A stretch of 64,000 nucleotides of DNA, taken from Nitrospirota bacterium. Its GTDB lineage: Bacteria; JACPQY01. This document shows, piece by piece, positions 1 through 64,000 of the stretch; the first letter of the stretch is position 1; each line of letters begins with the position of its first letter. The stretch is taken from positions 57,012 to 121,011 of the forward strand of contig JACPAV010000008.1 in the NCBI GenBank assembly GCA_016180645.1, in the 5' to 3' direction. A program made the translations under genes and the position numbers. Under the pieces are notes generated by a model. The model did not search any database. It had not been told where the DNA came from and saw only the letters and a list, made by a program, of their open reading frames with translations.

Positions 1-1144
1 GACGATCCAGGCGCGGTCCCAACACGATCTCGCGTTTTTTCTCAACCGCCGCCAGCAGCTTGTCGAAGGCGTCCGAAAACAGCGTGACGGCTTCATCCAA
101 AAGCTTGTCGGTCACGCGGTCCATCGAGATGCCGACCTGCTCAAGGATTTCCATCGAGTCGTGGGCCTCTTCCAGATGCTCCTCCAAACTCGCCCTCGGC
201 CGGCCGTGCTCGCGATAGGCATCCAGCGTGGCGCCGGGAACCGTGTTCACCGTGTCCGGCCCGATCAGTTCCTCGATGTAGAGTACATCCCGATACGTGG
301 GGTTCTTCGTTCCCGTGCTGGCCCAGAGGAGGCGCTGCGTCTTGGCGTCCTTGGCCGCGAGCGCCTGCCACCGCTTTGACCGAACGAACTCCTTGTAGCG
401 CTGATAGGTCAGCTTGGCATTCGCGATGGCCGTTTTGCCGAGGAGGCTTTTCAGAAGCGACCGGTCGACTGCCCGGATCTCCCCCTTGAGCCGCGCCTCG
501 ATCTGACCATCCACCGCGGAGTCGATCCGGCTGATGAAGAAACTGGCAACGCTGCACACCGAGCCGATTTCGCCGCCCGCGGCCAGTCGTTTCTCCAGAC
601 CTTCCATGAAGGCTTCCGAAACTCGCTCATACATCGCCCGGGCGAAGAGGAGCGTGACGTTGACGTTGATGCCTTCGCTGATGATCTGAACGATGGCGGG
701 AATCCCCTCCGGGGTCGCCGGGACTTTGATCATGACATTGTCACGCCCCACGGCATTCCAGAGCCGGCGCGCTTCCTCGACCGTGGCCTGGGAATCGCGG
801 GCCAGGTACGGAGAGACTTCAAGGCTGACATACCCGTCTCGCTTGGCCGTTTTCTCATAGACGGGCCACAGCACATCGGCGGCATCCTGGATATCCTTCA
901 CGGCCAGTTCCTCGAAGAGGGATTTGGCGTCCAAGTCTTTTCGGCGTTCGACCGCCTTGAGCGCGTTGTTGTAGTCCGGGCTTCCCGAGATCGCTTTTTC
1001 AAAAATGGCAGGATTGGACGTCACACCTCGGAGTCCATCCTTCTCGACCAGTTGATGGAGTTCGCCGCTGGTGATCAAGCCGCGCCGGATGGAGTCGAGC
1101 CAGATGGACTGTCCGAGTTCCTGCGTGGCCAGAAGGGGATTCAC
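1..1144 (-). CDS. tal: Transaldolase, C-terminus beyond window edge
   Basis: Transaldolase of the non-oxidative pentose phosphate pathway; it transfers a dihydroxyacetone unit between sugar phosphates in the cytoplasm. The frame runs leftward from a GTG at 1142-1144, with GGAGG about 7 nt upstream, and stays open to the window edge, so the last residues are not seen (381 residues visible). The N-terminal GQSIWLDSIRRG block, the VTSNPAIFEKAI block and MIKVPATPEGIPAI with the Schiff-base lysine are intact. It follows tkt and rpiB on the same strand, 56 nt behind rpiB, so the three probably form an operon. Stand-alone enzymes of this subfamily end near the visible length; the transaldolase/glucose-6-phosphate isomerase fusion known in some bacteria cannot be excluded. 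Confidence 0.92.
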   Translation of the reverse strand, partial: MNPLLATQELGQSIWLDSIRRGLITSGELHQLVEKDGLRGVTSNPAIFEKAISGSPDYNNALKAVERRKDLDAKSLFEELAVKDIQDAADVLWPVYEKTAKRDGYVSLEVSPYLARDSQATVEEARRLWNAVGRDNVMIKVPATPEGIPAIVQIISEGINVNVTLLFARAMYERVSEAFMEGLEKRLAAGGEIGSVCSVASFFISRIDSAVDGQIEARLKGEIRAVDRSLLKSLLGKTAIANAKLTYQRYKEFVRSKRWQALAAKDAKTQRLLWASTGTKNPTYRDVLYIEELIGPDTVNTVPGATLDAYREHGRPRASLEEHLEEAHDSMEILEQVGISMDRVTDKLLDEAVTLFSDAFDKLLAAVEKKREIVLGPRLDR

Positions 1145-1200
1145 CCCGCCACCTCCATCCATCGAAGAACACCGTGGCGGGCGCAACCCGGGTACATGCT

Positions 1201-1731
1201 TCAGCGGTGGGATCGGACTCGGCGTGCGGGGGGCGTCCGTTTGGCGGGGGAAGCGGCCGGAGGCCGGACGGGTTCTCCTTGTCTCGAATATTTCTTTTCG
1301 AGAGTGTTTACCTTGTTCAGGCGACGCACATGCCGCTCCACGGTACTGAACTCCGTGCTCAAGAACGCGGTGACGAGTTCGCGCGCAACCTCACGGCCGA
1401 TGACCCGTGCTCCCAGGACGAGTACATTCATCGCGTCGTGCGACACGCCCTGCTTGGCCGAATAGGTATCGTGACACAATCCGGCCCGGATCCCCGGGAG
1501 TTTGTTCGCCGCCACGGAGGCGCCGACCCCGCTCCCGCAGATCACGATCCCTCGATCGGCCTTTCCTTCCCGGATGGCCACTCCGACTTTCTCCGCGTAG
1601 TCGGGATAGTCGGCCGGCTCCGCGCTGTAGGTGCCGACGTCGGCCACCGGATGCTGAAGCTCGCGCAGGACGGCTACGACGAACTGCTTCAGTTCGAATC
1701 CCGCATGATCCGATCCGATGACCACGCGCAT
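1201..1731 (-). CDS. rpiB: Ribose-5-phosphate isomerase B
   Basis: Interconverts ribose-5-phosphate and ribulose-5-phosphate. The RpiB/LacAB fold is complete: SDHAGF near the N-terminus, DYPDYAEKV, then [14 protein letters not shown] with the catalytic cysteine at residue 65, and the CHDTYSA and DAMNVLVLG blocks. ATG at 1731 is preferred because GGAGG lies 5 nt upstream; a TTG directly before it is less likely. At 176 residues it is about 28 longer than usual: from residue 148 or so there is a basic, proline-rich tail with no family similarity. It lies 113 nt behind tkt and 56 nt ahead of tal. Confidence 0.93.
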
Positions 1732-1844
1732 CAATTCCTCCGTTGGTTACTCATGGGACGCATCAAGGAGCGGGGATCTTACTTCTTTGCCGCGGCGAAT
1801 TCGAGTACTCGTTTGTTCCGAAGTTTCATCACACCCCAAGCGTC

Positions 1845-3905
1845 CTATCCCTTGAGGGACAGCTGTGCCCTCGCTCCGTCCACGACCCTATCCACGGTGA
1901 AGCCGAACTTGGATTGAAGCTCCTTGAGGGGCGCCGAGGCGCCGAAGGAGCGCATGCCGATGACGGCGCCGGTCAAGCCCACGTACCGCTCCCAACCGAA
2001 GGTCGCGGCCTGCTCCACCGCCACCCGCGCTTTCACGTCAGGCGGAAGGACGCCGTCCCGATAGGACACGGTTTGTTGTTCAAACAGTTCCCAGCAGGGC
2101 ATGCTGACCACGCGGGATCGCACTCCCGTCTTCGCGAGCTTTTCATGCGCCTCTATGCAGAGGTTGACTTCGCTTCCGCTGCCCATGAGGATCACGTCCG
2201 GCTTGCCGTTCGGCGCGTCGGCGAGCACATAGGCGCCCTTCGTAAGTCCGGAGGCCGACGCGAATTTCGAGCGATCCAGCGTGGGGATTGCCTGGCGGCT
2301 GAGGACGAGCGCCGCCGGCTCATGTTGAAGTTGCATGATCACTTTCCAGGCTTCGACCGTTTCATTGGCGTCCGCCGGGCGGAACGTGAGTAGGCCCGGT
2401 ATCGCGCGAAGAGAAGCCAACTGTTCAATCGGCTGATGGGTGGGACCGTCCTCACCAACCCCAATCGAATCGTGTGTGAAAATGTATATCACGGGAATTT
2501 CCATGATCGCCGCGAGGCGGATCGCGGGACGAGAGTAATCGCTGAAGATGAGAAAGCCCGACCCAAAGGGTCGCACTTTGGAGAGCGAAAGCCCGTTCAG
2601 CACGGCCCCCATCGCGTGCTCACGCACGCCGAAATGGAAATTCCTCCCGCCGGGCGTCGAGGCGGTCGAATCCCCCGCCCCGTCGAACGTCAGTCGCGTT
2701 TTGGTGGAAGGAGCGAGGTCGGCCGAGCCCCCGATCAGCCATGGAATCTCCTTCGCGAGAGCATTCAGGATTTTGGCTGAAGCTTCGCGTCCCGCAACGC
2801 CCTTCACGTCGGGGGCAAACGTCGGAAGATCTTTGTCCCATCCGGCCGGGAGCGCACGTTTCTGCATGTTCAACAAGCTCTCGGCGAAGTCCGGAAACTT
2901 CAACCGGTAGGACTCGAAACGCTCCATCCATTCTTTGCGAAGACGCGAGCCCCGTTCCCCGATCCCCTTGCCGAAGTGTCCGCGTACCCCGTCCGGCACC
3001 AGGAATTTCGCATCCTCCGGCCAGCCGTAGTTCTTCTTCGCCGCCCGGATTTCGTCTTCCCCCAGCGGTTCCCCGTGCGCCGCGCTGGTGTCCTGTTTGT
3101 GGGGCGCGCCATACGCAATGTGACTATCGACGATCACCAGTGTGGGCCGGTCGTTTGTGGCTTTGAACGTACGAAAAGCCCTCTCCAGCATGTCCAGATC
3201 GTTCGCGTCCCCAACCCGCGTCACGTTCCATCCATAGCCGATGAATCGCGTGGCCACGTCCTCGCTGAAGGCCCAGTCCGTGTGCCCTTCGATGGTGATC
3301 CGGTTGTTGTCGTAGATCCAGCAGAGATTCGACAAACGTAGGTGACCGGCCAACGAGGCCGCTTCGGAGGAGACGCCCTCCATCATGCAACCGTCCCCGC
3401 AGAGCGCATAGACGCTGTAGTTGAACATTTCGAGATCGGGACGATTGAAGGTCGTCCCCAACCATCGTCCCGCGATCGCCATGCCGACGCTCGTGGCGAC
3501 GCCCTGTCCCAATGGGCCGGTGGTGGTCTCCACACCGGAGGTCCAGTGATACTCGGGATGGCCGGGACACCTGCTGTCAAGTTGTCTGAACCGCTTGATG
3601 TCGTCCAGTCCCACCGACGGCTCGCCCAGACGCTCATATTTCGCATTGACGGCTTTCACACCCGCGAGGTGCAACAGCGAGTAAAGCAGCATCGAGGCGT
3701 GCCCCATCGAGAGGACGAATCGATCCCGGTTCGGCCAGATCGGATCTTCCGGATCGAAGCGAAGAAACCGCTGCCAAAGGCAATACGCCACCGGCGCCAT
3801 GGCCATCGGCGTTCCGGGGTGGCCGGAGTTGGCCTGCTGAACGGCGTCCATGGCCAGCGTTCGAATGGTATTGATGCAGAGTGAGTCCAGTGACTTATCG
3901 TCCAC
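1845..3905 (-). CDS. tkt: Transketolase
   Basis: Thiamine-diphosphate enzyme moving two-carbon units between ketoses and aldoses. All three transketolase domains are recognisable in 686 residues: RDRFVLSMGHASMLLYSLLH and GPLGQGVATSVGMAI in the N-terminal domain, the diphosphate/Mg site GDGCMMEGVSSEAASLAGH followed by YDNNRITIEGHTD, the pyrimidine-domain FGVREHAMGA and HDSIGVGEDGPTHQPIEQ, and a C-terminal domain. The GTG start at 3903-3905 has GGGAGG a few nt upstream. It is the first gene of a tkt-rpiB-tal run and follows the debranching-enzyme gene, separated from it by a palindromic repeat. Confidence 0.96.
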   Translation of the reverse strand: MDDKSLDSLCINTIRTLAMDAVQQANSGHPGTPMAMAPVAYCLWQRFLRFDPEDPIWPNRDRFVLSMGHASMLLYSLLHLAGVKAVNAKYERLGEPSVGLDDIKRFRQLDSRCPGHPEYHWTSGVETTTGPLGQGVATSVGMAIAGRWLGTTFNRPDLEMFNYSVYALCGDGCMMEGVSSEAASLAGHLRLSNLCWIYDNNRITIEGHTDWAFSEDVATRFIGYGWNVTRVGDANDLDMLERAFRTFKATNDRPTLVIVDSHIAYGAPHKQDTSAAHGEPLGEDEIRAAKKNYGWPEDAKFLVPDGVRGHFGKGIGERGSRLRKEWMERFESYRLKFPDFAESLLNMQKRALPAGWDKDLPTFAPDVKGVAGREASAKILNALAKEIPWLIGGSADLAPSTKTRLTFDGAGDSTASTPGGRNFHFGVREHAMGAVLNGLSLSKVRPFGSGFLIFSDYSRPAIRLAAIMEIPVIYIFTHDSIGVGEDGPTHQPIEQLASLRAIPGLLTFRPADANETVEAWKVIMQLQHEPAALVLSRQAIPTLDRSKFASASGLTKGAYVLADAPNGKPDVILMGSGSEVNLCIEAHEKLAKTGVRSRVVSMPCWELFEQQTVSYRDGVLPPDVKARVAVEQAATFGWERYVGLTGAVIGMRSFGASAPLKELQSKFGFTVDRVVDGARAQLSLKG

Positions 3906-3943
3906 GAGTCCTCCCTTGAAGCATTGAGCGGCTAGCAGAACGA

Positions 3944-4002
3944 GTAGGGGAGGGTCTTCAGACCCTCCCGACAGGACGGAGCATCTAAAGATGCGCCCCT
4001 AC
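3944..4002. repeat. GTAG/CTAC-tipped double-hairpin repeat, copy 1
   Basis: A 59-bp element beginning GTAGGGG and ending CCCCTAC. It holds two small palindromes, GGGTCTTCAGACCC and GCATCTAAAGATGC. The end of the element supplies the TAG stop codon (3999-4001) of the leftward debranching-enzyme gene. The same element in reverse order lies at 6048-6105, on the other side of that gene, and another begins at 63952. Confidence 0.85.
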
Positions 4003-6032
4003 AAATCTGCATTCTGTTGGAGCCTCTTTGTTTTTCGCGAGGTGGGTGCAAAAACGCCCATTTCCAATCGGAGGTACTCCCCGAGGGACCACGCCTGGAA
4101 CGGGCAGCCGCGAGAGATATGTGGCGGCTCGGCATCTGCAATTTCTGAGATGTGCCCCAGTCCCGCTTCGTCCAGGTGCGCCCGGAGTCCCGGCAGGAAG
4201 CGTGACCTCGCCTCCCGTTTCGCGTTCTCCGAACTTCCACGCACCCGAATCCATGCTTCCACGAACGGTCCCATCAGCCACGGCCAGACCGTCCCCTGAT
4301 GATAGGCGCCATCGCGTTGGTGCACCCCGCCTTCGTATCGCGCCGCGTACCCGGATTCGCCGGGGGCCAGAGTTCGCAGTCCCATGGGAGTGAGGAGCCG
4401 GTTTTCTACGACTTCCACAACTTGTGTGGCGGCATTGCGGTCAAGCAATGAGAATGGCAGACCGCCTACCGCAAAGATCTGGTTTGGGCGAAGGCCTGCG
4501 TCATTCCGTCCCGGCTCGTGATCCACGTCGACCACGTCGAAGAGACAGCCGCGACCGGAATTCCAGAATCGTGCTCGAAATGTTTTCTGTAGGCTCTCGA
4601 AGGGGCCGAGGGAGCCTCCCTCCAGTTCGCCCAGGATCCGGACCGCGTTCAACCACAGCGCCTGGATCTCGACCGGTTTTCCGATGCGAGGCGTGACAGG
4701 CCGTCCGTCCACTCTCGCATCCATCCAGGTGAGCTGTGTTCCGGTCTCACCGCATGCGAGAAGTCCGTCGTGGTCCTGATGAATCCCGTAGCGAGTGCCC
4801 CTGGCGTAGCCGTCCAGAATGGCCCGAACCGCCGAAACCAACCGGACGCGCAACTCCTCGGTCACCTTGAATCGCCTTGACGCGGCCAGGCGCAGAAACT
4901 CATAGACCGCCACCACGAACCAGAGCGAGGCGTCCACCGAATTGAATTCCGGCTCTCCGCCCGAATCGGGAAACCGATTCGGAAGCATGCCCTCCGATAC
5001 CATGTCTGACCAATTCGAGAGAATGTCGTGAGCCTCCCCGAATCGGCCTGTAGCCAGACACAGTCCTCGGAGCGAGATGAACGTATCCCGCCCCCAATCG
5101 GTGAACCACGGATAGCCGGCCACAAGAGTCTTGCCTTCTCCCCGCTTGGTGGCATCCAGCCAGTCGCGGGACGGCCATGCCGTCCTGGCGCCGCCTCGTC
5201 GCACCAGGTAAGAATCAGCAGACTGGTGGAGCGGCGAGGAGAAACGCTTGCGTCGGTTCAACTCCGCCTTTCGATGAGCCTCAAAGCGCGACCTCGCGTC
5301 AATGGTGGCGTCCACGGATGAACCGGCCTGCTCAGCCGATAGAATCCAGATCGCCGGGCCTGCCGACAGATCCCACTTCATCACACCGGGCGATCCGAGA
5401 TCCTCACTGGAATCCAAGCCCCGGTCCCGCTCTTGGGCGTACAGGAAGTTGCCGTACCAGGTCGGCTCATGGCGGTACGTACCGTTCATCCGACTGACCA
5501 CTCGTGGATGGACGGCATAGGGTCTCCAAGACACGTAACCTTCACCCGCCCCTGACTCAAAGTTGAACGATGGGTTGTTGTGGTGCAACGAGTGGTAGTC
5601 ACGACCTGACAGGAAGGGACGGACACGAAGCCGGCCTGGCTGCTTCTTGCCAAGCACTTTCCAGGAGATGCACACGGATTGTGTCTCGTGCGGCACGAAC
5701 AGCTCGTGCAGGAGGCGCGTCCCGTTCTCAAACTGGAACGTCCATGTGGGCCACGGGTCGGGCTTGAAGGAATCGATTCGGGTCATTCCATCCGGATGCA
5801 CCACCTCCGGCAGGTATCGCTGGGAGGTGATCGCATAGCTGCCCTCCGGGGTGTCGACCCAGGCGTCAAACCCGTTGACGAGCACCACACGGCCGGCGGG
5901 GGGATCCGTGGCGACGAGAAGGAGGGCGTGGTAGCGGCGGCTGCGGATTCCGGAAACTGTTCCTGACGCGAACCCACCGAGGCCGTCCGCCTCCAGCCAT
6001 TCCGCGTTGGGATCGAAACCAAGACCCTCCAA
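3999..6032 (-). CDS. Glycogen debranching enzyme (amylo-alpha-1,6-glucosidase type)
   Basis: Predicted to hydrolyse alpha-1,6 branch points of glycogen. The N-terminal bacterial GDE domain occupies about residues 10-230 (EWLEADGLGGFASGTVSG, SRRYHALLL), and the (alpha/alpha)6 catalytic domain about residues 280-650 (GYPWFTDWGRDTFISLRGL, EFNSVDASLWFV, GAYHQGTVWPWLMGPF). 677 residues is normal for the short bacterial form. The start is a TTG at 6032 without a clear Shine-Dalgarno. The stop codon lies inside a palindromic repeat, and a reversed copy of that repeat sits 15 bp upstream of the start, so repeats bracket the gene exactly. It works with the phosphorylase and GH57 enzymes encoded downstream. 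Confidence 0.9.
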   Translation of the reverse strand: MEGLGFDPNAEWLEADGLGGFASGTVSGIRSRRYHALLLVATDPPAGRVVLVNGFDAWVDTPEGSYAITSQRYLPEVVHPDGMTRIDSFKPDPWPTWTFQFENGTRLLHELFVPHETQSVCISWKVLGKKQPGRLRVRPFLSGRDYHSLHHNNPSFNFESGAGEGYVSWRPYAVHPRVVSRMNGTYRHEPTWYGNFLYAQERDRGLDSSEDLGSPGVMKWDLSAGPAIWILSAEQAGSSVDATIDARSRFEAHRKAELNRRKRFSSPLHQSADSYLVRRGGARTAWPSRDWLDATKRGEGKTLVAGYPWFTDWGRDTFISLRGLCLATGRFGEAHDILSNWSDMVSEGMLPNRFPDSGGEPEFNSVDASLWFVVAVYEFLRLAASRRFKVTEELRVRLVSAVRAILDGYARGTRYGIHQDHDGLLACGETGTQLTWMDARVDGRPVTPRIGKPVEIQALWLNAVRILGELEGGSLGPFESLQKTFRARFWNSGRGCLFDVVDVDHEPGRNDAGLRPNQIFAVGGLPFSLLDRNAATQVVEVVENRLLTPMGLRTLAPGESGYAARYEGGVHQRDGAYHQGTVWPWLMGPFVEAWIRVRGSSENAKREARSRFLPGLRAHLDEAGLGHISEIADAEPPHISRGCPFQAWSLGEYLRLEMGVFAPTSRKTKRLQQNADL

Positions 6033-6047
6033 CAGAATGACCTATTC

Positions 6048-6105
6048 GTAGGGGGGCATCTTTAGATGCTCCTCTTATCGGGAGGGTCTAAAGACCCCCC
6101 CCTAC
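6048..6105. repeat. GTAG/CTAC-tipped double-hairpin repeat, copy 2 (reversed)
   Basis: A 58-bp element with the same two palindromes as the copy at 3944-4002 but in the opposite order (GCATCTTTAGATGC first, GGGTCTAAAGACCC second), bounded by GTAGG and CCTAC. It fills most of the gap between the GH63-like gene and the debranching-enzyme gene. Confidence 0.85.
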
Positions 6106-6122
6106 CCATTCTGCCAGGGACT

Positions 6123-8804
6123 CTAGATGGCATGTCGGGCCAAGTCTTGAAACAGTTTTGCAACGAGCGCGGTCCAGCCCGTCTGGTGGCTGGCTCCCAA
6201 GCCCTTGCCGGAGTCTCCGTGGAAATACTCGTAAAAGAGAACCAGGTTCTTCCAATCGGGGTCCCGGGCATATCGCGCGTCGTCACCGTGGCAGGGCCGT
6301 CGTCCTTCCGCGTCCGGCAGGAACAGACGGGACAGCCGCGTGGCCAGTTCGTGGGCCACTTCCGACAGATTCATCCTCCGCCCGGACCCCGTGGGACATT
6401 CCACTCGAAACTTGTCGCCGTAGAAATGGTGATACCGTTCCAGAGCCTCGATGAGCAGGTAGTTCAGCGGGAACCAGATCGGCCCGCGCCAATTGGAATT
6501 TCCCCCGAACAACGCCGTGGTCGATTCTCCGGGAACGTACTCCACGCGATATTCGTCGCCGTTCAAGCCGAAGACGTAGGGATCTTCGCCGTGCGCCTTC
6601 GAGAGCGATCGGATGCCGTAGGGCGACAGGAACTCCTTTTCATCCAGCAGGTAGCGCATGACTCGCTCAAGGCGCCGGCGACTCGGGATGGCGAGCAGCC
6701 GATGGCTGTGATTTCCCTCCTCCACGGACTCCATGTACGAAATGGTCTCCGCAAGATCCTTCCTGTTTTCCAGAAACCACTTCATTCTTTTCGAGAAACC
6801 CTTCAATCGGCCGATGGTTTCCCAATCCAGAACCTCCACGGCAAGAAGCGGGATGATCCCCACCATCGACCGTACCCGCAGCGGGATGGTTCGTCCGCCA
6901 AGCAGGAGCTGGTCGTAGTAGAACCCATCCTCTTCGTTCCAGAGTCCGGTGCCCCCAAGAGTGTTCATGGCGTCGGTTATCGCTACAAAATGTTCGAAGA
7001 ATTTCGAGGCGACGTCCTCGTAGGCGGGTTCTTCCTTCGCCAGTTCAAGCGCCATGGCCATCATCGTGGCGGCGTAGAACGCCATCCAGGCCGTGCCGTC
7101 CGCCTGTTCCAAGTGCCCGCCGGAGGGAAGAGGCTTGGAGCGGTCGAACGCGCCGATGTTGTCGAGTCCCAGAAAACCGCCGGCGAAGATGTTGTTTCCG
7201 TCCACGTCCTTCCGGTTCACCCACCACGTGAAGTTGAGAAGTAATTTCTGAAACGTCCGCGCAAGGAAGAGGCGGTCGCGTTTTCCGCGGGCGCCGGTCA
7301 TCTTGTACACCCTCCAACACGACCACGCATGAACCGGAGGATTCACGTCGTCGAACGCGAACTCGTAGGCGGGCATCTGGCCATTGGGGTGCATGTACCA
7401 TTCGCGCAAGAGGAGGATGAGCTGTTGCTTCGCGAACTCCGGATCAAGTTGCGCGAAGGGAATCATGTGGAAGGCGAGGTCCCACGCCGCGTACCACGGG
7501 TACTCCCACTTGTCCGGCATGGAAAGAACATCGCGGTTGTAGAGATGGACCCACTCGCGGTTGCGACCCTTCCGGCGATTCTCCGGCGGCGACGGTTGTG
7601 AAGGATCGCCTTCGAGCCAGTGGCCGACGACATAGTGATAGAACTGCTTGCTCCAGAGGAGTCCCGCCTGGGCTTGCCGAACCACGGAGCGGGCATCCGC
7701 CGAGAGCGAGTTGGGAAGTATCTCCTCGTAGTAGGCATCGGCTTCTTCGATCCTCGTGGCGAAAACACGGTCGAAGGCTTTCCCGAACGTGATGGAGTTC
7801 CGGTCTCCTTCACGCCGAAGCCGGAGGGAAAGCGAAACCGTTTCGTTCGGCGACAAGTCCAACGTGTAGTGCGCCGCCGCTTTCGTCCCCACCGCCGCGA
7901 CATTCACGGCCTCGCTCCGGCCGTGGACCACGGCGTCGTGAAACCCGTCCTTGGAAAATCGCGCGCCGTTCTTGAACCCGTAAAGGCGCTCGAAGTTCGT
8001 TTCGTTTTCCGTGAAGAGGAAGGCCGGCAGGTTGCCCTTTGGGCTAGGGCCCGCGTCCAGCCGGTATCGGCCAAGGGAAACGTGCTCAGCCGATATCGCA
8101 TTGGCCGACATCAACGCGAGCGTCGGTTTCGGCCAATAGCCTTCGCCGGACCTGCCCCACGACCATGTGTTGCGGAACCAGAAAGTCGGGAGCACGTGCA
8201 GGACCGCGCGATCCTTGCCGTGGTTTTCGATCGTCAGCCGGATAAGAATGTCGTCCGCATCAGCCTTGGCGTACTCCACCCAGACATCGAAATAGCGGCC
8301 CTGATCGAACACGCCCAGATCGGCCAGTTCGATCTCGGGATGCGATCGATCCCGTTTCCCTGCCTCCTCAAGGAGACGGCCGTATGGGAACTCACCATGC
8401 GGGTATTTGTACAGGGCCTTCATGTAGGAATGCGTCGGCGTGGAATCGAGGTAGTAGTAGCTCTCCTTCACGTCCTCACCGTGATTGCCTTCCGGGCCGG
8501 TGAGACCGAACAGCCGTTCCTTCAGAATCGGGTCCTTTCCGTTCCAGAGCGCCACGGCGAAGCAGAGGCGGCCTTCGCGGTCGGAGATCCCGAGTAGGCC
8601 ATCCTCCCCCCAGCGGTACGCCCGACTTCGGGCATGATCGTGCGGGAGATACGACCAGCATTCGCCTCCGGGGGAATAGTCTTCCCGCACGGTCCCCCAC
8701 TGCCGCTCCGAGAGATAAGGCCCCCAGCGCTTCCAATTCTTCTCGCGCCGGGCGTCCTCCGCCAAACGCAATGCTTCAGCTCCGGCATGATTCCGTTTGT
8801 TCAT
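6123..8804 (-). CDS. GH63-like glucosidase
   Basis: A large glycosidase of the mannosyl-oligosaccharide-glucosidase-like (GH63, MGH1-type) group with an (alpha/alpha)6 barrel. In 893 residues there is an N-terminal block ([18 protein letters not shown]), a beta-sandwich portion to about residue 360, and barrel segments: [50 protein letters not shown] and [21 protein letters not shown]. Bacterial members act on small alpha-glucosides or are uncharacterised; here the neighbours suggest an alpha-glucan-derived substrate, which is inference. No signal peptide is evident. The start ATG at 8804 fits the family N-terminus. It is transcribed ahead of the debranching gene, with a repeat between them. 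Confidence 0.88.
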
Positions 8805-8884
8805 ATCGAAGACAATTCACTCCTAAGGTTCAAGAACTCCTGCTCGGGAACGCCATTTGCCCGAACACACTTGTCCGCGGACCA

Positions 8885-9133
8885 CTAGGCCGCGTAGTGG
8901 TGGAGCAGCTCGGAGACAAATGCCTGGTAGGGAATTCCCAGTTGCCTCGCCTTCTTCTTGATGCTCTCCAAATCCTGACGGTTCACCCGGATATTCAGGA
9001 CGGCGTCCTTCTTTCGGCGCGCAATAGCCTGCGCGATGGCTTCGAACTCCGCCCGTTTCACGGGGCGGTACTCGCCCCGTACCAAGGCGCCTTCAATCGC
9101 CCTTTCACTCCGGCTCAGATTCATCCTTTTCAT
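8885..9133 (-). CDS. CopG-type antitoxin of a type II toxin-antitoxin pair
   Basis: An 82-residue protein ending in the CopG-antitoxin pattern AVLNIRVNRQDLESIKKKA followed by GIPYQAFVSELLHHY, a ribbon-helix-helix-like segment. Such antitoxins bind and neutralise the partner toxin and repress their own promoter. The ATG at 9131-9133 overlaps the TGA of the toxin gene by 4 nt (ATGA), which decides the start; the frame upstream of it is only the toxin gene read out of frame. The toxin-first order is usual for this group. Confidence 0.8.
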   Translation of the reverse strand: MKRMNLSRSERAIEGALVRGEYRPVKRAEFEAIAQAIARRKKDAVLNIRVNRQDLESIKKKARQLGIPYQAFVSELLHHYAA

Positions 9134-9390
9134 GCCAATTCTCCCTTCTTCCACATTCGCGTGTATTTCCGGCTGGGGAAAAGCGTCTTCAAGAAAACGG
9201 TCTCTCCCCTTGCCACATAGGGCACTACCCAAATGTAGCCCCCAAGTTCGAAGAGCAGGATATTCTGGTGCGAACGGCTCGGGTGCTCCTTCACGGCTAC
9301 CAGCCTTGCTCGGACGATCTCCTCGAAAGAGACGCCCCGTTTTCTCTTCAGCTTTTTGCTCTTGGAAAGAGCCCACCGGACATCGGCCAT
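9130..9390 (-). CDS. BrnT/RelE-like ribonuclease toxin
   Basis: An 86-residue basic protein that resembles the BrnT-like toxins paired with CopG antitoxins: an N-terminal RWALSKSKKLKRKRGVSFEEIV segment, a central HPSRSHQNILLFELGGYIWVVPYV strand region, and the C-terminal TVFLKTLFPSRKY signature. Family members are mRNA interferases; activity here is inferred. It is the first gene of the pair and shares 4 nt with the antitoxin gene. An AT-rich region with an inverted repeat lies directly upstream. Confidence 0.75.
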   Translation of the reverse strand: MADVRWALSKSKKLKRKRGVSFEEIVRARLVAVKEHPSRSHQNILLFELGGYIWVVPYVARGETVFLKTLFPSRKYTRMWKKGELA

Positions 9391-9404
9391 CTCATGGAGT
9401 TGTA

Positions 9405-9416
9405 ATACAAATGTAT
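9405..9416. promoter_or_regulatory. Candidate autoregulatory operator of the toxin-antitoxin pair
   Basis: An inverted repeat with ATACA and TGTAT arms separated by AA, 15 bp upstream of the toxin ATG, in a short AT-rich stretch that also offers TATACA and TATATAC as -10-like hexamers on the minus strand. Toxin-antitoxin complexes of this type usually repress from such a site. The assignment rests on position and symmetry only. Confidence 0.4.
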
Positions 9417-9420
9417 ATAC

Positions 9421-9711
9421 TAATCAAGAGGAGGGGAGCACGCTCAACAGGTCATGTCAAGCGCCAAAACCCAAAACTCAATATTCAATTGCCCCGACGT
9501 TCTTATCTGGGGAGGGCCCCCACCGCGGGAATCGGGCATCGAGAAGAGTGGATTTCCTCGGGAGACCAACCCGAACGCTCCCTAATCGTCACACTCCATG
9601 ACTCCCGAGCGCAAAAGCGACGGAGGTCGTGCTCTTGGACGATAATCACAACCGGATCGCGATCCGTCAACCGCGGCACCATGACCTGAACGCCCGGAAT
9701 ACGCCGGATCG
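9421..9711. other. Intergenic stretch without a convincing gene
   Basis: Apart from the operator just before it, the stretch between the toxin start and the next rightward gene holds no frame with family similarity, no repeat shared with the rest of the window and no clear terminator. A leftward frame of 85 codons crosses it into the following gene, but its composition and start give no support. Confidence 0.5.
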
Positions 9712-10272
9712 ATGAAAAGGACGAACGAGGTCGAGACCTTCTGCCGCCAGGTGCGCGCACGGTCCGCCGAGAACAGGCAGGCTATGCTCGCCGTGCGTGC
9801 TTTGCCAGGGCAAATGATCTCAGTGCTCCGCCAAGAGATCGACTCTCCGGTGCGTGTCGTCTTCCTCTTAGCGCAGGATGATCGGGACTACCGGCAGACG
9901 CTCATCGAGGAATCAGTGTCCGGACAGCGTTGGCGCAGACGCAATTCCAAGCAGCATGTAACCGACCGTGAGATGGTTGACCTAACCAACACCCTTCACG
10001 GCTGGACAAGGTCCGTATACGCCTTCGGTTGCGCATTCGTCCACCTTTCCAACTTCCACGACCATCAAACCCGAGATCCGTTGGACCAGATTTCCGCGGC
10101 CGAGCGAAATGCGGTTCTCGACCACCTTCGCCATTACCACGGTGGCCCAAACGGAGCGGCACCCACATTCTTGGAACTTATGCCATTCTTGCCAAGGGTC
10201 TTTGCGAAAATCGCCGACAACCTGGAGTGCTACGTGAAGCAGCTTGAGCAGGACGACAACCTGGAAACGTGA
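9712..10272 (+). CDS. Hypothetical protein, 186 residues
   Basis: I do not recognise this protein. It is soluble, rich in charged residues, probably largely helical, and has a distinctive block YAFGCAFVHLSNFHDHQTRDP near residues 103-124 with clustered His/Asp/Arg, followed by a helical C-terminus. There is no signal peptide or membrane segment. The ATG at 9712 is the first of an open frame that spans the interval. It lies between a toxin-antitoxin pair and a PIN-domain toxin cassette and is probably an accessory gene; no function is assigned. Confidence 0.55.
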   Translation: MKRTNEVETFCRQVRARSAENRQAMLAVRALPGQMISVLRQEIDSPVRVVFLLAQDDRDYRQTLIEESVSGQRWRRRNSKQHVTDREMVDLTNTLHGWTRSVYAFGCAFVHLSNFHDHQTRDPLDQISAAERNAVLDHLRHYHGGPNGAAPTFLELMPFLPRVFAKIADNLECYVKQLEQDDNLET

Positions 10273-10373
10273 GACGGTGCCACGATAGCCAATCGGGATC
10301 TGATCCCAGCTTCTACGGAGAATCTTCGCCGCACTTCTTGCCGGTGCGCACCAAAACGGGTACTCTTGGAGCT

Positions 10374-10577
10374 ATGGCGATGGTCCGGAAAGATCCCAGG
10401 CGTGCATCCCCGAAAAGACCCGATGCCGCGAAGGCACGCGCCGCGCTCCACAGTTTGCGCGCGAGCCTCGCGAAAAAATCCTCCCGTTTCGAGGGCATGA
10501 CGGAGGAGGAGGTGATTCGGGTGTTGAAAGAAACCCGACGCCGGCTTTGGGAGAGAAAGCTTGCTGTTGGTGCTTGA
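10374..10577 (+). CDS. Small basic protein, putative antitoxin of the PIN toxin
   Basis: 67 residues: a basic N-terminus, then SSRFEGMTEEEVIRVLKETRRRLWERK, a helical segment of the kind found at the C-terminus of small antitoxins. The ATG at 10374 was chosen because the frame upstream has no family features and this start leaves a compact coupled cassette. Its 3' end overlaps the PIN-domain gene by 17 nt, which points to translational coupling. The antitoxin role is inferred from this arrangement only. Confidence 0.6.
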   Translation: MAMVRKDPRRASPKRPDAAKARAALHSLRASLAKKSSRFEGMTEEEVIRVLKETRRRLWERKLAVGA

Positions 10578-10983
10578 TTCGAATGAGTACATTTTCGGCA
10601 TTGCGCCACCGGGGAAGTCCTCATGCAGGGCTCTGCTAGACGCGGTCCTGGCGGATCCTCTCGCCAACTCGCTCAGGATTCCCCGGACCATTGTGGATGA
10701 GGTTCGCGGGAATCTCGCCTCAGAAGATTTCAAGACATTCATGACCTTCATCAACGCCCTTGCCATAATTGACGAGGACTTCGAGGTTCCCTTTGAGACG
10801 GCGTGGAAGTATGAGGCGAAGGGCCTGAAACCCGGGGATGCGTTCATTGCCGGATACACAGAGTGGGTCGGCGCAAACTTCTTGGTGACGGAGAATCGGC
10901 GGGACTTTCTTCACCGTGCAGGCGAATTTCCCTTCAAGGCGGTAAATGCCGAGACTTACTTGAAGCTCATCAAGTGGAAATAA
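10561..10983 (+). CDS. PIN-domain protein, putative VapC-like toxin
   Basis: 140 residues with a PIN-type nuclease layout: an N-terminal acidic strand LLVLDSNEYIFGI (first metal Asp), a central helical region, KPGDAFIAGYTEWVGANFLVTENRRDF with the second and third acidic positions, and a short C-terminal tail. Such proteins cleave RNA as toxins. The start is a TTG at 10561 with GGGAGAG upstream, inside the end of the preceding small gene. The overlap with a 67-residue partner supports a toxin-antitoxin module, though no classical VapB domain is visible. Confidence 0.7.
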   Translation: MLLVLDSNEYIFGIAPPGKSSCRALLDAVLADPLANSLRIPRTIVDEVRGNLASEDFKTFMTFINALAIIDEDFEVPFETAWKYEAKGLKPGDAFIAGYTEWVGANFLVTENRRDFLHRAGEFPFKAVNAETYLKLIKWK

Positions 10984-11011
10984 GCACCCGCAATCGCAAC
11001 CGTTGAAGGCT

Positions 11012-12250
11012 TCAGGCGGCGACGGGCTGGAAACGAGAGCGAAAAGCCTCTTCGGTCATCTTCGCGGCGGAGGCGAGCCGCCGAACTTCCTCTGTCGATT
11101 CGAAATCGCTCTTTCGCAGACGGATCATGTACCGGAGGGCCACCTCGTAGCTCTCCGACTCAACATCCACCAGCCTGAGTCTCGTCCGGCCCGTCTGAGG
11201 GTCCACCATCGCGCCGAACGGAATGGGAACCACCTTGCCTTCCGACAGGGCCACCATCACATTGGGTCCGGATTCCAGGAGGAACTTTACCGCGGCGTGA
11301 CCCAGAGTGCGGGTGTACTCCAGGTCAAAGGCAATGGGCGCCGCACAGCGGAGTTCATAGCCGATGTTCTTGTCCGAAATAGGAATGGACATCCCGCGCT
11401 CTTTCAGGCTCTGTTCGATCCGGCGCTTCATGAATTCGGCAAAGCCCAACTCCGCCAGCCGGAGGTGACCGTGCTCGTCCGTTCGGGCTTCGTCCAGTCC
11501 CTGCAGGCCGTCGGCCCTCAATTTCTCGGCCACACCTTCGGCGACCACCGCCACGCCATCGTCTTTGCCCGCCGCGCGCCGCTTGATCATCGCGCCCTCT
11601 ATGATGTCGCACACATGGCGCACGGACACCATGGATGGAAACTCCTCGGGGATGACCGCCAAGGTGGCCCCGGCGGCACGGGCGATGCCGAGCGCCAGGT
11701 GGCCCGCGGAACGTCCCATGGCGACCACGATGAACCACCGTTGCGTTGTACGGGAATCCTCCATTAAATTGCCGACCAGTGCGGCGCCCAGCTCGCGCGC
11801 CGTTTCGAATCCGAACGTCGGCATTCCGCTCGGGAGCGGGAGATCGTTATCGATGGTCTTCGGCACGTGAACCACGTTCACCTTCCCCCCGCTCGCCTCG
11901 TGGAGCTTCACGGCGGTGGTGGCGGTGTCATCTCCCCCGATTGTCACGAGGTGCTCAATCCCGAGCGCGGCGAGGCCGTTCAGAACGTTGCGCATGCTCT
12001 GAGCGTCCTTCGTCGGGTTGGTCCTGGAGGTCCGGAGGATGGAGCCCCCGTGCGTATGAATTCTGGAAACGTCCTCAATCTTGAGCGATTCCACCTGGCT
12101 GACTCCTCCGGCGGCAAGGTGTTTGAACCCGTCCAGGATTCCCACCACCTCGCATCCCCGGTTGATCGCCTCGATTGTCGCCGAGCCGATGACGCCGTTG
12201 ATCCCCGGCGCCGGACCGCCGCCAACGATGATCCCGACTTTTCTTGTCAT
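11012..12250 (-). CDS. pfp: 6-phosphofructokinase, pyrophosphate-type motifs
   Basis: Phosphorylates fructose-6-phosphate, and in PPi-dependent enzymes also runs in reverse. 412 residues starting MTRKVGIIVGGGPAPGINGVI. Two positions that separate donor classes both match pyrophosphate users: GGDDT at 105-109 (ATP enzymes have GGDGS) and PKTIDND at 130-136 with Lys131 (ATP enzymes have PGTIDND). The MGRSAGHLA and IPEE blocks of the sugar site are present. The ATG at 12248-12250 overlaps the glgA TGA by 4 nt, so it is co-translated with glycogen synthase. PPi is also released by the glgC reaction, which fits the context. Confidence 0.88.
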   Translation of the reverse strand: MTRKVGIIVGGGPAPGINGVIGSATIEAINRGCEVVGILDGFKHLAAGGVSQVESLKIEDVSRIHTHGGSILRTSRTNPTKDAQSMRNVLNGLAALGIEHLVTIGGDDTATTAVKLHEASGGKVNVVHVPKTIDNDLPLPSGMPTFGFETARELGAALVGNLMEDSRTTQRWFIVVAMGRSAGHLALGIARAAGATLAVIPEEFPSMVSVRHVCDIIEGAMIKRRAAGKDDGVAVVAEGVAEKLRADGLQGLDEARTDEHGHLRLAELGFAEFMKRRIEQSLKERGMSIPISDKNIGYELRCAAPIAFDLEYTRTLGHAAVKFLLESGPNVMVALSEGKVVPIPFGAMVDPQTGRTRLRLVDVESESYEVALRYMIRLRKSDFESTEEVRRLASAAKMTEEAFRSRFQPVAA

Positions 12251-13665
12251 GCGGGCTTCAAGGAATAGAGCAGTGCTGCGTAGGCTTCCGCCGAGTGATC
12301 CCATGAGAAATCCTGCTCCGTGCAGGTCTTCCGCAGCATCGACAGGCCGCCGTTCGCGCAGGCTTCCCGCGCCCGGCCCAGCGCGTCAACCACCGAATCG
12401 GCCGTCAACGGCGAAAAGAGGAATCCCGTTCGACCCTCCTCAATGGTATCGATCAAGCCCCCGACCCGATGGGCTACGGGAACCGCCCCATAGCGCATCG
12501 CAATCATCTGGGTGAGTCCGCACGGCTCATACCGGGAGGGCACGAGAAACAAATCACTGCCGGCGTAGATACGGCGCGCGAGTGCGTCGTCGAAATCGAC
12601 CTTGACCGCGAACCGTCCGGCCAACCGCCCGCCGGTCTCCCGCACCGCCTTCTCCAGCGCCTCGCTCCCCCGACCGAGCACGGCCATCTGCATACCGCTT
12701 TCGACGATCCGATCCGCCGCTTCGCACACCACGTCAATTCCCTTCTGCGGCGTAAGCCGTGAGACGATGCCCACGAGGACCACTTTCGGATCCATTTCGA
12801 GGCCCATCTCTTCCTGCAAGGCGGCTTTCGACGCCGCCTTCCATCGATCAAGCGAGAGGGTCAGTTTCTTCTTGAGAGCCTTGTCCTTGCGCGGGTTCCA
12901 CACCTCGGAGTCGATGCCATCGAGAATGCCCGTGAGCTTGGCCGCATATTTCCGCAGGAGACCATCGAGCGCAAACCCGGCCTCGGGGGTCTGGATCTCC
13001 CGGGCGTACTGCGGACTCACTACGTTCACCGCGTCGGCAAACACAATCCCGGCCTTGATGAAATTCACCTTCCCGTAGAACTCCAGGACCTCGGTGTTGA
13101 AGTCCTCCGCCGGAAGTCCCAACTCATCCAGGACCTCCTTTGGGAAAACGCCTTGGTATCCAAGATTATGGATGGTGAGAAGGCATCGCAGATTCGAAAG
13201 CGCCGGATCTTCACGATAGGCGGGATACCGCCGCAGGAGGTACGGCACGAGGGCCGTGTGCCAATCGTGCGCGTGCAGGACATCGGCTTCGAACAGTCCC
13301 TGCCGCACCCCTTCAATCGCGGTAAAGGCGAGGGCGGAGAATCGCCGATGCTCATCCGCGACATCCCCGTCGGAATCGTTGTAGACGTAGGGACGATTGA
13401 ACAACGAGGGTGCGTCGAGGAAGGCCCACCGCACGCCCCTCTTCTCTTGCGTGAACACCTTCGCCGGGATGGCTTCCCCGGCGAGTTCGAGCCGGATTTC
13501 CCGGCCCCCTTTGATCTTGATTGAGGTCGGCCGGTACATCGGACTCAAGACCGTCACTTCAAATCCCTTTCCGGACAACGCCACCGGCAGCGAGCCCATG
13601 ACGTCTCCGAGCCCGCCCACTTTGCTGTATGGAAACACTTCCGAAGCCACCATCAGAACACGCAT
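12247..13665 (-). CDS. glgA: Glycogen synthase (ADP-glucose)
   Basis: Extends alpha-1,4-glucan chains from ADP-glucose (GT5). 472 residues from the ATG at 13665. The N-terminal MRVLMVASEVFPYSKVGGLGDV holds the KVGGL nucleotide-sugar motif. VLHAHDWHTALVPYLLRR and LLTIHNLGYQGVFP follow; the C-terminal Rossmann domain has VSRLTPQKGIDVV and SRYEPCGLTQMIAMRYG. The frame is open further upstream but overlaps galT, so the MRVLMVA start, with a GGGGGG run about 8 nt upstream and the galT TAG 3 nt before it, is chosen. Its TGA overlaps the next gene's ATG. Confidence 0.95.
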   Translation of the reverse strand: MRVLMVASEVFPYSKVGGLGDVMGSLPVALSGKGFEVTVLSPMYRPTSIKIKGGREIRLELAGEAIPAKVFTQEKRGVRWAFLDAPSLFNRPYVYNDSDGDVADEHRRFSALAFTAIEGVRQGLFEADVLHAHDWHTALVPYLLRRYPAYREDPALSNLRCLLTIHNLGYQGVFPKEVLDELGLPAEDFNTEVLEFYGKVNFIKAGIVFADAVNVVSPQYAREIQTPEAGFALDGLLRKYAAKLTGILDGIDSEVWNPRKDKALKKKLTLSLDRWKAASKAALQEEMGLEMDPKVVLVGIVSRLTPQKGIDVVCEAADRIVESGMQMAVLGRGSEALEKAVRETGGRLAGRFAVKVDFDDALARRIYAGSDLFLVPSRYEPCGLTQMIAMRYGAVPVAHRVGGLIDTIEEGRTGFLFSPLTADSVVDALGRAREACANGGLSMLRKTCTEQDFSWDHSAEAYAALLYSLKPA

Positions 13666-13667
13666 CA

Positions 13668-14660
13668 CTACACCCCCCGTAAAAAAGTGGCCGCCTCTTC
13701 GGGCGGCGCGGGATTGATGAAAAAACCCGCTCCTTTTTCGAACCCGGCGATCCGGGTCTGTATGGGCGTGATTTCGAAATGCCAATGGAAGGAGTCCTCC
13801 ACGCGGTCCCCATCCGATGGCGCGGAATGAAGGTAGAAATTGTACGGAATGTGGCCGAGCGTCCGGTCCAACCGGCGGAAGATGTCGCAGAAGATGGCCG
13901 AGAGGTCGTCGAGCTGGGCGTCGGTGATGTGTTCATAGTAGGCGGCGTGATGCCGGGGCGCGATCCATGTCTCAAACGGAAATCGCGAGGCGAACGGTTC
14001 GAAGGCTACGAAATCCTGCGAGACCGACACGATGCGCTCGCCCTGGTCCATTTCCTGCCTCAGGATGTCGCAGAAGATGCAACGTTCGCGGTAGGTAAAA
14101 TGGAATTTGGCGCCGTCCATCTCCGTGGCCAACTCCCTCGGGACGATGGGCAGGGCGATGAGCTGGCTGTGCGGATGTTCCAGCGTGGCGCCGGCTTCCT
14201 CGCCGTAGTTCTTGAAGACGACCATGGAACGCATCCGCTTGTCGCGCTTCAGGTCGTTGATCCTTTCCCGAAAGACCCACAGATTGTCCCGCCACAGGGC
14301 CGTCGTACAGGTCGAGAGTTTTTCATCGTGCTTCGGCGACTCGATGATCACTTCGTGCGCGCCAACGCCGTTCATGATGTCGTACACGCCCAGACCCCGA
14401 CGGTCGAGTTCCCCCTCCACCCGGAGCGCAGGGAACTTGTTGGGCACCACCCTCACCCGCCAAGCCCCGTCTCGGCCGTTCAATCGCAAGATTTCGGGCG
14501 GCGTCAGGTGTTCATGGCCCACGCAAAAAGGACAGTTGCCTTGCGAGTCCGCCGAGGGCGCCGTCATCGTGATCTCCCCGAAATCGGAGGCGCGCTTTCT
14601 CCGCTCGGTCGATATGATGACCCAGCGGCCGGTGATGGGATCCTTTCTCAGCTCAGGCAT
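13668..14660 (-). CDS. galT: Galactose-1-phosphate uridylyltransferase family protein
   Basis: Transfers UMP between UDP-glucose and galactose-1-phosphate (Leloir pathway) through a uridylyl-histidine. 330 residues with the start MPELRKDPITGRWVIIS, zinc pair CPFC at 43-46, the active-site block HPHSQ at 162-166 (nucleophilic His164) and the C-terminal FHWHFEITP metal/His block. The serine in HPHSQ replaces the glycine of the E. coli enzyme, which is common in bacterial homologues. Lying between the GH57 gene and glgA, it may serve hexose-1-phosphate exchange in glycogen metabolism; some homologues use ADP-sugars, so the substrate is not certain. Confidence 0.9.
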   Translation of the reverse strand: MPELRKDPITGRWVIISTERRKRASDFGEITMTAPSADSQGNCPFCVGHEHLTPPEILRLNGRDGAWRVRVVPNKFPALRVEGELDRRGLGVYDIMNGVGAHEVIIESPKHDEKLSTCTTALWRDNLWVFRERINDLKRDKRMRSMVVFKNYGEEAGATLEHPHSQLIALPIVPRELATEMDGAKFHFTYRERCIFCDILRQEMDQGERIVSVSQDFVAFEPFASRFPFETWIAPRHHAAYYEHITDAQLDDLSAIFCDIFRRLDRTLGHIPYNFYLHSAPSDGDRVEDSFHWHFEITPIQTRIAGFEKGAGFFINPAPPEEAATFLRGV

Positions 14661-14691
14661 GGGTGGGCCTAGAGCTTAGCATAGATCGTTC

Positions 14692-16758
14692 CTACACACT
14701 CCACATGCGGTCCTCGAAGTCCGCCGGGGGCACGTCGAAACTCAAAAACCCAAGCCGCGGATATCGATCCTCCATCTGACCCTTCCGGCGCACCTCCACC
14801 ACAAAGTACACGCGGGTTCCGGCCGGTGCCTGAAGCGGTTCCAACGGAACGCTCATCTCGATGACCTTCTGCCGCGCCGCCACCACCTTGCCCACCGCTG
14901 CGAATCCCCCTTCGGGCGTCCGGCTGAGGAGCGCGCCTTCCAAGGGAAGGATCTTGAAGTCCCGCAGCCCAAACACGAGATGGACGTGCAGATCTTCCGC
15001 TTCCTCCTCCGGCTCGGCGGGATCGAGGCGGAGATAGAGATGAGTCGAATCGAATCCGTAGTAGATCCGGTTCAGGTAGCCCACGCCCGCCGCGAGTCGT
15101 CCCGGATCACTTCGGCATTCGTAAGAACCCGCCGCGTACCATTCCGCGTAGCCCGAGACCAGCCCGTCGATCCGGGGCGAAATGAATCCCACGGGGCCGC
15201 GCGACTCCTCCATGATCCGGACCGGTTCCAGGAGATACGGCGGCGGCTCGCACCCCACGGCGTTGTAGACCTCGATCAGGTTGTTTCTGAACAGGAGGTC
15301 GAAGGTGTCGGCCTGATCAGTATGGAATGAATCGCCGTACCACCAGAACCAATCGCTCCCCTCCGCCGCGTACATGCGCTCCAGCGCCTTCTCACGAGCC
15401 TCCGGGGTCGATTCCCTCCGCGCGAGAAATCCCCGAGTCTTGGCCAGGATCTCCCACGCACGGTTCTTCCCCGCCTGCCCGATCCACATTTCGAACTTTC
15501 CGTCGATCCACGAACCCGTTTGGATTCGGTCCGTTTCCCGAATGTCATCGCGCGGATCGGCCAGCACGTCGGACGGCGTGACCAATTCGCAATCGGACGC
15601 ATGCTTGAGGACCTCCACGAATTTCTTCAGGAACGGGCCGCCGTGCCACGGATAGTACTCCCAGGGATTCTCCCCATCGAGGGCCAGGGAAAGGACCCCC
15701 CCCCCGGAGCCTCGCGCCGTGGCAAGCCGGCGTTCAAAATCGTTCACGGCATCCGATTCGTGCATTTTGTGGTATTTGAATCCGAGTGCGTCCGAAATCG
15801 CCCGGTCGCGAAAGAAGACGACCACATCGCCGTTTCCCACCCGCGTTCGCCAAGCCTTTCGATGGTCGCCGCCGGAGGGCATCAGCGCCTGGTCCGTCAT
15901 CACCCAGCGCACCCCCTTTGAGGCGAGAACCGGGATCAGCTCGGGACACATCGACCCCTCGGAGGGCCACATTCCCACCGGACGCTTGAGCTTTTCTTCG
16001 ATGAACCGGAGTCCCCGGTCGATCTGGGCTTCCGCGTCATCCGGATAGGAAAACCCCACGGCGGGCAACGGTGCCGAGGGCATGCACCGGCGGGCGTAGC
16101 CGGTATCCAGGAGGAGCGGCAGAACCGGATGGTGCAGAGGGCTCGTGGATACTTCCGTTTTGTCCAGGATCCGGCGATGCAGCGCACGCGATTCCTTCAG
16201 GATTTCTCGTTGGCAGTCGAGAACGAAGACCTTGTCCTTCTCCGTGAAGTGCGTCCCCTTGCGCACGAGCTCCGTCAGATCGGGATGCGATTCGAGAGCG
16301 GTGAAACCGAACCACGTCAGGTTGAACCACACCTGAAGATCGCAAAGATCCGCCTTCGTGAAGGACATGGCCAGATCCTCCATTTCCTCCGGAGTGATCC
16401 GTTTCCCGCGTTTCTTGAAGAGCTCCCAATAGCGCGGGTACGGCTGGATCATCGTGTCCGGGTTGCAGGAGAAGAAATCCATCAGCAGCGCCTTGCGGTC
16501 GGCCGGCGTAAGTTCCCCGGCGGGCTTCTCCGTCAGGAGCTCGAAGGCGTCTTTCGTGCCCTGGACGTACATGTCGAGCTGCTTGAGAAGGGAGGGCGTG
16601 ATGTTCAGCGTGATCTTGACGCCTTCGCGTTCGATCAGCGTGAGGACGTCGTGATACCCGTGGATGGCGTGAAGGCGCACCCACGGAAGGAGCAATCTTC
16701 CGGAAATCGGATCTTGGTACAGCGGCTGGTGCATGTGGAAGAGAATGACCAGCCTCAT
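14692..16758 (-). CDS. GH57 family alpha-glucan hydrolase or amylase
   Basis: A retaining alpha-glucan-active enzyme of glycoside hydrolase family 57. 688 residues; the N-terminal MRLVILFHMHQPLYQD is the first GH57 conserved region, GMWPSEGSM near residue 260 carries the nucleophile glutamate, and SLALDGENPWEYYPWHGG near residue 360 carries the acid/base aspartate. The C-terminal third has the beta-rich content usual for amylase or pullulanase-like members. No signal peptide is present, so it acts on intracellular glucan. Branching, amylase and 4-glucanotransferase members cannot be told apart from motifs alone; a separate GH13 glgB downstream makes a degrading role more likely. Confidence 0.88.
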   Translation of the reverse strand: MRLVILFHMHQPLYQDPISGRLLLPWVRLHAIHGYHDVLTLIEREGVKITLNITPSLLKQLDMYVQGTKDAFELLTEKPAGELTPADRKALLMDFFSCNPDTMIQPYPRYWELFKKRGKRITPEEMEDLAMSFTKADLCDLQVWFNLTWFGFTALESHPDLTELVRKGTHFTEKDKVFVLDCQREILKESRALHRRILDKTEVSTSPLHHPVLPLLLDTGYARRCMPSAPLPAVGFSYPDDAEAQIDRGLRFIEEKLKRPVGMWPSEGSMCPELIPVLASKGVRWVMTDQALMPSGGDHRKAWRTRVGNGDVVVFFRDRAISDALGFKYHKMHESDAVNDFERRLATARGSGGGVLSLALDGENPWEYYPWHGGPFLKKFVEVLKHASDCELVTPSDVLADPRDDIRETDRIQTGSWIDGKFEMWIGQAGKNRAWEILAKTRGFLARRESTPEAREKALERMYAAEGSDWFWWYGDSFHTDQADTFDLLFRNNLIEVYNAVGCEPPPYLLEPVRIMEESRGPVGFISPRIDGLVSGYAEWYAAGSYECRSDPGRLAAGVGYLNRIYYGFDSTHLYLRLDPAEPEEEAEDLHVHLVFGLRDFKILPLEGALLSRTPEGGFAAVGKVVAARQKVIEMSVPLEPLQAPAGTRVYFVVEVRRKGQMEDRYPRLGFLSFDVPPADFEDRMWSV

Positions 16759-16776
16759 TGGATCTCCTCGGGCCGG

Positions 16777-18027
16777 TCAGCTCAAGACCGTCCCCTTCGG
16801 AATCACCGTCAAGCCGGACTCGGTGACGAAAAACCGTTTCCGATCTTCCGCATGGTTGAACCCGATCTGCATGTTGTCCGGAATCTTCACCCCCACGTCC
16901 GCGATGACTCGTTTCATGCGGACATAGCTCCCCACGTTCACTCCCGGCATGAGGATGGATTCCTGCACCGTCGCGAATGAATCGACCCGCACCTCGGGAA
17001 ACAGAACGCTCCGGCTCACTTCGCCGCCGGCCAGAATGCAGCCCTCGGCCACCATGGAATCCAGCGCCATCCCCATTCGATTTGAATCCCCTCCTGAGAA
17101 GACAAATTTCGCCGGCGGGAGATCGAAGTGGCCGCACCGGATGGGCCAATCCTCGTTGTACAGATTGAAGTGCGGCGACACGCCGATCAGATCGAGGTTG
17201 GCATCGAAGTAGGATTCGAGCGTCCCAACATCTCTCCAGTAGGCCGTTTCCTTCCCGGAAACCCCAGGGACTTCATTCTCGTGAAAATTGTAGGCGAAAA
17301 CGCGATGCTGCTCGATCATCCTTGGAATAACGACTCTCCCGAAATCATGCGACGAATCGTGGGCTTCCGCGTCTTCTTTAAGAACCTGCTTCAAGACATC
17401 GGTATTGAAAATGTAATTCCCCATTGAAGCAAGGACCTGCCCATCGCTTTCCGGATGCACATCGGCGGGCTTCTCCCGGAACTCGGTGACGCGGCCCTCG
17501 GCATTGACGTCGAGCACGCCGTACAGGCGCGCCTCGTGAGCCGGACGCGGCACGGCCGCAATCGTCAATTCCGCCCCGGCCCCGATGTGGAACTTGAGCA
17601 TCTGGCTCACGTCCATTTTGTAAATGTGATCGGCGCCGAAGATACACACGAAACGCGGGTCCTCGTTCTCCACCAGGTTCAGGTTTTGGAAAACGGCGTC
17701 CGCCGTTCCCATGAACCACCGTTCCCCCACGCGCATCTGGGCGGGCACGGGATCGATGTAGTGATTCAGGACGGAGGACAGCCGCCAGACCTTGGAGATG
17801 TGGCGGTCGAGCGAGTCGGATTTATACTGGACCAGAACCTTAATCTTGTAGAATCCCGAATTGATGAGGTTGGAAAGGACGAAATCGATGAGCCGGTAGC
17901 GTCCGCCGAAGTGGACTGCCGCCTTCGCGCGATCCCGGGTCAGTGGGAAGAGCCGCTCGCCTTTCCCTCCGGCCATGACGAACGTCAGCGCGTCGTCATT
18001 CTGCGGACAGACTACGCACTGGGTCAT
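16777..18027 (-). CDS. glgC: Glucose-1-phosphate adenylyltransferase (ADP-glucose pyrophosphorylase)
   Basis: Makes ADP-glucose from ATP and glucose-1-phosphate, the committed step of bacterial glycogen synthesis. 416 residues with the nucleotidyltransferase start FVMAGGKGERLFPLTRDRAK, the RYRLIDFVLSNLINSG block, GTADAVFQNL, FGADHIYKMD and a left-handed beta-helix C-terminal domain (EGCILAGGEVSRSVLFPEV). It opens the leftward run glgC-GH57-galT-glgA-pfp and faces glgP across a 327-bp divergent gap. Confidence 0.96.
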   Translation of the reverse strand: MTQCVVCPQNDDALTFVMAGGKGERLFPLTRDRAKAAVHFGGRYRLIDFVLSNLINSGFYKIKVLVQYKSDSLDRHISKVWRLSSVLNHYIDPVPAQMRVGERWFMGTADAVFQNLNLVENEDPRFVCIFGADHIYKMDVSQMLKFHIGAGAELTIAAVPRPAHEARLYGVLDVNAEGRVTEFREKPADVHPESDGQVLASMGNYIFNTDVLKQVLKEDAEAHDSSHDFGRVVIPRMIEQHRVFAYNFHENEVPGVSGKETAYWRDVGTLESYFDANLDLIGVSPHFNLYNEDWPIRCGHFDLPPAKFVFSGGDSNRMGMALDSMVAEGCILAGGEVSRSVLFPEVRVDSFATVQESILMPGVNVGSYVRMKRVIADVGVKIPDNMQIGFNHAEDRKRFFVTESGLTVIPKGTVLS

Positions 18028-18354
18028 GCTCTTGACGGCCGTGCCTCCTCCCTTCGCTTATACGCTCTCAACGTCGGCGGGGTCCATGACTCGCATCATA
18101 CAAAACCGTCCGGCCCGGCGCCAATGATCGCACCCTTGAGATTCGGACGGGCTGGGTATATGGGGAAGTCATGACCAGGGATGGCACTCGCCTCGTTCTC
18201 CGGCCATGCCCGGCCGGGGCGACCGTTGCGAGCGCCGCGAGTCTCCTGCGCGTCGGCACGGCCGACCGTTCGTGAAATGTATCCCCCCCGCGGCCCGCTC
18301 CAACCGCGCATCGCCCTCTCCGCGGGGCTCCGGGGACGATGATAGGATGAGCCA
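18028..18354. promoter_or_regulatory. Divergent intergenic region between glgC and glgP
   Basis: The 327 bp between the two divergent glycogen runs should hold the promoters of both. I see no convincing sigma-70 hexamer pair, operator palindrome or repeat. The region is GC-rich, with GATAGGATGA just ahead of the glgP TTG as a likely ribosome binding site. Confidence 0.4.
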
Positions 18355-20172
18355 TTGAATCCCCGCATCGCGTACTTCACGATGGAGATCGGCGTCGATC
18401 CCGCGATTCCGACGTATGCCGGCGGACTCGGCGTCCTCGCCGGTGACACCCTGCGCGCCGCGGCCGATCTCGCTCTCCCCCTCGTAGGCGTCTCGCTCCT
18501 CCACCGAAAGGGCTACTTCCGCCAGCGGCTGGACAAGGAGGGCAATCAGACCGAAACGCCGTGCGACTGGAATCCCGAAAAAGTCTTGGAACCGCTCCCG
18601 GCAAGAGTTTCGATCGAGCTTGAAGGACGAACGGTGCGGGTCGGCGTGTGGCGGTTTCTTATCCGGGGCACGGGCGGAGGCGCGGCGCTGGAATCTTATG
18701 GTGATTCCACCCGCCGTCCCCGAAGTGGAGCGGAGGGGGTCGTTCCGGTCTACTTCCTCGATACGGACCTTCCCGAAAACACGCCATGGCACCGATCCCT
18801 CTGCGGCGCACTGTATGGAACGGATCTTCGATATCGTTTCTGCCAGGAGGCCGTGCTCGGCCTCGGGGGCGTGGCCGTCCTCCGGGCGATCGGGCACGAG
18901 AGCATTCGGTTCTTCCACATGAATGAAGGACACTCGGCCCTCCTCACGCTTGCCCTTCTCGAAGAGCGGCTTCCGGGTCGAAGATGGGAATCGGCCACGG
19001 AGACAGATCTCGACGCCGTACGCCGACAATGCGTCTTCACCACCCACACGCCGGTTCCCGCGGGACACGATCAGTTTCCGTGCTCGATGGTCGCCGAGGT
19101 GCTCGGCCGGGTGCGCTCGGACGCCCTCGATCGGCACGGCTGGTGCGATCGGACCCAGCTCAACATGACCCACCTGGCCCTCATGCTGTCGGACTACGTG
19201 AATGGAGTCGCCATGCGGCACGGCGAGGTCTCGCAGGATTTGTTCCCCGAGACTCCCATCGAATCGATCACGAACGGTGTGCACGCGGGGACTTGGGCCT
19301 CCCCGTCATTCGCCGCGCTCTTCGATCGCTACCTCCCCGCATGGAGAGGCGACAACTCCTACCTTCGATATGCCATCCGGATTCCACCCGCCGACATTCA
19401 CCAAGCCCATGTGGAAGCGAAGGCCGCTCTCCTCGCCGAAGTGGAGCGCCGAACTCACGTCCGCCTCGATCCCAACGCCCTCACGCTCGGATTCGCCCGC
19501 CGGGCCACCGCGTACAAGCGGGCCGATCTCCTTTTCACCGATCTGAACCGGCTGAGATCCATCGCCTCCCAGCACGGCCGCCTCCAACTTGTTTTCGCGG
19601 GAAAGGCTCACCCGAATGACGAACCGGGAAAACATCTGATCCGACGGATCTTCCAGGCTTCCGCGGCCCTTTCGGAAGCGGTCCCCGTGGTGTATCTGGA
19701 AGAGTACGACATGGCGCTGGCCAAGACCGTTTGCGCAGGGGTGGACGTCTGGCTCAACACGCCCCAGCAGCCTCTCGAAGCTTCAGGCACAAGCGGCATG
19801 AAGGCCGCGGTGAACGGCGTCCCCAGCTTGAGCGTCCTCGACGGCTGGTGGGTCGAAGGGCATGTCGAAGGCGTGACCGGATGGTCCATCGGCGGCCATT
19901 GGGAGGACCTGAAGGTCCTCCCCTACGAAGCATCCCGTAGGGGCGAGGCATGCCTCGCCCCTACGGCTCCCTCTTCTTGGGCTCACAACGATCGCCGCGG
20001 TGACGAGGTCCGTTCGCTCTATGACAAGCTCGAACAAACGATCCTGCCGCTCTACTTTCAGCGACCGGAGGAATTCGACCGCATCCGCCAATCCACCATT
20101 GTGGTGAATGGGTCCTTCTTCAACGCCCACCGCATGATGAACCAGTACATCCGCAACGCCTACCGGGAGTAA
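18355..20172 (+). CDS. glgP: Alpha-glucan phosphorylase (short bacterial type)
   Basis: Releases glucose-1-phosphate from glycogen ends (GT35, pyridoxal-phosphate dependent). 605 residues in the short form lacking the long N-terminal extension: RIAYFTMEIGVDPAIPTYAGGLGVLAGD at the N-terminus, FHMNEGHSALLTL, VFTTHTPVPAGHDQF, RRATAYKRADLLF, and SGTSGMKAAVNGVPSLSVLDGWW with the PLP lysine. The start is a TTG at 18355 after GGATGA. Residues 528-537 come from a perfect 28-bp palindromic repeat lying in frame. It is followed by malQ and glgB on the same strand, overlapping or abutting. Confidence 0.95.
   Translation: MNPRIAYFTMEIGVDPAIPTYAGGLGVLAGDTLRAAADLALPLVGVSLLHRKGYFRQRLDKEGNQTETPCDWNPEKVLEPLPARVSIELEGRTVRVGVWRFLIRGTGGGAALESYGDSTRRPRSGAEGVVPVYFLDTDLPENTPWHRSLCGALYGTDLRYRFCQEAVLGLGGVAVLRAIGHESIRFFHMNEGHSALLTLALLEERLPGRRWESATETDLDAVRRQCVFTTHTPVPAGHDQFPCSMVAEVLGRVRSDALDRHGWCDRTQLNMTHLALMLSDYVNGVAMRHGEVSQDLFPETPIESITNGVHAGTWASPSFAALFDRYLPAWRGDNSYLRYAIRIPPADIHQAHVEAKAALLAEVERRTHVRLDPNALTLGFARRATAYKRADLLFTDLNRLRSIASQHGRLQLVFAGKAHPNDEPGKHLIRRIFQASAALSEAVPVVYLEEYDMALAKTVCAGVDVWLNTPQQPLEASGTSGMKAAVNGVPSLSVLDGWWVEGHVEGVTGWSIGGHWEDLKVLPYEASRRGEACLAPTAPSSWAHNDRRGDEVRSLYDKLEQTILPLYFQRPEEFDRIRQSTIVVNGSFFNAHRMMNQYIRNAYRE
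19937..19964. repeat. Perfect 28-bp GTAG/CTAC palindrome inside glgP
   Basis: Reads GTAGGGGCGAGGCA followed by its exact reverse complement. It codes for about ten residues (RRGEACLAPT) between two conserved blocks of the phosphorylase without breaking the frame. Its tips match those of the other repeats in this window. Confidence 0.9.
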
Positions 20173-20173
20173 G

Positions 20174-22018
20174 ATGGCGGACAAGATGGAGGCCCTCCGA
20201 AGGCTTGCGGAACTTCACGGTGTCCAGACCACGTACTACACGATCGAAGGCCAACGGCGCGACGCCAAGCCTGAAGTCCTCCTTGCCATCCTGAAAGCAC
20301 TCGGCGCGCCGATTCAGCGTTTGGAAGACGCTCCGGACGCCTTGCACAGATTGCTAGACGCCGCACAGCACCCCCCATCCGCACCTTCCTCCTCAAGGGG
20401 GGAAGGGATGGTAGCCGCACCCTTCATGGGTGCGTCTTCAGACGCAGGCATGAAGCCTGCGCCTACCCCCTCCCCCTCGAAGGGGGAGGGTGAGGGTGGG
20501 GGTGGGGGTGAGACCTTACAGCCCCTGAAGGCCTGGTCTCCCGGCAGCGGTGAACGCCGATGGGGGGTGTTTGTCCCGCTCTATTCTCTCCGTTCGTCGC
20601 GCAACTGGGGCGTCGGCGATTTCACCGACATTGAAAACCTTGTGGATTGGGTCGGCGGTCTCGGAGGAGGAATCGTCGGCACACTTCCCCTCCTGGCAAC
20701 CTTCCTCGACGATCCCTTCGCCGCATGCCCTTACACACCGGTCAGCCGGATGTTCTGGAATGAGCTGTTCATCGATGTCGAAGGCATCCCGGAATTGGCG
20801 GACACACCGGAAGCCTCCTCGCTTGCGTCGTCAGCGGATTTCAGATCGGAAATTCGCGAGCAACGCGAAATACAGCTCGTGGACTACCGGGGTGTCATGC
20901 AACTCAAGCGGAGGGTGCTGGAGCGATTGGCCGACTCTATCTCTTCACGGCCCGGCGGCAGGCTCGATGCATTCCTCGCATTCCGCTCCGAGCACCCGAG
21001 ACTGAACGACTACGCCCGATTCCGCGCGGTAGGGGAGCGGAGCCAGCAGCCTTGGAGGACATGGCCCGAGCCGGCCCGGAACGGCACTCTCACCCCGGGC
21101 GATTCCGACCCCCGCGCCGAACAATATCATGCCTATGTGCAGTGGATCGCCCACGAGCAGTTGACTTCTCTCGCGCGGCGGGCACGAATGAAGAATGTGC
21201 TCCTCTACCTCGATTTTCCCCTGGGGGTTCATCCCGACGGCTACGACGCCTGGCGGTTCAGCGAGATGTTCGTCGAGGGTGTTTCCGTCGGCGCTCCTCC
21301 GGATCCCTTTTTCTCGAAGGGCCAGCGTTGGGGCTTCGCTCCCTTGCACCCGCAACGGCTACTCGACTCGGGGAACCGGCTGTGGTCGGACTCCATCCGC
21401 CACCACATGGGCTGCGCGGGAATACTCCGAATCGATCACGTTATGGGTCTCCATCGCCAATTCTGGATTCCCGATGGTTTCGAAGCGATGGACGGTGTCT
21501 ACGTGCGGTATCCGAAGAGCGACCTCTATGATGCGTTGTGCCGGGAATCGCTCGCCCATGAAACGATTGTGGTGGGTGAGGACCTCGGGACCGTTCCCGA
21601 GGAACTTCGGCCTGCCCTCCATGAGCGTGGGATTCTCCGCCTTTTCATCCTCTCGTTTGAGCAAGACCTCACCGGCGGGCGGCCGCTCCCAACGCCTCCC
21701 TTCGACTCCGTCGCCGGGCTGAACACGCACGACATCCCGCCGTTCGCCGCCCTCTGGGGTGATCGCCCGAATCGATCGGAGGCGTTGCGCCGCTGCCACG
21801 ATCATCTGGCCGGCGGGCCGGCCTTCGCGACGCTCGTGAATCTCGAAGATCTATGGTTCGAAACCGAACCGCAGAACAGGCCGGGCACGACCGACGAATT
21901 CCCCAATTGGAGGCGGAAGGCGCGAAAAACATTTGAGGAATTCTCCTCGGACGGGAGCATCATGCTGGCGTTGAAGCGAGTGGACCGGCTCCGGCGGGGA
22001 GTACCTCCGGAATCTTAA
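20174..22018 (+). CDS. malQ: 4-alpha-glucanotransferase (amylomaltase)
   Basis: Disproportionates maltodextrins (GH77), so that phosphorylase can act on short chains. 614 residues with GH77 signatures: YSLRSSRNWGVGDFTDIE, CPYTPVSRMFWNELFID, YLDFPLGVHPDGYDAW, the nucleophile block ILRIDHVMGLHRQFWIP, VVGEDLGTVPEELR with the acid/base Glu, and GLNTHDIPPFAALW. Residues about 64-113 are a low-complexity Pro/Gly/Ser stretch that comes from palindromic repeats inserted in frame between the N-terminal segment and the catalytic domain. The start lies 1 nt after the glgP stop. Confidence 0.94.
   Translation: MADKMEALRRLAELHGVQTTYYTIEGQRRDAKPEVLLAILKALGAPIQRLEDAPDALHRLLDAAQHPPSAPSSSRGEGMVAAPFMGASSDAGMKPAPTPSPSKGEGEGGGGGETLQPLKAWSPGSGERRWGVFVPLYSLRSSRNWGVGDFTDIENLVDWVGGLGGGIVGTLPLLATFLDDPFAACPYTPVSRMFWNELFIDVEGIPELADTPEASSLASSADFRSEIREQREIQLVDYRGVMQLKRRVLERLADSISSRPGGRLDAFLAFRSEHPRLNDYARFRAVGERSQQPWRTWPEPARNGTLTPGDSDPRAEQYHAYVQWIAHEQLTSLARRARMKNVLLYLDFPLGVHPDGYDAWRFSEMFVEGVSVGAPPDPFFSKGQRWGFAPLHPQRLLDSGNRLWSDSIRHHMGCAGILRIDHVMGLHRQFWIPDGFEAMDGVYVRYPKSDLYDALCRESLAHETIVVGEDLGTVPEELRPALHERGILRLFILSFEQDLTGGRPLPTPPFDSVAGLNTHDIPPFAALWGDRPNRSEALRRCHDHLAGGPAFATLVNLEDLWFETEPQNRPGTTDEFPNWRRKARKTFEEFSSDGSIMLALKRVDRLRRGVPPES
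20411..20466. repeat. GTAG/CTAC-tipped double-hairpin repeat inside malQ
   Basis: A 56-bp element starting GTAGCCGC and ending GCGCCTAC, with palindromes GCACCCTTCATGGGTGC and GCAGGCATGAAGCCTGC around a central GTCTTCAGAC. It lies wholly inside malQ and keeps the frame open. A separate C-rich/G-rich palindrome (CTCCCCCTCGAAGGGGGAG, continuing into GGGTGAGGGTGG) follows directly at 20467-20512. Confidence 0.88.
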
Positions 22019-22020
22019 TC

Positions 22021-23946
22021 ATGTTCACCGTTTCCTCCGCGCTGACCGATCTGGATCTCCACCTTTTCAACGAGGGGACGCACGGCCGCCTTTATCGCAA
22101 GCTCGGAGCCCATTCGATCAATCCCCGGCCGGACTCCGGAGTGCGCTTTGCCATATGGGCACCCGCCGCGGAAAGCGTCTCCGTGATCGGCTCGTTCAAT
22201 CAGTGGAAACCGAACGTCCATCCGCTGTCCGCGAAGGGAAGCTCCGGAATATGGGAGGGCACGGCGGAAAAAGCCCAGAAGGGCGATTTGTATAAGTTCC
22301 ACGTTGTGCCCAGGGGCGGCGTCGCACGTTTCGACAAGACCGATCCCTTCTCGTTCTTCACGGAGCAGCCGCCGAAAACGGCCTCGATCATCTGGAATCT
22401 CGACTACTCGTGGGGGGACGGCGAGTGGATGCACGGCCGTGGGGAACGAACCACCCGCTCCAAGCCGGTCTCCATCTACGAAGTTCACCTCGGCTCGTGG
22501 AAACGCGTGGCGGGCGAAGGTCATCGATCCCTCTCCTACCGGGAGGCCGCGGCCCAACTCTCCGATTACGTGAAGGACACCGGCTTCACTCACGTCGAAT
22601 TCCTCCCTCTCATGGAGCACCCCTTTTTTGGTTCATGGGGCTACCAGACCACCGGGTACTTCGCGCCGAGCAGCTACTACGGAACGCCGCAGGATCTGAT
22701 GTTCCTGATCGATACCCTCCATCGCAACGGGATCGGCGTCATCCTGGACTGGGTCCCCTCGCATTTTCCCACGGATCCCCACAGCCTCGGAGAGTTCGAC
22801 GGAACCCACCTGTACGAACACGCCGATCCCCGACAGGGCGTTCACCCGGATTGGAACAGCTACGTCTTCAATTACGGCCGGCATGAAGTCCGGAGTTTCC
22901 TCCTGAGCAGCGCCATCTTCTGGCTCGACCTCTATCATGCCGACGGCCTTCGTGTGGATGCCGTCGCCTCCATGCTCTACCGGGACTATTCGCGCAAAGA
23001 CGGCGAATGGATTCCCCATCCCACGGGAGGCAGGGAAGACACCGACGCCATCGACTTCCTGCGCCGTCTCAACGAGACCGTCTATCAGGAGTATCCGGAT
23101 GTCCAGATGATCGCCGAGGAGTCCACGGCCTGGCCCGCGGTATCGCACCCCACAAACACAGGCGGGCTCGGCTTCGGCTACAAGTGGGACATGGGATGGA
23201 TGAACGACACCCTGCGCTACTTTTCGCAGGATCCCGTCCATCGCAAGCATCACCACCCAAAGCTCACCTTCCGCCAACTGTACTCCCACTCCGAGAATTT
23301 CGTGCTGCCGCTGTCGCACGACGAAGTGACCCACGGAAAGGGTTCGCTCCTCGGGAAAATGCCCGGGGATGACTGGCAGAAATTCGCCAATCTTCGCCTC
23401 CTTCTCGCGTGGCAGTTCGCGCAGCCCGGCAAGAAACTCCTGTTCATGGGCGGCGAAATCGGTCAGCGAAGCGAATGGAATCACGACGGAAGCATCGAAT
23501 GGCCACTCCTCCAACACGCACCCCACGCCGGCATCGGGAAGTGGGTCCGGGACCTCAATCGAATCTATGTAACCTCGCCCGCGCTCCATGCCCTCGACTG
23601 CGACCCCGCGGGATTCGAATGGATTGAATGCAATGACGCTTCCTCCAGCGTGTTGGCTTTTCTCCGCCGCTCCGCTGATCCGGGAGAGACCGTGCTCGCC
23701 GCCTTCAACTTCACGCCTGTGGTGCGCACCTCATTCCGGGTGGGCGTTCCCTTCGAAGGCGCCTGGCAGGAAACGCTGAACAGCGACTCCACACTCTACG
23801 GCGGGAGCGGCCATGGAAACATGGGCCAAGTCACGGCGATGGCCCTCCCCTCCCATGGCCGGCCATTTTCCGTTGTCCTCGCCCTCCCACCCTTGGCGGC
23901 CATCTTCCTCTCGGCCCCCGTACCCGAACACGCTCCTGTCCGATAG
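22021..23946 (+). CDS. glgB: 1,4-alpha-glucan branching enzyme
   Basis: Introduces alpha-1,6 branches into glycogen (GH13). 641 residues with a CBM48-like N-terminal domain (GVRFAIWAPAAESVSVIGSF), GFTHVEFLPLMEHPFFGSWG, the nucleophile block YHADGLRVDAVASMLY, MIAEESTAWP with the general acid and LPLSHDEVTHGKGSLLGKM with the third catalytic Asp. It lacks the extra N1 domain of enterobacterial GlgB. Its ATG follows the malQ stop by 2 nt, so glgP, malQ and glgB are almost certainly one transcript. Confidence 0.96.
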   Translation: MFTVSSALTDLDLHLFNEGTHGRLYRKLGAHSINPRPDSGVRFAIWAPAAESVSVIGSFNQWKPNVHPLSAKGSSGIWEGTAEKAQKGDLYKFHVVPRGGVARFDKTDPFSFFTEQPPKTASIIWNLDYSWGDGEWMHGRGERTTRSKPVSIYEVHLGSWKRVAGEGHRSLSYREAAAQLSDYVKDTGFTHVEFLPLMEHPFFGSWGYQTTGYFAPSSYYGTPQDLMFLIDTLHRNGIGVILDWVPSHFPTDPHSLGEFDGTHLYEHADPRQGVHPDWNSYVFNYGRHEVRSFLLSSAIFWLDLYHADGLRVDAVASMLYRDYSRKDGEWIPHPTGGREDTDAIDFLRRLNETVYQEYPDVQMIAEESTAWPAVSHPTNTGGLGFGYKWDMGWMNDTLRYFSQDPVHRKHHHPKLTFRQLYSHSENFVLPLSHDEVTHGKGSLLGKMPGDDWQKFANLRLLLAWQFAQPGKKLLFMGGEIGQRSEWNHDGSIEWPLLQHAPHAGIGKWVRDLNRIYVTSPALHALDCDPAGFEWIECNDASSSVLAFLRRSADPGETVLAAFNFTPVVRTSFRVGVPFEGAWQETLNSDSTLYGGSGHGNMGQVTAMALPSHGRPFSVVLALPPLAAIFLSAPVPEHAPVR

Positions 23947-24002
23947 CACCGCGTTTCTTTTGACAGCCACTCCGTGTCACGGGTAGACTTCCCGTTGGGC
24001 CA

Positions 24003-24965
24003 ATGGAGATCGGACTAGTCCACATGGTGAGGCGTTACGCATGGTTCCCGATACCGGCCTTGCTGGCCTCCGCACTCGTCTTCTCCTGCGGTTCCGATGG
24101 ACCGTCGTTCGAACCGCCCCCCGCTCCCGCGAGAGGTCTACAGCTCCGCATGACGCCCTTCGATATCCAATCCAATCACGAGCGGGAAATTTTCCAGGCC
24201 CGGCGGCTCGAATCCGACGAAGACCTCTACGTCAATCGAATCGAGGTTAAGATGCCCGAGGGCAGCCACCACTTCATTCTCTATGTAGCCGATCCGGAGC
24301 GACAGGACATCAAGGAAGGGACTCGCCAGTTCTTCAATTCCGACGATCCTCTTTTCGCAGAGCTCAAGTTTGGCGCCCGCGAAGGGAGTTTCGTTCTGGG
24401 CTCCCAGGAGCCCTACCTCAACATGCAGTTTCCAGTGGGAGTGGCCTTCAGACTGCGGGCTCAGCAGTGGCTCATCTTCAATTCACATTTCATCAACCTG
24501 GACGGCTCACATCCAATTCGCGGCGAGGTGGCCTTGAACCTGCACACGATTCCGGAGTCCGACGTGCGCCATCTGGCACGGCCCATATTCGAGAACAATC
24601 CACTCATCCTCGTGCTGCCCGGCGAGACTCGCACCACCGAATATGTGTGGACACCCGACCGGGACATCCAACTCCTCTCCCTCACTTCCCACATGCACAA
24701 ACGCGCGATCGATTTCACCGCCCGGCTGATTGAGGGCGGTCAGAAGGTCGATCCCCCTCTCATGTCCACCCAAACCTGGGACCATCCCGCCGTGAGATAT
24801 TTCGATCCTCCCCTTCCCATCTCGGAAGGTCAGGGCGTCAATTTCTCCTGTACACACACCAACGACAAGAGTATCCCCCTCATCTTCGGCTTCACCTCGG
24901 ATGACGAGATGTGCATCATGATCGGTTTCTATTACGCCGAATCCGACCGCCTCTCCCTCCACTAG
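24003..24965 (+). CDS. Lipoprotein with a PHM/DBM-like copper monooxygenase fold
   Basis: Probably exported and lipid-anchored: a hydrophobic segment ends in ALVFSCGSD with the lipobox cysteine at residue 29. The rest resembles the copper type II, ascorbate-dependent monooxygenase fold (peptidylglycine hydroxylase and dopamine beta-hydroxylase). The ligands appear in order: SHHF (His89/His90) and NSHF (His162) for one copper, SHMH (His230/His232) and DEMC (Met303) for the other. That match is from motif order and spacing; the substrate is unknown. The ATG at 24024 (MVRRYAW) would give a more typical signal peptide than 24003. It stands alone between glgB and the sigma-factor operon. Confidence 0.7.
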   Translation: MEIGLVHMVRRYAWFPIPALLASALVFSCGSDGPSFEPPPAPARGLQLRMTPFDIQSNHEREIFQARRLESDEDLYVNRIEVKMPEGSHHFILYVADPERQDIKEGTRQFFNSDDPLFAELKFGAREGSFVLGSQEPYLNMQFPVGVAFRLRAQQWLIFNSHFINLDGSHPIRGEVALNLHTIPESDVRHLARPIFENNPLILVLPGETRTTEYVWTPDRDIQLLSLTSHMHKRAIDFTARLIEGGQKVDPPLMSTQTWDHPAVRYFDPPLPISEGQGVNFSCTHTNDKSIPLIFGFTSDDEMCIMIGFYYAESDRLSLH

Positions 24966-25071
24966 GCCTGACACGCCCGCCCCGCCCCTGGACTCCCGGA
25001 CTAAACGACAGTAGAACTCGCCTCAGGCAGGACGGAGATCGGTCCGAACCGATCCATGCCCACGAAACCGG

Positions 25072-25665
25072 ATGGATCCAATCGAAACGACCATATCCCC
25101 CGCGAAGGAATCTCCCAACGACCGGGAGATCATCCGCGAGGTTTTGGGTGGCCACACGCAGAGCTACGAGGCGCTCATTCGCAGATATCAGGACCGGATT
25201 TTCGGATTTTGCATGACGACACTTTCAAACCGGGAGGAGGCCGAGGAGGCCGCCCAGGAGGTTTTCGTAAAAGCGTTTCGGTCGCTCGCCCGATTCAGGG
25301 GCGACGCAGCCTTTTCGACGTGGCTCATTCGGATTGCCGTGAACGAGTGTCGCGATGCGCTCCGACGGCGGTCCCGCCGCAGGGAGCTTTCCCTGGAGGA
25401 GCTGCAAGACAAATACGGAGAACAGGCCCGCACACTTTTTCTCGACCCGGCCGGGGAAGCCGACTCGGAGATGGCCGACCTCGTGGATCAACTCCTTTCA
25501 TCTCTCCGGCCCGAGGAGCGAACCCTACTCGTCCTCCGCGAACGCGAAGGGCACAGCTACACCGAAATCGCGGCGATCCTCGGCTGCTCCGTCGATGCCG
25601 TGAAAGCCCGACTTCGCCGCGCCCGCCAGTCCCTGCGCGAGATGGCGCGACACTTTTCACCCTGA
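25072..25665 (+). CDS. RNA polymerase sigma factor, ECF family (RpoE-like)
   Basis: 197 residues with region 2 (SYEALIRRYQDRIFGFCMTTL, EEAAQEVFVKAFRSL, FSTWLIRIAVNECRDALRRR) and region 4 (LRPEERTLLVLREREGHSYTEIAAILGCSVDAVKARLRRAR). It should direct RNA polymerase to an envelope-stress regulon. The ATG at 25072 is the natural start. The gene is followed by a repeat and then a gene for a zinc-binding anti-sigma factor, the usual pairing. Confidence 0.93.
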   Translation: MDPIETTISPAKESPNDREIIREVLGGHTQSYEALIRRYQDRIFGFCMTTLSNREEAEEAAQEVFVKAFRSLARFRGDAAFSTWLIRIAVNECRDALRRRSRRRELSLEELQDKYGEQARTLFLDPAGEADSEMADLVDQLLSSLRPEERTLLVLREREGHSYTEIAAILGCSVDAVKARLRRARQSLREMARHFSP

Positions 25666-25711
25666 CTCAACGTCTAATCCTTCAGGCTCTTTTTGAAAAT
25701 GCGTTGGACCG

Positions 25712-25834
25712 GTAGGCGCAGGCTTCAGCCTGCGTCCGAAGACGCACCCTAAAGGCCATGTTACATGCCGTGCCATCCGTGGCACGGCGACATCTCATGG
25801 CCCCATACCGTCCTCGGCATGGGGGTGCGGCTAC
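25712..25834. repeat. 123-bp composite GTAG/CTAC repeat between sigma and anti-sigma genes
   Basis: Begins GTAGGCGCAGGCTTCAGCC and ends GCGGCTAC. Positions 25754-25824 share a 71-bp segment with 29719-29789 (inside macB), including nested hairpins such as the GTGCC...GGCAC pair. It separates the sigma factor from the anti-sigma gene. Confidence 0.85.
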
Positions 25835-25880
25835 CCGGACATCCCCTCGGAAGCGATGGGGTTTTCAAACAGAGCCTGAA

Positions 25881-26399
25881 ATGATCATGGACCACCGACA
25901 AGCTTGGGAGCTCCTCTCGCCCTATCGCGACGGCGAACTGAACAATGCCGACCAGAAGGCGGTCGCCGCCCACGTCGCCCATTGTGGAGAATGCCGATCC
26001 GAACTGGCCGCGTGGAACTCCATGGGCGCCGCCATCTTCCGTCGGCCCATGGCGGCCCCGTCCACCCATTTCTCCAGCCGTGTCATGGCGCGTTTGGCCG
26101 ACCCTCCCATTCCGGTCTTCGATCCCGTTTGGCTCAGCCTGCGCCGCCCCGCTCCGCTCCGCTCCGGGGACGGCGAGCGGAATTGGGATGCGGTCCTGCG
26201 CCGCTGGCTGATCCCTGCATTCGGCGCTGCCCTGGCCGCCGCGGCGCTGGCCCTCCTGGTGCCGGAACAAGATTCCACGGGCGCCACCGAACTCCTCCTC
26301 TTGGCCGATGCTCAGGAGGACTCCGGAACATTGGGGCCTCTCCTCGCATCAGAGATTGAAACTGATTCCTATGATGAACAGCTCTTGGAGGAACCATGA
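25881..26399 (+). CDS. Zinc-binding anti-sigma factor
   Basis: 172 residues. An N-terminal anti-sigma zinc domain has the signature His-x3-Cys-x2-Cys (HVAHCGEC near residues 33-40) after a helix AWELLSPYRDGELNNAD. A single membrane segment near residues 112-130 (PAFGAALAAAALALLV) puts the C-terminus in the periplasm. It should sequester the upstream ECF factor and release it on envelope stress. The ATG at 25881 is chosen because the frame further upstream is repeat sequence. The TGA overlaps the next ATG by 4 nt. Confidence 0.85.
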   Translation: MIMDHRQAWELLSPYRDGELNNADQKAVAAHVAHCGECRSELAAWNSMGAAIFRRPMAAPSTHFSSRVMARLADPPIPVFDPVWLSLRRPAPLRSGDGERNWDAVLRRWLIPAFGAALAAAALALLVPEQDSTGATELLLLADAQEDSGTLGPLLASEIETDSYDEQLLEEP

Positions 26400-26773
26400 G
26401 ACCTTCCTGGAAAACGATCTCCGCCTCGTTGGCCGTTGGACTCCTGCTTGGCGCCGCTTTCGGATGGTGGGGGCACCGCATGCGCCTCGATTCCTGGCGG
26501 GGCGAGCACCCCTACCAGCGCCTGCTTGAAAGATTCACTTCGAGACTCGACCTCACCCCGGAACAACAACGCCAGGTAGGCGCGATTCTGGAGGGCAAGC
26601 GCCAGAGGGTCCACGCGCTTCGGGCCGAAGTCCGCCCCCGATTCGATGACATCCGCCACACCACCGACGACGAAATCGCCCGGCTGCTCACACCCGGACA
26701 GCGGGAACAGTTCGACACGATGAAGGCGCGGCGCGAGGAGCGTCGGCGGAAGCACCATCATCCCGACGAATAG
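26396..26773 (+). CDS. Spy/CpxP-like periplasmic protein
   Basis: 125 residues: an N-terminal signal/anchor (SLAVGLLLGAAFGWWG), then a helical domain with DLTPEQQRQVGAILEGKR and LTPGQREQFDTMKARREERR, two LTPxQ motifs typical of the Spy/CpxP/ZraP group, and a His-rich tail. Relatives act as periplasmic chaperones or metal-responsive modulators. It is translationally coupled to the anti-sigma gene (ATGA), so it probably belongs to the same stress-control circuit. Confidence 0.75.
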   Translation: MRPSWKTISASLAVGLLLGAAFGWWGHRMRLDSWRGEHPYQRLLERFTSRLDLTPEQQRQVGAILEGKRQRVHALRAEVRPRFDDIRHTTDDEIARLLTPGQREQFDTMKARREERRRKHHHPDE

Positions 26774-26786
26774 TCGCCCCGCGTCC

Positions 26787-28040
26787 ATGTCTGTTCTGCT
26801 TGCCGTCGTTCTCATGCTCTCCCTCTCCCGGGCGGCCTCGGCGGAGTCCCTCACTTGGGACGCATGCCTGCGGGAAGCGTCCGAACGCAACCCCGAGTTG
26901 GCCGCTGCACAGGAACGCCTCGCCGCCGCCCGCGAGCGCGCCACCGGTGCGTACAGCCCCTTCCTCCCGCAACTCTCGGCGGGCGCGGACTGGTCCCGTG
27001 CCCGGTCTTCCGCCTCCGGTGGATCATCGGCAGCACGAAACGACGTGAGTGCGGGCCTCTCGGCCCGGCAGAATCTTTTTGCGGGCTGGAAGGATACCGC
27101 ATCCCTCGGGAAGGCCCGCGCCGAACGGATGGCCGCGGAAGCCGACCTTCAGGACACCAGTTCCAGGCTCAGGCTGGACTTGGCATCGGCCTTCGCTCAG
27201 TTGTCCTTCGGCCAGGACGCTCTCCGGCTGGCCGAAACAATCCTCTCACGGAGGCAGGAAAACGTCCGGCTCGTCGAACTCCGCTTTGAAGCCGGGCGCG
27301 AGAACAAGGGATCGTATCTCCGGAGCAAGGCCGCCGGGAGTCAAGCCCGGTTCGAAGTCGCTCAAGCCGACCGCGCGCTCGGGGTGAAGCGCAGACAGTT
27401 GGCACGGATTCTTGGGCGGAACGACGCGGCCGACCTGGTCGTCTCAGGAGATGTTCCCCCGCTTCCCTCCGACCCCAATCCGGATTTCCGCGGTATCGCT
27501 GAGGATGTCCCCTCGCTTCAGCGCGCTCGCGCAGCCGTCGATTCGGCTGGAGCCGGCGTGGAGTCGGCGCGGGGCCAGCTCTTCCCCGGAGTCGACGCCC
27601 TCACCAGCTTCGCCCGCGGCGGCGACGAGTGGCCGCCCGATTCCAATCGTTGGTCCGCCGGCCTGTCCATGACCTATCCCTTCTTCCCGGGTGGAAGAAC
27701 CGCCTATGATATTCGAAGCGCACGGGCCGAGGAGCGTCGCGCCGAAGCCACGCTGCGAGATACGCGTGAGCGCGCCGTGGCGGACCTGGAAGCGGCGCTG
27801 AGCCGATATCGGGACGCCGTCGAGCGCTACGGGGTCCAAAATGAATTTCTTGAGGCGGCGCGCCTCCGGGCCGAAATCGGCCGCAGCCAATACACAAGCG
27901 GACTCTTGTCCTTCCAGGATTGGGACTTGATCGAGAATGATCTCATTTCGACGGAGAAATCATGGCTCGCCTCCAAGACGGACGTTTGGCTGGCACAGGC
28001 AGAATGGTTGAGGGCGCAAGGGAAAGGTCTGGATCGATGA
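26787..28040 (+). CDS. TolC-family outer membrane efflux protein
   Basis: 417 residues starting with a short signal peptide (SVLLAVVLMLSLSRAASA) followed by two repeats of the outer membrane efflux protein domain with long alpha-helical, Ala/Glu/Arg-rich stretches (LREASERNPELAAAQERLAAARE and a counterpart near residue 170). It should form the outer-membrane duct for the adaptor and MacB-like transporter encoded next. Its TGA overlaps the adaptor ATG by 4 nt. Confidence 0.88.
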   Translation: MSVLLAVVLMLSLSRAASAESLTWDACLREASERNPELAAAQERLAAARERATGAYSPFLPQLSAGADWSRARSSASGGSSAARNDVSAGLSARQNLFAGWKDTASLGKARAERMAAEADLQDTSSRLRLDLASAFAQLSFGQDALRLAETILSRRQENVRLVELRFEAGRENKGSYLRSKAAGSQARFEVAQADRALGVKRRQLARILGRNDAADLVVSGDVPPLPSDPNPDFRGIAEDVPSLQRARAAVDSAGAGVESARGQLFPGVDALTSFARGGDEWPPDSNRWSAGLSMTYPFFPGGRTAYDIRSARAEERRAEATLRDTRERAVADLEAALSRYRDAVERYGVQNEFLEAARLRAEIGRSQYTSGLLSFQDWDLIENDLISTEKSWLASKTDVWLAQAEWLRAQGKGLDR

Positions 28041-29013
28041 GAGTCAAATGGTTCATGATCCTCGCCGCGCTCGCGCTCCTGGCCGCCGGAGGCTTTTGGG
28101 CGCTTCGAAAAAAGGAGCGCAAGGCGGAAACCATCACCTACCGAACCATCCGTGTTGAGCGGGGCGACCTCCAGGTTTCCATTCTAGCTACAGGCATCGT
28201 TCAGCCGCGCACCCGCGTCGAAATCAAACCGCCCCTCGGCGGCCGCGTGGAAGACATTCGCTTTGGAGAAGGGCAGAGCGTGCAGAAGGGGGAGGTGGTC
28301 GCGTGGATGAGTTCGGTCGAGCGCGCCGCCCTCTTGGACGCCGCCCGTGCCAAGGGACCGGAGGAATTGGCCCACTGGGAACAGCTCTACAAACCCATGC
28401 CTCTGGTCGCGCCACTCAACGGGGTCATCATCGCGCGCAATGTCGAACCCGGCCAGAGCGTTTCGGCCCAGGACGCCGTGCTCGTCATGTCCGACCGGCT
28501 CATCGTCCAGGCCCAGGTCGACGAAACGGACATCGGGCAGGTGCGGGTCGGCCAGAGCGCCGAGATCGTCCTCGATGCGTATCCCTCCGACCTCATTCCG
28601 GCGCAGGTCTCGCACATCGCCTACGAAGCAAGGACCGTGAACAACGTCACCATCTACGAAGTGGACATCACGCCGGGCCGCGTCCCACCCTTCATGCGGA
28701 GCGGCATGACGGCCAACGTCACCATGAAAGCCGAAGCCCGCAAGGGCGTGCTCGTGCTTCCGGCGGAGGCGATTCGGCAGGAGGATGGTCATGCCGTTGT
28801 CTCCGTGCCCGGCCCAACGCCGCGCCAACCCGGTTCGAGATCCGTCGAAACGGGCGTGACGGACGGCAAGCGCGTCGAGATCCGATCGGGGCTCGCGGAG
28901 GGCGACGTGGTTCTGATGAAAAGTTTCCGTATTCCCTCCACCGAAGGAACCAAGACCAGTCCCTTCATGCCGTGGGGCCAGCGCAAGGCCGGCGGCAAGG
29001 AGGGAAAATCGAG

Positions 29014-29017
<4 letters not shown>
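28037..29017 (+). CDS. macA: MacA-like periplasmic adaptor subunit with a shortened hairpin
   Basis: 326 residues, membrane-anchored at the N-terminus (FMILAALALLAAGGFWALRK), with HlyD/MacA barrel-sandwich halves: GIVQPRTRVEIKPPLGGRVEDI and PLVAPLNGVIIARNVEPGQSV. A beta-barrel domain (VDETDIGQVRVGQSAEIVLDAYP) and a membrane-proximal domain follow. The alpha-helical hairpin between the half-motifs is only about 25 residues, much shorter than in E. coli MacA. The start at 28037 is set by the ATGA overlap with the TolC gene. It shares an ATGA overlap with macB as well. Confidence 0.85.
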
Positions 29018-31107
<2,090 letters not shown>

Positions 31108-31170
31108 CCGGCCTCGCGTTGACCTCCGGAGGATTTCTGGATACAATCTATTCTCATTGAGGAGCACACG

Positions 31171-31497
31171 ATGATTACCATCACCGAGAAGGCAGCCGAA
31201 GAATTGAAGAAACTTCTTTCCTCCGAGGAGGAGTTGAAGCAGCCGGTCCTCCGTCTGAAAGTGGTCCCCGGCGGATGCTCAGGCTATTCGTACGCGATGG
31301 CGTTTGAAGAAGGCGCTCGAGCCAACGATGCCATTGCCGAGGTTCAGGGTGTGAAAGTGGCCATCGACCCCGACAGCCAGCCCCATCTCAAGGGCTTGCA
31401 TCTGGATTTTCAGGACGGCCTCACCGACGGCGGTTTCAAGATTCAGAATCCCAACGCGAAATCGACCTGCGGCTGCGGCTCCTCGTTCCAGACTTGA
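31171..31497 (+). CDS. erpA: A-type iron-sulfur carrier protein (IscA/ErpA/HesB)
   Basis: Delivers Fe-S clusters to client proteins. 108 residues with the three conserved cysteines in context: GGCSGYSY near residue 36 and STCGCGSSF at 100-107. The ITITEKAAEELKKLL start is standard. AGGAG lies upstream of the ATG. ErpA, IscA and SufA cannot be separated from sequence alone; no isc or suf operon is in the window. Confidence 0.92.
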   Translation: MITITEKAAEELKKLLSSEEELKQPVLRLKVVPGGCSGYSYAMAFEEGARANDAIAEVQGVKVAIDPDSQPHLKGLHLDFQDGLTDGGFKIQNPNAKSTCGCGSSFQT

Positions 31498-31510
31498 GTT
31501 CCAGACCTCT

Positions 31511-31563
31511 GTAGCCGCGGGCTTTAGCCCGCGCCTTCCACGCAGCCTGAAGACTGCGGCTAC
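31511..31563. repeat. GTAG/CTAC-tipped repeat between erpA and folE
   Basis: A 53-bp element beginning GTAGCCGCGGGCTTTAGCCC and ending GCGGCTAC, with two short palindromes. It lies between convergent genes and could act as a bidirectional terminator, although no T-run follows. Confidence 0.8.
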
Positions 31564-31588
31564 CCCTGATTGGAAGCCGCCCGCTTCT

Positions 31589-32188
31589 CTAGCTTGCGTT
31601 CCCGCTGCGGATCAGCGACATGAATTCATTGCGGGTGCGTTCGTCCTTCTTGAAGACCCCCATCATCGAATTCGTCACCATCTTCGCATTCGCTTTCTTC
31701 ACTCCCCGCATCGTCATGCAGAGATGCTCCGCCTCCATGCTCACCGCCGTGCCTTGCGGTTTCAGCGCGGTGTTCACGAAATCGGCGATCTGTGACGTCA
31801 GCCGCTCCTGAATTTGGACGCGGCGCGAGTAGGCCTCCACAATCCTCGGAATCTTGCTGAGGCCGATAATCCGCCCCGATGGAATGTAGGCGATATGGCA
31901 GCGTCCAAAGAACGGCAGAAGATGATGCTCGCATAGGCTGTAAAACTCGATGCCCTTGACCACCACCATCTCATCGTACTGCGACTCGAATAACGCTCCG
32001 TTGATCAGGGCTTCGGGCGTGACGGAATAGCCGGCCGTCAGCTCCTTGTACATGCGGGCGATGCGATCCGGAGTTTTGCGCAGTCCCTCCCGGCCGGGAT
32101 CCTCCCCGACGGCCTTCAGGAGTTCGACGACAGCCGATTGAATGATCCCGTTCGAGCTGTGACCCGTAGCTTGTTTTTCTTCAGCCAA
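31589..32188 (-). CDS. folE: GTP cyclohydrolase I
   Basis: First step of tetrahydrofolate (and tetrahydrobiopterin or queuosine precursor) synthesis. 199 residues with the zinc site FYSLCEHHLLPFFGRCHIAYIP, GLSKIPRIVEAYSRRVQIQERLTSQIAD, and EAEHLCMTMRGVKKANAKMVTN. The start is taken as TTG at 32188, which has GGGAGG 5 nt upstream; an upstream TTG at 32212 lacks a site. It is a single gene, not obviously in an operon. Confidence 0.94.
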   Translation of the reverse strand: MAEEKQATGHSSNGIIQSAVVELLKAVGEDPGREGLRKTPDRIARMYKELTAGYSVTPEALINGALFESQYDEMVVVKGIEFYSLCEHHLLPFFGRCHIAYIPSGRIIGLSKIPRIVEAYSRRVQIQERLTSQIADFVNTALKPQGTAVSMEAEHLCMTMRGVKKANAKMVTNSMMGVFKKDERTRNEFMSLIRSGNAS

Positions 32189-32295
32189 TGGAACCTCCCA
32201 CGCAATCCCCAATCCACGCTGGGACGTATTGCGAGACCGCGATGATCCCGCTTTTGGGTTGGACTGTCAAACTCCCGGTCTCCGACGTGGTCCAT

Positions 32296-32808
32296 TCACA
32301 CGTCGAAGACCACGAACGCTTTCCAGCATGGCCGCCCTTGCCGCCGGATTCGGCTGATCGAGAGGCCGTGGAGTGTCACCGCTTTTATTTCATCCTTCAG
32401 TTCGTGGCGTGCCGGGTCAAACCGTTCGCCTTCTATAACCGCGTTCAGAACCAGCCGTTGTACCTGTTCAGCCCCCTCACCCTCTCCCGCCAGGGGAGAG
32501 GGAGAAGATTTTCCCCTCACCCTCACTGGTTTGGCGCGATTCACCGATACTCCGACTCTTCGACCCAGCCACCCTCCGGCCTGCTGCCGGTAGTGGACCT
32601 CCCGAAGTAGCTGATAAAGCAGATCTACCGGCGATGACGCCCGCACCTTCAATCGCCACGTCCGCCGAGGTCTGATCGTATTCGGAGTTGTAATAAGGTC
32701 GAAATAAGCGAGAATCGCGTTCCGATACAGCGCTCTCAGAGTAGCTCCATAAACCTCGATGGCTAGATCCGCCGTATGTTCAACCTGCCGGTAGTCAGGC
32801 TTCTTCAC
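32296..32808 (-). CDS. Archease-family protein carrying a repeat-encoded insert
   Basis: Archeases assist the RNA ligase RtcB and tRNA modification. 170 residues where about 140 is usual: YRQVEHTADLAIEVYGATLRALYRNA is the family N-terminus and ELKDEIKAVTLHGLSI with AFVVFDV is the family C-terminus. Between them residues about 94-112 (KSSPSPLAGEGEGAE) come from a common GC-rich palindrome read in frame. The start is GTG at 32808 with a weak upstream site. No rtcB is in the window. Confidence 0.85.
   Translation of the reverse strand: MKKPDYRQVEHTADLAIEVYGATLRALYRNAILAYFDLITTPNTIRPRRTWRLKVRASSPVDLLYQLLREVHYRQQAGGWLGRRVGVSVNRAKPVRVRGKSSPSPLAGEGEGAEQVQRLVLNAVIEGERFDPARHELKDEIKAVTLHGLSISRIRRQGRPCWKAFVVFDV
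32471..32527. repeat. CCCTCACCCTCTCCCG-type palindrome inside the archease gene
   Basis: CCCTCACCCTCTCCCGCC with its near-complement CAGGGGAGAGGGAGAAG, then a second CCCCTCACCCTCAC. Such sequences are dispersed repeats in many GC-rich genomes. Here it lies in the coding frame on the minus strand; a related sequence is in malQ at 20467-20512. Confidence 0.75.
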
Positions 32809-32829
32809 TCCGGCCCCCGCAGACAGCCC

Positions 32830-33858
32830 TCAGAGCGATTTCCAGAATGGCTTGAAGTTCTTCTTGAGGTCTCCAACGTAATCCTTTATTCGGACGCTTG
32901 CCGCAGGAGTCTTTACCATCGGATCGTTCAGCAGCGCGTGGAAGACGGCCTGGGTGCCCTCCTGAAGTCCCGTTTCGGAATACCCACCTTCCAAGGCCAC
33001 CACGAGCTTCCCATCGGCCGACGCGGACGCGACCGACTTCAGTGCTCGCGTCATGTAACCGTAGCCTGGGCCCGTGAGCCCCATCCCGGCAAGGGGGTCA
33101 TCCTTGTGGGCATCGAAGCCGGCGGAGATCATCACGATTTGCGGACGATATTCCGTTGCGATGGGCAGGATCACCTCATCGAAAATCGCCCTGAACTCCC
33201 CATCGCCCTGCCCCGCCGGCAGGGGGACGTTGACCGTGAAGCCTTCGCCTTCCCCCATGCCGACGTCCCGATAGTGTCCGGTCCCGGGGTAGAACGGATA
33301 CTGGTGGGTCGAGACATACAGACAATGTGGGTCTTCGAAGAATGCGTGCTGGGTCCCGTTCCCATGATGGACGTCCCAATCCACGATGAGAATTCGATCC
33401 AGCTTGTGCTTCGAGCGCGCGTAGGCGGCCGCAATCGCGATGTTGTTGAATAAGCAGAAACCCATCGCCCTGTCCCGTTCCGCGTGGTGACCCGGTGGAC
33501 GGACCATGGCAAACACCGAGTCCAGTTTGCCGTCCATGACCCGATCCACCGCCTCGCACAATCCGCCGACGGCCAGCACCGCCGCTTCATACGAGCCTTC
33601 TGACGTTTGGGTATCGGCGTCGAGTTGCGCGCGAGGAGATCCCTGCGTCGCCCGGATCGTTTCGATGTGCGAAAGCGTATGGACGCGAGCGATATCCTCC
33701 TCCGTGGCCGGGCGAGGCACGACCGTATCCAGACGATCGTGGAGGCCGGAGGATGTCAGCCCGGACGTGATCCACTGGAGACGTTCCGACTTCTCCGGGT
33801 GCTGCCAGGTGCGATGTCCAAGGAACACGTCCGAGTAAAGAAGACCCACGCGGGACAT
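32830..33858 (-). CDS. Histone deacetylase-family amidohydrolase (acetylpolyamine amidohydrolase-like)
   Basis: A zinc deacetylase of the arginase/deacetylase fold. 342 residues with PPGHHAERDRAMGFCLFNNIAIAA (catalytic His pair), LIVDWDVHHGNGTQHAFF (zinc Asp and His), SAGFDAHKDDPLAGMGLT (second zinc Asp) and EGGYSETGL (catalytic-site Tyr). Bacterial members deacetylate polyamines or other acetylated small molecules, or sometimes proteins; the substrate is not predictable here. It diverges from the acyltransferase gene across a 69-bp gap. Confidence 0.92.
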   Translation of the reverse strand: MSRVGLLYSDVFLGHRTWQHPEKSERLQWITSGLTSSGLHDRLDTVVPRPATEEDIARVHTLSHIETIRATQGSPRAQLDADTQTSEGSYEAAVLAVGGLCEAVDRVMDGKLDSVFAMVRPPGHHAERDRAMGFCLFNNIAIAAAYARSKHKLDRILIVDWDVHHGNGTQHAFFEDPHCLYVSTHQYPFYPGTGHYRDVGMGEGEGFTVNVPLPAGQGDGEFRAIFDEVILPIATEYRPQIVMISAGFDAHKDDPLAGMGLTGPGYGYMTRALKSVASASADGKLVVALEGGYSETGLQEGTQAVFHALLNDPMVKTPAASVRIKDYVGDLKKNFKPFWKSL

Positions 33859-33927
33859 AAATCGATCGTACCCGATTCCCCAATCCTTGACGAGGTGGAG
33901 GCGTTCTCATAGACTCCCCACGGTTCG

Positions 33928-34803
33928 ATGACTGCCGGCAACGCATCCTTCACAAAGAGACTCGCCAAGCGCCTTCTCAAGTCGCACGATCTGGATCGTA
34001 TCCTTCAGATTCGTATTCACGACCAGGGGTGGGGCTACGACAAGTTCGGGATGGACAAGTATTCCGTGGCGCTCACGTATGCCATGACCAAGTTTCTCTA
34101 CGAGAGGTGGTTCCGGGTGATGAGCTTCGGTCACGAGCACATTCCACGGAACGGACGGGCCATCCTCGCGGCAAACCATAGCGGCGTCATCCCCATGGAC
34201 GGTGGGCTGGTCGCTCTCGATCTCCTGCACCGGATGGACCCACCCCGTCTGATGCGAGCGGTGGTGGACAATTTCGCCGCCCGCTTTCCGTACATCAACA
34301 TCTGGTTCAGTCGCGTGGGACAAGTCATCGGCACGCGCAAGAATTTCGAAGAACTCCTCAACAACGAGGAGCTGGTCATGGTTTTCCCCGAGGGCGCCAA
34401 GGGTCCGGGCAAGATGATTTGGGACCGCTACAAACTTCTCAAGTTCAACGTCGGTTTCATGGAGCTGTCGCTGCGATACAAGGCCCCGATCATTCCCATC
34501 GCCATCGTCGGCGGCGAGGAGCAGGCGCCGATGATCGGGAACATCAAGCCCCTGGCCCGACTCGCGGGGATGCCTTACTTCCCCGTGACCCCGTTCTTTC
34601 CCCATCTGGGACCTCTGTCCCTGTTTCCTCTTCCCGTTCGGTATCGCATCTACTATGGCGAGCCCTTCGATTTCCACAAAGAGTTCGGCGAGGACGCGGT
34701 AAACGATCCGAAGAAGGTCGAGAAGTGCGTCGGCATCGTGAAGGACAAGATCCACGACATGATCCAGAAGGGCCTCCGCGAGCGGAAGGGAATCTTCTTT
34801 TGA
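33928..34803 (+). CDS. Lysophospholipid/glycerol-phosphate acyltransferase family protein
   Basis: 291 residues with PlsC-type blocks: AANHSGVIPMDGG (the NH-x6-D active-site variant of this subfamily), a central FEELLNNEELVMVFPEGAKGPGK (substrate-binding FPEG) and IVGGEEQAPM. It should acylate a lysophospholipid at the membrane. The C-terminus KDKIHDMIQKGLRERKGIFF is encoded at 34741-34803 and is repeated, mostly with synonymous changes, at 36150-36212 behind the next gene. Confidence 0.85.
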   Translation: MTAGNASFTKRLAKRLLKSHDLDRILQIRIHDQGWGYDKFGMDKYSVALTYAMTKFLYERWFRVMSFGHEHIPRNGRAILAANHSGVIPMDGGLVALDLLHRMDPPRLMRAVVDNFAARFPYINIWFSRVGQVIGTRKNFEELLNNEELVMVFPEGAKGPGKMIWDRYKLLKFNVGFMELSLRYKAPIIPIAIVGGEEQAPMIGNIKPLARLAGMPYFPVTPFFPHLGPLSLFPLPVRYRIYYGEPFDFHKEFGEDAVNDPKKVEKCVGIVKDKIHDMIQKGLRERKGIFF

Positions 34804-34902
34804 GTGGGAGAAACCAGCATGAAGTTCCGAAGGACGCTCCCTCCCGGGTTAGTTGTCCGTTCGGCGCGTGGCTCGCCTTGGTGGGCAGCATAGGAGGAAT
34901 CC

Positions 34903-36141
34903 ATGGCCGCTGAAACCAAGAACATGAGTCCGTTCTCGCCGAACAGTCCGGTGCAGGCCGAGTTGTTCGTGGGCCGCAGGGGCCAGATTCAGCGCATGGT
35001 AGATCGAGGAATCGTTCAGGTTGTCGCCGGCAAGCCAATGGCATTCTTCATCGAAGGGGAATACGGGATAGGCAAGAGCTCCATAGCCAACCTGATTCGA
35101 TGGTTGGCTGCAAGAGATTTCGGGGTTTTTGGTATCTATGCACCGCTTGGAGGCGCAAGAGACTTGCGGGATGTAGGAGAGATCATCCTCCAGCAGACGG
35201 TGCGAGCCGGCCACCTCGATCCGACTAAATGGGAGGGATTGAAAGACAAGCTCGCCAAATACGTTGGAAAGCAGGAGGTGTCGCTGTTCGGTTTCGGCCT
35301 GAACCTTGATCTTGCAGCGCTGAAGACCGATGCGCCCCAGATCGCAACACATTTCGGACTGCTTAGCTTCCTTGGAGATGTGCTCGGGCGCCTGCGCCGA
35401 GCCGAGCAGAGTACCAAAGGAATCATGCTGGTCCTGGACGAAATCAATGGCATAGCGGCTAACCCGGAGTTCTCGCGATTCCTGAAGAGCCTCTGGGATG
35501 CGAATGCCGCCGACCCATCACACCAACTGCCCCTGATGTTGGTTCTGTGCGGCACCAAAGAGCGACGATTCGACATGATGGCCCAGCATGAACCTGTAGA
35601 GCGCATTTTCGAGCTTATCCAGATTGCGCCTCTAGACCAAGCGGAAATGGGGAACTTCTTCACCAGGGCGTTTGAAAGCGTTCAAATGAAGGTCGATCAG
35701 AACGTGCTGGAGTTCATGACATGGTATTCTGCGGGGTTTCCTCGGATCATGCATCTAGTTGGGGATGCGGCCTATTGGCTCGATACCGATGGCGTCGTAT
35801 CGAAGGACGATGCGATAGGGGCGGTATTGACGGCAGCGGAGGAGTTAGGAAGAAAATTCGTGGACGCTAGAGTATACGCCGCTCTACAGTCGGCTGACTA
35901 CCAGGCCATTCTCCAGAAGATTGGGCAATTGGGACCCGCCGAAACGGCTTTCAACAGGAAACAGGTCCTTACGGGACTGACGGAGGCTCAGATAGGCAAG
36001 TTCGACAATTTCCTGACCAAGATGAAGCACCTGAATGTGATCAAGCAAGGGCCGGTGAGGGGTGAATATGAGTTCACTATGCGCATGGTGCGCGTGTATA
36101 TTTGGATGCGTAGCACCCCCCCCGTGACCCAACCCAAGTGA
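34903..36141 (+). CDS. AAA-type ATPase with a C-terminal winged-helix-like region
   Basis: 412 residues. Walker A is EGEYGIGKSS (residues 51-60), Walker B is GIMLVLDEING and a sensor-like strand is LMLVLCGTKERR, in the ORC/STAND-like style. The C-terminal part (about 330-412) is helical and ends in FTMRMVRVYIWMRS, like a winged-helix domain. AGGAGG precedes the ATG at 34903. Codon choice is visibly more AT-tolerant than in the neighbours. Its role is unknown. It lies between an acyltransferase gene and a duplicated piece of that gene's 3' end, so it looks acquired. Confidence 0.7.
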   Translation: MAAETKNMSPFSPNSPVQAELFVGRRGQIQRMVDRGIVQVVAGKPMAFFIEGEYGIGKSSIANLIRWLAARDFGVFGIYAPLGGARDLRDVGEIILQQTVRAGHLDPTKWEGLKDKLAKYVGKQEVSLFGFGLNLDLAALKTDAPQIATHFGLLSFLGDVLGRLRRAEQSTKGIMLVLDEINGIAANPEFSRFLKSLWDANAADPSHQLPLMLVLCGTKERRFDMMAQHEPVERIFELIQIAPLDQAEMGNFFTRAFESVQMKVDQNVLEFMTWYSAGFPRIMHLVGDAAYWLDTDGVVSKDDAIGAVLTAAEELGRKFVDARVYAALQSADYQAILQKIGQLGPAETAFNRKQVLTGLTEAQIGKFDNFLTKMKHLNVIKQGPVRGEYEFTMRMVRVYIWMRSTPPVTQPK

Positions 36142-36146
36142 CCCCG

Positions 36147-36212
36147 GCAAAGGACAAAATCAACGACATGATCCAGAAGGGTCTGCGCGAACGCAAAGGG
36201 ATCTTCTACTGA
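36147..36212 (+). pseudogene. Remnant or duplicate of the acyltransferase 3' end
   Basis: Translates as AKDKINDMIQKGLRERKGIFY followed by TGA, matching the C-terminus of the acyltransferase. Over 63 bp it differs from 34741-34803 at 10 positions, 8 of them giving no amino-acid change; only His to Asn and Phe to Tyr differ. It has no start or upstream coding part. Either a second acyltransferase copy was replaced by the ATPase gene, or an insertion displaced one 3' end. Confidence 0.8.
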
Positions 36213-36241
36213 CGCCCTCAGCCCGGACTGCCGTTTGAAGC

Positions 36242-37096
36242 GTGAGTAGGAGGAAGGCTCCCGCAGGGGCGCCGAGCAAGACACAGATCGACAAGCTCGG
36301 CGAGCGTCTGAAGTCTGGAAAATTAACCGATTCCGATTTGATTGCCCTTGACGAGTATCGACGGTCCTTCGGAGAAGCCTTTGAGCACGCCATGGGTGAA
36401 ATCCGGGACAAACTCAAGCTGAAACCCACGGGAAGACCCGCGAAATCCACAACTTCCATCATTGAGAAACTTCGACGCGAAAGCATCCGCTTGACGCAAA
36501 TCCAAGACATCGCGGGATGCTGAATCATCCTGAGTGATATCGTGGAACAGAATCGTGTTGTTTCGGACCTGACACGCCTGCTACCCAAAGCCGCCGTTGC
36601 CGATCGACGCGAAACGCCGAGTTACGGCTACCGAGCCGTTCATGTCATTCCTAGAATCAAGGGAAAGCTGATCGAGATTCAGGTCCGAACCTTGTTGCAG
36701 CATCTGTGGGGCGATTTCTCCGAAAAACTTTCCGACAGGTTCGACCCTTCCATCAAGTACGGCGGAGGGGACTCTGACATCCGCCTAACCCTCCATAACA
36801 CCACTCGTGCCGTAGCCGCACACGAAGGGTTGGAGGAACGGCACGCCAGATTGGCGGCCAAATTCGAGTTGATAAAGCGGGCGCGAACAACGAAAACCGA
36901 GACGCTATTTGATAGGGCAATTCGCGAGGTCCGAATCAGATTCATTAGGCTGGGATGGACATCAACTGACCCTATCCTTGATCTGGAGGGGGAACTTGAG
37001 CAAGCAACGCTGGAAATAGCTAGACAACGAGGTAAAATGGCAAACGTAATGGAAGAGAGCATCACTCGCGTAGAACGATTCGACAAGAAGGCCTGA
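36242..37096 (+). pseudogene. RelA/SpoT-domain protein gene interrupted by one in-frame TGA
   Basis: One continuous frame of 285 codons with a single TGA at 36521-36523. The first part ends RRESIRLTQIQDIAGC and the second resumes IILSDIVEQNRVVSDL; family members have an arginine at this point (AGCRII), so a CGA-to-TGA change explains it. The rest holds the nucleotidyl synthetase signatures SYGYRAVHVI and GKLIEIQVRTLLQHLW. The start is a GTG at 36242 with a weak site. The family makes (p)ppGpp or, as toxic small synthetases, modifies tRNA or makes (pp)pApp. Truncation at residue 93 removes the active site unless the stop is read through. The TGA is followed by a small coupled gene. Confidence 0.8.
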
Positions 37097-37368
37097 TGCT
37101 GTTCCTCATCGAATATGATCGGAAGGCCGGCACCCTCGTCAAGCTGGTCCAATACTCGGATTCCGAGCGGAAGAAGGCCCAAGAGGAGCGCCTTCAAACC
37201 GAGCTCCGTTTGAACCGAGAGCATATTGAGCACGAGGTTGTGATCCTGGATGCGGCAAGCGAGGCGGCGATCCGGACGACACATCGGCGATATTTCGAAG
37301 ACATCCGCCAGATCGCCAGTTCACTCTCCAACGGCGGCCCCAAGGCAACCGCGCGCAATGCTATCTGA
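37096..37368 (+). CDS. Small protein coupled to the RelA/SpoT-like gene
   Basis: 90 residues, LFLIEYDRKAGTLVKLVQYSDSERKKAQEERLQTEL, then a basic helical C-terminus. I do not recognise a domain. The ATG overlaps the upstream stop by 1 nt (TGATG), so the two are translated together; it could be a partner or antitoxin of the synthetase, which is inference. Its 3' end overlaps the convergent cyclase gene by 8 nt. Confidence 0.65.
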   Translation: MLFLIEYDRKAGTLVKLVQYSDSERKKAQEERLQTELRLNREHIEHEVVILDAASEAAIRTTHRRYFEDIRQIASSLSNGGPKATARNAI

Positions 37369-39460
37369 ACAGGACTTCGGATTTCCGGCGGGAGGAGACG
37401 GAGGCGGAGGCGGGGCGCATGAGTTCAACGAATCCCTGGAAATAGGGACACTCGCGCCGCTGGTTGTGCGGCATCCGTAGAAGCTCTTCCAACACTCCCG
37501 TTACGCGCCACGGCTGCCCCTTGTAGAGCTTGGGAGCCGCGAGGGCGTCGTAGATGTCGGCTGCGGCCACCATGAGTACGAGCGGATCCGTTTCCTCCTC
37601 CGATCCGCGGGTGGACTCAAACCGATAGAGACGTTGGAGCGCCGGCGCCAGGTGACCGAACTGGAGTTTCTCCAAAGCCTCGCTCGTCTTTGAGAGAAGC
37701 TCCCCCACCAACTCCCCGCGATGCCCGAAATGGAGATCCGGCTGGTTGAGCCGATCGGGCGACAACGCGTGTTTTCCCAAATCATGCAGCAGCGCGAGAA
37801 GCATGAGGTCCCCTTCCGGCACTTTCTCCGCTTCCTTCCGACCCTCCGCTCCGCTCCCGGCTCCGCCACCCGCAAGGAATCGCCGCAAGGCCACCGCCAG
37901 CGCGGCAACCGTCTCGTTGTGGAGAATGGCGCCGTCTCGCGCCTGGATGCTGAGAAAATCCACCATGCCTAGTTGCTGCTCTTTGATCCGACTCACCTCA
38001 TCCATCATGGAAGAACACTCCTTCGCAAAGCGGCTGGTGGCGTCCACCCGGTTTGCATCTTGCCCCAGCGTTCGGACACCCGCCACGCGGAAGCAATCCA
38101 TGGCCCCCTTCCCCTTGACCTGCTGGGCTCCCAGCGGTTCAATGGTGAAATACCGATCGATGAGTGGAACGGACTCTGCGGAAACGGTCACCCCGCCCGC
38201 CGGGCACACTTTTTCCATCCGGCTGGCCACATTCACGGCATCGCCGAGGATGTCGTACAGGCTCTTGTTTGAAGGACCCAGGATCCCCGCGGTAATGGCG
38301 CCGGTGTTGATCCCAATCCGCATGTTGAGGGGGAACTGCTCGCGATGACCCGACTGGAGTGCAAGGGCGGCCAAGACGGCATCGATGGCGTGAGTGGGAC
38401 TTCCAAAGGGGACACCGAAAATGGCCATGATCGAATCGCCGTTCGTCTTGTTCACATAGCCGCGGTAGCGCGCAATCGTGTCACCCGCGTGGCTGAAAAA
38501 TCCATTGAGGCGGGAGAAGAGTTCGTCCGGCTCCATGCCCGATGAAAACTGCGTGAATCCCTCGAAGTCGGTAAAGAGAATCGTGGCCTTGAGTTTCCTC
38601 GGTTGAAGCTTGTCCTCGAGCAATTGCGGAATGACTTCCGGAGGGGCCATCCGGCCCAGAAGCTCCTCGCCCTTCTGCTTTTCCGTTCGCGCCGCATGGA
38701 GTGCGCCGGAGATCTCGCGGTTCGCCCCCTCCAACTCAGCCGTCCGCTCCCGAACCTTCTCCTCCAACTTCTCATTGAGACGCTTGAGCGACGCATTCGC
38801 CTGGTCCAGTTCAACCCGGCGTCGCTCTTCCGAGCGGTACATTCTAGCGTTGTCGATCGCCGCCGCGGCCTGGTTGCCCAGAATCGTGAGCAGCACTTCA
38901 TCCAATTCATCGAAGGCGGCCATCTGCTCGCTTTCCACCGCCATCACGCCGATGAGGCGATCTTTCACCACCAACGGCATGGCGAGTTGGCTCTGCACCT
39001 TGGGAAGTCCCGGCAACGCCATCGTCGCAGTCGATGCGCCACTTCCGCCGGGGTTCATCTGCGCCCGGGCCGTGGACAGATAGGCCATCCCGGCCCCGAT
39101 GTTCCCCATCCGCATCATCTTTCGCCGTTTGCCTACGACGCCTATCACACCCTGCCCCAACTTCACGCTGGCACCCGTCCCGTCCTTCTCATATCCGCGG
39201 CTCGCGGCTACTCGGAGGTCCTCCCCGGATTCCTCCGACAAGAGGATCATGGAGTGCTGAAATCCGAGGACCCTCCCCATCGAATGGAGAATAATCTCCA
39301 GCATGCGGTCCAGGTCGAGCGTGGAGTTCATCTCGGCGGAGATTTCCTGAATGATCCTGACCTGATCCGTCTTTCGCGAAAGATCACGGTTGAGATCCGC
39401 GATGATCTTTTCGTTCTGGAGGATTTGTTGGCGAACGTTCGGGACGGCGTCCTGGCTCAC
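37361..39460 (-). CDS. GAF, class III nucleotide cyclase and HD-like domain protein
   Basis: 699 residues in order: N-terminal coiled coil, GAF sensor (about 35-205; LDLDRMLEIILHSMGRVL), coiled coil, cyclase catalytic domain (about 290-460), then an HD-like domain (about 480-680). The cyclase has the metal site ILFTDFEGFTQF, the adenine-type lysine in NKTNGDSIMAIFG and YDILGDAVNVASRME with the transition-state Asn and Arg, so adenylate cyclase activity is likely. The HD part has LLALLHDLGKHALSP and VAAADIYDALAAPK, as in HD-GYP-like hydrolases, without a GYP motif. It is a soluble protein. Confidence 0.85.
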   Translation of the reverse strand: MSQDAVPNVRQQILQNEKIIADLNRDLSRKTDQVRIIQEISAEMNSTLDLDRMLEIILHSMGRVLGFQHSMILLSEESGEDLRVAASRGYEKDGTGASVKLGQGVIGVVGKRRKMMRMGNIGAGMAYLSTARAQMNPGGSGASTATMALPGLPKVQSQLAMPLVVKDRLIGVMAVESEQMAAFDELDEVLLTILGNQAAAAIDNARMYRSEERRRVELDQANASLKRLNEKLEEKVRERTAELEGANREISGALHAARTEKQKGEELLGRMAPPEVIPQLLEDKLQPRKLKATILFTDFEGFTQFSSGMEPDELFSRLNGFFSHAGDTIARYRGYVNKTNGDSIMAIFGVPFGSPTHAIDAVLAALALQSGHREQFPLNMRIGINTGAITAGILGPSNKSLYDILGDAVNVASRMEKVCPAGGVTVSAESVPLIDRYFTIEPLGAQQVKGKGAMDCFRVAGVRTLGQDANRVDATSRFAKECSSMMDEVSRIKEQQLGMVDFLSIQARDGAILHNETVAALAVALRRFLAGGGAGSGAEGRKEAEKVPEGDLMLLALLHDLGKHALSPDRLNQPDLHFGHRGELVGELLSKTSEALEKLQFGHLAPALQRLYRFESTRGSEEETDPLVLMVAAADIYDALAAPKLYKGQPWRVTGVLEELLRMPHNQRRECPYFQGFVELMRPASASVSSRRKSEVLFR

Positions 39461-39473
39461 GCGGCCCCCCCCA

Positions 39474-39902
39474 TCACGGCTTGATCTCGGAGGGAGGGAT
39501 CCTTTCCTCGATGTTCTTGCGCACCGACAGAACCCGATAAATGTCCGCCGCCTTGAGCTTGAACACTCCGGACATGCCGGTCATGGAGGCGATGGCTTCG
39601 AGCTGCATGTCCATCGTATCGAACAGTTGGCCTTCGGTCTCCGAACGTTCAAATTGTATCTCCAAGTCCCACGTTTCGGCCGTGTTCGGGTCCGCGATCC
39701 ACACGTAGGCATGGGGATTTTCCCTGATGTTCCGGCTCGTCTTGCTGAAAAACTGGAAAGAGAGGGCCACGTGATCAGGATCCACATAATACACTTGCGA
39801 GACCACCGTGGTATTGGGGATCCCCTCCAACGAACACGTCACCAGATGGGCGGGAATCACGCCCTGCATGGCGGGTTTGATCTCGTCCGGCAGCAGGCCC
39901 AT
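39474..39902 (-). CDS. Pyridoxamine-5'-phosphate-oxidase-fold FMN protein
   Basis: 142 residues with the split beta-barrel pattern of the PNPOx-like family: an N-terminal helix, TCSLEGIPNTTVVSQVYYVDPDHVALSFQFFSKTSRNIRENPHAYVWI, and a C-terminal helical part. Proteins of this kind bind FMN or F420 and reduce or oxidise unknown substrates. It overlaps the upstream gene by 1 nt, so it may form a heterodimer with that similar protein. Confidence 0.75.
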   Translation of the reverse strand: MGLLPDEIKPAMQGVIPAHLVTCSLEGIPNTTVVSQVYYVDPDHVALSFQFFSKTSRNIRENPHAYVWIADPNTAETWDLEIQFERSETEGQLFDTMDMQLEAIASMTGMSGVFKLKAADIYRVLSVRKNIEERIPPSEIKP

Positions 39903-40372
39903 CAGGCCATCTTCTTTCCGGCCTCGGGGCCCGGGGTTTGGAGATAGATTTCCTTCACGATGACCGTGACGGCCAGCGAGGGCTTGTAGGCAAATCCCAT
40001 GACGAGCGGTTTGATGATCGCCTCGGGATAACCGGCTTGGATCGACGTGGTCAGAAGTTTCGTCCGATAAATTTCCTGAATGGCCGCCTCTCCGGGTTCG
40101 GTGGGCCGGGATGTGGCGAACTCTCCCTTGAGTTGGTAGTTCTCGTTGTTCACGGGGGAGCCTACGCCGACGGCCACTTTTCCATTATGTTTGAGATTCT
40201 CCAACATCCTTCCGGACGTCTTATCGGGGATGAAAAGCGTGAGGGCCTTCCTATCCGCGGCCACAGTCATACCCATGGCCCACGTGTGAAGGGGTCGCAG
40301 CCTCTCGTCGCGCGTACCGACCCCGATGTAAACGGGGCCGTGCAGAAATTCAACCAACTTTTCGGGGATCAT
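39902..40372 (-). CDS. Second PNPOx-fold protein, coupled to its neighbour
   Basis: 156 residues: EFLHGPVYIGVGTRDERLRPLHTWAMGM, ALTLFIPDKTSGRMLENLKHNGKVAVGVG and NENYQLKGEF make the FMN-binding beta-barrel pattern of the pyridoxamine-phosphate-oxidase-like family. TGATG overlap with the next gene indicates co-translation. The function is unknown; the pair is encoded behind the GAF-cyclase gene in the opposite sense to accessory genes nearby. Confidence 0.75.
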   Translation of the reverse strand: MIPEKLVEFLHGPVYIGVGTRDERLRPLHTWAMGMTVAADRKALTLFIPDKTSGRMLENLKHNGKVAVGVGSPVNNENYQLKGEFATSRPTEPGEAAIQEIYRTKLLTTSIQAGYPEAIIKPLVMGFAYKPSLAVTVIVKEIYLQTPGPEAGKKMA

Positions 40373-40496
40373 CGGAGGCCTTCGGTGCGGGAGTGTAGCG
40401 CCTCACCCGTGACCGATCAAGTCCCAATTGTACGCACCCCATGAAGTCGAGAGACAAAGCCTCACCACAGAAATCCCCTACGTAGAAACGTGGCGA

Positions 40497-41249
40497 TTAG
40501 CTTTTATTTGGCTCATCTTCGCCGGGCTGCGCGGGCGCGCTATCAGTGCTCTTCGCTTTGCCAAGTTGCTCCCGCAGAGCCCGCACGGCGTCTGCCCGCG
40601 ACTTCTTGTCGTCTGGCACGACGTATATCTCGTGCAACACCGCCTTCAACGTTTCCAAGAACAGGTGAAGGTGCTTGCTGTCCCATGCCACCCAACTTTG
40701 TTCGTGAACGTGATCGCTGGTCATGTCTTTGACGTGGCCGAGGGTCTCAAAGAGTTCGGAGTCAACAGCCGGGTGTTTAGATCGCAAATCTTTGATTCTG
40801 TCGTCGTAGTACTCGCCATCAGCCCCGTGGATCGCGAGCAGTTGGTAAATCGCTTTGCGTAGGCAAGCCGAGGCACCGGTGAGATAGTTCATCTTCGCGC
40901 AGCCCTCGGCTTCTGTCATGAGCTCCCGCAGTGCAGCTGGGATTCGACGGTCCACAACAAAGAAGGACGTTGGCACTGAGTAAAAGAACGCTCTGTCGAG
41001 GTCTACATCCTCTCGAAAGTCAGGCCGGTCGGAGTATTCCGACTGAAGGTCTTTATAAGTAAGGTGCATTGAAACCTTCTCGCAGCTTGCGCATTGAACG
41101 CGCCACACGTCGCAGGTCTTTTGATTGGACCAGTTAAATTGCACACAGCCCAGATTCTTGTACTTGACGTGACGACGGTTGCAGAACGGGCAGTTATAGA
41201 CGTCCGTCGTGATGAAGTATTTCGAATCGAGGTGTGATTGATCGTCCAT
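40497..41249 (-). CDS. DUF4145-like protein with N-terminal zinc ribbon
   Basis: 250 residues. A zinc ribbon is suggested by CPFC near residue 20 and CASC near residue 54. A helical domain follows with IPAALRELMTEAEGCAKMNYLTGASACLRKAIYQLLA, the signature of the DUF4145 group, which recurs near defence and restriction genes. The C-terminus is charged. No enzymatic motif is visible. It lies next to a BrnT/BrnA pair in an accessory patch. Confidence 0.6.
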   Translation of the reverse strand: MDDQSHLDSKYFITTDVYNCPFCNRRHVKYKNLGCVQFNWSNQKTCDVWRVQCASCEKVSMHLTYKDLQSEYSDRPDFREDVDLDRAFFYSVPTSFFVVDRRIPAALRELMTEAEGCAKMNYLTGASACLRKAIYQLLAIHGADGEYYDDRIKDLRSKHPAVDSELFETLGHVKDMTSDHVHEQSWVAWDSKHLHLFLETLKAVLHEIYVVPDDKKSRADAVRALREQLGKAKSTDSAPAQPGEDEPNKS

Positions 41250-41279
41250 GCGGATTCGCCTTGGAGCCAGCGTTGTGGT

Positions 41280-41543
41280 TCAGCCGCGGCCGAGCCGAAG
41301 GCGGGGCCGTCGGCTGGAACCGCCGGCTAGTCCGGACGCTCTCCGAGCGACCTCGACGAGCGAGTGGAGCGCCTTGTTTACGGCGGCGGAGTTCGGAAAC
41401 ACCGCCGAAACGTCATCGTCCAACACAACAACATTGGAACTCGCCTTCACGCGCCCCAAGTAGCGCCCGCGCTCCATTTGTGCGAAATCAGAGCGCTTAT
41501 ACTCCGGACGGAGATCATCTGAACCAGACTTACCTCTCTTCAT
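41280..41543 (-). CDS. brnA: Antitoxin of the BrnT toxin
   Basis: 87 residues beginning MKRGKSGSDDLRPEYKRSDF and containing SSNVVVLDDDVSAVFPNSAAVNKALHSLVEVAR, which matches the antitoxins commonly encoded behind BrnT. The ATG at 41543 overlaps the toxin gene by 14 nt and is favoured because the frame above it is the toxin gene out of register. A basic tail after residue 70 is not typical. Confidence 0.75.
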   Translation of the reverse strand: MKRGKSGSDDLRPEYKRSDFAQMERGRYLGRVKASSNVVVLDDDVSAVFPNSAAVNKALHSLVEVARRASGLAGGSSRRPRLRLGRG

Positions 41544-41802
41544 AAATCCGCCTTTCGCCTGGGGTTGCGATACGAGCGCTGATGATTCGAATGGCCTCAC
41601 CACGCTCGATGTGAGCCACGACAAGGAGGCGACCCGCAGAAGACAACCCGAATGTTACCATTCGCTCTTCGTCAAGCGAATGGTCCGGATCCGCACCTGT
41701 CGCCGCCAAGGGGTCGTAGAACACCGATGATGCCTCTTCAAACGACACCCGGTGCTTGCGAGCATTCTTCGCAGCCTTGGCCGGGCTCCATTCGAAGTGC
41801 AT
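41530..41802 (-). CDS. brnT: BrnT-family ribonuclease toxin
   Basis: 90 residues with the BrnT pattern: FEWSPAKAAKNARKHRVSFEEASSVFYDPLA at the N-terminus, DEERMVTFGLSSAGRLLVVAHIERGEAIRIISARIATPGERRIYE at the C-terminus. BrnT cleaves RNA and is controlled by its co-transcribed antitoxin, here overlapping downstream. No promoter is obvious. Confidence 0.85.
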   Translation of the reverse strand: MHFEWSPAKAAKNARKHRVSFEEASSVFYDPLAATGADPDHSLDEERMVTFGLSSAGRLLVVAHIERGEAIRIISARIATPGERRIYEER

Positions 41803-41849
41803 CCAGCGATTCTACGCATCCCCGCCGGAAAGGTCTAACGGAGCCGCGG

Positions 41850-41999
41850 CTACCAATTCTCGGGAGTGTGCTGGAGGCCGAGGTAGACGTAGCCAAGGAT
41901 CCAGATGATGCCGGCCGCCCACATCAGCTTGATCCACAAAGGGATGCCGGTTTCCGCTGAATTCGGTTGTTCGTCCCGTTGACGATGATCGTCGCCCAT
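41850..41999 (-). CDS. Small single-pass membrane protein at the end of the cbb3-like operon
   Basis: 49 residues: a charged N-terminus, one membrane helix (IKLMWAAGIIWILGYVYLGL) and the tail QHTPENW. It may be a small accessory subunit in the manner of CcoQ or CcoH, but there is no sequence match to either. It is the last gene of the leftward oxidase operon, behind a half repeat. Confidence 0.6.
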   Translation of the reverse strand: MGDDHRQRDEQPNSAETGIPLWIKLMWAAGIIWILGYVYLGLQHTPENW

Positions 42000-42015
42000 G
42001 GATGACCTCCCGCCT

Positions 42016-42038
42016 CGCAGGCTGAAGCCTGCGGCTAC
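42016..42038. repeat. Half-element of the GTAG/CTAC repeat
   Basis: CGCAGGCTGAAGCCTGCGGCTAC: a palindrome CGCAGGCT/AGCCTGCG plus the CTAC tip, lying in the gap between the last two genes of the cbb3-like operon. Confidence 0.7.
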
Positions 42039-42295
42039 CGCTCCTCCGTGTCGATACCTTCGGCCTCGAGGACGCGCCGCTCCAGGCCGAGATGGCTCTT
42101 GAACGCGCCCGCCCTCGCATAGGCCCAAACGACCGCGCCCATTCCGAGCGCGAAAAAGCCGAAAAAAGCCAGGATGAAGAGCGCGGAATCCCTTCCTCCC
42201 GCATCGCAAAACGGGCAGGCCAGTGCGGCTGCAGGCAGGATCAGCCCGCCGGCGCCACCGGCCAGGCGGACGAGGCCCAATGCGCCACGGTTCAC
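42035..42295 (-). CDS. Small membrane protein with a CPFC motif in the cbb3-like operon
   Basis: 86 residues: a hydrophobic N-terminal segment ending ALACPFCDAGG, which reads as a signal peptide with a CxxC pair, then a membrane helix (ALFILAFFGFFALGMGAVVWAY) and a charged tail. The CxxC could bind copper or heme, which is speculative. Its ATG overlaps the TGA of the fused cytochrome c gene by 4 nt. Confidence 0.65.
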   Translation of the reverse strand: MNRGALGLVRLAGGAGGLILPAAALACPFCDAGGRDSALFILAFFGFFALGMGAVVWAYARAGAFKSHLGLERRVLEAEGIDTEER

Positions 42296-43545
42296 AACGC
42301 ACCTCCGTAGAGCGTCGTTAGAAACGCCGCGATAGCCTTCCGGTCATCGGGTCCCAATGCAGGAAACGGCGCCATCGCTGAGCCCGACCGACCCTCTTGG
42401 AGAATCCGGTCGATGTGGGCGGGATCGAAAAGTCGGCGCATGAAGTCTTTCGGCCGCGGCGTCAGCGCCACGGCGGCCGGGCCGTCGCCCTTCCCCTCGA
42501 AACCGTGACACACGCCGCACTGGGAGATGAAAATGGCCTTCCCCTTCTCCGTGAGAGTCGGATCGGCGGCCGCGAGCGCCCTGTCCTTCGAGTCGACCCC
42601 GAAGGCGGACACGGCCTGCGCAATCGCCCACAGATCGCGCTCGGGAAGTTCGCGGAAGGAAGGCATGGCCGATCCCGGGATGCCGCCGTAGAAAAGCGTG
42701 TACACGTACTCGGGCTTCAGATAGCGCGCTCTCAGGTTCGATGCACTCGGGCGCAGAAAGGCGTTCGCCTGGCCGTTCCCATCCGCCAGCGCACCGTGAC
42801 ATCCGGCGCAATGTTCCTCGAACAGCATCTTGCCTCGATGCAAACTGGCCGGGTCCTCCGGGGGCGCACCGCTCACCGAAACCAACTGCGGATAGACCAT
42901 GGCCTTCACCTGCTCCTCGAACGGCTTCCCCAGAACCTGGAGATACGCCACCAGATCCTTCGCTTCCTCCCTCGGCCTCGGCCCCGCCGATGTTTCGTCG
43001 AAGAGAAACGCATACGGAGGCATGACCGAGAGAGGCACGACCGATCTTGGGTTATACAGGTGCGCGAAATGCCAGTCATCCGGTCGGCGGCCCGCCTCGC
43101 GACTCAGGTCCGGACCGATCCTGCGCGTGCCGAACAGATGGGGCACATCGTACATGCTTTCCCATGCTTGGCTGACCGGACCGTACCTGAAGGATTCACC
43201 GGACACAGGCCGGACGAACTGCGAGTGGCAATGCCAGCAGCCTTCCCGGATGTAGACGTGGCGACCCCGCCCCGCCGCATTGAGTTGGCCTTTGTCGTCC
43301 AGATAGGGATTCTTGAAACCTGCCGGCGGCTTTGAAACGTGCCGCAAGGTCGTCCACGGCGCCAGCCCCATCGCCACGATGGAGAAGATGAAGAATCCGA
43401 CGCCCGCGACGAGCAGGATGAACATCGGGCGCTCCGCCACTGGCGGTCCCCCTCTCGGGGGATCGGCGTCCTGCCTCACGCGCTCCCGCGGCTGTCCTGC
43501 CACAGGGCGTTCGGCGACGGGCCCTTTCTCCTCACCCACGGCCAT
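42292..43545 (-). CDS. Fused CcoO/CcoP-like cytochrome c subunit of a cbb3-type oxidase
   Basis: 417 residues with three c-type heme sites: CWHCH at 103-107 in a CcoO-like domain with the typical HYVYIREG-like lead-in and VMPPYAF, then CAGCH at 246-250 and CGVCH at 343-347 in two CcoP-like domains. A single membrane helix lies at 42-62 after a basic/proline-rich cytoplasmic N-terminus. Canonical oxidases use two separate proteins. It should feed electrons to the CcoN-like subunit encoded just upstream, whose stop it overlaps by 14 nt. Confidence 0.88.
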   Translation of the reverse strand: MAVGEEKGPVAERPVAGQPRERVRQDADPPRGGPPVAERPMFILLVAGVGFFIFSIVAMGLAPWTTLRHVSKPPAGFKNPYLDDKGQLNAAGRGRHVYIREGCWHCHSQFVRPVSGESFRYGPVSQAWESMYDVPHLFGTRRIGPDLSREAGRRPDDWHFAHLYNPRSVVPLSVMPPYAFLFDETSAGPRPREEAKDLVAYLQVLGKPFEEQVKAMVYPQLVSVSGAPPEDPASLHRGKMLFEEHCAGCHGALADGNGQANAFLRPSASNLRARYLKPEYVYTLFYGGIPGSAMPSFRELPERDLWAIAQAVSAFGVDSKDRALAAADPTLTEKGKAIFISQCGVCHGFEGKGDGPAAVALTPRPKDFMRRLFDPAHIDRILQEGRSGSAMAPFPALGPDDRKAIAAFLTTLYGGAL

Positions 43546-44926
43546 CCGCCTCCGGTTTCATTCGACTGCTCTTGATCAGGTTGATCGCCAGGAGCACCGT
43601 CGAGACGAAAAGCACAACGCCCGATACTGCGCGCGGCACCCAGAACGGCTCCGCGGCCTTGAGTGAATCGATGATCGAGAGGCCCCGCATCCACGCGAAT
43701 CCCTGCATGAGACCCGCGGCCGTATCCGGCACATAGTAGAGGAAGAAAAAGCCGATCAGGGCGAGCCAGAAATGCCATTCGGCCAGGGCACGGGAGGCGA
43801 TGGCCCGGCCGGTAATCCTGGGCCAGACGAAGTAGATGAACGCGAAAATCCACCAGGAGAAAACACCGAACAGCGCCAGATGGGCGTGCGCAACGATCCA
43901 ATCCGTGAAATGGACGACCTTTTGAACGGACAACAGTGCGTGGAATGGCCCCTGCGTGCACGTCATGATGTAGGAGAAGATCCCGAACGTCAGGAAGCGT
44001 AGCGCGATGTCGTCCGCCAGCCGATTCCAGGAGCCCCGCATGGTCGCGAAGAAATTGTACACAACGGTATATACGACGAAGAGGAGCGCGCTCGTGAGGG
44101 GAACGGCCACCACCTGGAGCCACCATGGGATGGGGCTGTAAAAGTAGTGGTGGCTTCCACCGAGGGGATAGAGAAAGGCAAGCGTCCAAAATCCGAGGAG
44201 CGAGAGCTTGTGGCTCGCGATCGGTTTTCGCACAAGCACGGGCAGAAGGTAGTACGCGATCGCCGCTCCCATCGGCGTCACCCACATGCCCACGGCGTTG
44301 TGGATCCAGAGGCCGGAGAGCGCCGCGCCCGCCGCGCCGGGAGCCACGTGCGCCACGATCGTATTGGCCATCACGAAGTTCAGTGCCGTGAAGATAAACG
44401 CCATCACGATGTACCAGAGGGAGACGTACATCGATTTCACGCCTCCTTGGAGCACCGTTCCGACAGTGGAGAGAAGCGCCAAGACGAACGAGGCGGCAAA
44501 CAGCACGTCCGCCCACCACGGGGCCTCGGCATACTCGACGCCCTCGCCATACCCGGCCAGAAGACCGATGGCCCCGGCGGCCAGCGCCACTTGCATGAAC
44601 TTCCGATTGAATTGCGCAACCGGCTCGAGGAAAAGTCCTTTTCCCACCAGCTTCGGCACCGCGTAGAACGTGAAGGCCATGAATCCGTTGGACAACCAGC
44701 CGAAGATCACCGAGTGGGTGTGGAAGAACCGCAACCGACCGTAGTTCAGCCAAGGGACATTCCCCAGAAATTCCGCGGCGGCGGGGGAGGTGAGTCGATA
44801 GGCTTCCGTCAGTCCCGCCATCATTCCAAGAAGAAGCCAAACGAGCCCGGCAACGAGATGGAACTTTACCAGGCCGAGGGACACTTCCGTTCCGGCCTTC
44901 GCGGGCTCAGCGGACGGATTCGCCAT
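43532..44926 (-). CDS. ccoN: cbb3-type cytochrome c oxidase catalytic subunit
   Basis: The 12-helix heme-copper subunit that reduces oxygen. 464 residues with RLRFFHTHSVIFGWLSNG (low-spin heme His), HNAVGMWVTPMGA, the copper-B pair GGSHHYFYSPIPWW, and HFTDWIVAHAHLALFGVFSWW (heme ligands). It is leftward and encoded 6 nt after the YVTN/phosphoesterase gene. No ccoG, ccoH, ccoI or ccoS maturation genes are in the window. Confidence 0.92.
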   Translation of the reverse strand: MANPSAEPAKAGTEVSLGLVKFHLVAGLVWLLLGMMAGLTEAYRLTSPAAAEFLGNVPWLNYGRLRFFHTHSVIFGWLSNGFMAFTFYAVPKLVGKGLFLEPVAQFNRKFMQVALAAGAIGLLAGYGEGVEYAEAPWWADVLFAASFVLALLSTVGTVLQGGVKSMYVSLWYIVMAFIFTALNFVMANTIVAHVAPGAAGAALSGLWIHNAVGMWVTPMGAAIAYYLLPVLVRKPIASHKLSLLGFWTLAFLYPLGGSHHYFYSPIPWWLQVVAVPLTSALLFVVYTVVYNFFATMRGSWNRLADDIALRFLTFGIFSYIMTCTQGPFHALLSVQKVVHFTDWIVAHAHLALFGVFSWWIFAFIYFVWPRITGRAIASRALAEWHFWLALIGFFFLYYVPDTAAGLMQGFAWMRGLSIIDSLKAAEPFWVPRAVSGVVLFVSTVLLAINLIKSSRMKPEADGRG

Positions 44927-44932
44927 GGTTAC

Positions 44933-47467
44933 TCATTTGGTTTCCCGCGGCGCCGCGTGCCGGAAGCGCGGCCGGAGGTCCGCCTTCACTTGCGGATGCT
45001 TCTTGAGGTACTCATCTAAGTACCGCCACCCCGCGTCGTAAATATCCCGTTCCACTTCGTCATCCCACTCCTCTTCCTCGCCCAGCTCGCCTTTTCCCGC
45101 CAGCGCTCCCTCGAGTGCAGATCCCTTCCTCGGCGCCCCCTTCCGATACCACCACAGGACGTCCCCCAGAAGCGGGTTCCGATCGGGGCCGCGGAAATCC
45201 ATGCGCATGGAGAACTCCGCTCCCACGGCCCTCGGGGGATTCACCTTGTCGGGTACGGTCCGCGGGATCGTCGTGTACGGCTCCGGATCGGTTTTCGACG
45301 AAAACGCATCCCAAAGCGGCGTGGCCAGACGGTCGTACCGGTTCATGGGCGGAATCCCGAAAATCAGCTCGAAGGTCCTGAACAGCGAGGGGAAGGACGT
45401 GTGCACCGAACTCACGTATCCCCGCTTCGCCCACGGACTGATCACCAACAGAAACGACCGATGATAGTCCACGTGATCCGAACCCTGCTGAGGATCGTCC
45501 TCCACGACGAAAATGGCGGTGCTGTCCCAGTACGATGAGCGACTGATGGCCTCGATCACGATACCCATAGCCACATCGTTGTCGTTGATCATCGATTCAG
45601 GGCTGAGCGCGCCGGGCGAGGTTCCGTGCGTATGATCGTTCGGCAGCAGCAGGAACACGAAGGACGGAAACTTCCCTTCCTCCACGAGTTTCCTGGCCAC
45701 GTAGCGCGCTTTCTCTTCGTCCTTCACGTCCGTATTGAAAAAGACGCCGGGAAATTGAAGGTCCGTATGATTAAACACGGTGTCGCCGCTCTCGCGCCCG
45801 AGTGTCCCGACCACTTCGCCAAAATTGGTGAAAGAGACGTTGTGCTTGATGAGGTGCGTGAAGAACGTCCCGAAATCCGGTTGTCCGCGCTCCATCGCGG
45901 CGTCCTCGGCGAATCCACCCGATCCGCGGTAGTCCTCCAGCCAGGTCCGTTCGATGTAATCGTTCACGAACGACGACGTCAGCCAGAGGTGGCCTTGAAC
46001 CGATGTCTCCGAGTCGTTGTAGAAATTGTCGTGGAGGGTGAATCGCCGTGCGAGCGAGTGGAGGTTCGGCGTGATGTCCTCGCCGAAGAGAACGAGCGAC
46101 GGATCGCGGTCGCCGCGATCAAGATCGCCCAGTACGGAGTCATACGTCTTGTTCTCCTTGACGATGAGCACGACGTGCTTGATGGGGGTCTCTCCGCCGG
46201 CCCTTGCGGGCACGGGGAATTTCCGGTCGCACGTGAACGGGAAGACCTGGTTGGGACGCCGGATGTTCTTCTCAGCTTGGGCTGTGAGACCCGGAAGATC
46301 GAGTCCGGAAAGCGGAATCAGCGACACCGTGCCGGTCATTTTCTCCTTTCCGCTTTCGTCGTCTTTCTTGTAGCCAACGAGCGGTCCCACGCCGATCCCC
46401 TTGCCGTTGGCGACCACGAGCGTTTTCCCCCCATCGGCGAGCGCCACCGCGGTGGGATACCAGCCGACGGGAATCGCGGACTCCGCGATGAAGGTGGACG
46501 CGTTGTACAAGGTCACGGCGTTGTCCGCCGCTCGAGCCACGATCAGTTTTCCATGGACGGAATCGAGCGCGATCCCGGCCGGGCTGCTCCCCGGCAGTGG
46601 ATTCCCCCCGTCATCCAAAAGGTCCGGCTCGCCGATGGCTACGGTCCTGAGCACGGTCTTCACGGCCGTGTCGATCCCCACGATGTTGTGTCCATCCGAC
46701 ACGGTCACGTAAGCCATGGCTTCATCGGGCGACAGGACCAGCCCTTGCGGTCCGCCCCCCACTCGAATCGTGGCAACGTCCCCCGATTGGAGGTTCACCA
46801 CGCCCACCTTGTCGTCCCTGAATCCGGTCACGTAGAGTTCTCCCCGCTGCTCGGCCACCACCACGCCGTATGAGCCGAAACCGACGGCGATCTCACGCGT
46901 CTTCGTCAACGTCGCCGCATCGATCTCAACAACATTCGTGCCGAGGAACTGACCCACCCACAGGATTTTCCCGTCCGCCGAGAGCGCGATTCCGGCGGGA
47001 TAGCCGCCCACCACGACTTGTCCTGCGAGAGTCACTTTCCCATCTCCCCCGATGTCGTAGGCCTCGACGAGCTTCGAATCCCCCCCCGCCGCGTAGAGAC
47101 GCTTGCCATCCATGGACATGGCCAGACCGTAAAACGCGTTCTTTCTCTTGAGCTGCTGGACGATTTCGCCGGTCCGCACGTCGATGACTTGAAGCGCGCG
47201 GAACGCGTAGCCGGTATTGGAGACGTACGCCAGCGGGAGCGTCGGATGCGTTCGGATATCCACCGGGAAGCCGCCCACCGTCACCTGTCTGCCGGTCGGT
47301 GTAAGCGCCCGTCCTCCGGGAAGCAGGAATAACCCGTCCGAATCACCGGCCTTGCGAAGCGCCTCCGCGGTCGGCGCCACCCCGTCGCACTCGCCCCCAC
47401 CGGTGTTCGATGTTTCGCAACCGGCAAAAACCAGGATCGATAGCAACATGATTGAAGTCGTTCTCAT
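44933..47467 (-). CDS. YVTN beta-propeller and phosphoesterase fusion lipoprotein
   Basis: 844 residues. The N-terminus MRTTSIMLLSILVFAGC is a lipoprotein signal. Residues about 50-410 are YVTN-type propeller repeats (LPLAYVSNTGYAFRALQVIDVRTGEIV, GGYPAGIALSADGKILWV, GPQGLVLSPDEAMAYVT). Residues about 425-800 are a phosphoesterase-family domain (HVVLIVKENKTYDSVLGDL, NFYNDSETSVQGHLW, FVVEDDPQQGSDHVDYHRS). The C-terminus is acidic. The family includes phospholipase C and acid phosphatase. It is co-transcribed with an oxidase, and how the two are linked is unknown. Confidence 0.85.
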   Translation of the reverse strand: MRTTSIMLLSILVFAGCETSNTGGGECDGVAPTAEALRKAGDSDGLFLLPGGRALTPTGRQVTVGGFPVDIRTHPTLPLAYVSNTGYAFRALQVIDVRTGEIVQQLKRKNAFYGLAMSMDGKRLYAAGGDSKLVEAYDIGGDGKVTLAGQVVVGGYPAGIALSADGKILWVGQFLGTNVVEIDAATLTKTREIAVGFGSYGVVVAEQRGELYVTGFRDDKVGVVNLQSGDVATIRVGGGPQGLVLSPDEAMAYVTVSDGHNIVGIDTAVKTVLRTVAIGEPDLLDDGGNPLPGSSPAGIALDSVHGKLIVARAADNAVTLYNASTFIAESAIPVGWYPTAVALADGGKTLVVANGKGIGVGPLVGYKKDDESGKEKMTGTVSLIPLSGLDLPGLTAQAEKNIRRPNQVFPFTCDRKFPVPARAGGETPIKHVVLIVKENKTYDSVLGDLDRGDRDPSLVLFGEDITPNLHSLARRFTLHDNFYNDSETSVQGHLWLTSSFVNDYIERTWLEDYRGSGGFAEDAAMERGQPDFGTFFTHLIKHNVSFTNFGEVVGTLGRESGDTVFNHTDLQFPGVFFNTDVKDEEKARYVARKLVEEGKFPSFVFLLLPNDHTHGTSPGALSPESMINDNDVAMGIVIEAISRSSYWDSTAIFVVEDDPQQGSDHVDYHRSFLLVISPWAKRGYVSSVHTSFPSLFRTFELIFGIPPMNRYDRLATPLWDAFSSKTDPEPYTTIPRTVPDKVNPPRAVGAEFSMRMDFRGPDRNPLLGDVLWWYRKGAPRKGSALEGALAGKGELGEEEEWDDEVERDIYDAGWRYLDEYLKKHPQVKADLRPRFRHAAPRETK

Positions 47468-47468
47468 T

Positions 47469-48101
47469 TCAGAACCATCCCATCACGCCGCCGAAAACGG
47501 CGATGCAAACCGCATCGAAGGCGTAGATCGCGCCCACCGCCGCGAGTTTCCGCTTGATCGTCGACAGATCGTGCACCCAGAACGCCACGCTGAAGAGAGG
47601 CAAATAACCGAGCAGGAAAATCAGCCAGGGCGATCGCGCCGACCACCACGGGTAGTCCCACGTCAGAGCGCCGATGTGGTTGAGCGCCACCTCGACGAGA
47701 ACCGACACCACGCTGAAGCCGGCGGCCGCCACGAGCCGGTTGGGCAGCCCCAGCAGCTTCACGTGCGGGTCCTTCGGCAGGACCAGCGAAGCGGCCACTC
47801 CCATGATCATGAACATGAGACACGTCTCGATGTTCAGGCCGACTAGAATAAGATAGGAAGTCTCGCCCGGCTCGCCCCAGACGGGTGCATGGTTTGTGAA
47901 ATGGAACACGAGGCAGTTCCAGATCTCATTGAACCAGTCCATACCCCACAAGGCGAGACCCGCGAAAACAACGTTCCAATTCTTCCGCGCGATTTCCGCA
48001 TTGTAAATGTAGATGACGATCACCAGGATGGAGATGACGGGCCACTGGAAATGCGAACCGTCCCTCAGAATGGATACCGCGCGCGCCGCCGACTCTGTCA
48101 T
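47469..48101 (-). CDS. Multi-pass membrane protein leading the cbb3-like operon
   Basis: 210 residues with about six membrane segments (WPVISILVIVIYIYN, NVVFAGLALWGMDWFNEIW, LNIETCLMFMIMGVAASLVL and others). I do not recognise the family. It ends 1 nt before the YVTN/phosphoesterase start, so it is the first visible gene of the oxidase operon. It may take part in assembly of that operon's products, which is inference. Confidence 0.65.
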   Translation of the reverse strand: MTESAARAVSILRDGSHFQWPVISILVIVIYIYNAEIARKNWNVVFAGLALWGMDWFNEIWNCLVFHFTNHAPVWGEPGETSYLILVGLNIETCLMFMIMGVAASLVLPKDPHVKLLGLPNRLVAAAGFSVVSVLVEVALNHIGALTWDYPWWSARSPWLIFLLGYLPLFSVAFWVHDLSTIKRKLAAVGAIYAFDAVCIAVFGGVMGWF

Positions 48102-48232
48102 CGCCTACCCTCTACCCCGCCCCTCACCCTGCGTCAACCGCCGTGAAGAGCCTGGCGCCGGTGGACTCCGCCCTCGATCGTTGCCGCATGATGCATGAAC
48201 AGGATAAGATGACCGACCATAGGAGGTTACCC

Positions 48233-49003
48233 ATGCGATATTCCAAAGTGGTTGCTCTCGCGATATTTTCGGCCGCGCTCTGCCTGCCGATGGTCCATTC
48301 CCATGCCTCAGGACCCACCACACACGTTTCCGCCAAGGACGCGCTGAAGTTTCTGCAACAAGGAAACGCGCGGTTCGTGAAAGGAAAAAGCCGCCATCCG
48401 CACTCCAATGCGGCGCGAATCAAGGAGACCGGCAAAGGCCAGGCCCCCTTTGCCACGATTGTCGGCTGCTCTGATTCCCGGGTGCCTCCGGAGCGGCTCT
48501 TCGATCAGGGTATCGGTGATCTTTTCGTCGTCCGCGTTGCCGGCAATGTATGCGATGTGGATGAAACGGGGAGCGCGGAATACGGAGTGGATCATCTGGG
48601 AACGCCCCTCCTCGTGGTCCTCGGCCACTCGAAGTGCGGAGCGGTCACGGCTGTGGTCAACAAGGCCGAAGTGCACGGGAGCATTCCGCAATTGGTGGAC
48701 AACATCGGCCCGGCCGTGGCGCGCGCGAAGGCGGCCTATCCTGCCGCCCAGGGCGATGACCTCCTCACACACGCCATCCGGGAGAATATCTGGCAGAGCA
48801 TCGAAGATCTCCTGCACAGCCCTCTCGTCCGGAAGCGTGTCGATTCGGGGAAGCTGATGATCCACGGGGCGGTTTACGATGTCGAGTCGGGCAAGGTGTA
48901 CTGGCTCGGACGCCATCCGCGGCAGGACGAGCTTCTCCACGCCGTGAGTGAGTCGGCCCCACAGGAGCATGGCTCTGCGTCCGAGGAAGAGGCGGAGGAG
49001 TGA
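48233..49003 (+). CDS. Beta-class carbonic anhydrase with signal peptide
   Basis: Hydrates carbon dioxide. 256 residues: signal peptide MRYSKVVALAIFSAALCLPMVHSHA, then the beta-class zinc site GCSDSR (Cys79, Asp81, Arg83) and LGHSKCGAV (His132, Cys135). The signal peptide implies a periplasmic location. The ATG at 48233 has AGGAGG 7 nt upstream, which rules out the earlier in-frame ATG. The acidic tail (SASEEEAEE) is not part of the domain. Confidence 0.92.
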   Translation: MRYSKVVALAIFSAALCLPMVHSHASGPTTHVSAKDALKFLQQGNARFVKGKSRHPHSNAARIKETGKGQAPFATIVGCSDSRVPPERLFDQGIGDLFVVRVAGNVCDVDETGSAEYGVDHLGTPLLVVLGHSKCGAVTAVVNKAEVHGSIPQLVDNIGPAVARAKAAYPAAQGDDLLTHAIRENIWQSIEDLLHSPLVRKRVDSGKLMIHGAVYDVESGKVYWLGRHPRQDELLHAVSESAPQEHGSASEEEAEE

Positions 49004-49058
49004 CCCGTCGGGAAAATAGAAACGGCAACAGCATCAGCACATTGAGGGAGGTAACATC

Positions 49059-49706
49059 ATGGAAAAAGTCGGTGTGATCGGTTCGGGAATCGTCGGTGAG
49101 GTTTTGGCCAACGGGTTCCTAAAGCACGGGTACGAGGTCATGCGCGGGTCCCGCGACAAGGGGAAACTTTCGGAATGGAAGGCGAAGGCCGGTTCCAAGG
49201 CGTCGGCAGGCTCGTTCGCCGATTCGGCAAAGTTCGGCGACATCATCGTTCTGGCCGTCAAGGGCACGGCCGCGGCGGAGGCCGTGAAGCTCGCCGGAGT
49301 CGAGAACGTGGCCGGGAAAATCGTGATCGACGCGACCAATCCCATCGCGGATGAGGCGCCCGTCAACGGCGTCCTCAAGTTCTTCACCGGACCGAACGAT
49401 TCGCTCATGGAGCGGCTGCAAAACGCCGCCCCGAAGGCAAACTTCGTCAAAGCGTTCTCCTGCGTCGGCAATGCCTTCATGGTCAACCCGAATTTCGGCG
49501 GGATGAAACCCACCATGTTCATTTGCGGAAACAGCGCCGGCGCGAAAGACGAAGTGAAGTCGATCCTGACCCGGTTCGGATGGGAGTTCGAAGACATGGG
49601 AGGCGTCGAAGCCGCGCGCGCGATCGAGCCCCTGTGCATCCTCTGGTGCATCCCCGGCCTCCAGCGCGGCCAGTGGAACCACGCGTTCAAGCTCTTGAGG
49701 CAATAA
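49059..49706 (+). CDS. NADPH-dependent F420-reductase-like oxidoreductase
   Basis: 215 residues with a Rossmann start VGVIGSGIVGEVLANGFLKHGYEV, a nucleotide-loop MRGSRDKGKLSEW, DIIVLAVKG and VIDATNPIAD, as in the F420-dependent NADP oxidoreductase family. Many such bacterial proteins do not use F420, and the substrate is not predictable. GGGAGG lies upstream. It lies between carbonic anhydrase and a cyclase gene. Confidence 0.82.
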   Translation: MEKVGVIGSGIVGEVLANGFLKHGYEVMRGSRDKGKLSEWKAKAGSKASAGSFADSAKFGDIIVLAVKGTAAAEAVKLAGVENVAGKIVIDATNPIADEAPVNGVLKFFTGPNDSLMERLQNAAPKANFVKAFSCVGNAFMVNPNFGGMKPTMFICGNSAGAKDEVKSILTRFGWEFEDMGGVEAARAIEPLCILWCIPGLQRGQWNHAFKLLRQ

Positions 49707-49715
49707 CCCCAGAGC

Positions 49716-50444
49716 GTGGATCCCATGAAACTCATGAATTGTCCCATCACGAAGAGGAGCCGGCTGTCGCACAAGGACCGCGAGTGCATCTTCACGTCCT
49801 TCGCCGGAAAGATCAACAAGAGGTGTTTTCAGAAGGTCAAGAAGGATGAGCGACTGCTCGGGGATTTGGCGCGCGGCGTGGAAAAGGAAGTAGCGATTAT
49901 GTTCGCGGACGTCCGCGATTTCACGCGCACGACGGCGGACATGCCCCCGGAACGCATCGTTCAACTTCTGGATACGATTCTTCCCGAACTCCTGAACATC
50001 ATCATCGAGAAACGCGGGGGAATGGTCGATAAGATCCTCGGTGACGGCATCATGGCGGCGTTCGGGCACCCCTACTCGGGCGGCGCGGATCTGGATCAGG
50101 CCATCCGCGCGGCGGCGGACATGCAGGTGGCCATCGACGGCATGGGGTCCGTATTCGACCGGCTCGACCTGCCCCGGATGCGGCTCGGCATCGGGATGAA
50201 CTACGGCAAGGTTCTCGTGTGCCACATCGGATCGAAACAGCATTCCGAGAATACGTTCATCGGCAGCGCGGTGAACATGGCCGCGAAGATGGAAGATATT
50301 GCCCTTGCCAACGAAGTGGTACTGGCCGCCCACGCCACGGAGCGCCTGCGGGCCTCGGAGAATCCCATTGCCAAACTTCTTGAGCCCGTGGATTCAACGC
50401 GATACGGCTCCGGCCATACGAAAATCCGCTGGCAGGAGCTGTAG
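49716..50444 (+). CDS. Class III nucleotide cyclase
   Basis: 242 residues. An N-terminal charged region is followed by the cyclase domain: AIMFADVRDFTRT with the first metal Asp, GGMVDKILGDGIMAAFG with Lys and the second Asp, and TFIGSAVNMAAKMED. In the last block the transition-state Asn is present but the following arginine is lysine (AAKME rather than AARLE or ASRME), so activity may be low. The start is GTG at 49716 or ATG at 49725; neither has a strong site. Confidence 0.75.
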   Translation: MDPMKLMNCPITKRSRLSHKDRECIFTSFAGKINKRCFQKVKKDERLLGDLARGVEKEVAIMFADVRDFTRTTADMPPERIVQLLDTILPELLNIIIEKRGGMVDKILGDGIMAAFGHPYSGGADLDQAIRAAADMQVAIDGMGSVFDRLDLPRMRLGIGMNYGKVLVCHIGSKQHSENTFIGSAVNMAAKMEDIALANEVVLAAHATERLRASENPIAKLLEPVDSTRYGSGHTKIRWQEL

Positions 50445-50497
50445 TTCCGGCGTCCCTGCACTATCCCGGAATCCCCGGGTTCCGAGGCTGCCGGCTA

Positions 50498-50818
50498 CTA
50501 CGCGAGGATGTCGATCCGTCCTCCGGGCCGCGCATTCGGATTCGCCGCCTGACCACCGGCAGCGGTCACTCCTGATCCCTCAAGCGATTCTTGTACTTTC
50601 TGAACGATCCGGTGCTCGGCGGGGCTGAGCGGCCCCATCTGACCGGGCGCGTTCACCTCGTTCTTGATCCGACGACTCGTCACCGAATCTTGAATCCGAG
50701 GCGCCGACGGGTCCGCCCCATCACTCTGATCCGGACGCGTGGCCTGCGTTCGAACCCTTTCGACGGGATTGAACGCCTGTGACGCCCCAGCTCCGAAACC
50801 CTCAATGCGATTCGCCAT
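50498..50818 (-). CDS. Small hypothetical protein, 106 residues
   Basis: A polar, probably disordered protein: MANRIEGFGAGASQAFNPVERVRTQ, then GPLSPAEHRIVQKVQESLEGSG and a Gly-rich end. The ATG at 50818 has AAGGGAGGGG upstream. I do not recognise the family; there is no membrane segment. It lies between the cyclase gene and tRNA-Gln. Confidence 0.55.
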   Translation of the reverse strand: MANRIEGFGAGASQAFNPVERVRTQATRPDQSDGADPSAPRIQDSVTSRRIKNEVNAPGQMGPLSPAEHRIVQKVQESLEGSGVTAAGGQAANPNARPGGRIDILA

Positions 50819-50947
50819 GATTTCCCCTCCCTTCGCTATTGATGACTCTCCTATTCTACCCCACTCTCCCAACTTCGCCAGCCATCGCCGGCCTCGATTG
50901 AATGCGGTTCAGGGCCAGACGCCATCATCACGCGAAATCGAGGGAAA

Positions 50948-51018
50948 CTGGGAGACTAGGATTCGAACCTAGATAAACGGATCCAGAGTCCGTTGTCCTG
51001 CCATTGGACGATCTCCCA
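50948..51018 (-). tRNA. tRNA-Gln (CTG anticodon)
   Basis: 71 nt on the minus strand. The acceptor stem pairs TGGGAGA with TCTCCCA and the discriminator is G, as in other bacterial tRNA-Gln genes. The anticodon loop is CTCTGGA (anticodon CTG), and the T arm is CTAGG-TTCGAAT-CCTAG. No CCA is encoded. Its first 38 nt lie in the left 39-bp repeat of an integrated element. The 5' end is 8 nt from the integrase stop codon, so it has little or no room for its own promoter. Confidence 0.95.
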
Positions 51019-51019
51019 G
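50981..51019. mobile_element. Left attachment repeat (att) of the tRNA-Gln element
   Basis: A 39-bp sequence identical to 58929-58967. It begins ATCCAGAGTCCG and ends GATCTCCCAG. Identity stops on both sides (G/T before, A/G after). It covers the tRNA from the 5' end through the anticodon, so crossover falls in the 5' half of the gene. Confidence 0.93.
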
Positions 51020-51026
51020 AAATGCG

Positions 51027-52268
51027 TTAGGACGCGACCTTAGCACCAGCCAAGTCCGTTGACAAGGTTCCGTTGATACTTGGTGTGATACTTCGTTCCA
51101 CGGAACCCCCTCCGGCAAGCCGCTCAACGGCACTCTGCTTGTGCGATGGCGACAGGTGCGCGTAGCGTAGGGTCATCTCAATCGTCCGGTGGCCCATTAA
51201 CTCTTTCACGGTGGTCAAGTCAACCCCGGCCATCACAAGACGGCTGGCGAAGCTGTGCCGAAGGCAGTGGAACGTGAAGTCCTCGATCCCCGTCTTGTCG
51301 ATCACATCCTCGAACCACTTGGACACGATCCACTTCCGCCGCCCCTGCCACCGGGGGAACACCGCATGCTTTTGCAGGATGGACGACGGCAAGGCCGCAA
51401 CATTGCCCTTCTCCGTGGGTTGCAACGCGCCCATCCGCTCATCCCGCATCCGCCGGAGGGTTTCCCTCACCACGCGATTCATAGGCACCTGGTAGTTGCG
51501 CCCGCCCTTGGCCTCTTGAACGTCGATCACCCCCGCGGAAAAATCCACATCGCCCCACAGAAGTTCTTTCAGGCCGCTCAACCGGATGCCCGTGTGAAGC
51601 GCCAGCACCACAAAGGGCCTCTCGTCGTCCTTGAGCACCGCGAACACCCTTTTCTCTTCTTCGTCGGACAGGTAGCGGACGCGACGATTCTGCCTCTCCG
51701 GGTAGAACTTCACACCTTTGACGGGGTTCTTTTCCGCCTTCCCGTTTTTCATGGCCAGGTAATAGGCAGACCGTAGGGAAGCCAGGTAGCGGTTGATCGT
51801 GGTCCCCATGCAGGCTTGAGTCTTCCGGTTCTTCAATTTCCGCACCTCGGTCAGCTTCGTTTTCCACGTTTCGATCTCTTGCGCCGTCACCGATCCGGCG
51901 GGTTTCGTTCCAAGGTGTTCGATCCAGTAGCCAAGCCGTTGCACGTCGTCGGCCCAACTCTTCTTGTTCGCCTTCCCCCACGTGATGAAGTCTTCCGCGA
52001 TTTCCTTGAACGACACCGCCCGCCTTGCTCTCACCGCATCCGGCCTGAACTTTCCTTCGACAATCTCGTTCCGGCGTTTTCCGTAAAGCTCGATCGCCTT
52101 CCCCTTCGGCCCCACCCGCTCGCGGTGTAGCTTGCCGTCCCGATCCCGGTAGCGGATGTACCAGACGCCCGTGTTGACCTTCGCCACGGCGGGGACGATG
52201 AGGAAGTCTTCAACGCTGTACTTCACGTACTCGTAGACCCCACGCGGGTTCCTCTCACGCCTTGCCAT
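51027..52268 (-). CDS. int: Tyrosine site-specific integrase
   Basis: 413 residues. An N-terminal arm-binding domain (GVWYIRYRDRDGKLHRERVG) and a core-binding SAM-like domain lead to a catalytic domain with all active-site residues: Arg229 (HTGIRLSGL), Lys254, His334 and Arg337 (HCLRHSFAS), His360 (MGHR) and Tyr369 (LRYAHLS). The C-terminal tail SITPSINGTL is encoded by a 31-bp sequence repeated near the other end of the element. It overlaps the upstream ribbon-helix-helix gene by 14 nt and ends 8 nt before tRNA-Gln, in the same orientation. Confidence 0.95.
   Translation of the reverse strand: MARRERNPRGVYEYVKYSVEDFLIVPAVAKVNTGVWYIRYRDRDGKLHRERVGPKGKAIELYGKRRNEIVEGKFRPDAVRARRAVSFKEIAEDFITWGKANKKSWADDVQRLGYWIEHLGTKPAGSVTAQEIETWKTKLTEVRKLKNRKTQACMGTTINRYLASLRSAYYLAMKNGKAEKNPVKGVKFYPERQNRRVRYLSDEEEKRVFAVLKDDERPFVVLALHTGIRLSGLKELLWGDVDFSAGVIDVQEAKGGRNYQVPMNRVVRETLRRMRDERMGALQPTEKGNVAALPSSILQKHAVFPRWQGRRKWIVSKWFEDVIDKTGIEDFTFHCLRHSFASRLVMAGVDLTTVKELMGHRTIEMTLRYAHLSPSHKQSAVERLAGGGSVERSITPSINGTLSTDLAGAKVAS
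51068..51098. repeat. 31-bp element-internal direct repeat, left copy
   Basis: Identical to 58763-58793 and in the same orientation. It holds two direct copies of GATACTT (GATACTTGGTGT then GATACTTCGTTC). It lies 49 bp inside the left attachment repeat and within the 3' end of int. Such paired short repeats near both ends resemble integrase arm-type sites. Confidence 0.75.
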
Positions 52269-52452
52269 GCTTTCCCCCCTTCGTTTTGAACGGCCTTCGA
52301 CACGTCGGGCATGTTCCGAGAAACGACAACACCGCCCGGCGCATGACTTCGGACGCCGACACGCCCATTTCCTTCGCCGTCCGTCTCACAAGGTCAAGCT
52401 CATTCTCACGGATTTGAAAAGCCGTCAAGGTGTAGCCTTGTTTCTGTTTCAT
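52255..52452 (-). CDS. Ribbon-helix-helix-like small regulator
   Basis: 65 residues: LTAFQIRENELDLVRRTAKEMGVSASEVMRRAVLSFLG resembles a ribbon-helix-helix DNA-binding unit, followed by TCPTCRRPF, a CxxC that may bind zinc. It overlaps int by 14 nt and is transcribed first, so it may act as an excision or transcription regulator of int. Its start lies just downstream of a -10-like TATAAT. Confidence 0.65.
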   Translation of the reverse strand: MKQKQGYTLTAFQIRENELDLVRRTAKEMGVSASEVMRRAVLSFLGTCPTCRRPFKTKGGKHGKA

Positions 52453-52463
52453 GGGGACACGAT

Positions 52464-52487
52464 ATTATAAGCCATTTTATATGTCAA
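52464..52487 (-). promoter_or_regulatory. Candidate promoter or operator of the integrase operon
   Basis: On the minus strand TTGACA (52482-52487) and a perfect TATAAT (52464-52469) are separated by only 12 nt, with an inverted repeat TATAA...TTATA between and over them. The -10 lies 11 nt from the ATG, so any transcript from it would have almost no leader. The short spacing argues against a standard sigma-70 promoter; a repressor operator is equally possible. Confidence 0.35.
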
Positions 52488-52520
52488 GCCCCCCCTTATC
52501 GGAGGCGCGACATCGAACCG

Positions 52521-52772
52521 TCAATCGAGTTCCGCCTCCAGCTTTTCCTGCATTTCAAGGTGGCCCACGAATGTTATCAGGGGCTTGATCTGTTCCGCGT
52601 CCGCCTTGCCCTCCAGCACCGCCCACGCCGTTACCGTGAGGATCGAGCGAGCAGTTTTCACCGCTTGCGTGAAGCGGTCCTTGTCCATGTGGCGCCCAAG
52701 CTCGTCCCACAAGGCGGGAAGGTTCTCCGGCGTCCGCGGAATCTTTCTCGGTCGGCCTCTTCGATGGTTCAT
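52521..52772 (-). CDS. Small hypothetical protein of the element
   Basis: 83 residues with an AT-hook-like start (RRGRPRKIPRTP) and a helical remainder ending HLEMQEKLEAELD. I do not recognise a family. It lies between the ribbon-helix-helix gene and a degraded frame, on the same strand as the rest of the element. Confidence 0.5.
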   Translation of the reverse strand: MNHRRGRPRKIPRTPENLPALWDELGRHMDKDRFTQAVKTARSILTVTAWAVLEGKADAEQIKPLITFVGHLEMQEKLEAELD

Positions 52773-53029
52773 CGTTTTACCTCACAAAACTGAAAAATAT
52801 CCATGGGGAAACGCGACAAAAAGGCCAGATATGGCGTCGAAAATGCCCTTCCGCCCTTGTTTCGGCGCTTCGATTTCATCTCCCGTCATCACGTTCCGCG
52901 TGTTCTTACAGCGGGATACACCGGAAGGAGCACGGTGGGTCTTCAGAAAATACGGCGTGTTTCGATGTGGACGCGCAACGGGAACATACCCCCTCCGTCA
53001 TTTCTCTTGTGGATCGTCTCATCCCCCAC

Positions 53030-53404
53030 CTACGGATTCGGATGTTTGCCCGCACACCCTTTCTGCCCGCCTGGGGGGGCTTGCCGTGATGATCCGCGGC
53101 AGTCTGCGCTCTCCCGCTTGGTGAGGCCAAGGGCGGAGAGGGTGGGGGCATCCGTAAAAGCCGGTCCCGCTTTGTGACCGGCTTTTCCTCTCCCCGGACC
53201 CGGTGCGCCCTTCGCTTTCGGCGTCTCCTTCAGGAACTCGCCCACCTTGCGCAATGCGCGTAGGCGGATCTCTCTCGCGTGGGCCTCAAGGCAACGGATC
53301 GTCCGGCCTGCCCGCCGAAGCCTTGGCGAAGGCGGGTACTCCAAGCGCCCGTCCTTCGCAGTAGCCTTGCTACGGAGGGTGGATCGGCCCTTGGCGTAGC
53401 TCAA
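53030..53404 (-). pseudogene. ParB-neighbourhood-like element protein, probably degraded
   Basis: The middle part, EAHAREIRLRALRKVGEFLKETPKAKG, then PTLSALGLTKRESA, resembles small plasmid or phage proteins found near replication and partition genes. The N-terminal part includes a stretch (PPSPRLRRAGR) encoded by a palindromic repeat, and the expected C-terminal continuation after KRESA is replaced by unrelated, proline-rich sequence, as if frameshifted. 124 codons remain. Function is unlikely to be intact. Confidence 0.5.
53305..53340. repeat. GCCCGCC...GGCGGGT palindrome inside an element gene
   Basis: CCCGCCGAAGCC with its near-complement GGCGAAGGCGGG around a CTT loop. This is a common dispersed palindrome of GC-rich bacteria, unlike the GTAG-tipped family. 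It lies in the reading frame of the degraded gene at 53030-53404. Confidence 0.7.
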
Positions 53405-53443
53405 AGTTGTAGTTCCTTCCCGCCGGTGGTAGGAACCATTCCC

Positions 53444-53656
53444 ATGGCGGCAGAAGAAAGCCGAGATACAAAGAGAATCCGCGAATTGGTGGAAATCTTC
53501 AGACAGCTTGGCCTTGCCGCCGTGATCGGAGGAACGGCGGACGCCGTGGTGGATGGGACTCGCCTCTTGATCGACGTGTTCGGGATTGCGGTGGGGATCA
53601 TCTTTCTTGGAGTCGCCGTTTGGTTGACGGGCAAGGGAAACGGCGATACCCTATAG
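53444..53656 (+). CDS. Small membrane protein of the element
   Basis: 70 residues: a charged N-terminus, one long membrane segment (RLLIDVFGIAVGIIFLGVAVWL) after a helix QLGLAAVIGGTADAV, and a short tail. The ATG at 53444 follows AGGAAC. It and the next small gene are the only rightward genes of the element. The role is unknown; a membrane-active protein is possible. Confidence 0.5.
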   Translation: MAAEESRDTKRIRELVEIFRQLGLAAVIGGTADAVVDGTRLLIDVFGIAVGIIFLGVAVWLTGKGNGDTL

Positions 53657-53658
53657 AC

Positions 53659-53775
53659 ATGGACGCGGCAAGCGCAGTTCTCTTGGGAGTCTTCACGAGT
53701 ATGCTTTTGTTCGCCGTGGGCACTGTCATCTACGTGTCCCGCGTCACCCGCAAGAAACCGACCGTCCAGAACTGA
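53659..53775 (+). CDS. Very small single-pass membrane protein
   Basis: 38 residues: MDAASAVLLGVFTSMLLFAV, GTVIYVSRVTRKKPTVQN. A single membrane helix with a basic C-terminal end, beginning 2 nt after the stop of the preceding small membrane protein, so the two are probably expressed together. Too short for family assignment; the tight spacing is the main support. Confidence 0.45.
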   Translation: MDAASAVLLGVFTSMLLFAVGTVIYVSRVTRKKPTVQN

Positions 53776-53840
53776 CCCCTTTCCCCTCACTTCATCTCCG
53801 GCGAGAGAAAATCTGCTTGAACTCTTCCACCACTCTTTGA

Positions 53841-53976
53841 CCGCAACACCGCAACACTACACCCCTTAAAGGGGGTGTAGCTGTGTAGCGCAACATGTAG
53901 CGCAACATGTTGCACAGCAATAGTTTCAAGCACTTAGCCGAGCGCAACATCCGCGCAACATGGGGGTATGTTGCGC
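53841..53976. repeat. Clustered GCGCAACAT repeats (iteron-like), candidate replication origin
   Basis: Four direct copies of GCGCAACAT (starting 53888, 53900, 53942 and 53953) and one inverted copy (ATGTTGCGC at 53968-53976). Two are in a 12-bp tandem TAGCGCAACATG, and a perfect palindrome GCAACATGTTGC lies at 53902-53913. Further CCGCAACA copies occur from 53841, and a 9-bp stem (CTACACCCC...GGGGTGTAG) follows. The cluster ends 3 bp before the primase-polymerase stop codon. Confidence 0.65.
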
Positions 53977-53979
53977 CCT

Positions 53980-55962
53980 CTACTTCTTGAGCCATTTGCG
54001 GGGTCCTCCGGGGGTGTCTAGGGCGTCGAATTTCCGCCCATCGTCCCGGCTGAAGACGGTTCGGATCGCGCTTTCGGTGATCCCCGTGATCTCCGCGATC
54101 TCCGGGACAGTCTTCGGCCCGTTCTTCAAAGCCATCTCCACCCGCTGCCATTGGGCCAGGCCACCGGCCACGGCTTCCGGCATGGCGTCAAACTCGCTTT
54201 TCTCAAAGGTGATCCGGCCCCCCGTGAATCGGATCGTGAACCCCATCGGAGCTTCAAGCCTGCCCCCGTTGCACTTCCGGTTGAACAAGCCCACCTGGAT
54301 CACGTCCTCGCCGGGGGCCTGCCCGCGTTTCATCTCCCACGTCGCCCGCGCCATGTTGTGCCAGTACCCGGAACCTATCGGCTTCTCCTGGGTGACGTTC
54401 TTCGCCACGTGCGCGATGACGAGGGAGGTCCCGCCGATGAAGCGGACGGCCTCAAAGAACTTCAATGCTCCCTCCGCCGACTCAAGCTCCCCGCCGCTGG
54501 CGGCCCCGGCTGAATCGTACACGATGAACGAATAACCGCCCTCGCCAACAAGCCGCTTGATCTGCCTCCGTTGATCGTACAGGGGACCGATACACCGGCG
54601 GTAGCCAATGGGCGGAAGCCCCTGGTCGGTCACCATCTGCCGAAGGCGGGCCTTGTGTTCGTCCGAATCGGATTCCCAATCGAGATAGAAAGCCTTCCCC
54701 CATGTGTTGCAGGAGTCCATGAGGGGGCCGCATCCCCCTTGATGGGCTACGGCACACGCCAGGGCGAGAAGACTTTTCCCCGTGCCGCCGTCGCCGAAAA
54801 GGATCGTGGGAACACCCAGCGTCACGATTCGATCAATCAACCATCGCGTATCACGTGCCGTCATGGGCGCGTTCAGAAATTCCACCGGGTCACCCGTCTT
54901 GATTCGCTCTATGGCGAGCACGGCCACGCTCTCAAGCATCCCGGCCCAGCCGATCTGTAGCCTCTTCGACAGGTAGTTCACAAGTTGAACCCGCGTCCCG
55001 GTGACAGACAAGTTCGTCCGCACGGGGCCGTGAATCCGTTTCGGCACTCCATCCCCGGTGCCCCGGACCAAAAGTTCAGCGTGAACACCCGTGTTCTCGG
55101 AGTGCACGCCGTCAAGCTCGATTTCGATCTTGTGTTCCGGCCAGGCGAACACCCACGCGCCCCCGCGATCCGAGAAATCGGGCGGTTCCTCGATCCCCAG
55201 CCGTTCCGCTTCGATCCGGTACCGCGTGATGGACTCGATCACGGAGCGAAGCTCCCCGGCGTCCATGGGGGGTCTGCACTTGTCGGCGAAGGGCCGGAGG
55301 ATCGTAGCGATCACGTCCGCCGGGTGCCCCTTGGTGTGGAAGTATCCCGCAAGCCGGGCCGCGTCGGTGTTCCGGGTGCCTTCCGCCGTACCCTTCGCAA
55401 GCAGACGGGATACCCAGTCTGGCGCGTCACCGTTGACCGCCGCTCCCGGATGCGCGTTGCCGTTTCCGTTCTTCCCCTTCAGGGCTTCCGGCAGATTCGA
55501 CAGTACGGCAAGCGGAAGGTCCTTCAGCACGGTGTACGCCTTACCGCCTACCACGCTGGGGCAGGCCATGACGTAGCCCCCATCGCTTCGAACGTCCACG
55601 TGAGGGAGGAACCCCGCCCCAGTATGGAGTTCCGGCGTGTACTTGAAGTACAGGTGCATGCCCTTCGGCGTTTTCACCGTGAAGGTGTCACCGGAGACAC
55701 CGAGCTTCTTGAAGTTCTCCATCCCTTCCGGGCCGTCCAGGTCGATCACGCTGATTCCGCTTACGCTCCCCGTTACAATCGCCATGTTCGGACTTCCATG
55801 GGCGAACCACTTGCGGATGTCCTCCTCGGTGGGGCGTTTCGTCTGAAACGTCTTCCAGTCTACGAGCGGGGGATGTTTCTGACCCTCCCGGATCGGGATG
55901 ACGGCGTACCCTCGCCGGTGAAGTTCAAGCGCGTCCGATAAGATGCTCATTTTTGAGTTCAC
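53980..55962 (-). CDS. Primase-polymerase with C-terminal RepA-like helicase/ATPase
   Basis: 660 residues. An AEP-type primase-polymerase (residues 10-165) has the metal site VIDLDGPEG (Asp74, Asp76), KGMHLYFKY and SDGGYVMACPS. A PriCT-like segment (about 180-250) and a RecA-like ATPase with FGDGGTGKSLLALA (Walker A) and IVYDSAGAA (Walker B) follow, then a winged-helix-like end. It probably primes and unwinds element DNA at a nearby origin. The GTG at 55962 or ATG at 55950 may be the start; either overlaps the frame upstream. Confidence 0.85.
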   Translation of the reverse strand: MNSKMSILSDALELHRRGYAVIPIREGQKHPPLVDWKTFQTKRPTEEDIRKWFAHGSPNMAIVTGSVSGISVIDLDGPEGMENFKKLGVSGDTFTVKTPKGMHLYFKYTPELHTGAGFLPHVDVRSDGGYVMACPSVVGGKAYTVLKDLPLAVLSNLPEALKGKNGNGNAHPGAAVNGDAPDWVSRLLAKGTAEGTRNTDAARLAGYFHTKGHPADVIATILRPFADKCRPPMDAGELRSVIESITRYRIEAERLGIEEPPDFSDRGGAWVFAWPEHKIEIELDGVHSENTGVHAELLVRGTGDGVPKRIHGPVRTNLSVTGTRVQLVNYLSKRLQIGWAGMLESVAVLAIERIKTGDPVEFLNAPMTARDTRWLIDRIVTLGVPTILFGDGGTGKSLLALACAVAHQGGCGPLMDSCNTWGKAFYLDWESDSDEHKARLRQMVTDQGLPPIGYRRCIGPLYDQRRQIKRLVGEGGYSFIVYDSAGAASGGELESAEGALKFFEAVRFIGGTSLVIAHVAKNVTQEKPIGSGYWHNMARATWEMKRGQAPGEDVIQVGLFNRKCNGGRLEAPMGFTIRFTGGRITFEKSEFDAMPEAVAGGLAQWQRVEMALKNGPKTVPEIAEITGITESAIRTVFSRDDGRKFDALDTPGGPRKWLKK

Positions 55963-56248
55963 TGATTGAAACTAACAGCCAGTCCACCGCCGCGTGGAGG
56001 TTGGCTTGAATCGTATGATCCCGCCGGAGCCGCGCCCCGCATTCCGCGATCTTTCCCACAGCCTGGGAAAGCTCCTCGGCAATCCAACCCTCCGGGGTCC
56101 GGCGTTCGGAAAGTGCAATCCCCGTCATCCAAGAATCGAAAGGAGCAGACACCGAAACGCTTTCAACATTCGCCGCTGCCTGAAGTGATGAAGCGCCAGA
56201 ACGCGGTAGTTCTTCGACACATCTAAGCTCATCGATGCGCCAAGCCAA
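55925..56248 (-). CDS. Possible small coupled protein upstream of the primase
   Basis: A frame of up to 107 codons from a TTG at 56248, with the C-terminal part AVGKIAECGARLRRDHTIQANLHAAVDWLLVSISELKN looking like real coding sequence. It overlaps the primase start by 38 nt and the end of the helix-turn-helix gene by 20 nt. I do not recognise it; the start codon is uncertain. Confidence 0.35.
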   Translation of the reverse strand: MAWRIDELRCVEELPRSGASSLQAAANVESVSVSAPFDSWMTGIALSERRTPEGWIAEELSQAVGKIAECGARLRRDHTIQANLHAAVDWLLVSISELKNEHLIGRA

Positions 56249-56483
56249 GGGGCATCCAGTCGCGGGGACAGCCGGCGTCGATCCAGAGTGCGAGAAGGTC
56301 AAGACGATACCGAACCGTCCTGCTCCCGCCGGGGTGGACAATCAAACACGCGGGTATCCGTCCTCGGTAGTGGAGTTGATACAACGTGCGATGCGTAAAG
56401 CCGAGTACCTTTGCCGCTTCTCTCGCTGATCCCAATTGAATCATACTGCTCAAGAGTCTACACCCGCGTAGAATCGCGGTCAA
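56229..56483 (-). CDS. Helix-turn-helix protein, excisionase/AlpA-like
   Basis: 84 residues with MIQLGSAREAAKVLGFTHRTLYQLHYRGRIPACLIVHPGGSRTVRYRLDLLALWID, a MerR-type DNA-binding domain of the excisionase/AlpA kind. Such proteins steer excision or activate int. It lies upstream of the primase, away from the integrase end. The start could be the ATG at residue 14. Confidence 0.7.
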   Translation of the reverse strand: MTAILRGCRLLSSMIQLGSAREAAKVLGFTHRTLYQLHYRGRIPACLIVHPGGSRTVRYRLDLLALWIDAGCPRDWMPLGLAHR

Positions 56484-56550
56484 TGACTATCTGTCACTGT
56501 TACCGCGACAAAAGAGAGGGTGGTATTTGTCGCGGTAACGTAGGGGGGGG

Positions 56551-57465
56551 CTAGTCCGGTGGGGGAAAGAACTTGGAAGCGCCGGTTTGAAATCTGTTGA
56601 CTTGAACGCTTCGTTGCAACGCTCTTGCGGCGCTTCCCTTGGTCGAAATCCCTCGCTGATTCGTGAACATCGGCGCAAGCAGATGCAGAATCAACCCCGA
56701 CATCGAACGTTTTGGAGTTCTTCCCTTCTTTCCCTGACCCTTCGGGGTCGGATCGAGCCAATCCTTGATTTCGTCTGTCATGGTCGGCGCAAGGTCCGTG
56801 TTTGGAAAAGAAGCCAGCAACGCGGTTTCCCACCGTGGGTCTTTTCTTTGGCTCTTGTAGACCCCTTTCGGCATGGGCGGGAAGAGAGGGGATATGTGCT
56901 GTTTCAGTGTCCAATATGCCGTCGCCACAGCGACGTGAAAGTCTTTCGGTGTGTCAGGCTTTCTCTTCGGTAGCTGAAACTTGGACTCAAACAGCAATTT
57001 GAAGCGAGAAATCTTTTCCGATCCATTTTCGGCGTCCATAACCTCACCGACAAGCTCCCGGAACCGCTGCAATAGAACGGGACCGCTCATCTTCCCGGCG
57101 TGATTGCGGACGAATGCAAGGAAAGCGTCACCGATGGTGCGTCCTTCCGGTGGAAACGTATTTCTCAAATCTCTCTCCAGGCTTGGGAATACCCCCCGCA
57201 GGGGGTTCGGGATTCTGTCCCTTCGTGCCGAGTGCATTTCTCCATAGAGTGTTCTCGCGGTAGTCGGCAAAATGCAGGGTTGATTGTTCCAATTCGCCTT
57301 GATGTAGCTTTCCGGGGTCCACTCGGCGCGGCACCGGGCAAGACTGTTTACGACATCCTCACGATCCCGGTTTTCTTTCCTGCGCCGAGCATCCTCCGTG
57401 AAACGCGGTTCGATGTCGTCGTTTCTTGGCTCCCCATCCGGGGGCGTGAAATCCTTTTCCGGCAT
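56551..57465 (-). CDS. Element protein of unknown function, 304 residues
   Basis: Mostly soluble, basic and helical: WTPESYIKANWNNQPCILPTTARTLYGEMHS, then GPVLLQRFRELVGEVMDAENGSEKISRFKLLFESKF and a lysine-rich end. I recognise no domain. The frame is open to 57669, but GGAAGG lies upstream of the ATG at 57465 and the part above it is a low-complexity Arg/Ser run. It lies between the protease and the excisionase-like gene. Confidence 0.55.
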   Translation of the reverse strand: MPEKDFTPPDGEPRNDDIEPRFTEDARRRKENRDREDVVNSLARCRAEWTPESYIKANWNNQPCILPTTARTLYGEMHSARRDRIPNPLRGVFPSLERDLRNTFPPEGRTIGDAFLAFVRNHAGKMSGPVLLQRFRELVGEVMDAENGSEKISRFKLLFESKFQLPKRKPDTPKDFHVAVATAYWTLKQHISPLFPPMPKGVYKSQRKDPRWETALLASFPNTDLAPTMTDEIKDWLDPTPKGQGKKGRTPKRSMSGLILHLLAPMFTNQRGISTKGSAARALQRSVQVNRFQTGASKFFPPPD

Positions 57466-57653
57466 TCGTCGTTCCTTCCTTTCAGCCCGGCGCGAGTTGG
57501 GAGACACGCTCCGGCCTTTGTTCTCCTCCACGCCCTTCGCTTCATTCCCGGCAACCGATTCCCGTCCGGTCCCGGCCTTCCGTCTCCTGGGCTTTCCTAT
57601 GCTCACCCTTGTGGCATGGGCTTGAGTTGCAGAACGCGAGCGGGATCTGTTCA

Positions 57654-58622
57654 CTATTTCGGGCACCAAGGTGCATCTTGGAGAGCCTGAGTTGAGTTGG
57701 CCAAGTTCGATTCGACATGACTTGAGGGAATCGCAAAATTGATGTTTTGGGAATCGACCAAAGAGTAGGATGCAATCCCGATCACCTGCCCATCTTCGGT
57801 GATAACGGGGCCTCCACTTGAACCGGGAGAAATGGGTGCAGTAATCTGAATGACATCAATCCCATGAACCATCTTCCGTCCGGCGACAATTCCGTCGGAT
57901 ACCGTCGGTGACAACCCTGATTCGCGGCCACCGAGGGCCGAGAGTTCCGCGGCTCTCGGAAACCCAATGACATATACCTTCTGCCCTGCACGAACGATTG
58001 TCTTTCCCATCACTCTTGCGTACTGTTCGGGATCTAGACCTAGACCCATGTCTGAGTCACCCAGAGATAACGTGTGAAGATATTTTGCAAGAGCGTCGGA
58101 AAATAAACTGCCCGTGAGGACCTCAGACCACAATTGAGTATTTTCGGATGATGTCTCCGCCCGACTAACGGCCAGGATCACAAGATCCTCCGATCTACTT
58201 CCATATGTGAACCCACTTAACTTCAGCCTGATTCCATCAGACCGAGCTATAGCGATCTGGTCCGGCCGGCAAAACCCGTCCAGGACGTGGTAGCTCGTGA
58301 CAAGGTAGTTTGTTGCAAAGAAACCCCACCGAAACCGTTCCTTCGTCTTCCTCATCTGTTCGCGCATGGAGTCGGCAAATGGGTTGGCGATCATGAAACC
58401 TGATCCGGTTCCTTTGGGCGTGCTCACCAGAAATGTGGCTTTTATTGCTCGATCAATTACCTGCTCAATTTTCTTTTCCTCACCTGTCGCGGCCACGGTA
58501 CCGATGGTGATCGCCAAGGGGATCATCGACAGGCGCAATAACCACCGCTTCTGAACTCCGTGCGGGCCAGCAGGGCCGCACCTGCCCACGCCATACTTAC
58601 CTCTTTCCGAACGCTTCACCAC
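57654..58622 (-). CDS. Secreted trypsin-like serine protease
   Basis: 322 residues. A signal-peptide-like segment (RWLLRLSMIPLAITIGTVAATG, about 26-47) precedes an S1C/DegP-like protease domain with the catalytic triad: His112 (VTSYHVLDG), Asp146 (SEDLVIL) and Ser269 (SPGSSGGPVI). No PDZ domain follows. It should act in the periplasm or outside. It is the first minus-strand gene at the right end of the element and looks like cargo. The start at 58622 leaves a 25-residue positively charged leader; a later Met may be the true start. Confidence 0.85.
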   Translation of the reverse strand: MVKRSERGKYGVGRCGPAGPHGVQKRWLLRLSMIPLAITIGTVAATGEEKKIEQVIDRAIKATFLVSTPKGTGSGFMIANPFADSMREQMRKTKERFRWGFFATNYLVTSYHVLDGFCRPDQIAIARSDGIRLKLSGFTYGSRSEDLVILAVSRAETSSENTQLWSEVLTGSLFSDALAKYLHTLSLGDSDMGLGLDPEQYARVMGKTIVRAGQKVYVIGFPRAAELSALGGRESGLSPTVSDGIVAGRKMVHGIDVIQITAPISPGSSGGPVITEDGQVIGIASYSLVDSQNINFAIPSSHVESNLANSTQALQDAPWCPK

Positions 58623-58928
58623 GGAACTCCTACGCCCATTGTCGGGGCATCCCTGAAATCGTCACGGACGTGTGTGTATCGGGGGGAAAGCAATGACCTT
58701 GTGGCGATCCACGGGAAAGGTCCCGCTTGGTGTTGCCGGGGGGGGGGGGTGCCTTCTGCTACTTCCGTTGATACTTGGTGTGATACTTCGTTCATTGAAA
58801 AGCATTGTACAGCGTTGAACAGAGGGAACAAGGCCGCTCCCATTTATGCACGATCTCACGGGGTGTTACTGCTAAATCGAAGTACAGCGTAGAACGGCGA
58901 ATAACAGGATTGACAGGGTGTCCACCCT
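58623..58928. other. Right-end non-coding region of the element
   Basis: Holds the right copy of the 31-bp internal repeat and a run of 12 G at 58738-58749. No open frame of useful length has family similarity. Frames that cross it toward the activase gene are read-through of the attachment site. Confidence 0.6.
58763..58793. repeat. 31-bp element-internal direct repeat, right copy
   Basis: Identical to 51068-51098. It contains GATACTTGGTGT and GATACTTCGTTC in tandem and lies 135 bp inside the right attachment repeat. Outside the 31 bp the two copies differ completely, so it is not part of a second integrase gene. Confidence 0.75.
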
Positions 58929-58967
58929 ATCCAGAGTCCGTTGTCCTGCCATTGGACGATCTCCCAG
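58929..58967. mobile_element. Right attachment repeat (att), tRNA-Gln 5' half
   Basis: Exact copy of 50981-51019. It reads, on the minus strand, as the first 38 nt of tRNA-Gln after one extra C, with nothing of the tRNA 3' half, and is therefore the stub left by integration. It faces a candidate promoter at 58983-59010. Confidence 0.93.
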
Positions 58968-58982
58968 GAAAGGCCGGGGAAC

Positions 58983-59010
58983 AGGGTAGCGTTTTCCCAC
59001 CTTTTTTCAA
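58983..59010 (-). promoter_or_regulatory. Candidate native tRNA-Gln promoter, now separated from the tRNA
   Basis: On the minus strand TTGAAA (59005-59010) and TACCCT (58983-58988) are 16 nt apart, followed by a GC-rich discriminator and, 16 nt after the -10, the 5' end of the tRNA stub. The -10 is a weak match to consensus. If active it would transcribe the tRNA half and then run into the element, whose main genes lie in the same orientation. Confidence 0.45.
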
Positions 59011-59047
59011 GATGCGCCCCTCATTGACTTGGCTTAGCCCGCGCGGG

Positions 59048-62000
59048 ATGCTTCGCACGATGATGGAATCCACCTCCGTTGCCGGATGCGATCTCGGAAA
59101 GTCGACGGCGAAATTCGTCGTGGGACGGATCGGACCGGGCCCCACGCTCTCCATCGATTCCAGTCACGTCGTCGATCACAACGGCAAACCGCTCGAAGCT
59201 TTTCAACGGTGGTACCTGGATCACGACATCAACCGTTGCTCCGTCCTCGCGGCGACGGGCCTGCACGCCGACGAGATAGCCTCCCCCGCGCTCGGCGGGC
59301 TCCCCGAGGACGCCTGCCTCGAAGCCGCGCTCCGATTTCGCACGGACCTTGTCGGGCCGATCCGGGTCGTCAGCGTGGGGGCTCGCGGGTACGCCGTGCT
59401 TTGCCGCAATGAAGACGGTCGGTTCACCCATCTGCAAAGCGACAAGTGCTCTTCCGGCACCGGAGAAACCATGGTCAAGACCGCGGCGCGATTCGGCATG
59501 ACCGTCGGAGAGGCGGACGAGCTCGCGCTGGGCGCCGATGAAAGTGTCGCGATCACGGCCCGCTGCTCCGTCTTCGCCAAAAGCGAGATGACCCATTTTG
59601 GAAACCAGGGCGAAGCCGCCGACCGGCTGTTCAAGGGCTACTTCGAATCCGTAGCCCGTTACGTGTCCGCTCTCCTCAAGCGGGCGCATGGCAACGGCCC
59701 GATTGTTCTCATCGGTGGAGGCAGTCGGATCGGCGCCTTGGTGAAGGCGTTGAAGGACGGCCTCGGGGGCGAAGTGATCTGCGATCCATTCTCCATGACC
59801 TTCGAAGCCCTGGGCGCGTGTCAGATGGCGTTCGAGCACCATGTGGGCGGGAGAGAATGCGGTCTGCCGGTGGACGCCGCTCTCCTCGTGCAGCCAAAGG
59901 AACGTCGATTTCGCGTCCTGAACCCAGCGAAGCACTCTTCCCCTCGCGTGGTTCAACTCGAATCTCCAAGATGGGACAAATCCCCGTCGGGACCTACCCC
60001 CGTCGTCCTCGGTCTCGACCTCGGCTCGACGGGAAGCAAGGCGGTGCTTGCGGATATCTCCTCCGGCGAGCCGGTTCTCGATGTCTACGACCGCACGCGC
60101 GGGAACCCCGTGGAAGCCGCCAAGCGATTGGTTCACTCGATCCGGGAACGGATGGACCCCGATATCCGTGCCATCGCGGTAACGGGATCAGGCCGGGAGG
60201 CCGTGGCCACCATTCTTCGCGCCGCCTATCCCGATGACATCAACCGCATCGTGGTGATGAATGAGATCATTGCGCACGCCGCGGCCGCGATCCGGTGTGA
60301 TGAGAAGCGAGGCGCCGGTCTCTCCGTGGTTGAGATCGGAGGGCAGGATGCGAAGTTTATCCAGATTGCAGGTGGACACATCGTCGAAAGCGACATGAAC
60401 AAGGCGTGCAGCGCGGGCACCGGCTCCTTCCTCGAGGAGCAGGCCGTGTTCTACGGGGTCCACGACATCCGGGAGTTCGGGCGAATCGCCGCGGAGGCGA
60501 AACGCCCTCCGGATCTCGGGCAGATGTGCACGGTGTTTGTGGCGGAAGCCGCCGCTGAGGCGCACAACCAGGGTTTCGAGGTCTCCGATCTGTTCGCGGG
60601 CTTCATGTACTCGGTCATTCACAACTACATCAACCGCGTGATGGGATCGCGGACGTTCGGTGATCGCATTTTCTTCCAAGGGAAACCGGCCTCGAACCCC
60701 GTGCTGGCTTGGACCTTGGCGGCGGTGACCGGTCGTGAAGTGATCGTGCCATCGAATCCCGGGGCCATGGGCGCGTGGGGCAGCGCGATTTCGGGCCTTC
60801 AGGAGATGAAGCCCGAAGATCTCCGACGCGCAGGACGGCTCGACACGGCCCGATTCCTGGCCGCCGAGATGTCGGCACGTTCGGAGTTCCAATGTCGCGA
60901 TCCCAAGTGCGAAACGCTGTGCCGGATCGAGAAGAACACGGTGGCCGTCGCCGGTTCAAACCACACCGTCTTCGCCGGGGGAGCCTGTCCGAAATTCGAA
61001 GTGTCCAGTCTGGGTAAGCCCAAGCTTCCCATCGACGCTCCGAGCGCGTTCGACGCCCGGGAGGCCATTCTCGCCCGCCACTTGGACGGATCCGATAACG
61101 GCTCCCGCCCCATCGGCATCCCCGCGGTGGGTCCGAATCATACCTTCCTCCATTGGATGGTTACGCTTCTGCGCGAATGGGGACTCTCCCCGAGGGTTTT
61201 GCGGTCGGACGCCCGCTCGCTCAGCCGAGGGGAGGAGCGTTGCTACTCTTACGACGCTTGCGCCCCGGTCAAGATCGCGCACGGGGTGGCCGACGCCGAG
61301 GTCGAAACTCTTTTCTTCCCCAAGATCCTGGCCTACGGCGACCGCGAGGGGCCGGGCGGCGTGGTTTGCCCGATGGAGCAGGCAATGCCTGAAATGGTCG
61401 AACGGTCTCTCCAGGCGCGGGGACGGTCCACTCGTGTCATCCGACCCATTCTCGATTTGCGCAAGGGACTCCTCTCCGTGGCGGTGCTTGGCCGGCTTCT
61501 CGCCGTGGCGCGATCCCTCGGCATTCCGCATCCTCGCGCACTCCGGGGGGCGCTGGAGGCAGCCAGGGTCCAGCGCGAGTACGAAAAAGCGCTCTCAGAA
61601 ATCGGAGAGCGCACACTCTCTTATGGGCGTAAGCACGGCATCCCCGTCGTGGTGATCTGCGGATCCCTCCATGTTGTGCATGATCGGGCGATCAATGCGG
61701 GCATCCCCGGCATCCTCCGGCAAAACGGCGCGCTGCCCCTTCCGGTCGACTGCTATCCCATTCCGGACGGCATCCATCACCTTCCGAAAGTACCCTGGGC
61801 AGACGCCAACCGGTCAATGCGCGTAGCCCTCGCCTGTCGCGCCCGGGGAGATGCTTTCCCGCTTCTCCTTTCTTCCTTCGGATGCGGCCCGGCCTCATTC
61901 GCCGAACACGTCTTCGACCATCTGATGACCGGCTATCCTCACACCGCCCTGGAAACCGACGGACATGGCGGCGCCGCCGGATACGTCACGCGCGCGCAAG

Positions 62001-63304
62001 CCTTCCTTCACGCCGTGCGCAGCCATGGCATCAGGCCCATCCCCATCGCCCCCGAACGCCTCGCCCCCATGGAAGCGACGAAGGAGACGACGATTCGAAG
62101 CCGGGGCGATTCGCGATTCGTCGTTTTTTCGATGGCCGATCGATTCACCTCCATCATGGCCGCCACCTACCGGTCCTTCGGCATCGATGCCGTGGCCTCC
62201 GGTCCCAACTCCGCCTCTACGCTCGCTCTCGGTCGCCGCGACTGCTCCGGAAAAGAGTGCATCCCCTATCAACTCATCTGGGGCGCGTTCCGGGACCATC
62301 TGGAAAAATATCCCCCCCGGCAGCCCACCGTACTGTTTCAAGTCTACGGCGAAGGCATGTGCCGCAATTGCATGTTCATCGTGAAGGACAAGATGGCTCT
62401 GGAGCGGCTCGGGTTGGGGGACAGGGTGTCGGTAAGGGACATTCGGCCGGATGCCGCCATTCGATCGGCTTTCCTGGGGAAATTGTGGACCGGGGTCGTT
62501 GCGTGGGATCTCATCGGCCAGCTTGCGGCCTACTACCGCGCGATCGAACGTGATCGCGGCGATTCGGATCGCCTCTATGAGCGGTTGTGCGACGAACTTC
62601 AGGTCCTGCTTGAAGGGTCTGGAATCAACGGTGGATTCGGCGCGGCCTTTCGAGGTTATTGGAAAGACCTGCTCGCCCTATTGGATCGCGCCTCGGCTGC
62701 TTTTGCGGACATCGCTGCTCGCGCTCGTCCAAACGGCGAATGGCGCACGGTCCTGCTCAGCGGCGACATTTACGTTCGACTGGACGAGTTCGGAAGCGAC
62801 GGCCTCGTGCGGAAACTCAACGCTCTCGGCCTCTCCGTTCTGATGGAGCCGGCCAGCACGTTTGTGGAATACCTGGTTTCGGAGCGATCCGCCGAACTCG
62901 TCCGCCTCCCGACGGGCCGCGTGCAGAATCTCATGTTCAAGTACGGCACGGCGGCCACGCGGCGGCGACTGTACGGGCGAATGCGCGAACGCCATCCCTG
63001 GCTCCCGATGCCGGACCCGCGTGGGATCCGCAAGGCATCGCACACCGTTCTGGACCGGCATCCTCTCGGCGAGGCCCCCGTTACGATCGGCAGCGTTCTC
63101 CACCATTGGAACGGCGGACACTGCGACGGTGTGGCCATTGCGAGCCCCTGGGGCTGCGGCCCCGCGCTGATCAGCGAAAGCCTCCTTCGTCATCAGGCCC
63201 AGATCCCTATGCTGGTCGTCTACAACGACGGCCTGCCGATCGACGAGAGAAGACTCAGGAGTTTCGCCTTCCGGCTCCAGCGGCAACCGCCTCGCGCAGG
63301 ATGA
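59048..63304 (+). CDS. Long acyl-CoA dehydratase activase (BadF/BcrA-type, with dehydratase-like C-terminus)
   Basis: About 1418 residues. Two ASKHA ATPase domains: the first starts AGCDLGKSTAKFVVG and the second VVLGLDLGSTGSKAVLADI, the latter with VVEIGGQDAKFIQ and NKACSAGTGSFLEEQA, whose cysteine is the [4Fe-4S] ligand of 2-hydroxyglutaryl-CoA dehydratase activators. The C-terminal half is the DUF2229/HGD-D-like region with scattered cysteines (PCGMEQ-like VVCPMEQAMPEM, FGCGPASFAEH). Family members energise radical acyl-CoA dehydratases. The frame is open to 58805 through the attachment site, so the start is uncertain; ATGs at 59048, 59060 and 59063 are candidates. Confidence 0.88.
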   Translation: MLRTMMESTSVAGCDLGKSTAKFVVGRIGPGPTLSIDSSHVVDHNGKPLEAFQRWYLDHDINRCSVLAATGLHADEIASPALGGLPEDACLEAALRFRTDLVGPIRVVSVGARGYAVLCRNEDGRFTHLQSDKCSSGTGETMVKTAARFGMTVGEADELALGADESVAITARCSVFAKSEMTHFGNQGEAADRLFKGYFESVARYVSALLKRAHGNGPIVLIGGGSRIGALVKALKDGLGGEVICDPFSMTFEALGACQMAFEHHVGGRECGLPVDAALLVQPKERRFRVLNPAKHSSPRVVQLESPRWDKSPSGPTPVVLGLDLGSTGSKAVLADISSGEPVLDVYDRTRGNPVEAAKRLVHSIRERMDPDIRAIAVTGSGREAVATILRAAYPDDINRIVVMNEIIAHAAAAIRCDEKRGAGLSVVEIGGQDAKFIQIAGGHIVESDMNKACSAGTGSFLEEQAVFYGVHDIREFGRIAAEAKRPPDLGQMCTVFVAEAAAEAHNQGFEVSDLFAGFMYSVIHNYINRVMGSRTFGDRIFFQGKPASNPVLAWTLAAVTGREVIVPSNPGAMGAWGSAISGLQEMKPEDLRRAGRLDTARFLAAEMSARSEFQCRDPKCETLCRIEKNTVAVAGSNHTVFAGGACPKFEVSSLGKPKLPIDAPSAFDAREAILARHLDGSDNGSRPIGIPAVGPNHTFLHWMVTLLREWGLSPRVLRSDARSLSRGEERCYSYDACAPVKIAHGVADAEVETLFFPKILAYGDREGPGGVVCPMEQAMPEMVERSLQARGRSTRVIRPILDLRKGLLSVAVLGRLLAVARSLGIPHPRALRGALEAARVQREYEKALSEIGERTLSYGRKHGIPVVVICGSLHVVHDRAINAGIPGILRQNGALPLPVDCYPIPDGIHHLPKVPWADANRSMRVALACRARGDAFPLLLSSFGCGPASFAEHVFDHLMTGYPHTALETDGHGGAAGYVTRAQAFLHAVRSHGIRPIPIAPERLAPMEATKETTIRSRGDSRFVVFSMADRFTSIMAATYRSFGIDAVASGPNSASTLALGRRDCSGKECIPYQLIWGAFRDHLEKYPPRQPTVLFQVYGEGMCRNCMFIVKDKMALERLGLGDRVSVRDIRPDAAIRSAFLGKLWTGVVAWDLIGQLAAYYRAIERDRGDSDRLYERLCDELQVLLEGSGINGGFGAAFRGYWKDLLALLDRASAAFADIAARARPNGEWRTVLLSGDIYVRLDEFGSDGLVRKLNALGLSVLMEPASTFVEYLVSERSAELVRLPTGRVQNLMFKYGTAATRRRLYGRMRERHPWLPMPDPRGIRKASHTVLDRHPLGEAPVTIGSVLHHWNGGHCDGVAIASPWGCGPALISESLLRHQAQIPMLVVYNDGLPIDERRLRSFAFRLQRQPPRAG

Positions 63305-63339
63305 GGCCTGGACAGGGAACCTTGAAGTAAGGTTGCTTC

Positions 63340-63450
63340 GCTCCCCCGCGCTGAGCGGGGATTCGCTCGCAACGACATGACCCGGATGTCATTGCGAGGG
63401 ACGGGCATTTTGGCCCGGACCGAAGCAATCTCGGCCGGGGCCGGCCCCAC
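63340..63450. repeat. ATTGCGAGG...CGAAGCAATCTC dispersed repeat
   Basis: Holds TCATTGCGAGGGACGGGC and, later, ACCGAAGCAATCTCGGCC, with a related half GGTTGCTTCGCTCCC before it. This is a palindromic repeat seen in many bacterial genomes. It lies between convergent genes (activase and PII) and may serve as a shared terminator. Confidence 0.65.
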
Positions 63451-63456
63451 GCGCTT

Positions 63457-63795
63457 CTACAACGCGGCTTCGTTCTTCTCGCCGGTACGGATGCGGACGA
63501 TCTCGAGCAAGTCGGTGACCCACACCTTTCCATCTCCAATGCGGCCCGTGAGAGCCGTCTTCGTGATGGCCTCCACGATCTTCGGGGCTTCGGCGTCCGT
63601 GCAGGCAATCTCAATCTTCACCTTCGGCATGAAATCGATCTGATACTCGGCCCCCCGGTACTGCTCCGGATGGCCTTTCTGACGTCCGTATCCTTTCACT
63701 TCGGAGACGGTCATGCCCGCAACGCCCACCTGGCTCAAGGCCTCCTTAACGGAGTCCATCCGGAAAGGCTTGATCACGGCTTCAACTTTTTTCAT
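63457..63795 (-). CDS. glnB: Nitrogen regulatory protein PII
   Basis: Trimeric sensor of 2-oxoglutarate and ATP/ADP that controls nitrogen assimilation. 112 residues with KKVEAVIKPFRMDSVKEAL, the T-loop YRGAEYQIDF with the uridylylation Tyr51, and the signature TGRIGDGKVWVTDLLEIVRIRTGE. AGGAGGTGAG precedes the ATG. GlnB and GlnK types cannot be separated here; no amtB or glnA is in the window. Confidence 0.95.
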   Translation of the reverse strand: MKKVEAVIKPFRMDSVKEALSQVGVAGMTVSEVKGYGRQKGHPEQYRGAEYQIDFMPKVKIEIACTDAEAPKIVEAITKTALTGRIGDGKVWVTDLLEIVRIRTGEKNEAAL

Positions 63796-63951
63796 CGCTC
63801 ACCTCCTCAACCAGGCTCACGGGGTAAGCAGATCATCCTTCGGCTCGCGGCGCAAGTCACGGGTGGAACCCGCCCTCCTGATGGGTGACTCTGCTCGTCG
63901 GCTAAGCTCGACTTTTGCCATTTTTTGAAAGGTCTATGTTGGTCCTTATGC

Positions 63952-64000
63952 GTAGGGGAGGGTCTTCAGACCCTCCCGACAAGAGGGAGCATCTGAAGAT
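63952..64000. repeat. GTAG/CTAC-tipped double-hairpin repeat, cut by window edge
   Basis: Starts GTAGGGGAGGGTCTTCAGACCC and runs through GAGCATCTGAAGAT at the edge, the same element and order as 3944-4002. It lies upstream of glnB. Confidence 0.85.

Follow-up and report, generated by a model that had tools for sequence, protein, structure and literature searches.

What kind of mobile element occupies the tRNA-Gln gene in this region, and how does its insertion affect the host gene? The window (i.e., the whole 64-kb stretch of Nitrospirota DNA that was analyzed) comes from a draft genome of 65 contigs (97% complete), and the comparison within the phylum covered one other genome. Two exact 39-bp repeats reported in an earlier note on this DNA were found at positions 50981 to 51019 and 58929 to 58967, where they bound, as direct repeats, an element of 7.95 kb. 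The two copies are identical at 41 of 42 positions when extended to 42 bp, and ~4e-19 chance matches to a given 39-mer are expected in 64 kb. When the flanks were joined in silico, a single complete tRNA-Gln gene with a promoter candidate upstream was obtained. The arrangement is that of a genomic island, with an intact tRNA gene at one end, a cognate fragment in the same orientation at the other end, and a tyrosine integrase between them; the majority of the element genes are codirectional with the tRNA. The other components listed in that note also held up, including a full tyrosine integrase (Phage_integrase, PF00589; E = 7e-29), an excisionase-like protein (HTH_17, PF12728; E = 6e-7), a replication protein beside repeats (Prim-Pol, PF09250; E = 3e-29), a 304-residue protein without a family in any of the libraries searched, and a protease with a signal-like N terminus (Trypsin_2, PF13365; E = 7e-16). 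The integrase, HTH_17, Prim-Pol, and AAA_25 domains exceed the Pfam cutoffs. At the sequence level, we could establish the boundaries of the element, its type of attachment site, and its intact gene set. Our analysis adds the invasion of the tRNA from its 5' side, putative integrase arm sites, and a sister element elsewhere in this genome, of which the latter two confirm the boundaries.

Insertion into a tRNA gene usually duplicates its 3' part and leaves the promoter of the tRNA in place. The intact tRNA-Gln(CTG) gene (minus strand; ARAGORN; Rfam tRNA, 64.7 bits; fold) extends from 51019 (5' end) to 50947 (3' end), and therefore the repeat at the integrase end (att core, 50981 to 51019; tRNA nucleotides 39 to 1) corresponds to its 5' half, up to a point immediately beyond the anticodon loop, which places the element upstream of the tRNA. 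An att block that covers the tRNA from its 5' end to the anticodon loop, together with an upstream element, places the insertion in the 5'-half tRNA integrase class. The 3' half of the intact gene is original host DNA and its 5' half (nucleotides 1 to 39) is supplied by the element; the original 5' half is stranded at the far end as the second att core (58929 to 58967, minus strand). The whole genome contains one complete copy of the tRNA-Gln sequence and one further copy of its nucleotides 1 to 39. The other genome of the phylum was rejected as an empty site, as its tRNA-Gln lies among different genes and speaks to neither occupancy nor the ancestral site (n = 1).

Given this layout, the host tRNA-Gln should now be read from a promoter of the element rather than from its own. 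The stop codon of the integrase gene (int) is followed after 7 bp by the intact tRNA, and the end of int contains a candidate element-borne tRNA promoter (TTGTCA-17-TAAGGT; approximately 51037 to 51065, minus strand), a consensus match with a score equalled by 2% of random 70-mers. A better sigma-70-like site (TTGACA-17-TATCGT; 52459 to 52487, minus strand) precedes a ribbon-helix-helix (RHH) gene, int, and possibly the tRNA; three sigma-70-like sites were found in the region versus 2.0 expected in shuffles. The candidate original host promoter (TTGAAA-16-TACCCT; approximately 58983 to 59010; minus strand; score equalled by 3.4% of random 70-mers) now adjoins the isolated 5' half and is directed toward the interior of the element, and no terminator was predicted between it and the protease gene. 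These promoters are consensus matches only, and the promoter swap is read from the layout. Among the other 5'-side elements described below, a search for promoters gave a strong candidate in G225 (TATAAT, 14 bp upstream) but not in G000:C6 or G496; with such mixed results, transcription from an element promoter can only be suggested.

The integrase (413 aa; 51027 to 52268, minus strand) was identified by its domain and by alignment, and its candidate catalytic residues R229, H334, R337, H360, and Y369 were read from the sequence. The gene for the RHH protein (65 aa; 52255 to 52452, minus strand; RHH_1, 20.6 bits, barely above the cutoff) overlaps the start of int by 14 nucleotides. A second integrase in the genome, ~40% identical to the first, lies beside a tRNA-Met gene on contig C6, and a 31-bp stretch of the tRNA 5' half (nucleotides 1 to 37) is repeated 16.8 kb away. 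This sister element (G000:C6; about 16.8 kb) carries type I restriction genes (hsdR/M/S-like) and no Prim-Pol gene. Related integrases were also found at tRNA-Arg genes in two other genomes, G225 (att, nucleotides 1 to 43; fragment inverted, 23 kb away) and G496 (att, nucleotides 1 to 41, 10 kb apart), so that four elements with related integrases have att-verified 5'-half sites. In a tree of 38 integrases adjoining a tRNA, the window and sister integrases fall into a supported clade of 10 (support, 99/97), of which 7, including that of G225, are on the 5' side and which also contains 3'-side members; the G496 integrase lies outside this clade, in another 5'-side group. The side changes 5 times on the tree versus 10.3 times after shuffling (0 of 500 shuffles as low), with the side taken from tRNA orientation in most rows and from att repeats in only four. 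Two further candidates were rejected. G172 (L018) has the same order of HTH, primpol, int, and tRNA-Arg, but its tRNA is on the 3' side and no att fragment was found in 14 kb; it is therefore a parallel and not a relative. The tRNA-like 47-bp repeat of G086 consists of two 3' fragments, and no intact tRNA accompanies them.

Insertions into the 5' half of a tRNA are already known, but rare. In Islander, 5'-fragment islands account for 159 of 3,919 (PMC4383910); these likewise have a split tRNA with a displaced 5' fragment, but they represent a type of att configuration rather than a family of elements. Archaeal pTN3-like integrases take the 5' half, with the tRNA read from the integrase promoter, and a review describes 5'-half integration as seldom met in bacteria (PMC8371274). 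The archaeal enzymes are suicidal, being split on integration (PMC8371274, PMC5495485), whereas int is whole here and its relatives are bacterial.

Two exact 31-bp repeats look like integrase arm sites, the layout of which they match. The putative arm site P' (51068 to 51098) falls within the 3' end of int; the second copy represents a putative arm site P (58763 to 58793). Each contains TGATACTT twice with a 12-bp period, and the four copies of this octamer in the 64 kb are all within these two repeats. Comparable doubled repeats with a 12-bp period occur near both ends of the G496 element and, in weaker form, in G000:C6. The attP motif of helper-embedded PICIs is also a doubled repeat with a 12-bp period near att, but the motif is another one and the targets are prophage late genes (PMC10111431).

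The replication protein (656 aa; 53980 to 55950, minus strand) combines Prim-Pol, PriCT_1, AAA_25 (PF13481; E = 3e-15), and C-terminal HTH domains; its Prim-Pol motifs (DLD, H, and DGGY) and Walker A/B motifs (GDGGTGKS and IVYDS) were read from the sequence. The adjacent stretch (53839 to 53976) is a probable replication origin, containing five GCGCAACAT iterons, two copies of ACCGCAACA, and a palindrome. The iterons (53888 to 53976; four direct and one inverted), just behind the Prim-Pol gene, are the repeats of the earlier note; their count of 5, compared with 0.44 expected in the window, was reached by 0 of 100 shuffles, and the origin stretch is strongly structured (DNA fold z = -4.96). 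Searches of GTDB contigs, IMG/VR, phages, and plasmids for whole-length relatives of the replication protein returned domain-level matches only (≤~41% identity), and its kinship to phage and plasmid proteins is confined to the first third.

The HTH_17 protein (84 aa; 56229 to 56483, minus strand; 30.0 bits, above the cutoff) matches excisionase/AlpA families in Pfam, PHROGs (phrog_66, 7.6e-6), and NCBIfam. A 14-bp perfect inverted repeat (56499 to 56539) between this gene and that of the 304-aa protein is a probable operator, and a small open reading frame (ORF) of about 100 aa (55925 to 56248, minus strand; start uncertain) lies between the HTH_17 gene and primpol. Additional small genes include a plausible ORF of 83 aa (52521 to 52772, minus strand) with no Pfam or PHROGs match, and two for small membrane proteins on the plus strand, one of 70 aa (53444 to 53655) with no Pfam or PHROGs family and one of 38 aa (53659 to 53775). 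The ORF at 53030 to 53404 (minus strand; no Pfam or PHROGs match), which we take to resemble a phage or plasmid gene, is seemingly decayed and joined to a palindromic REP-like sequence. Together with the weakness of two promoters, this ORF allows for an element that has partly decayed and no longer moves, which counts against the reading preferred below. The 304-aa protein (56551 to 57465, minus strand) matched nothing in Pfam, PHROGs, NCBIfam, or PADLOC and had no plasmid relative, a phage match at chance level only (E = 0.8), and no convincing relatives in IMG/VR and 386 genomes; its AF2 model, built without an alignment, was uninformative (pLDDT, 40). The trypsin-like serine protease (57654 to 58622, minus strand; NCBIfam htrA, 6e-12) has an intact catalytic triad and represents cargo; a role as a defense gene was rejected, as the PADLOC matches reflect only the trypsin fold of RT-protease systems. 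Neither the orphan nor the protease gives a clue to phage or plasmid dependence, which also counts against the preferred reading.

In agreement with the earlier note, no capsid, terminase, portal, or other virion family was found among the element proteins in Pfam and PHROGs, and the element in this respect is no prophage; it also has no relaxase domain (Pfam, NCBIfam), no type IV secretion system (T4SS) gene, and no FtsK/TraB domain, including the FtsK/SpoIIIE domain (PF01580) that marks AICEs. The bracket proposed there (i.e., a satellite or integrative plasmid, not a prophage) is supported by these results, which describe a complete site-specific element without virion or transfer genes. 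Neither terminase phrog_2 (a single family; control positive in 11 of 14 genomes) nor the T4SS coupling protein PF02534 (likewise a single family; control positive in 5 of 14) was matched in the genome (97% complete). A resident helper was thus not seen, a further point against the reading preferred below.

Two described groups come closest. In PICMIs, which are phage satellites, int, alpA (PF12728 accepted), and a primase are enough for helper-dependent transfer of a 6-kb element that has no packaging genes (PMC10803314). The element resembles them in its size range (6 to 8 kb), its combination of int, an AlpA-like HTH gene (PF05930/PF12728), and a primase, its direct-repeat ends, its lack of capsid and packaging genes, its small gene overlapping int, and its accessory genes; the 65-aa RHH gene resembles PICMI iolg in position only. 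It differs in having Prim-Pol, PriCT_1, and AAA_25 only rather than a DUF3987 (PF13148) or DUF5906 (PF19263) primase, in its integration at tRNA-Gln rather than at fis, and in its host, which is not a Vibrio, whereas PICMI hosts are Vibrionaceae. With AICEs, the Prim-Pol integrative elements of actinobacteria (PMC3218068), it shares a tyrosine integrase at a tRNA gene, a xis-like gene, and a Prim-Pol replication module, but AICEs have an FtsK/SpoIIIE transfer gene and use the 3' end of the tRNA, versus the 5' half here; AICE relatives lacking tra genes have been described as remnants or mobilizable elements (PMC3218068). Because two defining PICMI features are absent and the AICE modules are present minus the transfer gene, we classify it simply as a tRNA-integrated element. 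By the criteria compared, the element appears to work like PICMI satellites or AICE-like plasmids and is a member of neither. The earlier note named no type, but minimal elements with int, AlpA/HTH_17, and a primase had already been described (PMC10803314; PMC3218068).

We interpret the locus as a minimal replicating integrative element of 7.95 kb that probably depends on a helper for transfer (probability of about 0.55). From the gene content and layout, we infer excision, replication as a circle, the promoter swap, and helper dependence as follows. Int, with the HTH_17 or RHH protein as a directionality factor, would recombine attL and attR at the anticodon loop; excision would yield a circle and return the host tRNA to its own promoter; and the circle would replicate from the iteron origin via the Prim-Pol protein. 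In the integrated state, tRNA-Gln would be transcribed from the RHH-int promoter or from one within the int end, and transcription from the host tRNA promoter would enter the element at its protease end. Spread to new cells would occur via a helper, most likely a phage packaging the replicated DNA in a PICMI-like manner, or else via a conjugative system or natural uptake.

A possible, if somewhat doubtful, alternative is an integrative plasmid or relative of tra-less AICEs, which would integrate by Int, replicate by Prim-Pol, and spread without a phage, through mobilization in trans or natural uptake. The tyrosine integrase, xis-like HTH, and Prim-Pol (PF09250) are the AICE replication/integration module (PMC3218068), the N-terminal Prim-Pol domain matches plasmid proteins, and the RHH protein is weakly similar to the mobilization accessory protein MobA/MbpA (E = 0.02, far below the cutoff), but an element lacking FtsK/TraB, relaxase, and T4SS genes in a genome without a match to the T4SS coupling protein PF02534 argues against it. 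That the locus is what remained of a larger prophage (i.e., Int, regulators, and a replication gene) after loss of its late genes is unlikely: related integrases do occur in viral contigs of 35 to 45 kb and beside phage capsid-like genes in L129 and G496 (read by eye), and the ORF at 53030 to 53404 seems decayed, but the att repeats and putative arm sites are intact, as are the catalytic residues of the integrase, the Prim-Pol motifs, and the triad of the protease, late-gene remnants are absent, and the main genes are all full length, a compact complete set that random deletion rarely leaves. An immobile cargo island of int and accidental genes, comparable to the tRNA-Met sister island with its hsdR/M/S-like genes and no Prim-Pol, is very improbable for an element with its own replication module and origin-like iterons.

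To our knowledge, elements that target tRNA genes almost always leave the native promoter in control of the tRNA. Integrases of the 5'-half type are rare and appear in scattered notes in the literature. Our minimal element might, as a tentative and not very probable extension, belong to an unrecognized family of small integrative elements with Prim-Pol from an undersampled bacterial phylum, whose entry into the tRNA from the 5' side leads to a promoter swap: the host tRNA would depend on the int transcript and the host promoter would read element genes, a built-in addiction and expression device. Four att-verified 5'-half members with close 3'-side relatives make side-switching by integrases testable, and the same integrase set makes it testable whether owning the tRNA promoter stabilizes an element. 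The element also illustrates how little an integrative replicon needs.

A second island in the same genome (G000, contig C6, 100938-117829; loci L022/L023) carries type I restriction genes (hsdR/M/S-like) and has an integrase gene adjoining tRNA-Met(CAT), the 5' half of which forms its att repeat. A third, degenerate tRNA fragment (78%) lies approximately 100 bp past the far repeat. In another genome, a 10-kb element at the 5' half of tRNA-Arg (G496, contig C24, 5953-16042; L208) encodes a protein resembling a phage major capsid protein, with no other obvious virion genes in this interval, and is possibly a capsid-bearing satellite or a prophage remnant. A tRNA-Arg and its 5'-half fragment in a further genome (G225, contig C90, 20842-20918 and 44065-44107; L081, L082, and L085) are oppositely oriented, which suggests either an inversion within or around the element or an assembly fault. 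The gene order of the window element (i.e., HTH, primpol, int, and tRNA) recurs at a tRNA-Arg in an unrelated genome (G172, contig C79, 2683-7556; L018), where, unlike in the window element, insertion is on the usual 3' side.

Within the window element, the ORF at 53030-53404, which looks like a shortened version of a common phage or plasmid protein, is joined to the palindromic GCCGAAGCCTTGGCGAAGGCGG, which occurs once in the window; together they possibly represent a REP/MITE-like insertion within a decayed gene. Downstream of the bare tRNA 5' half and ahead of the protease gene (58622-58929, minus strand) lie a hairpin (ATAGGGTGGACACCCTGT) and an approximately 300-nt leader, and a half-tRNA transcript could be made there.
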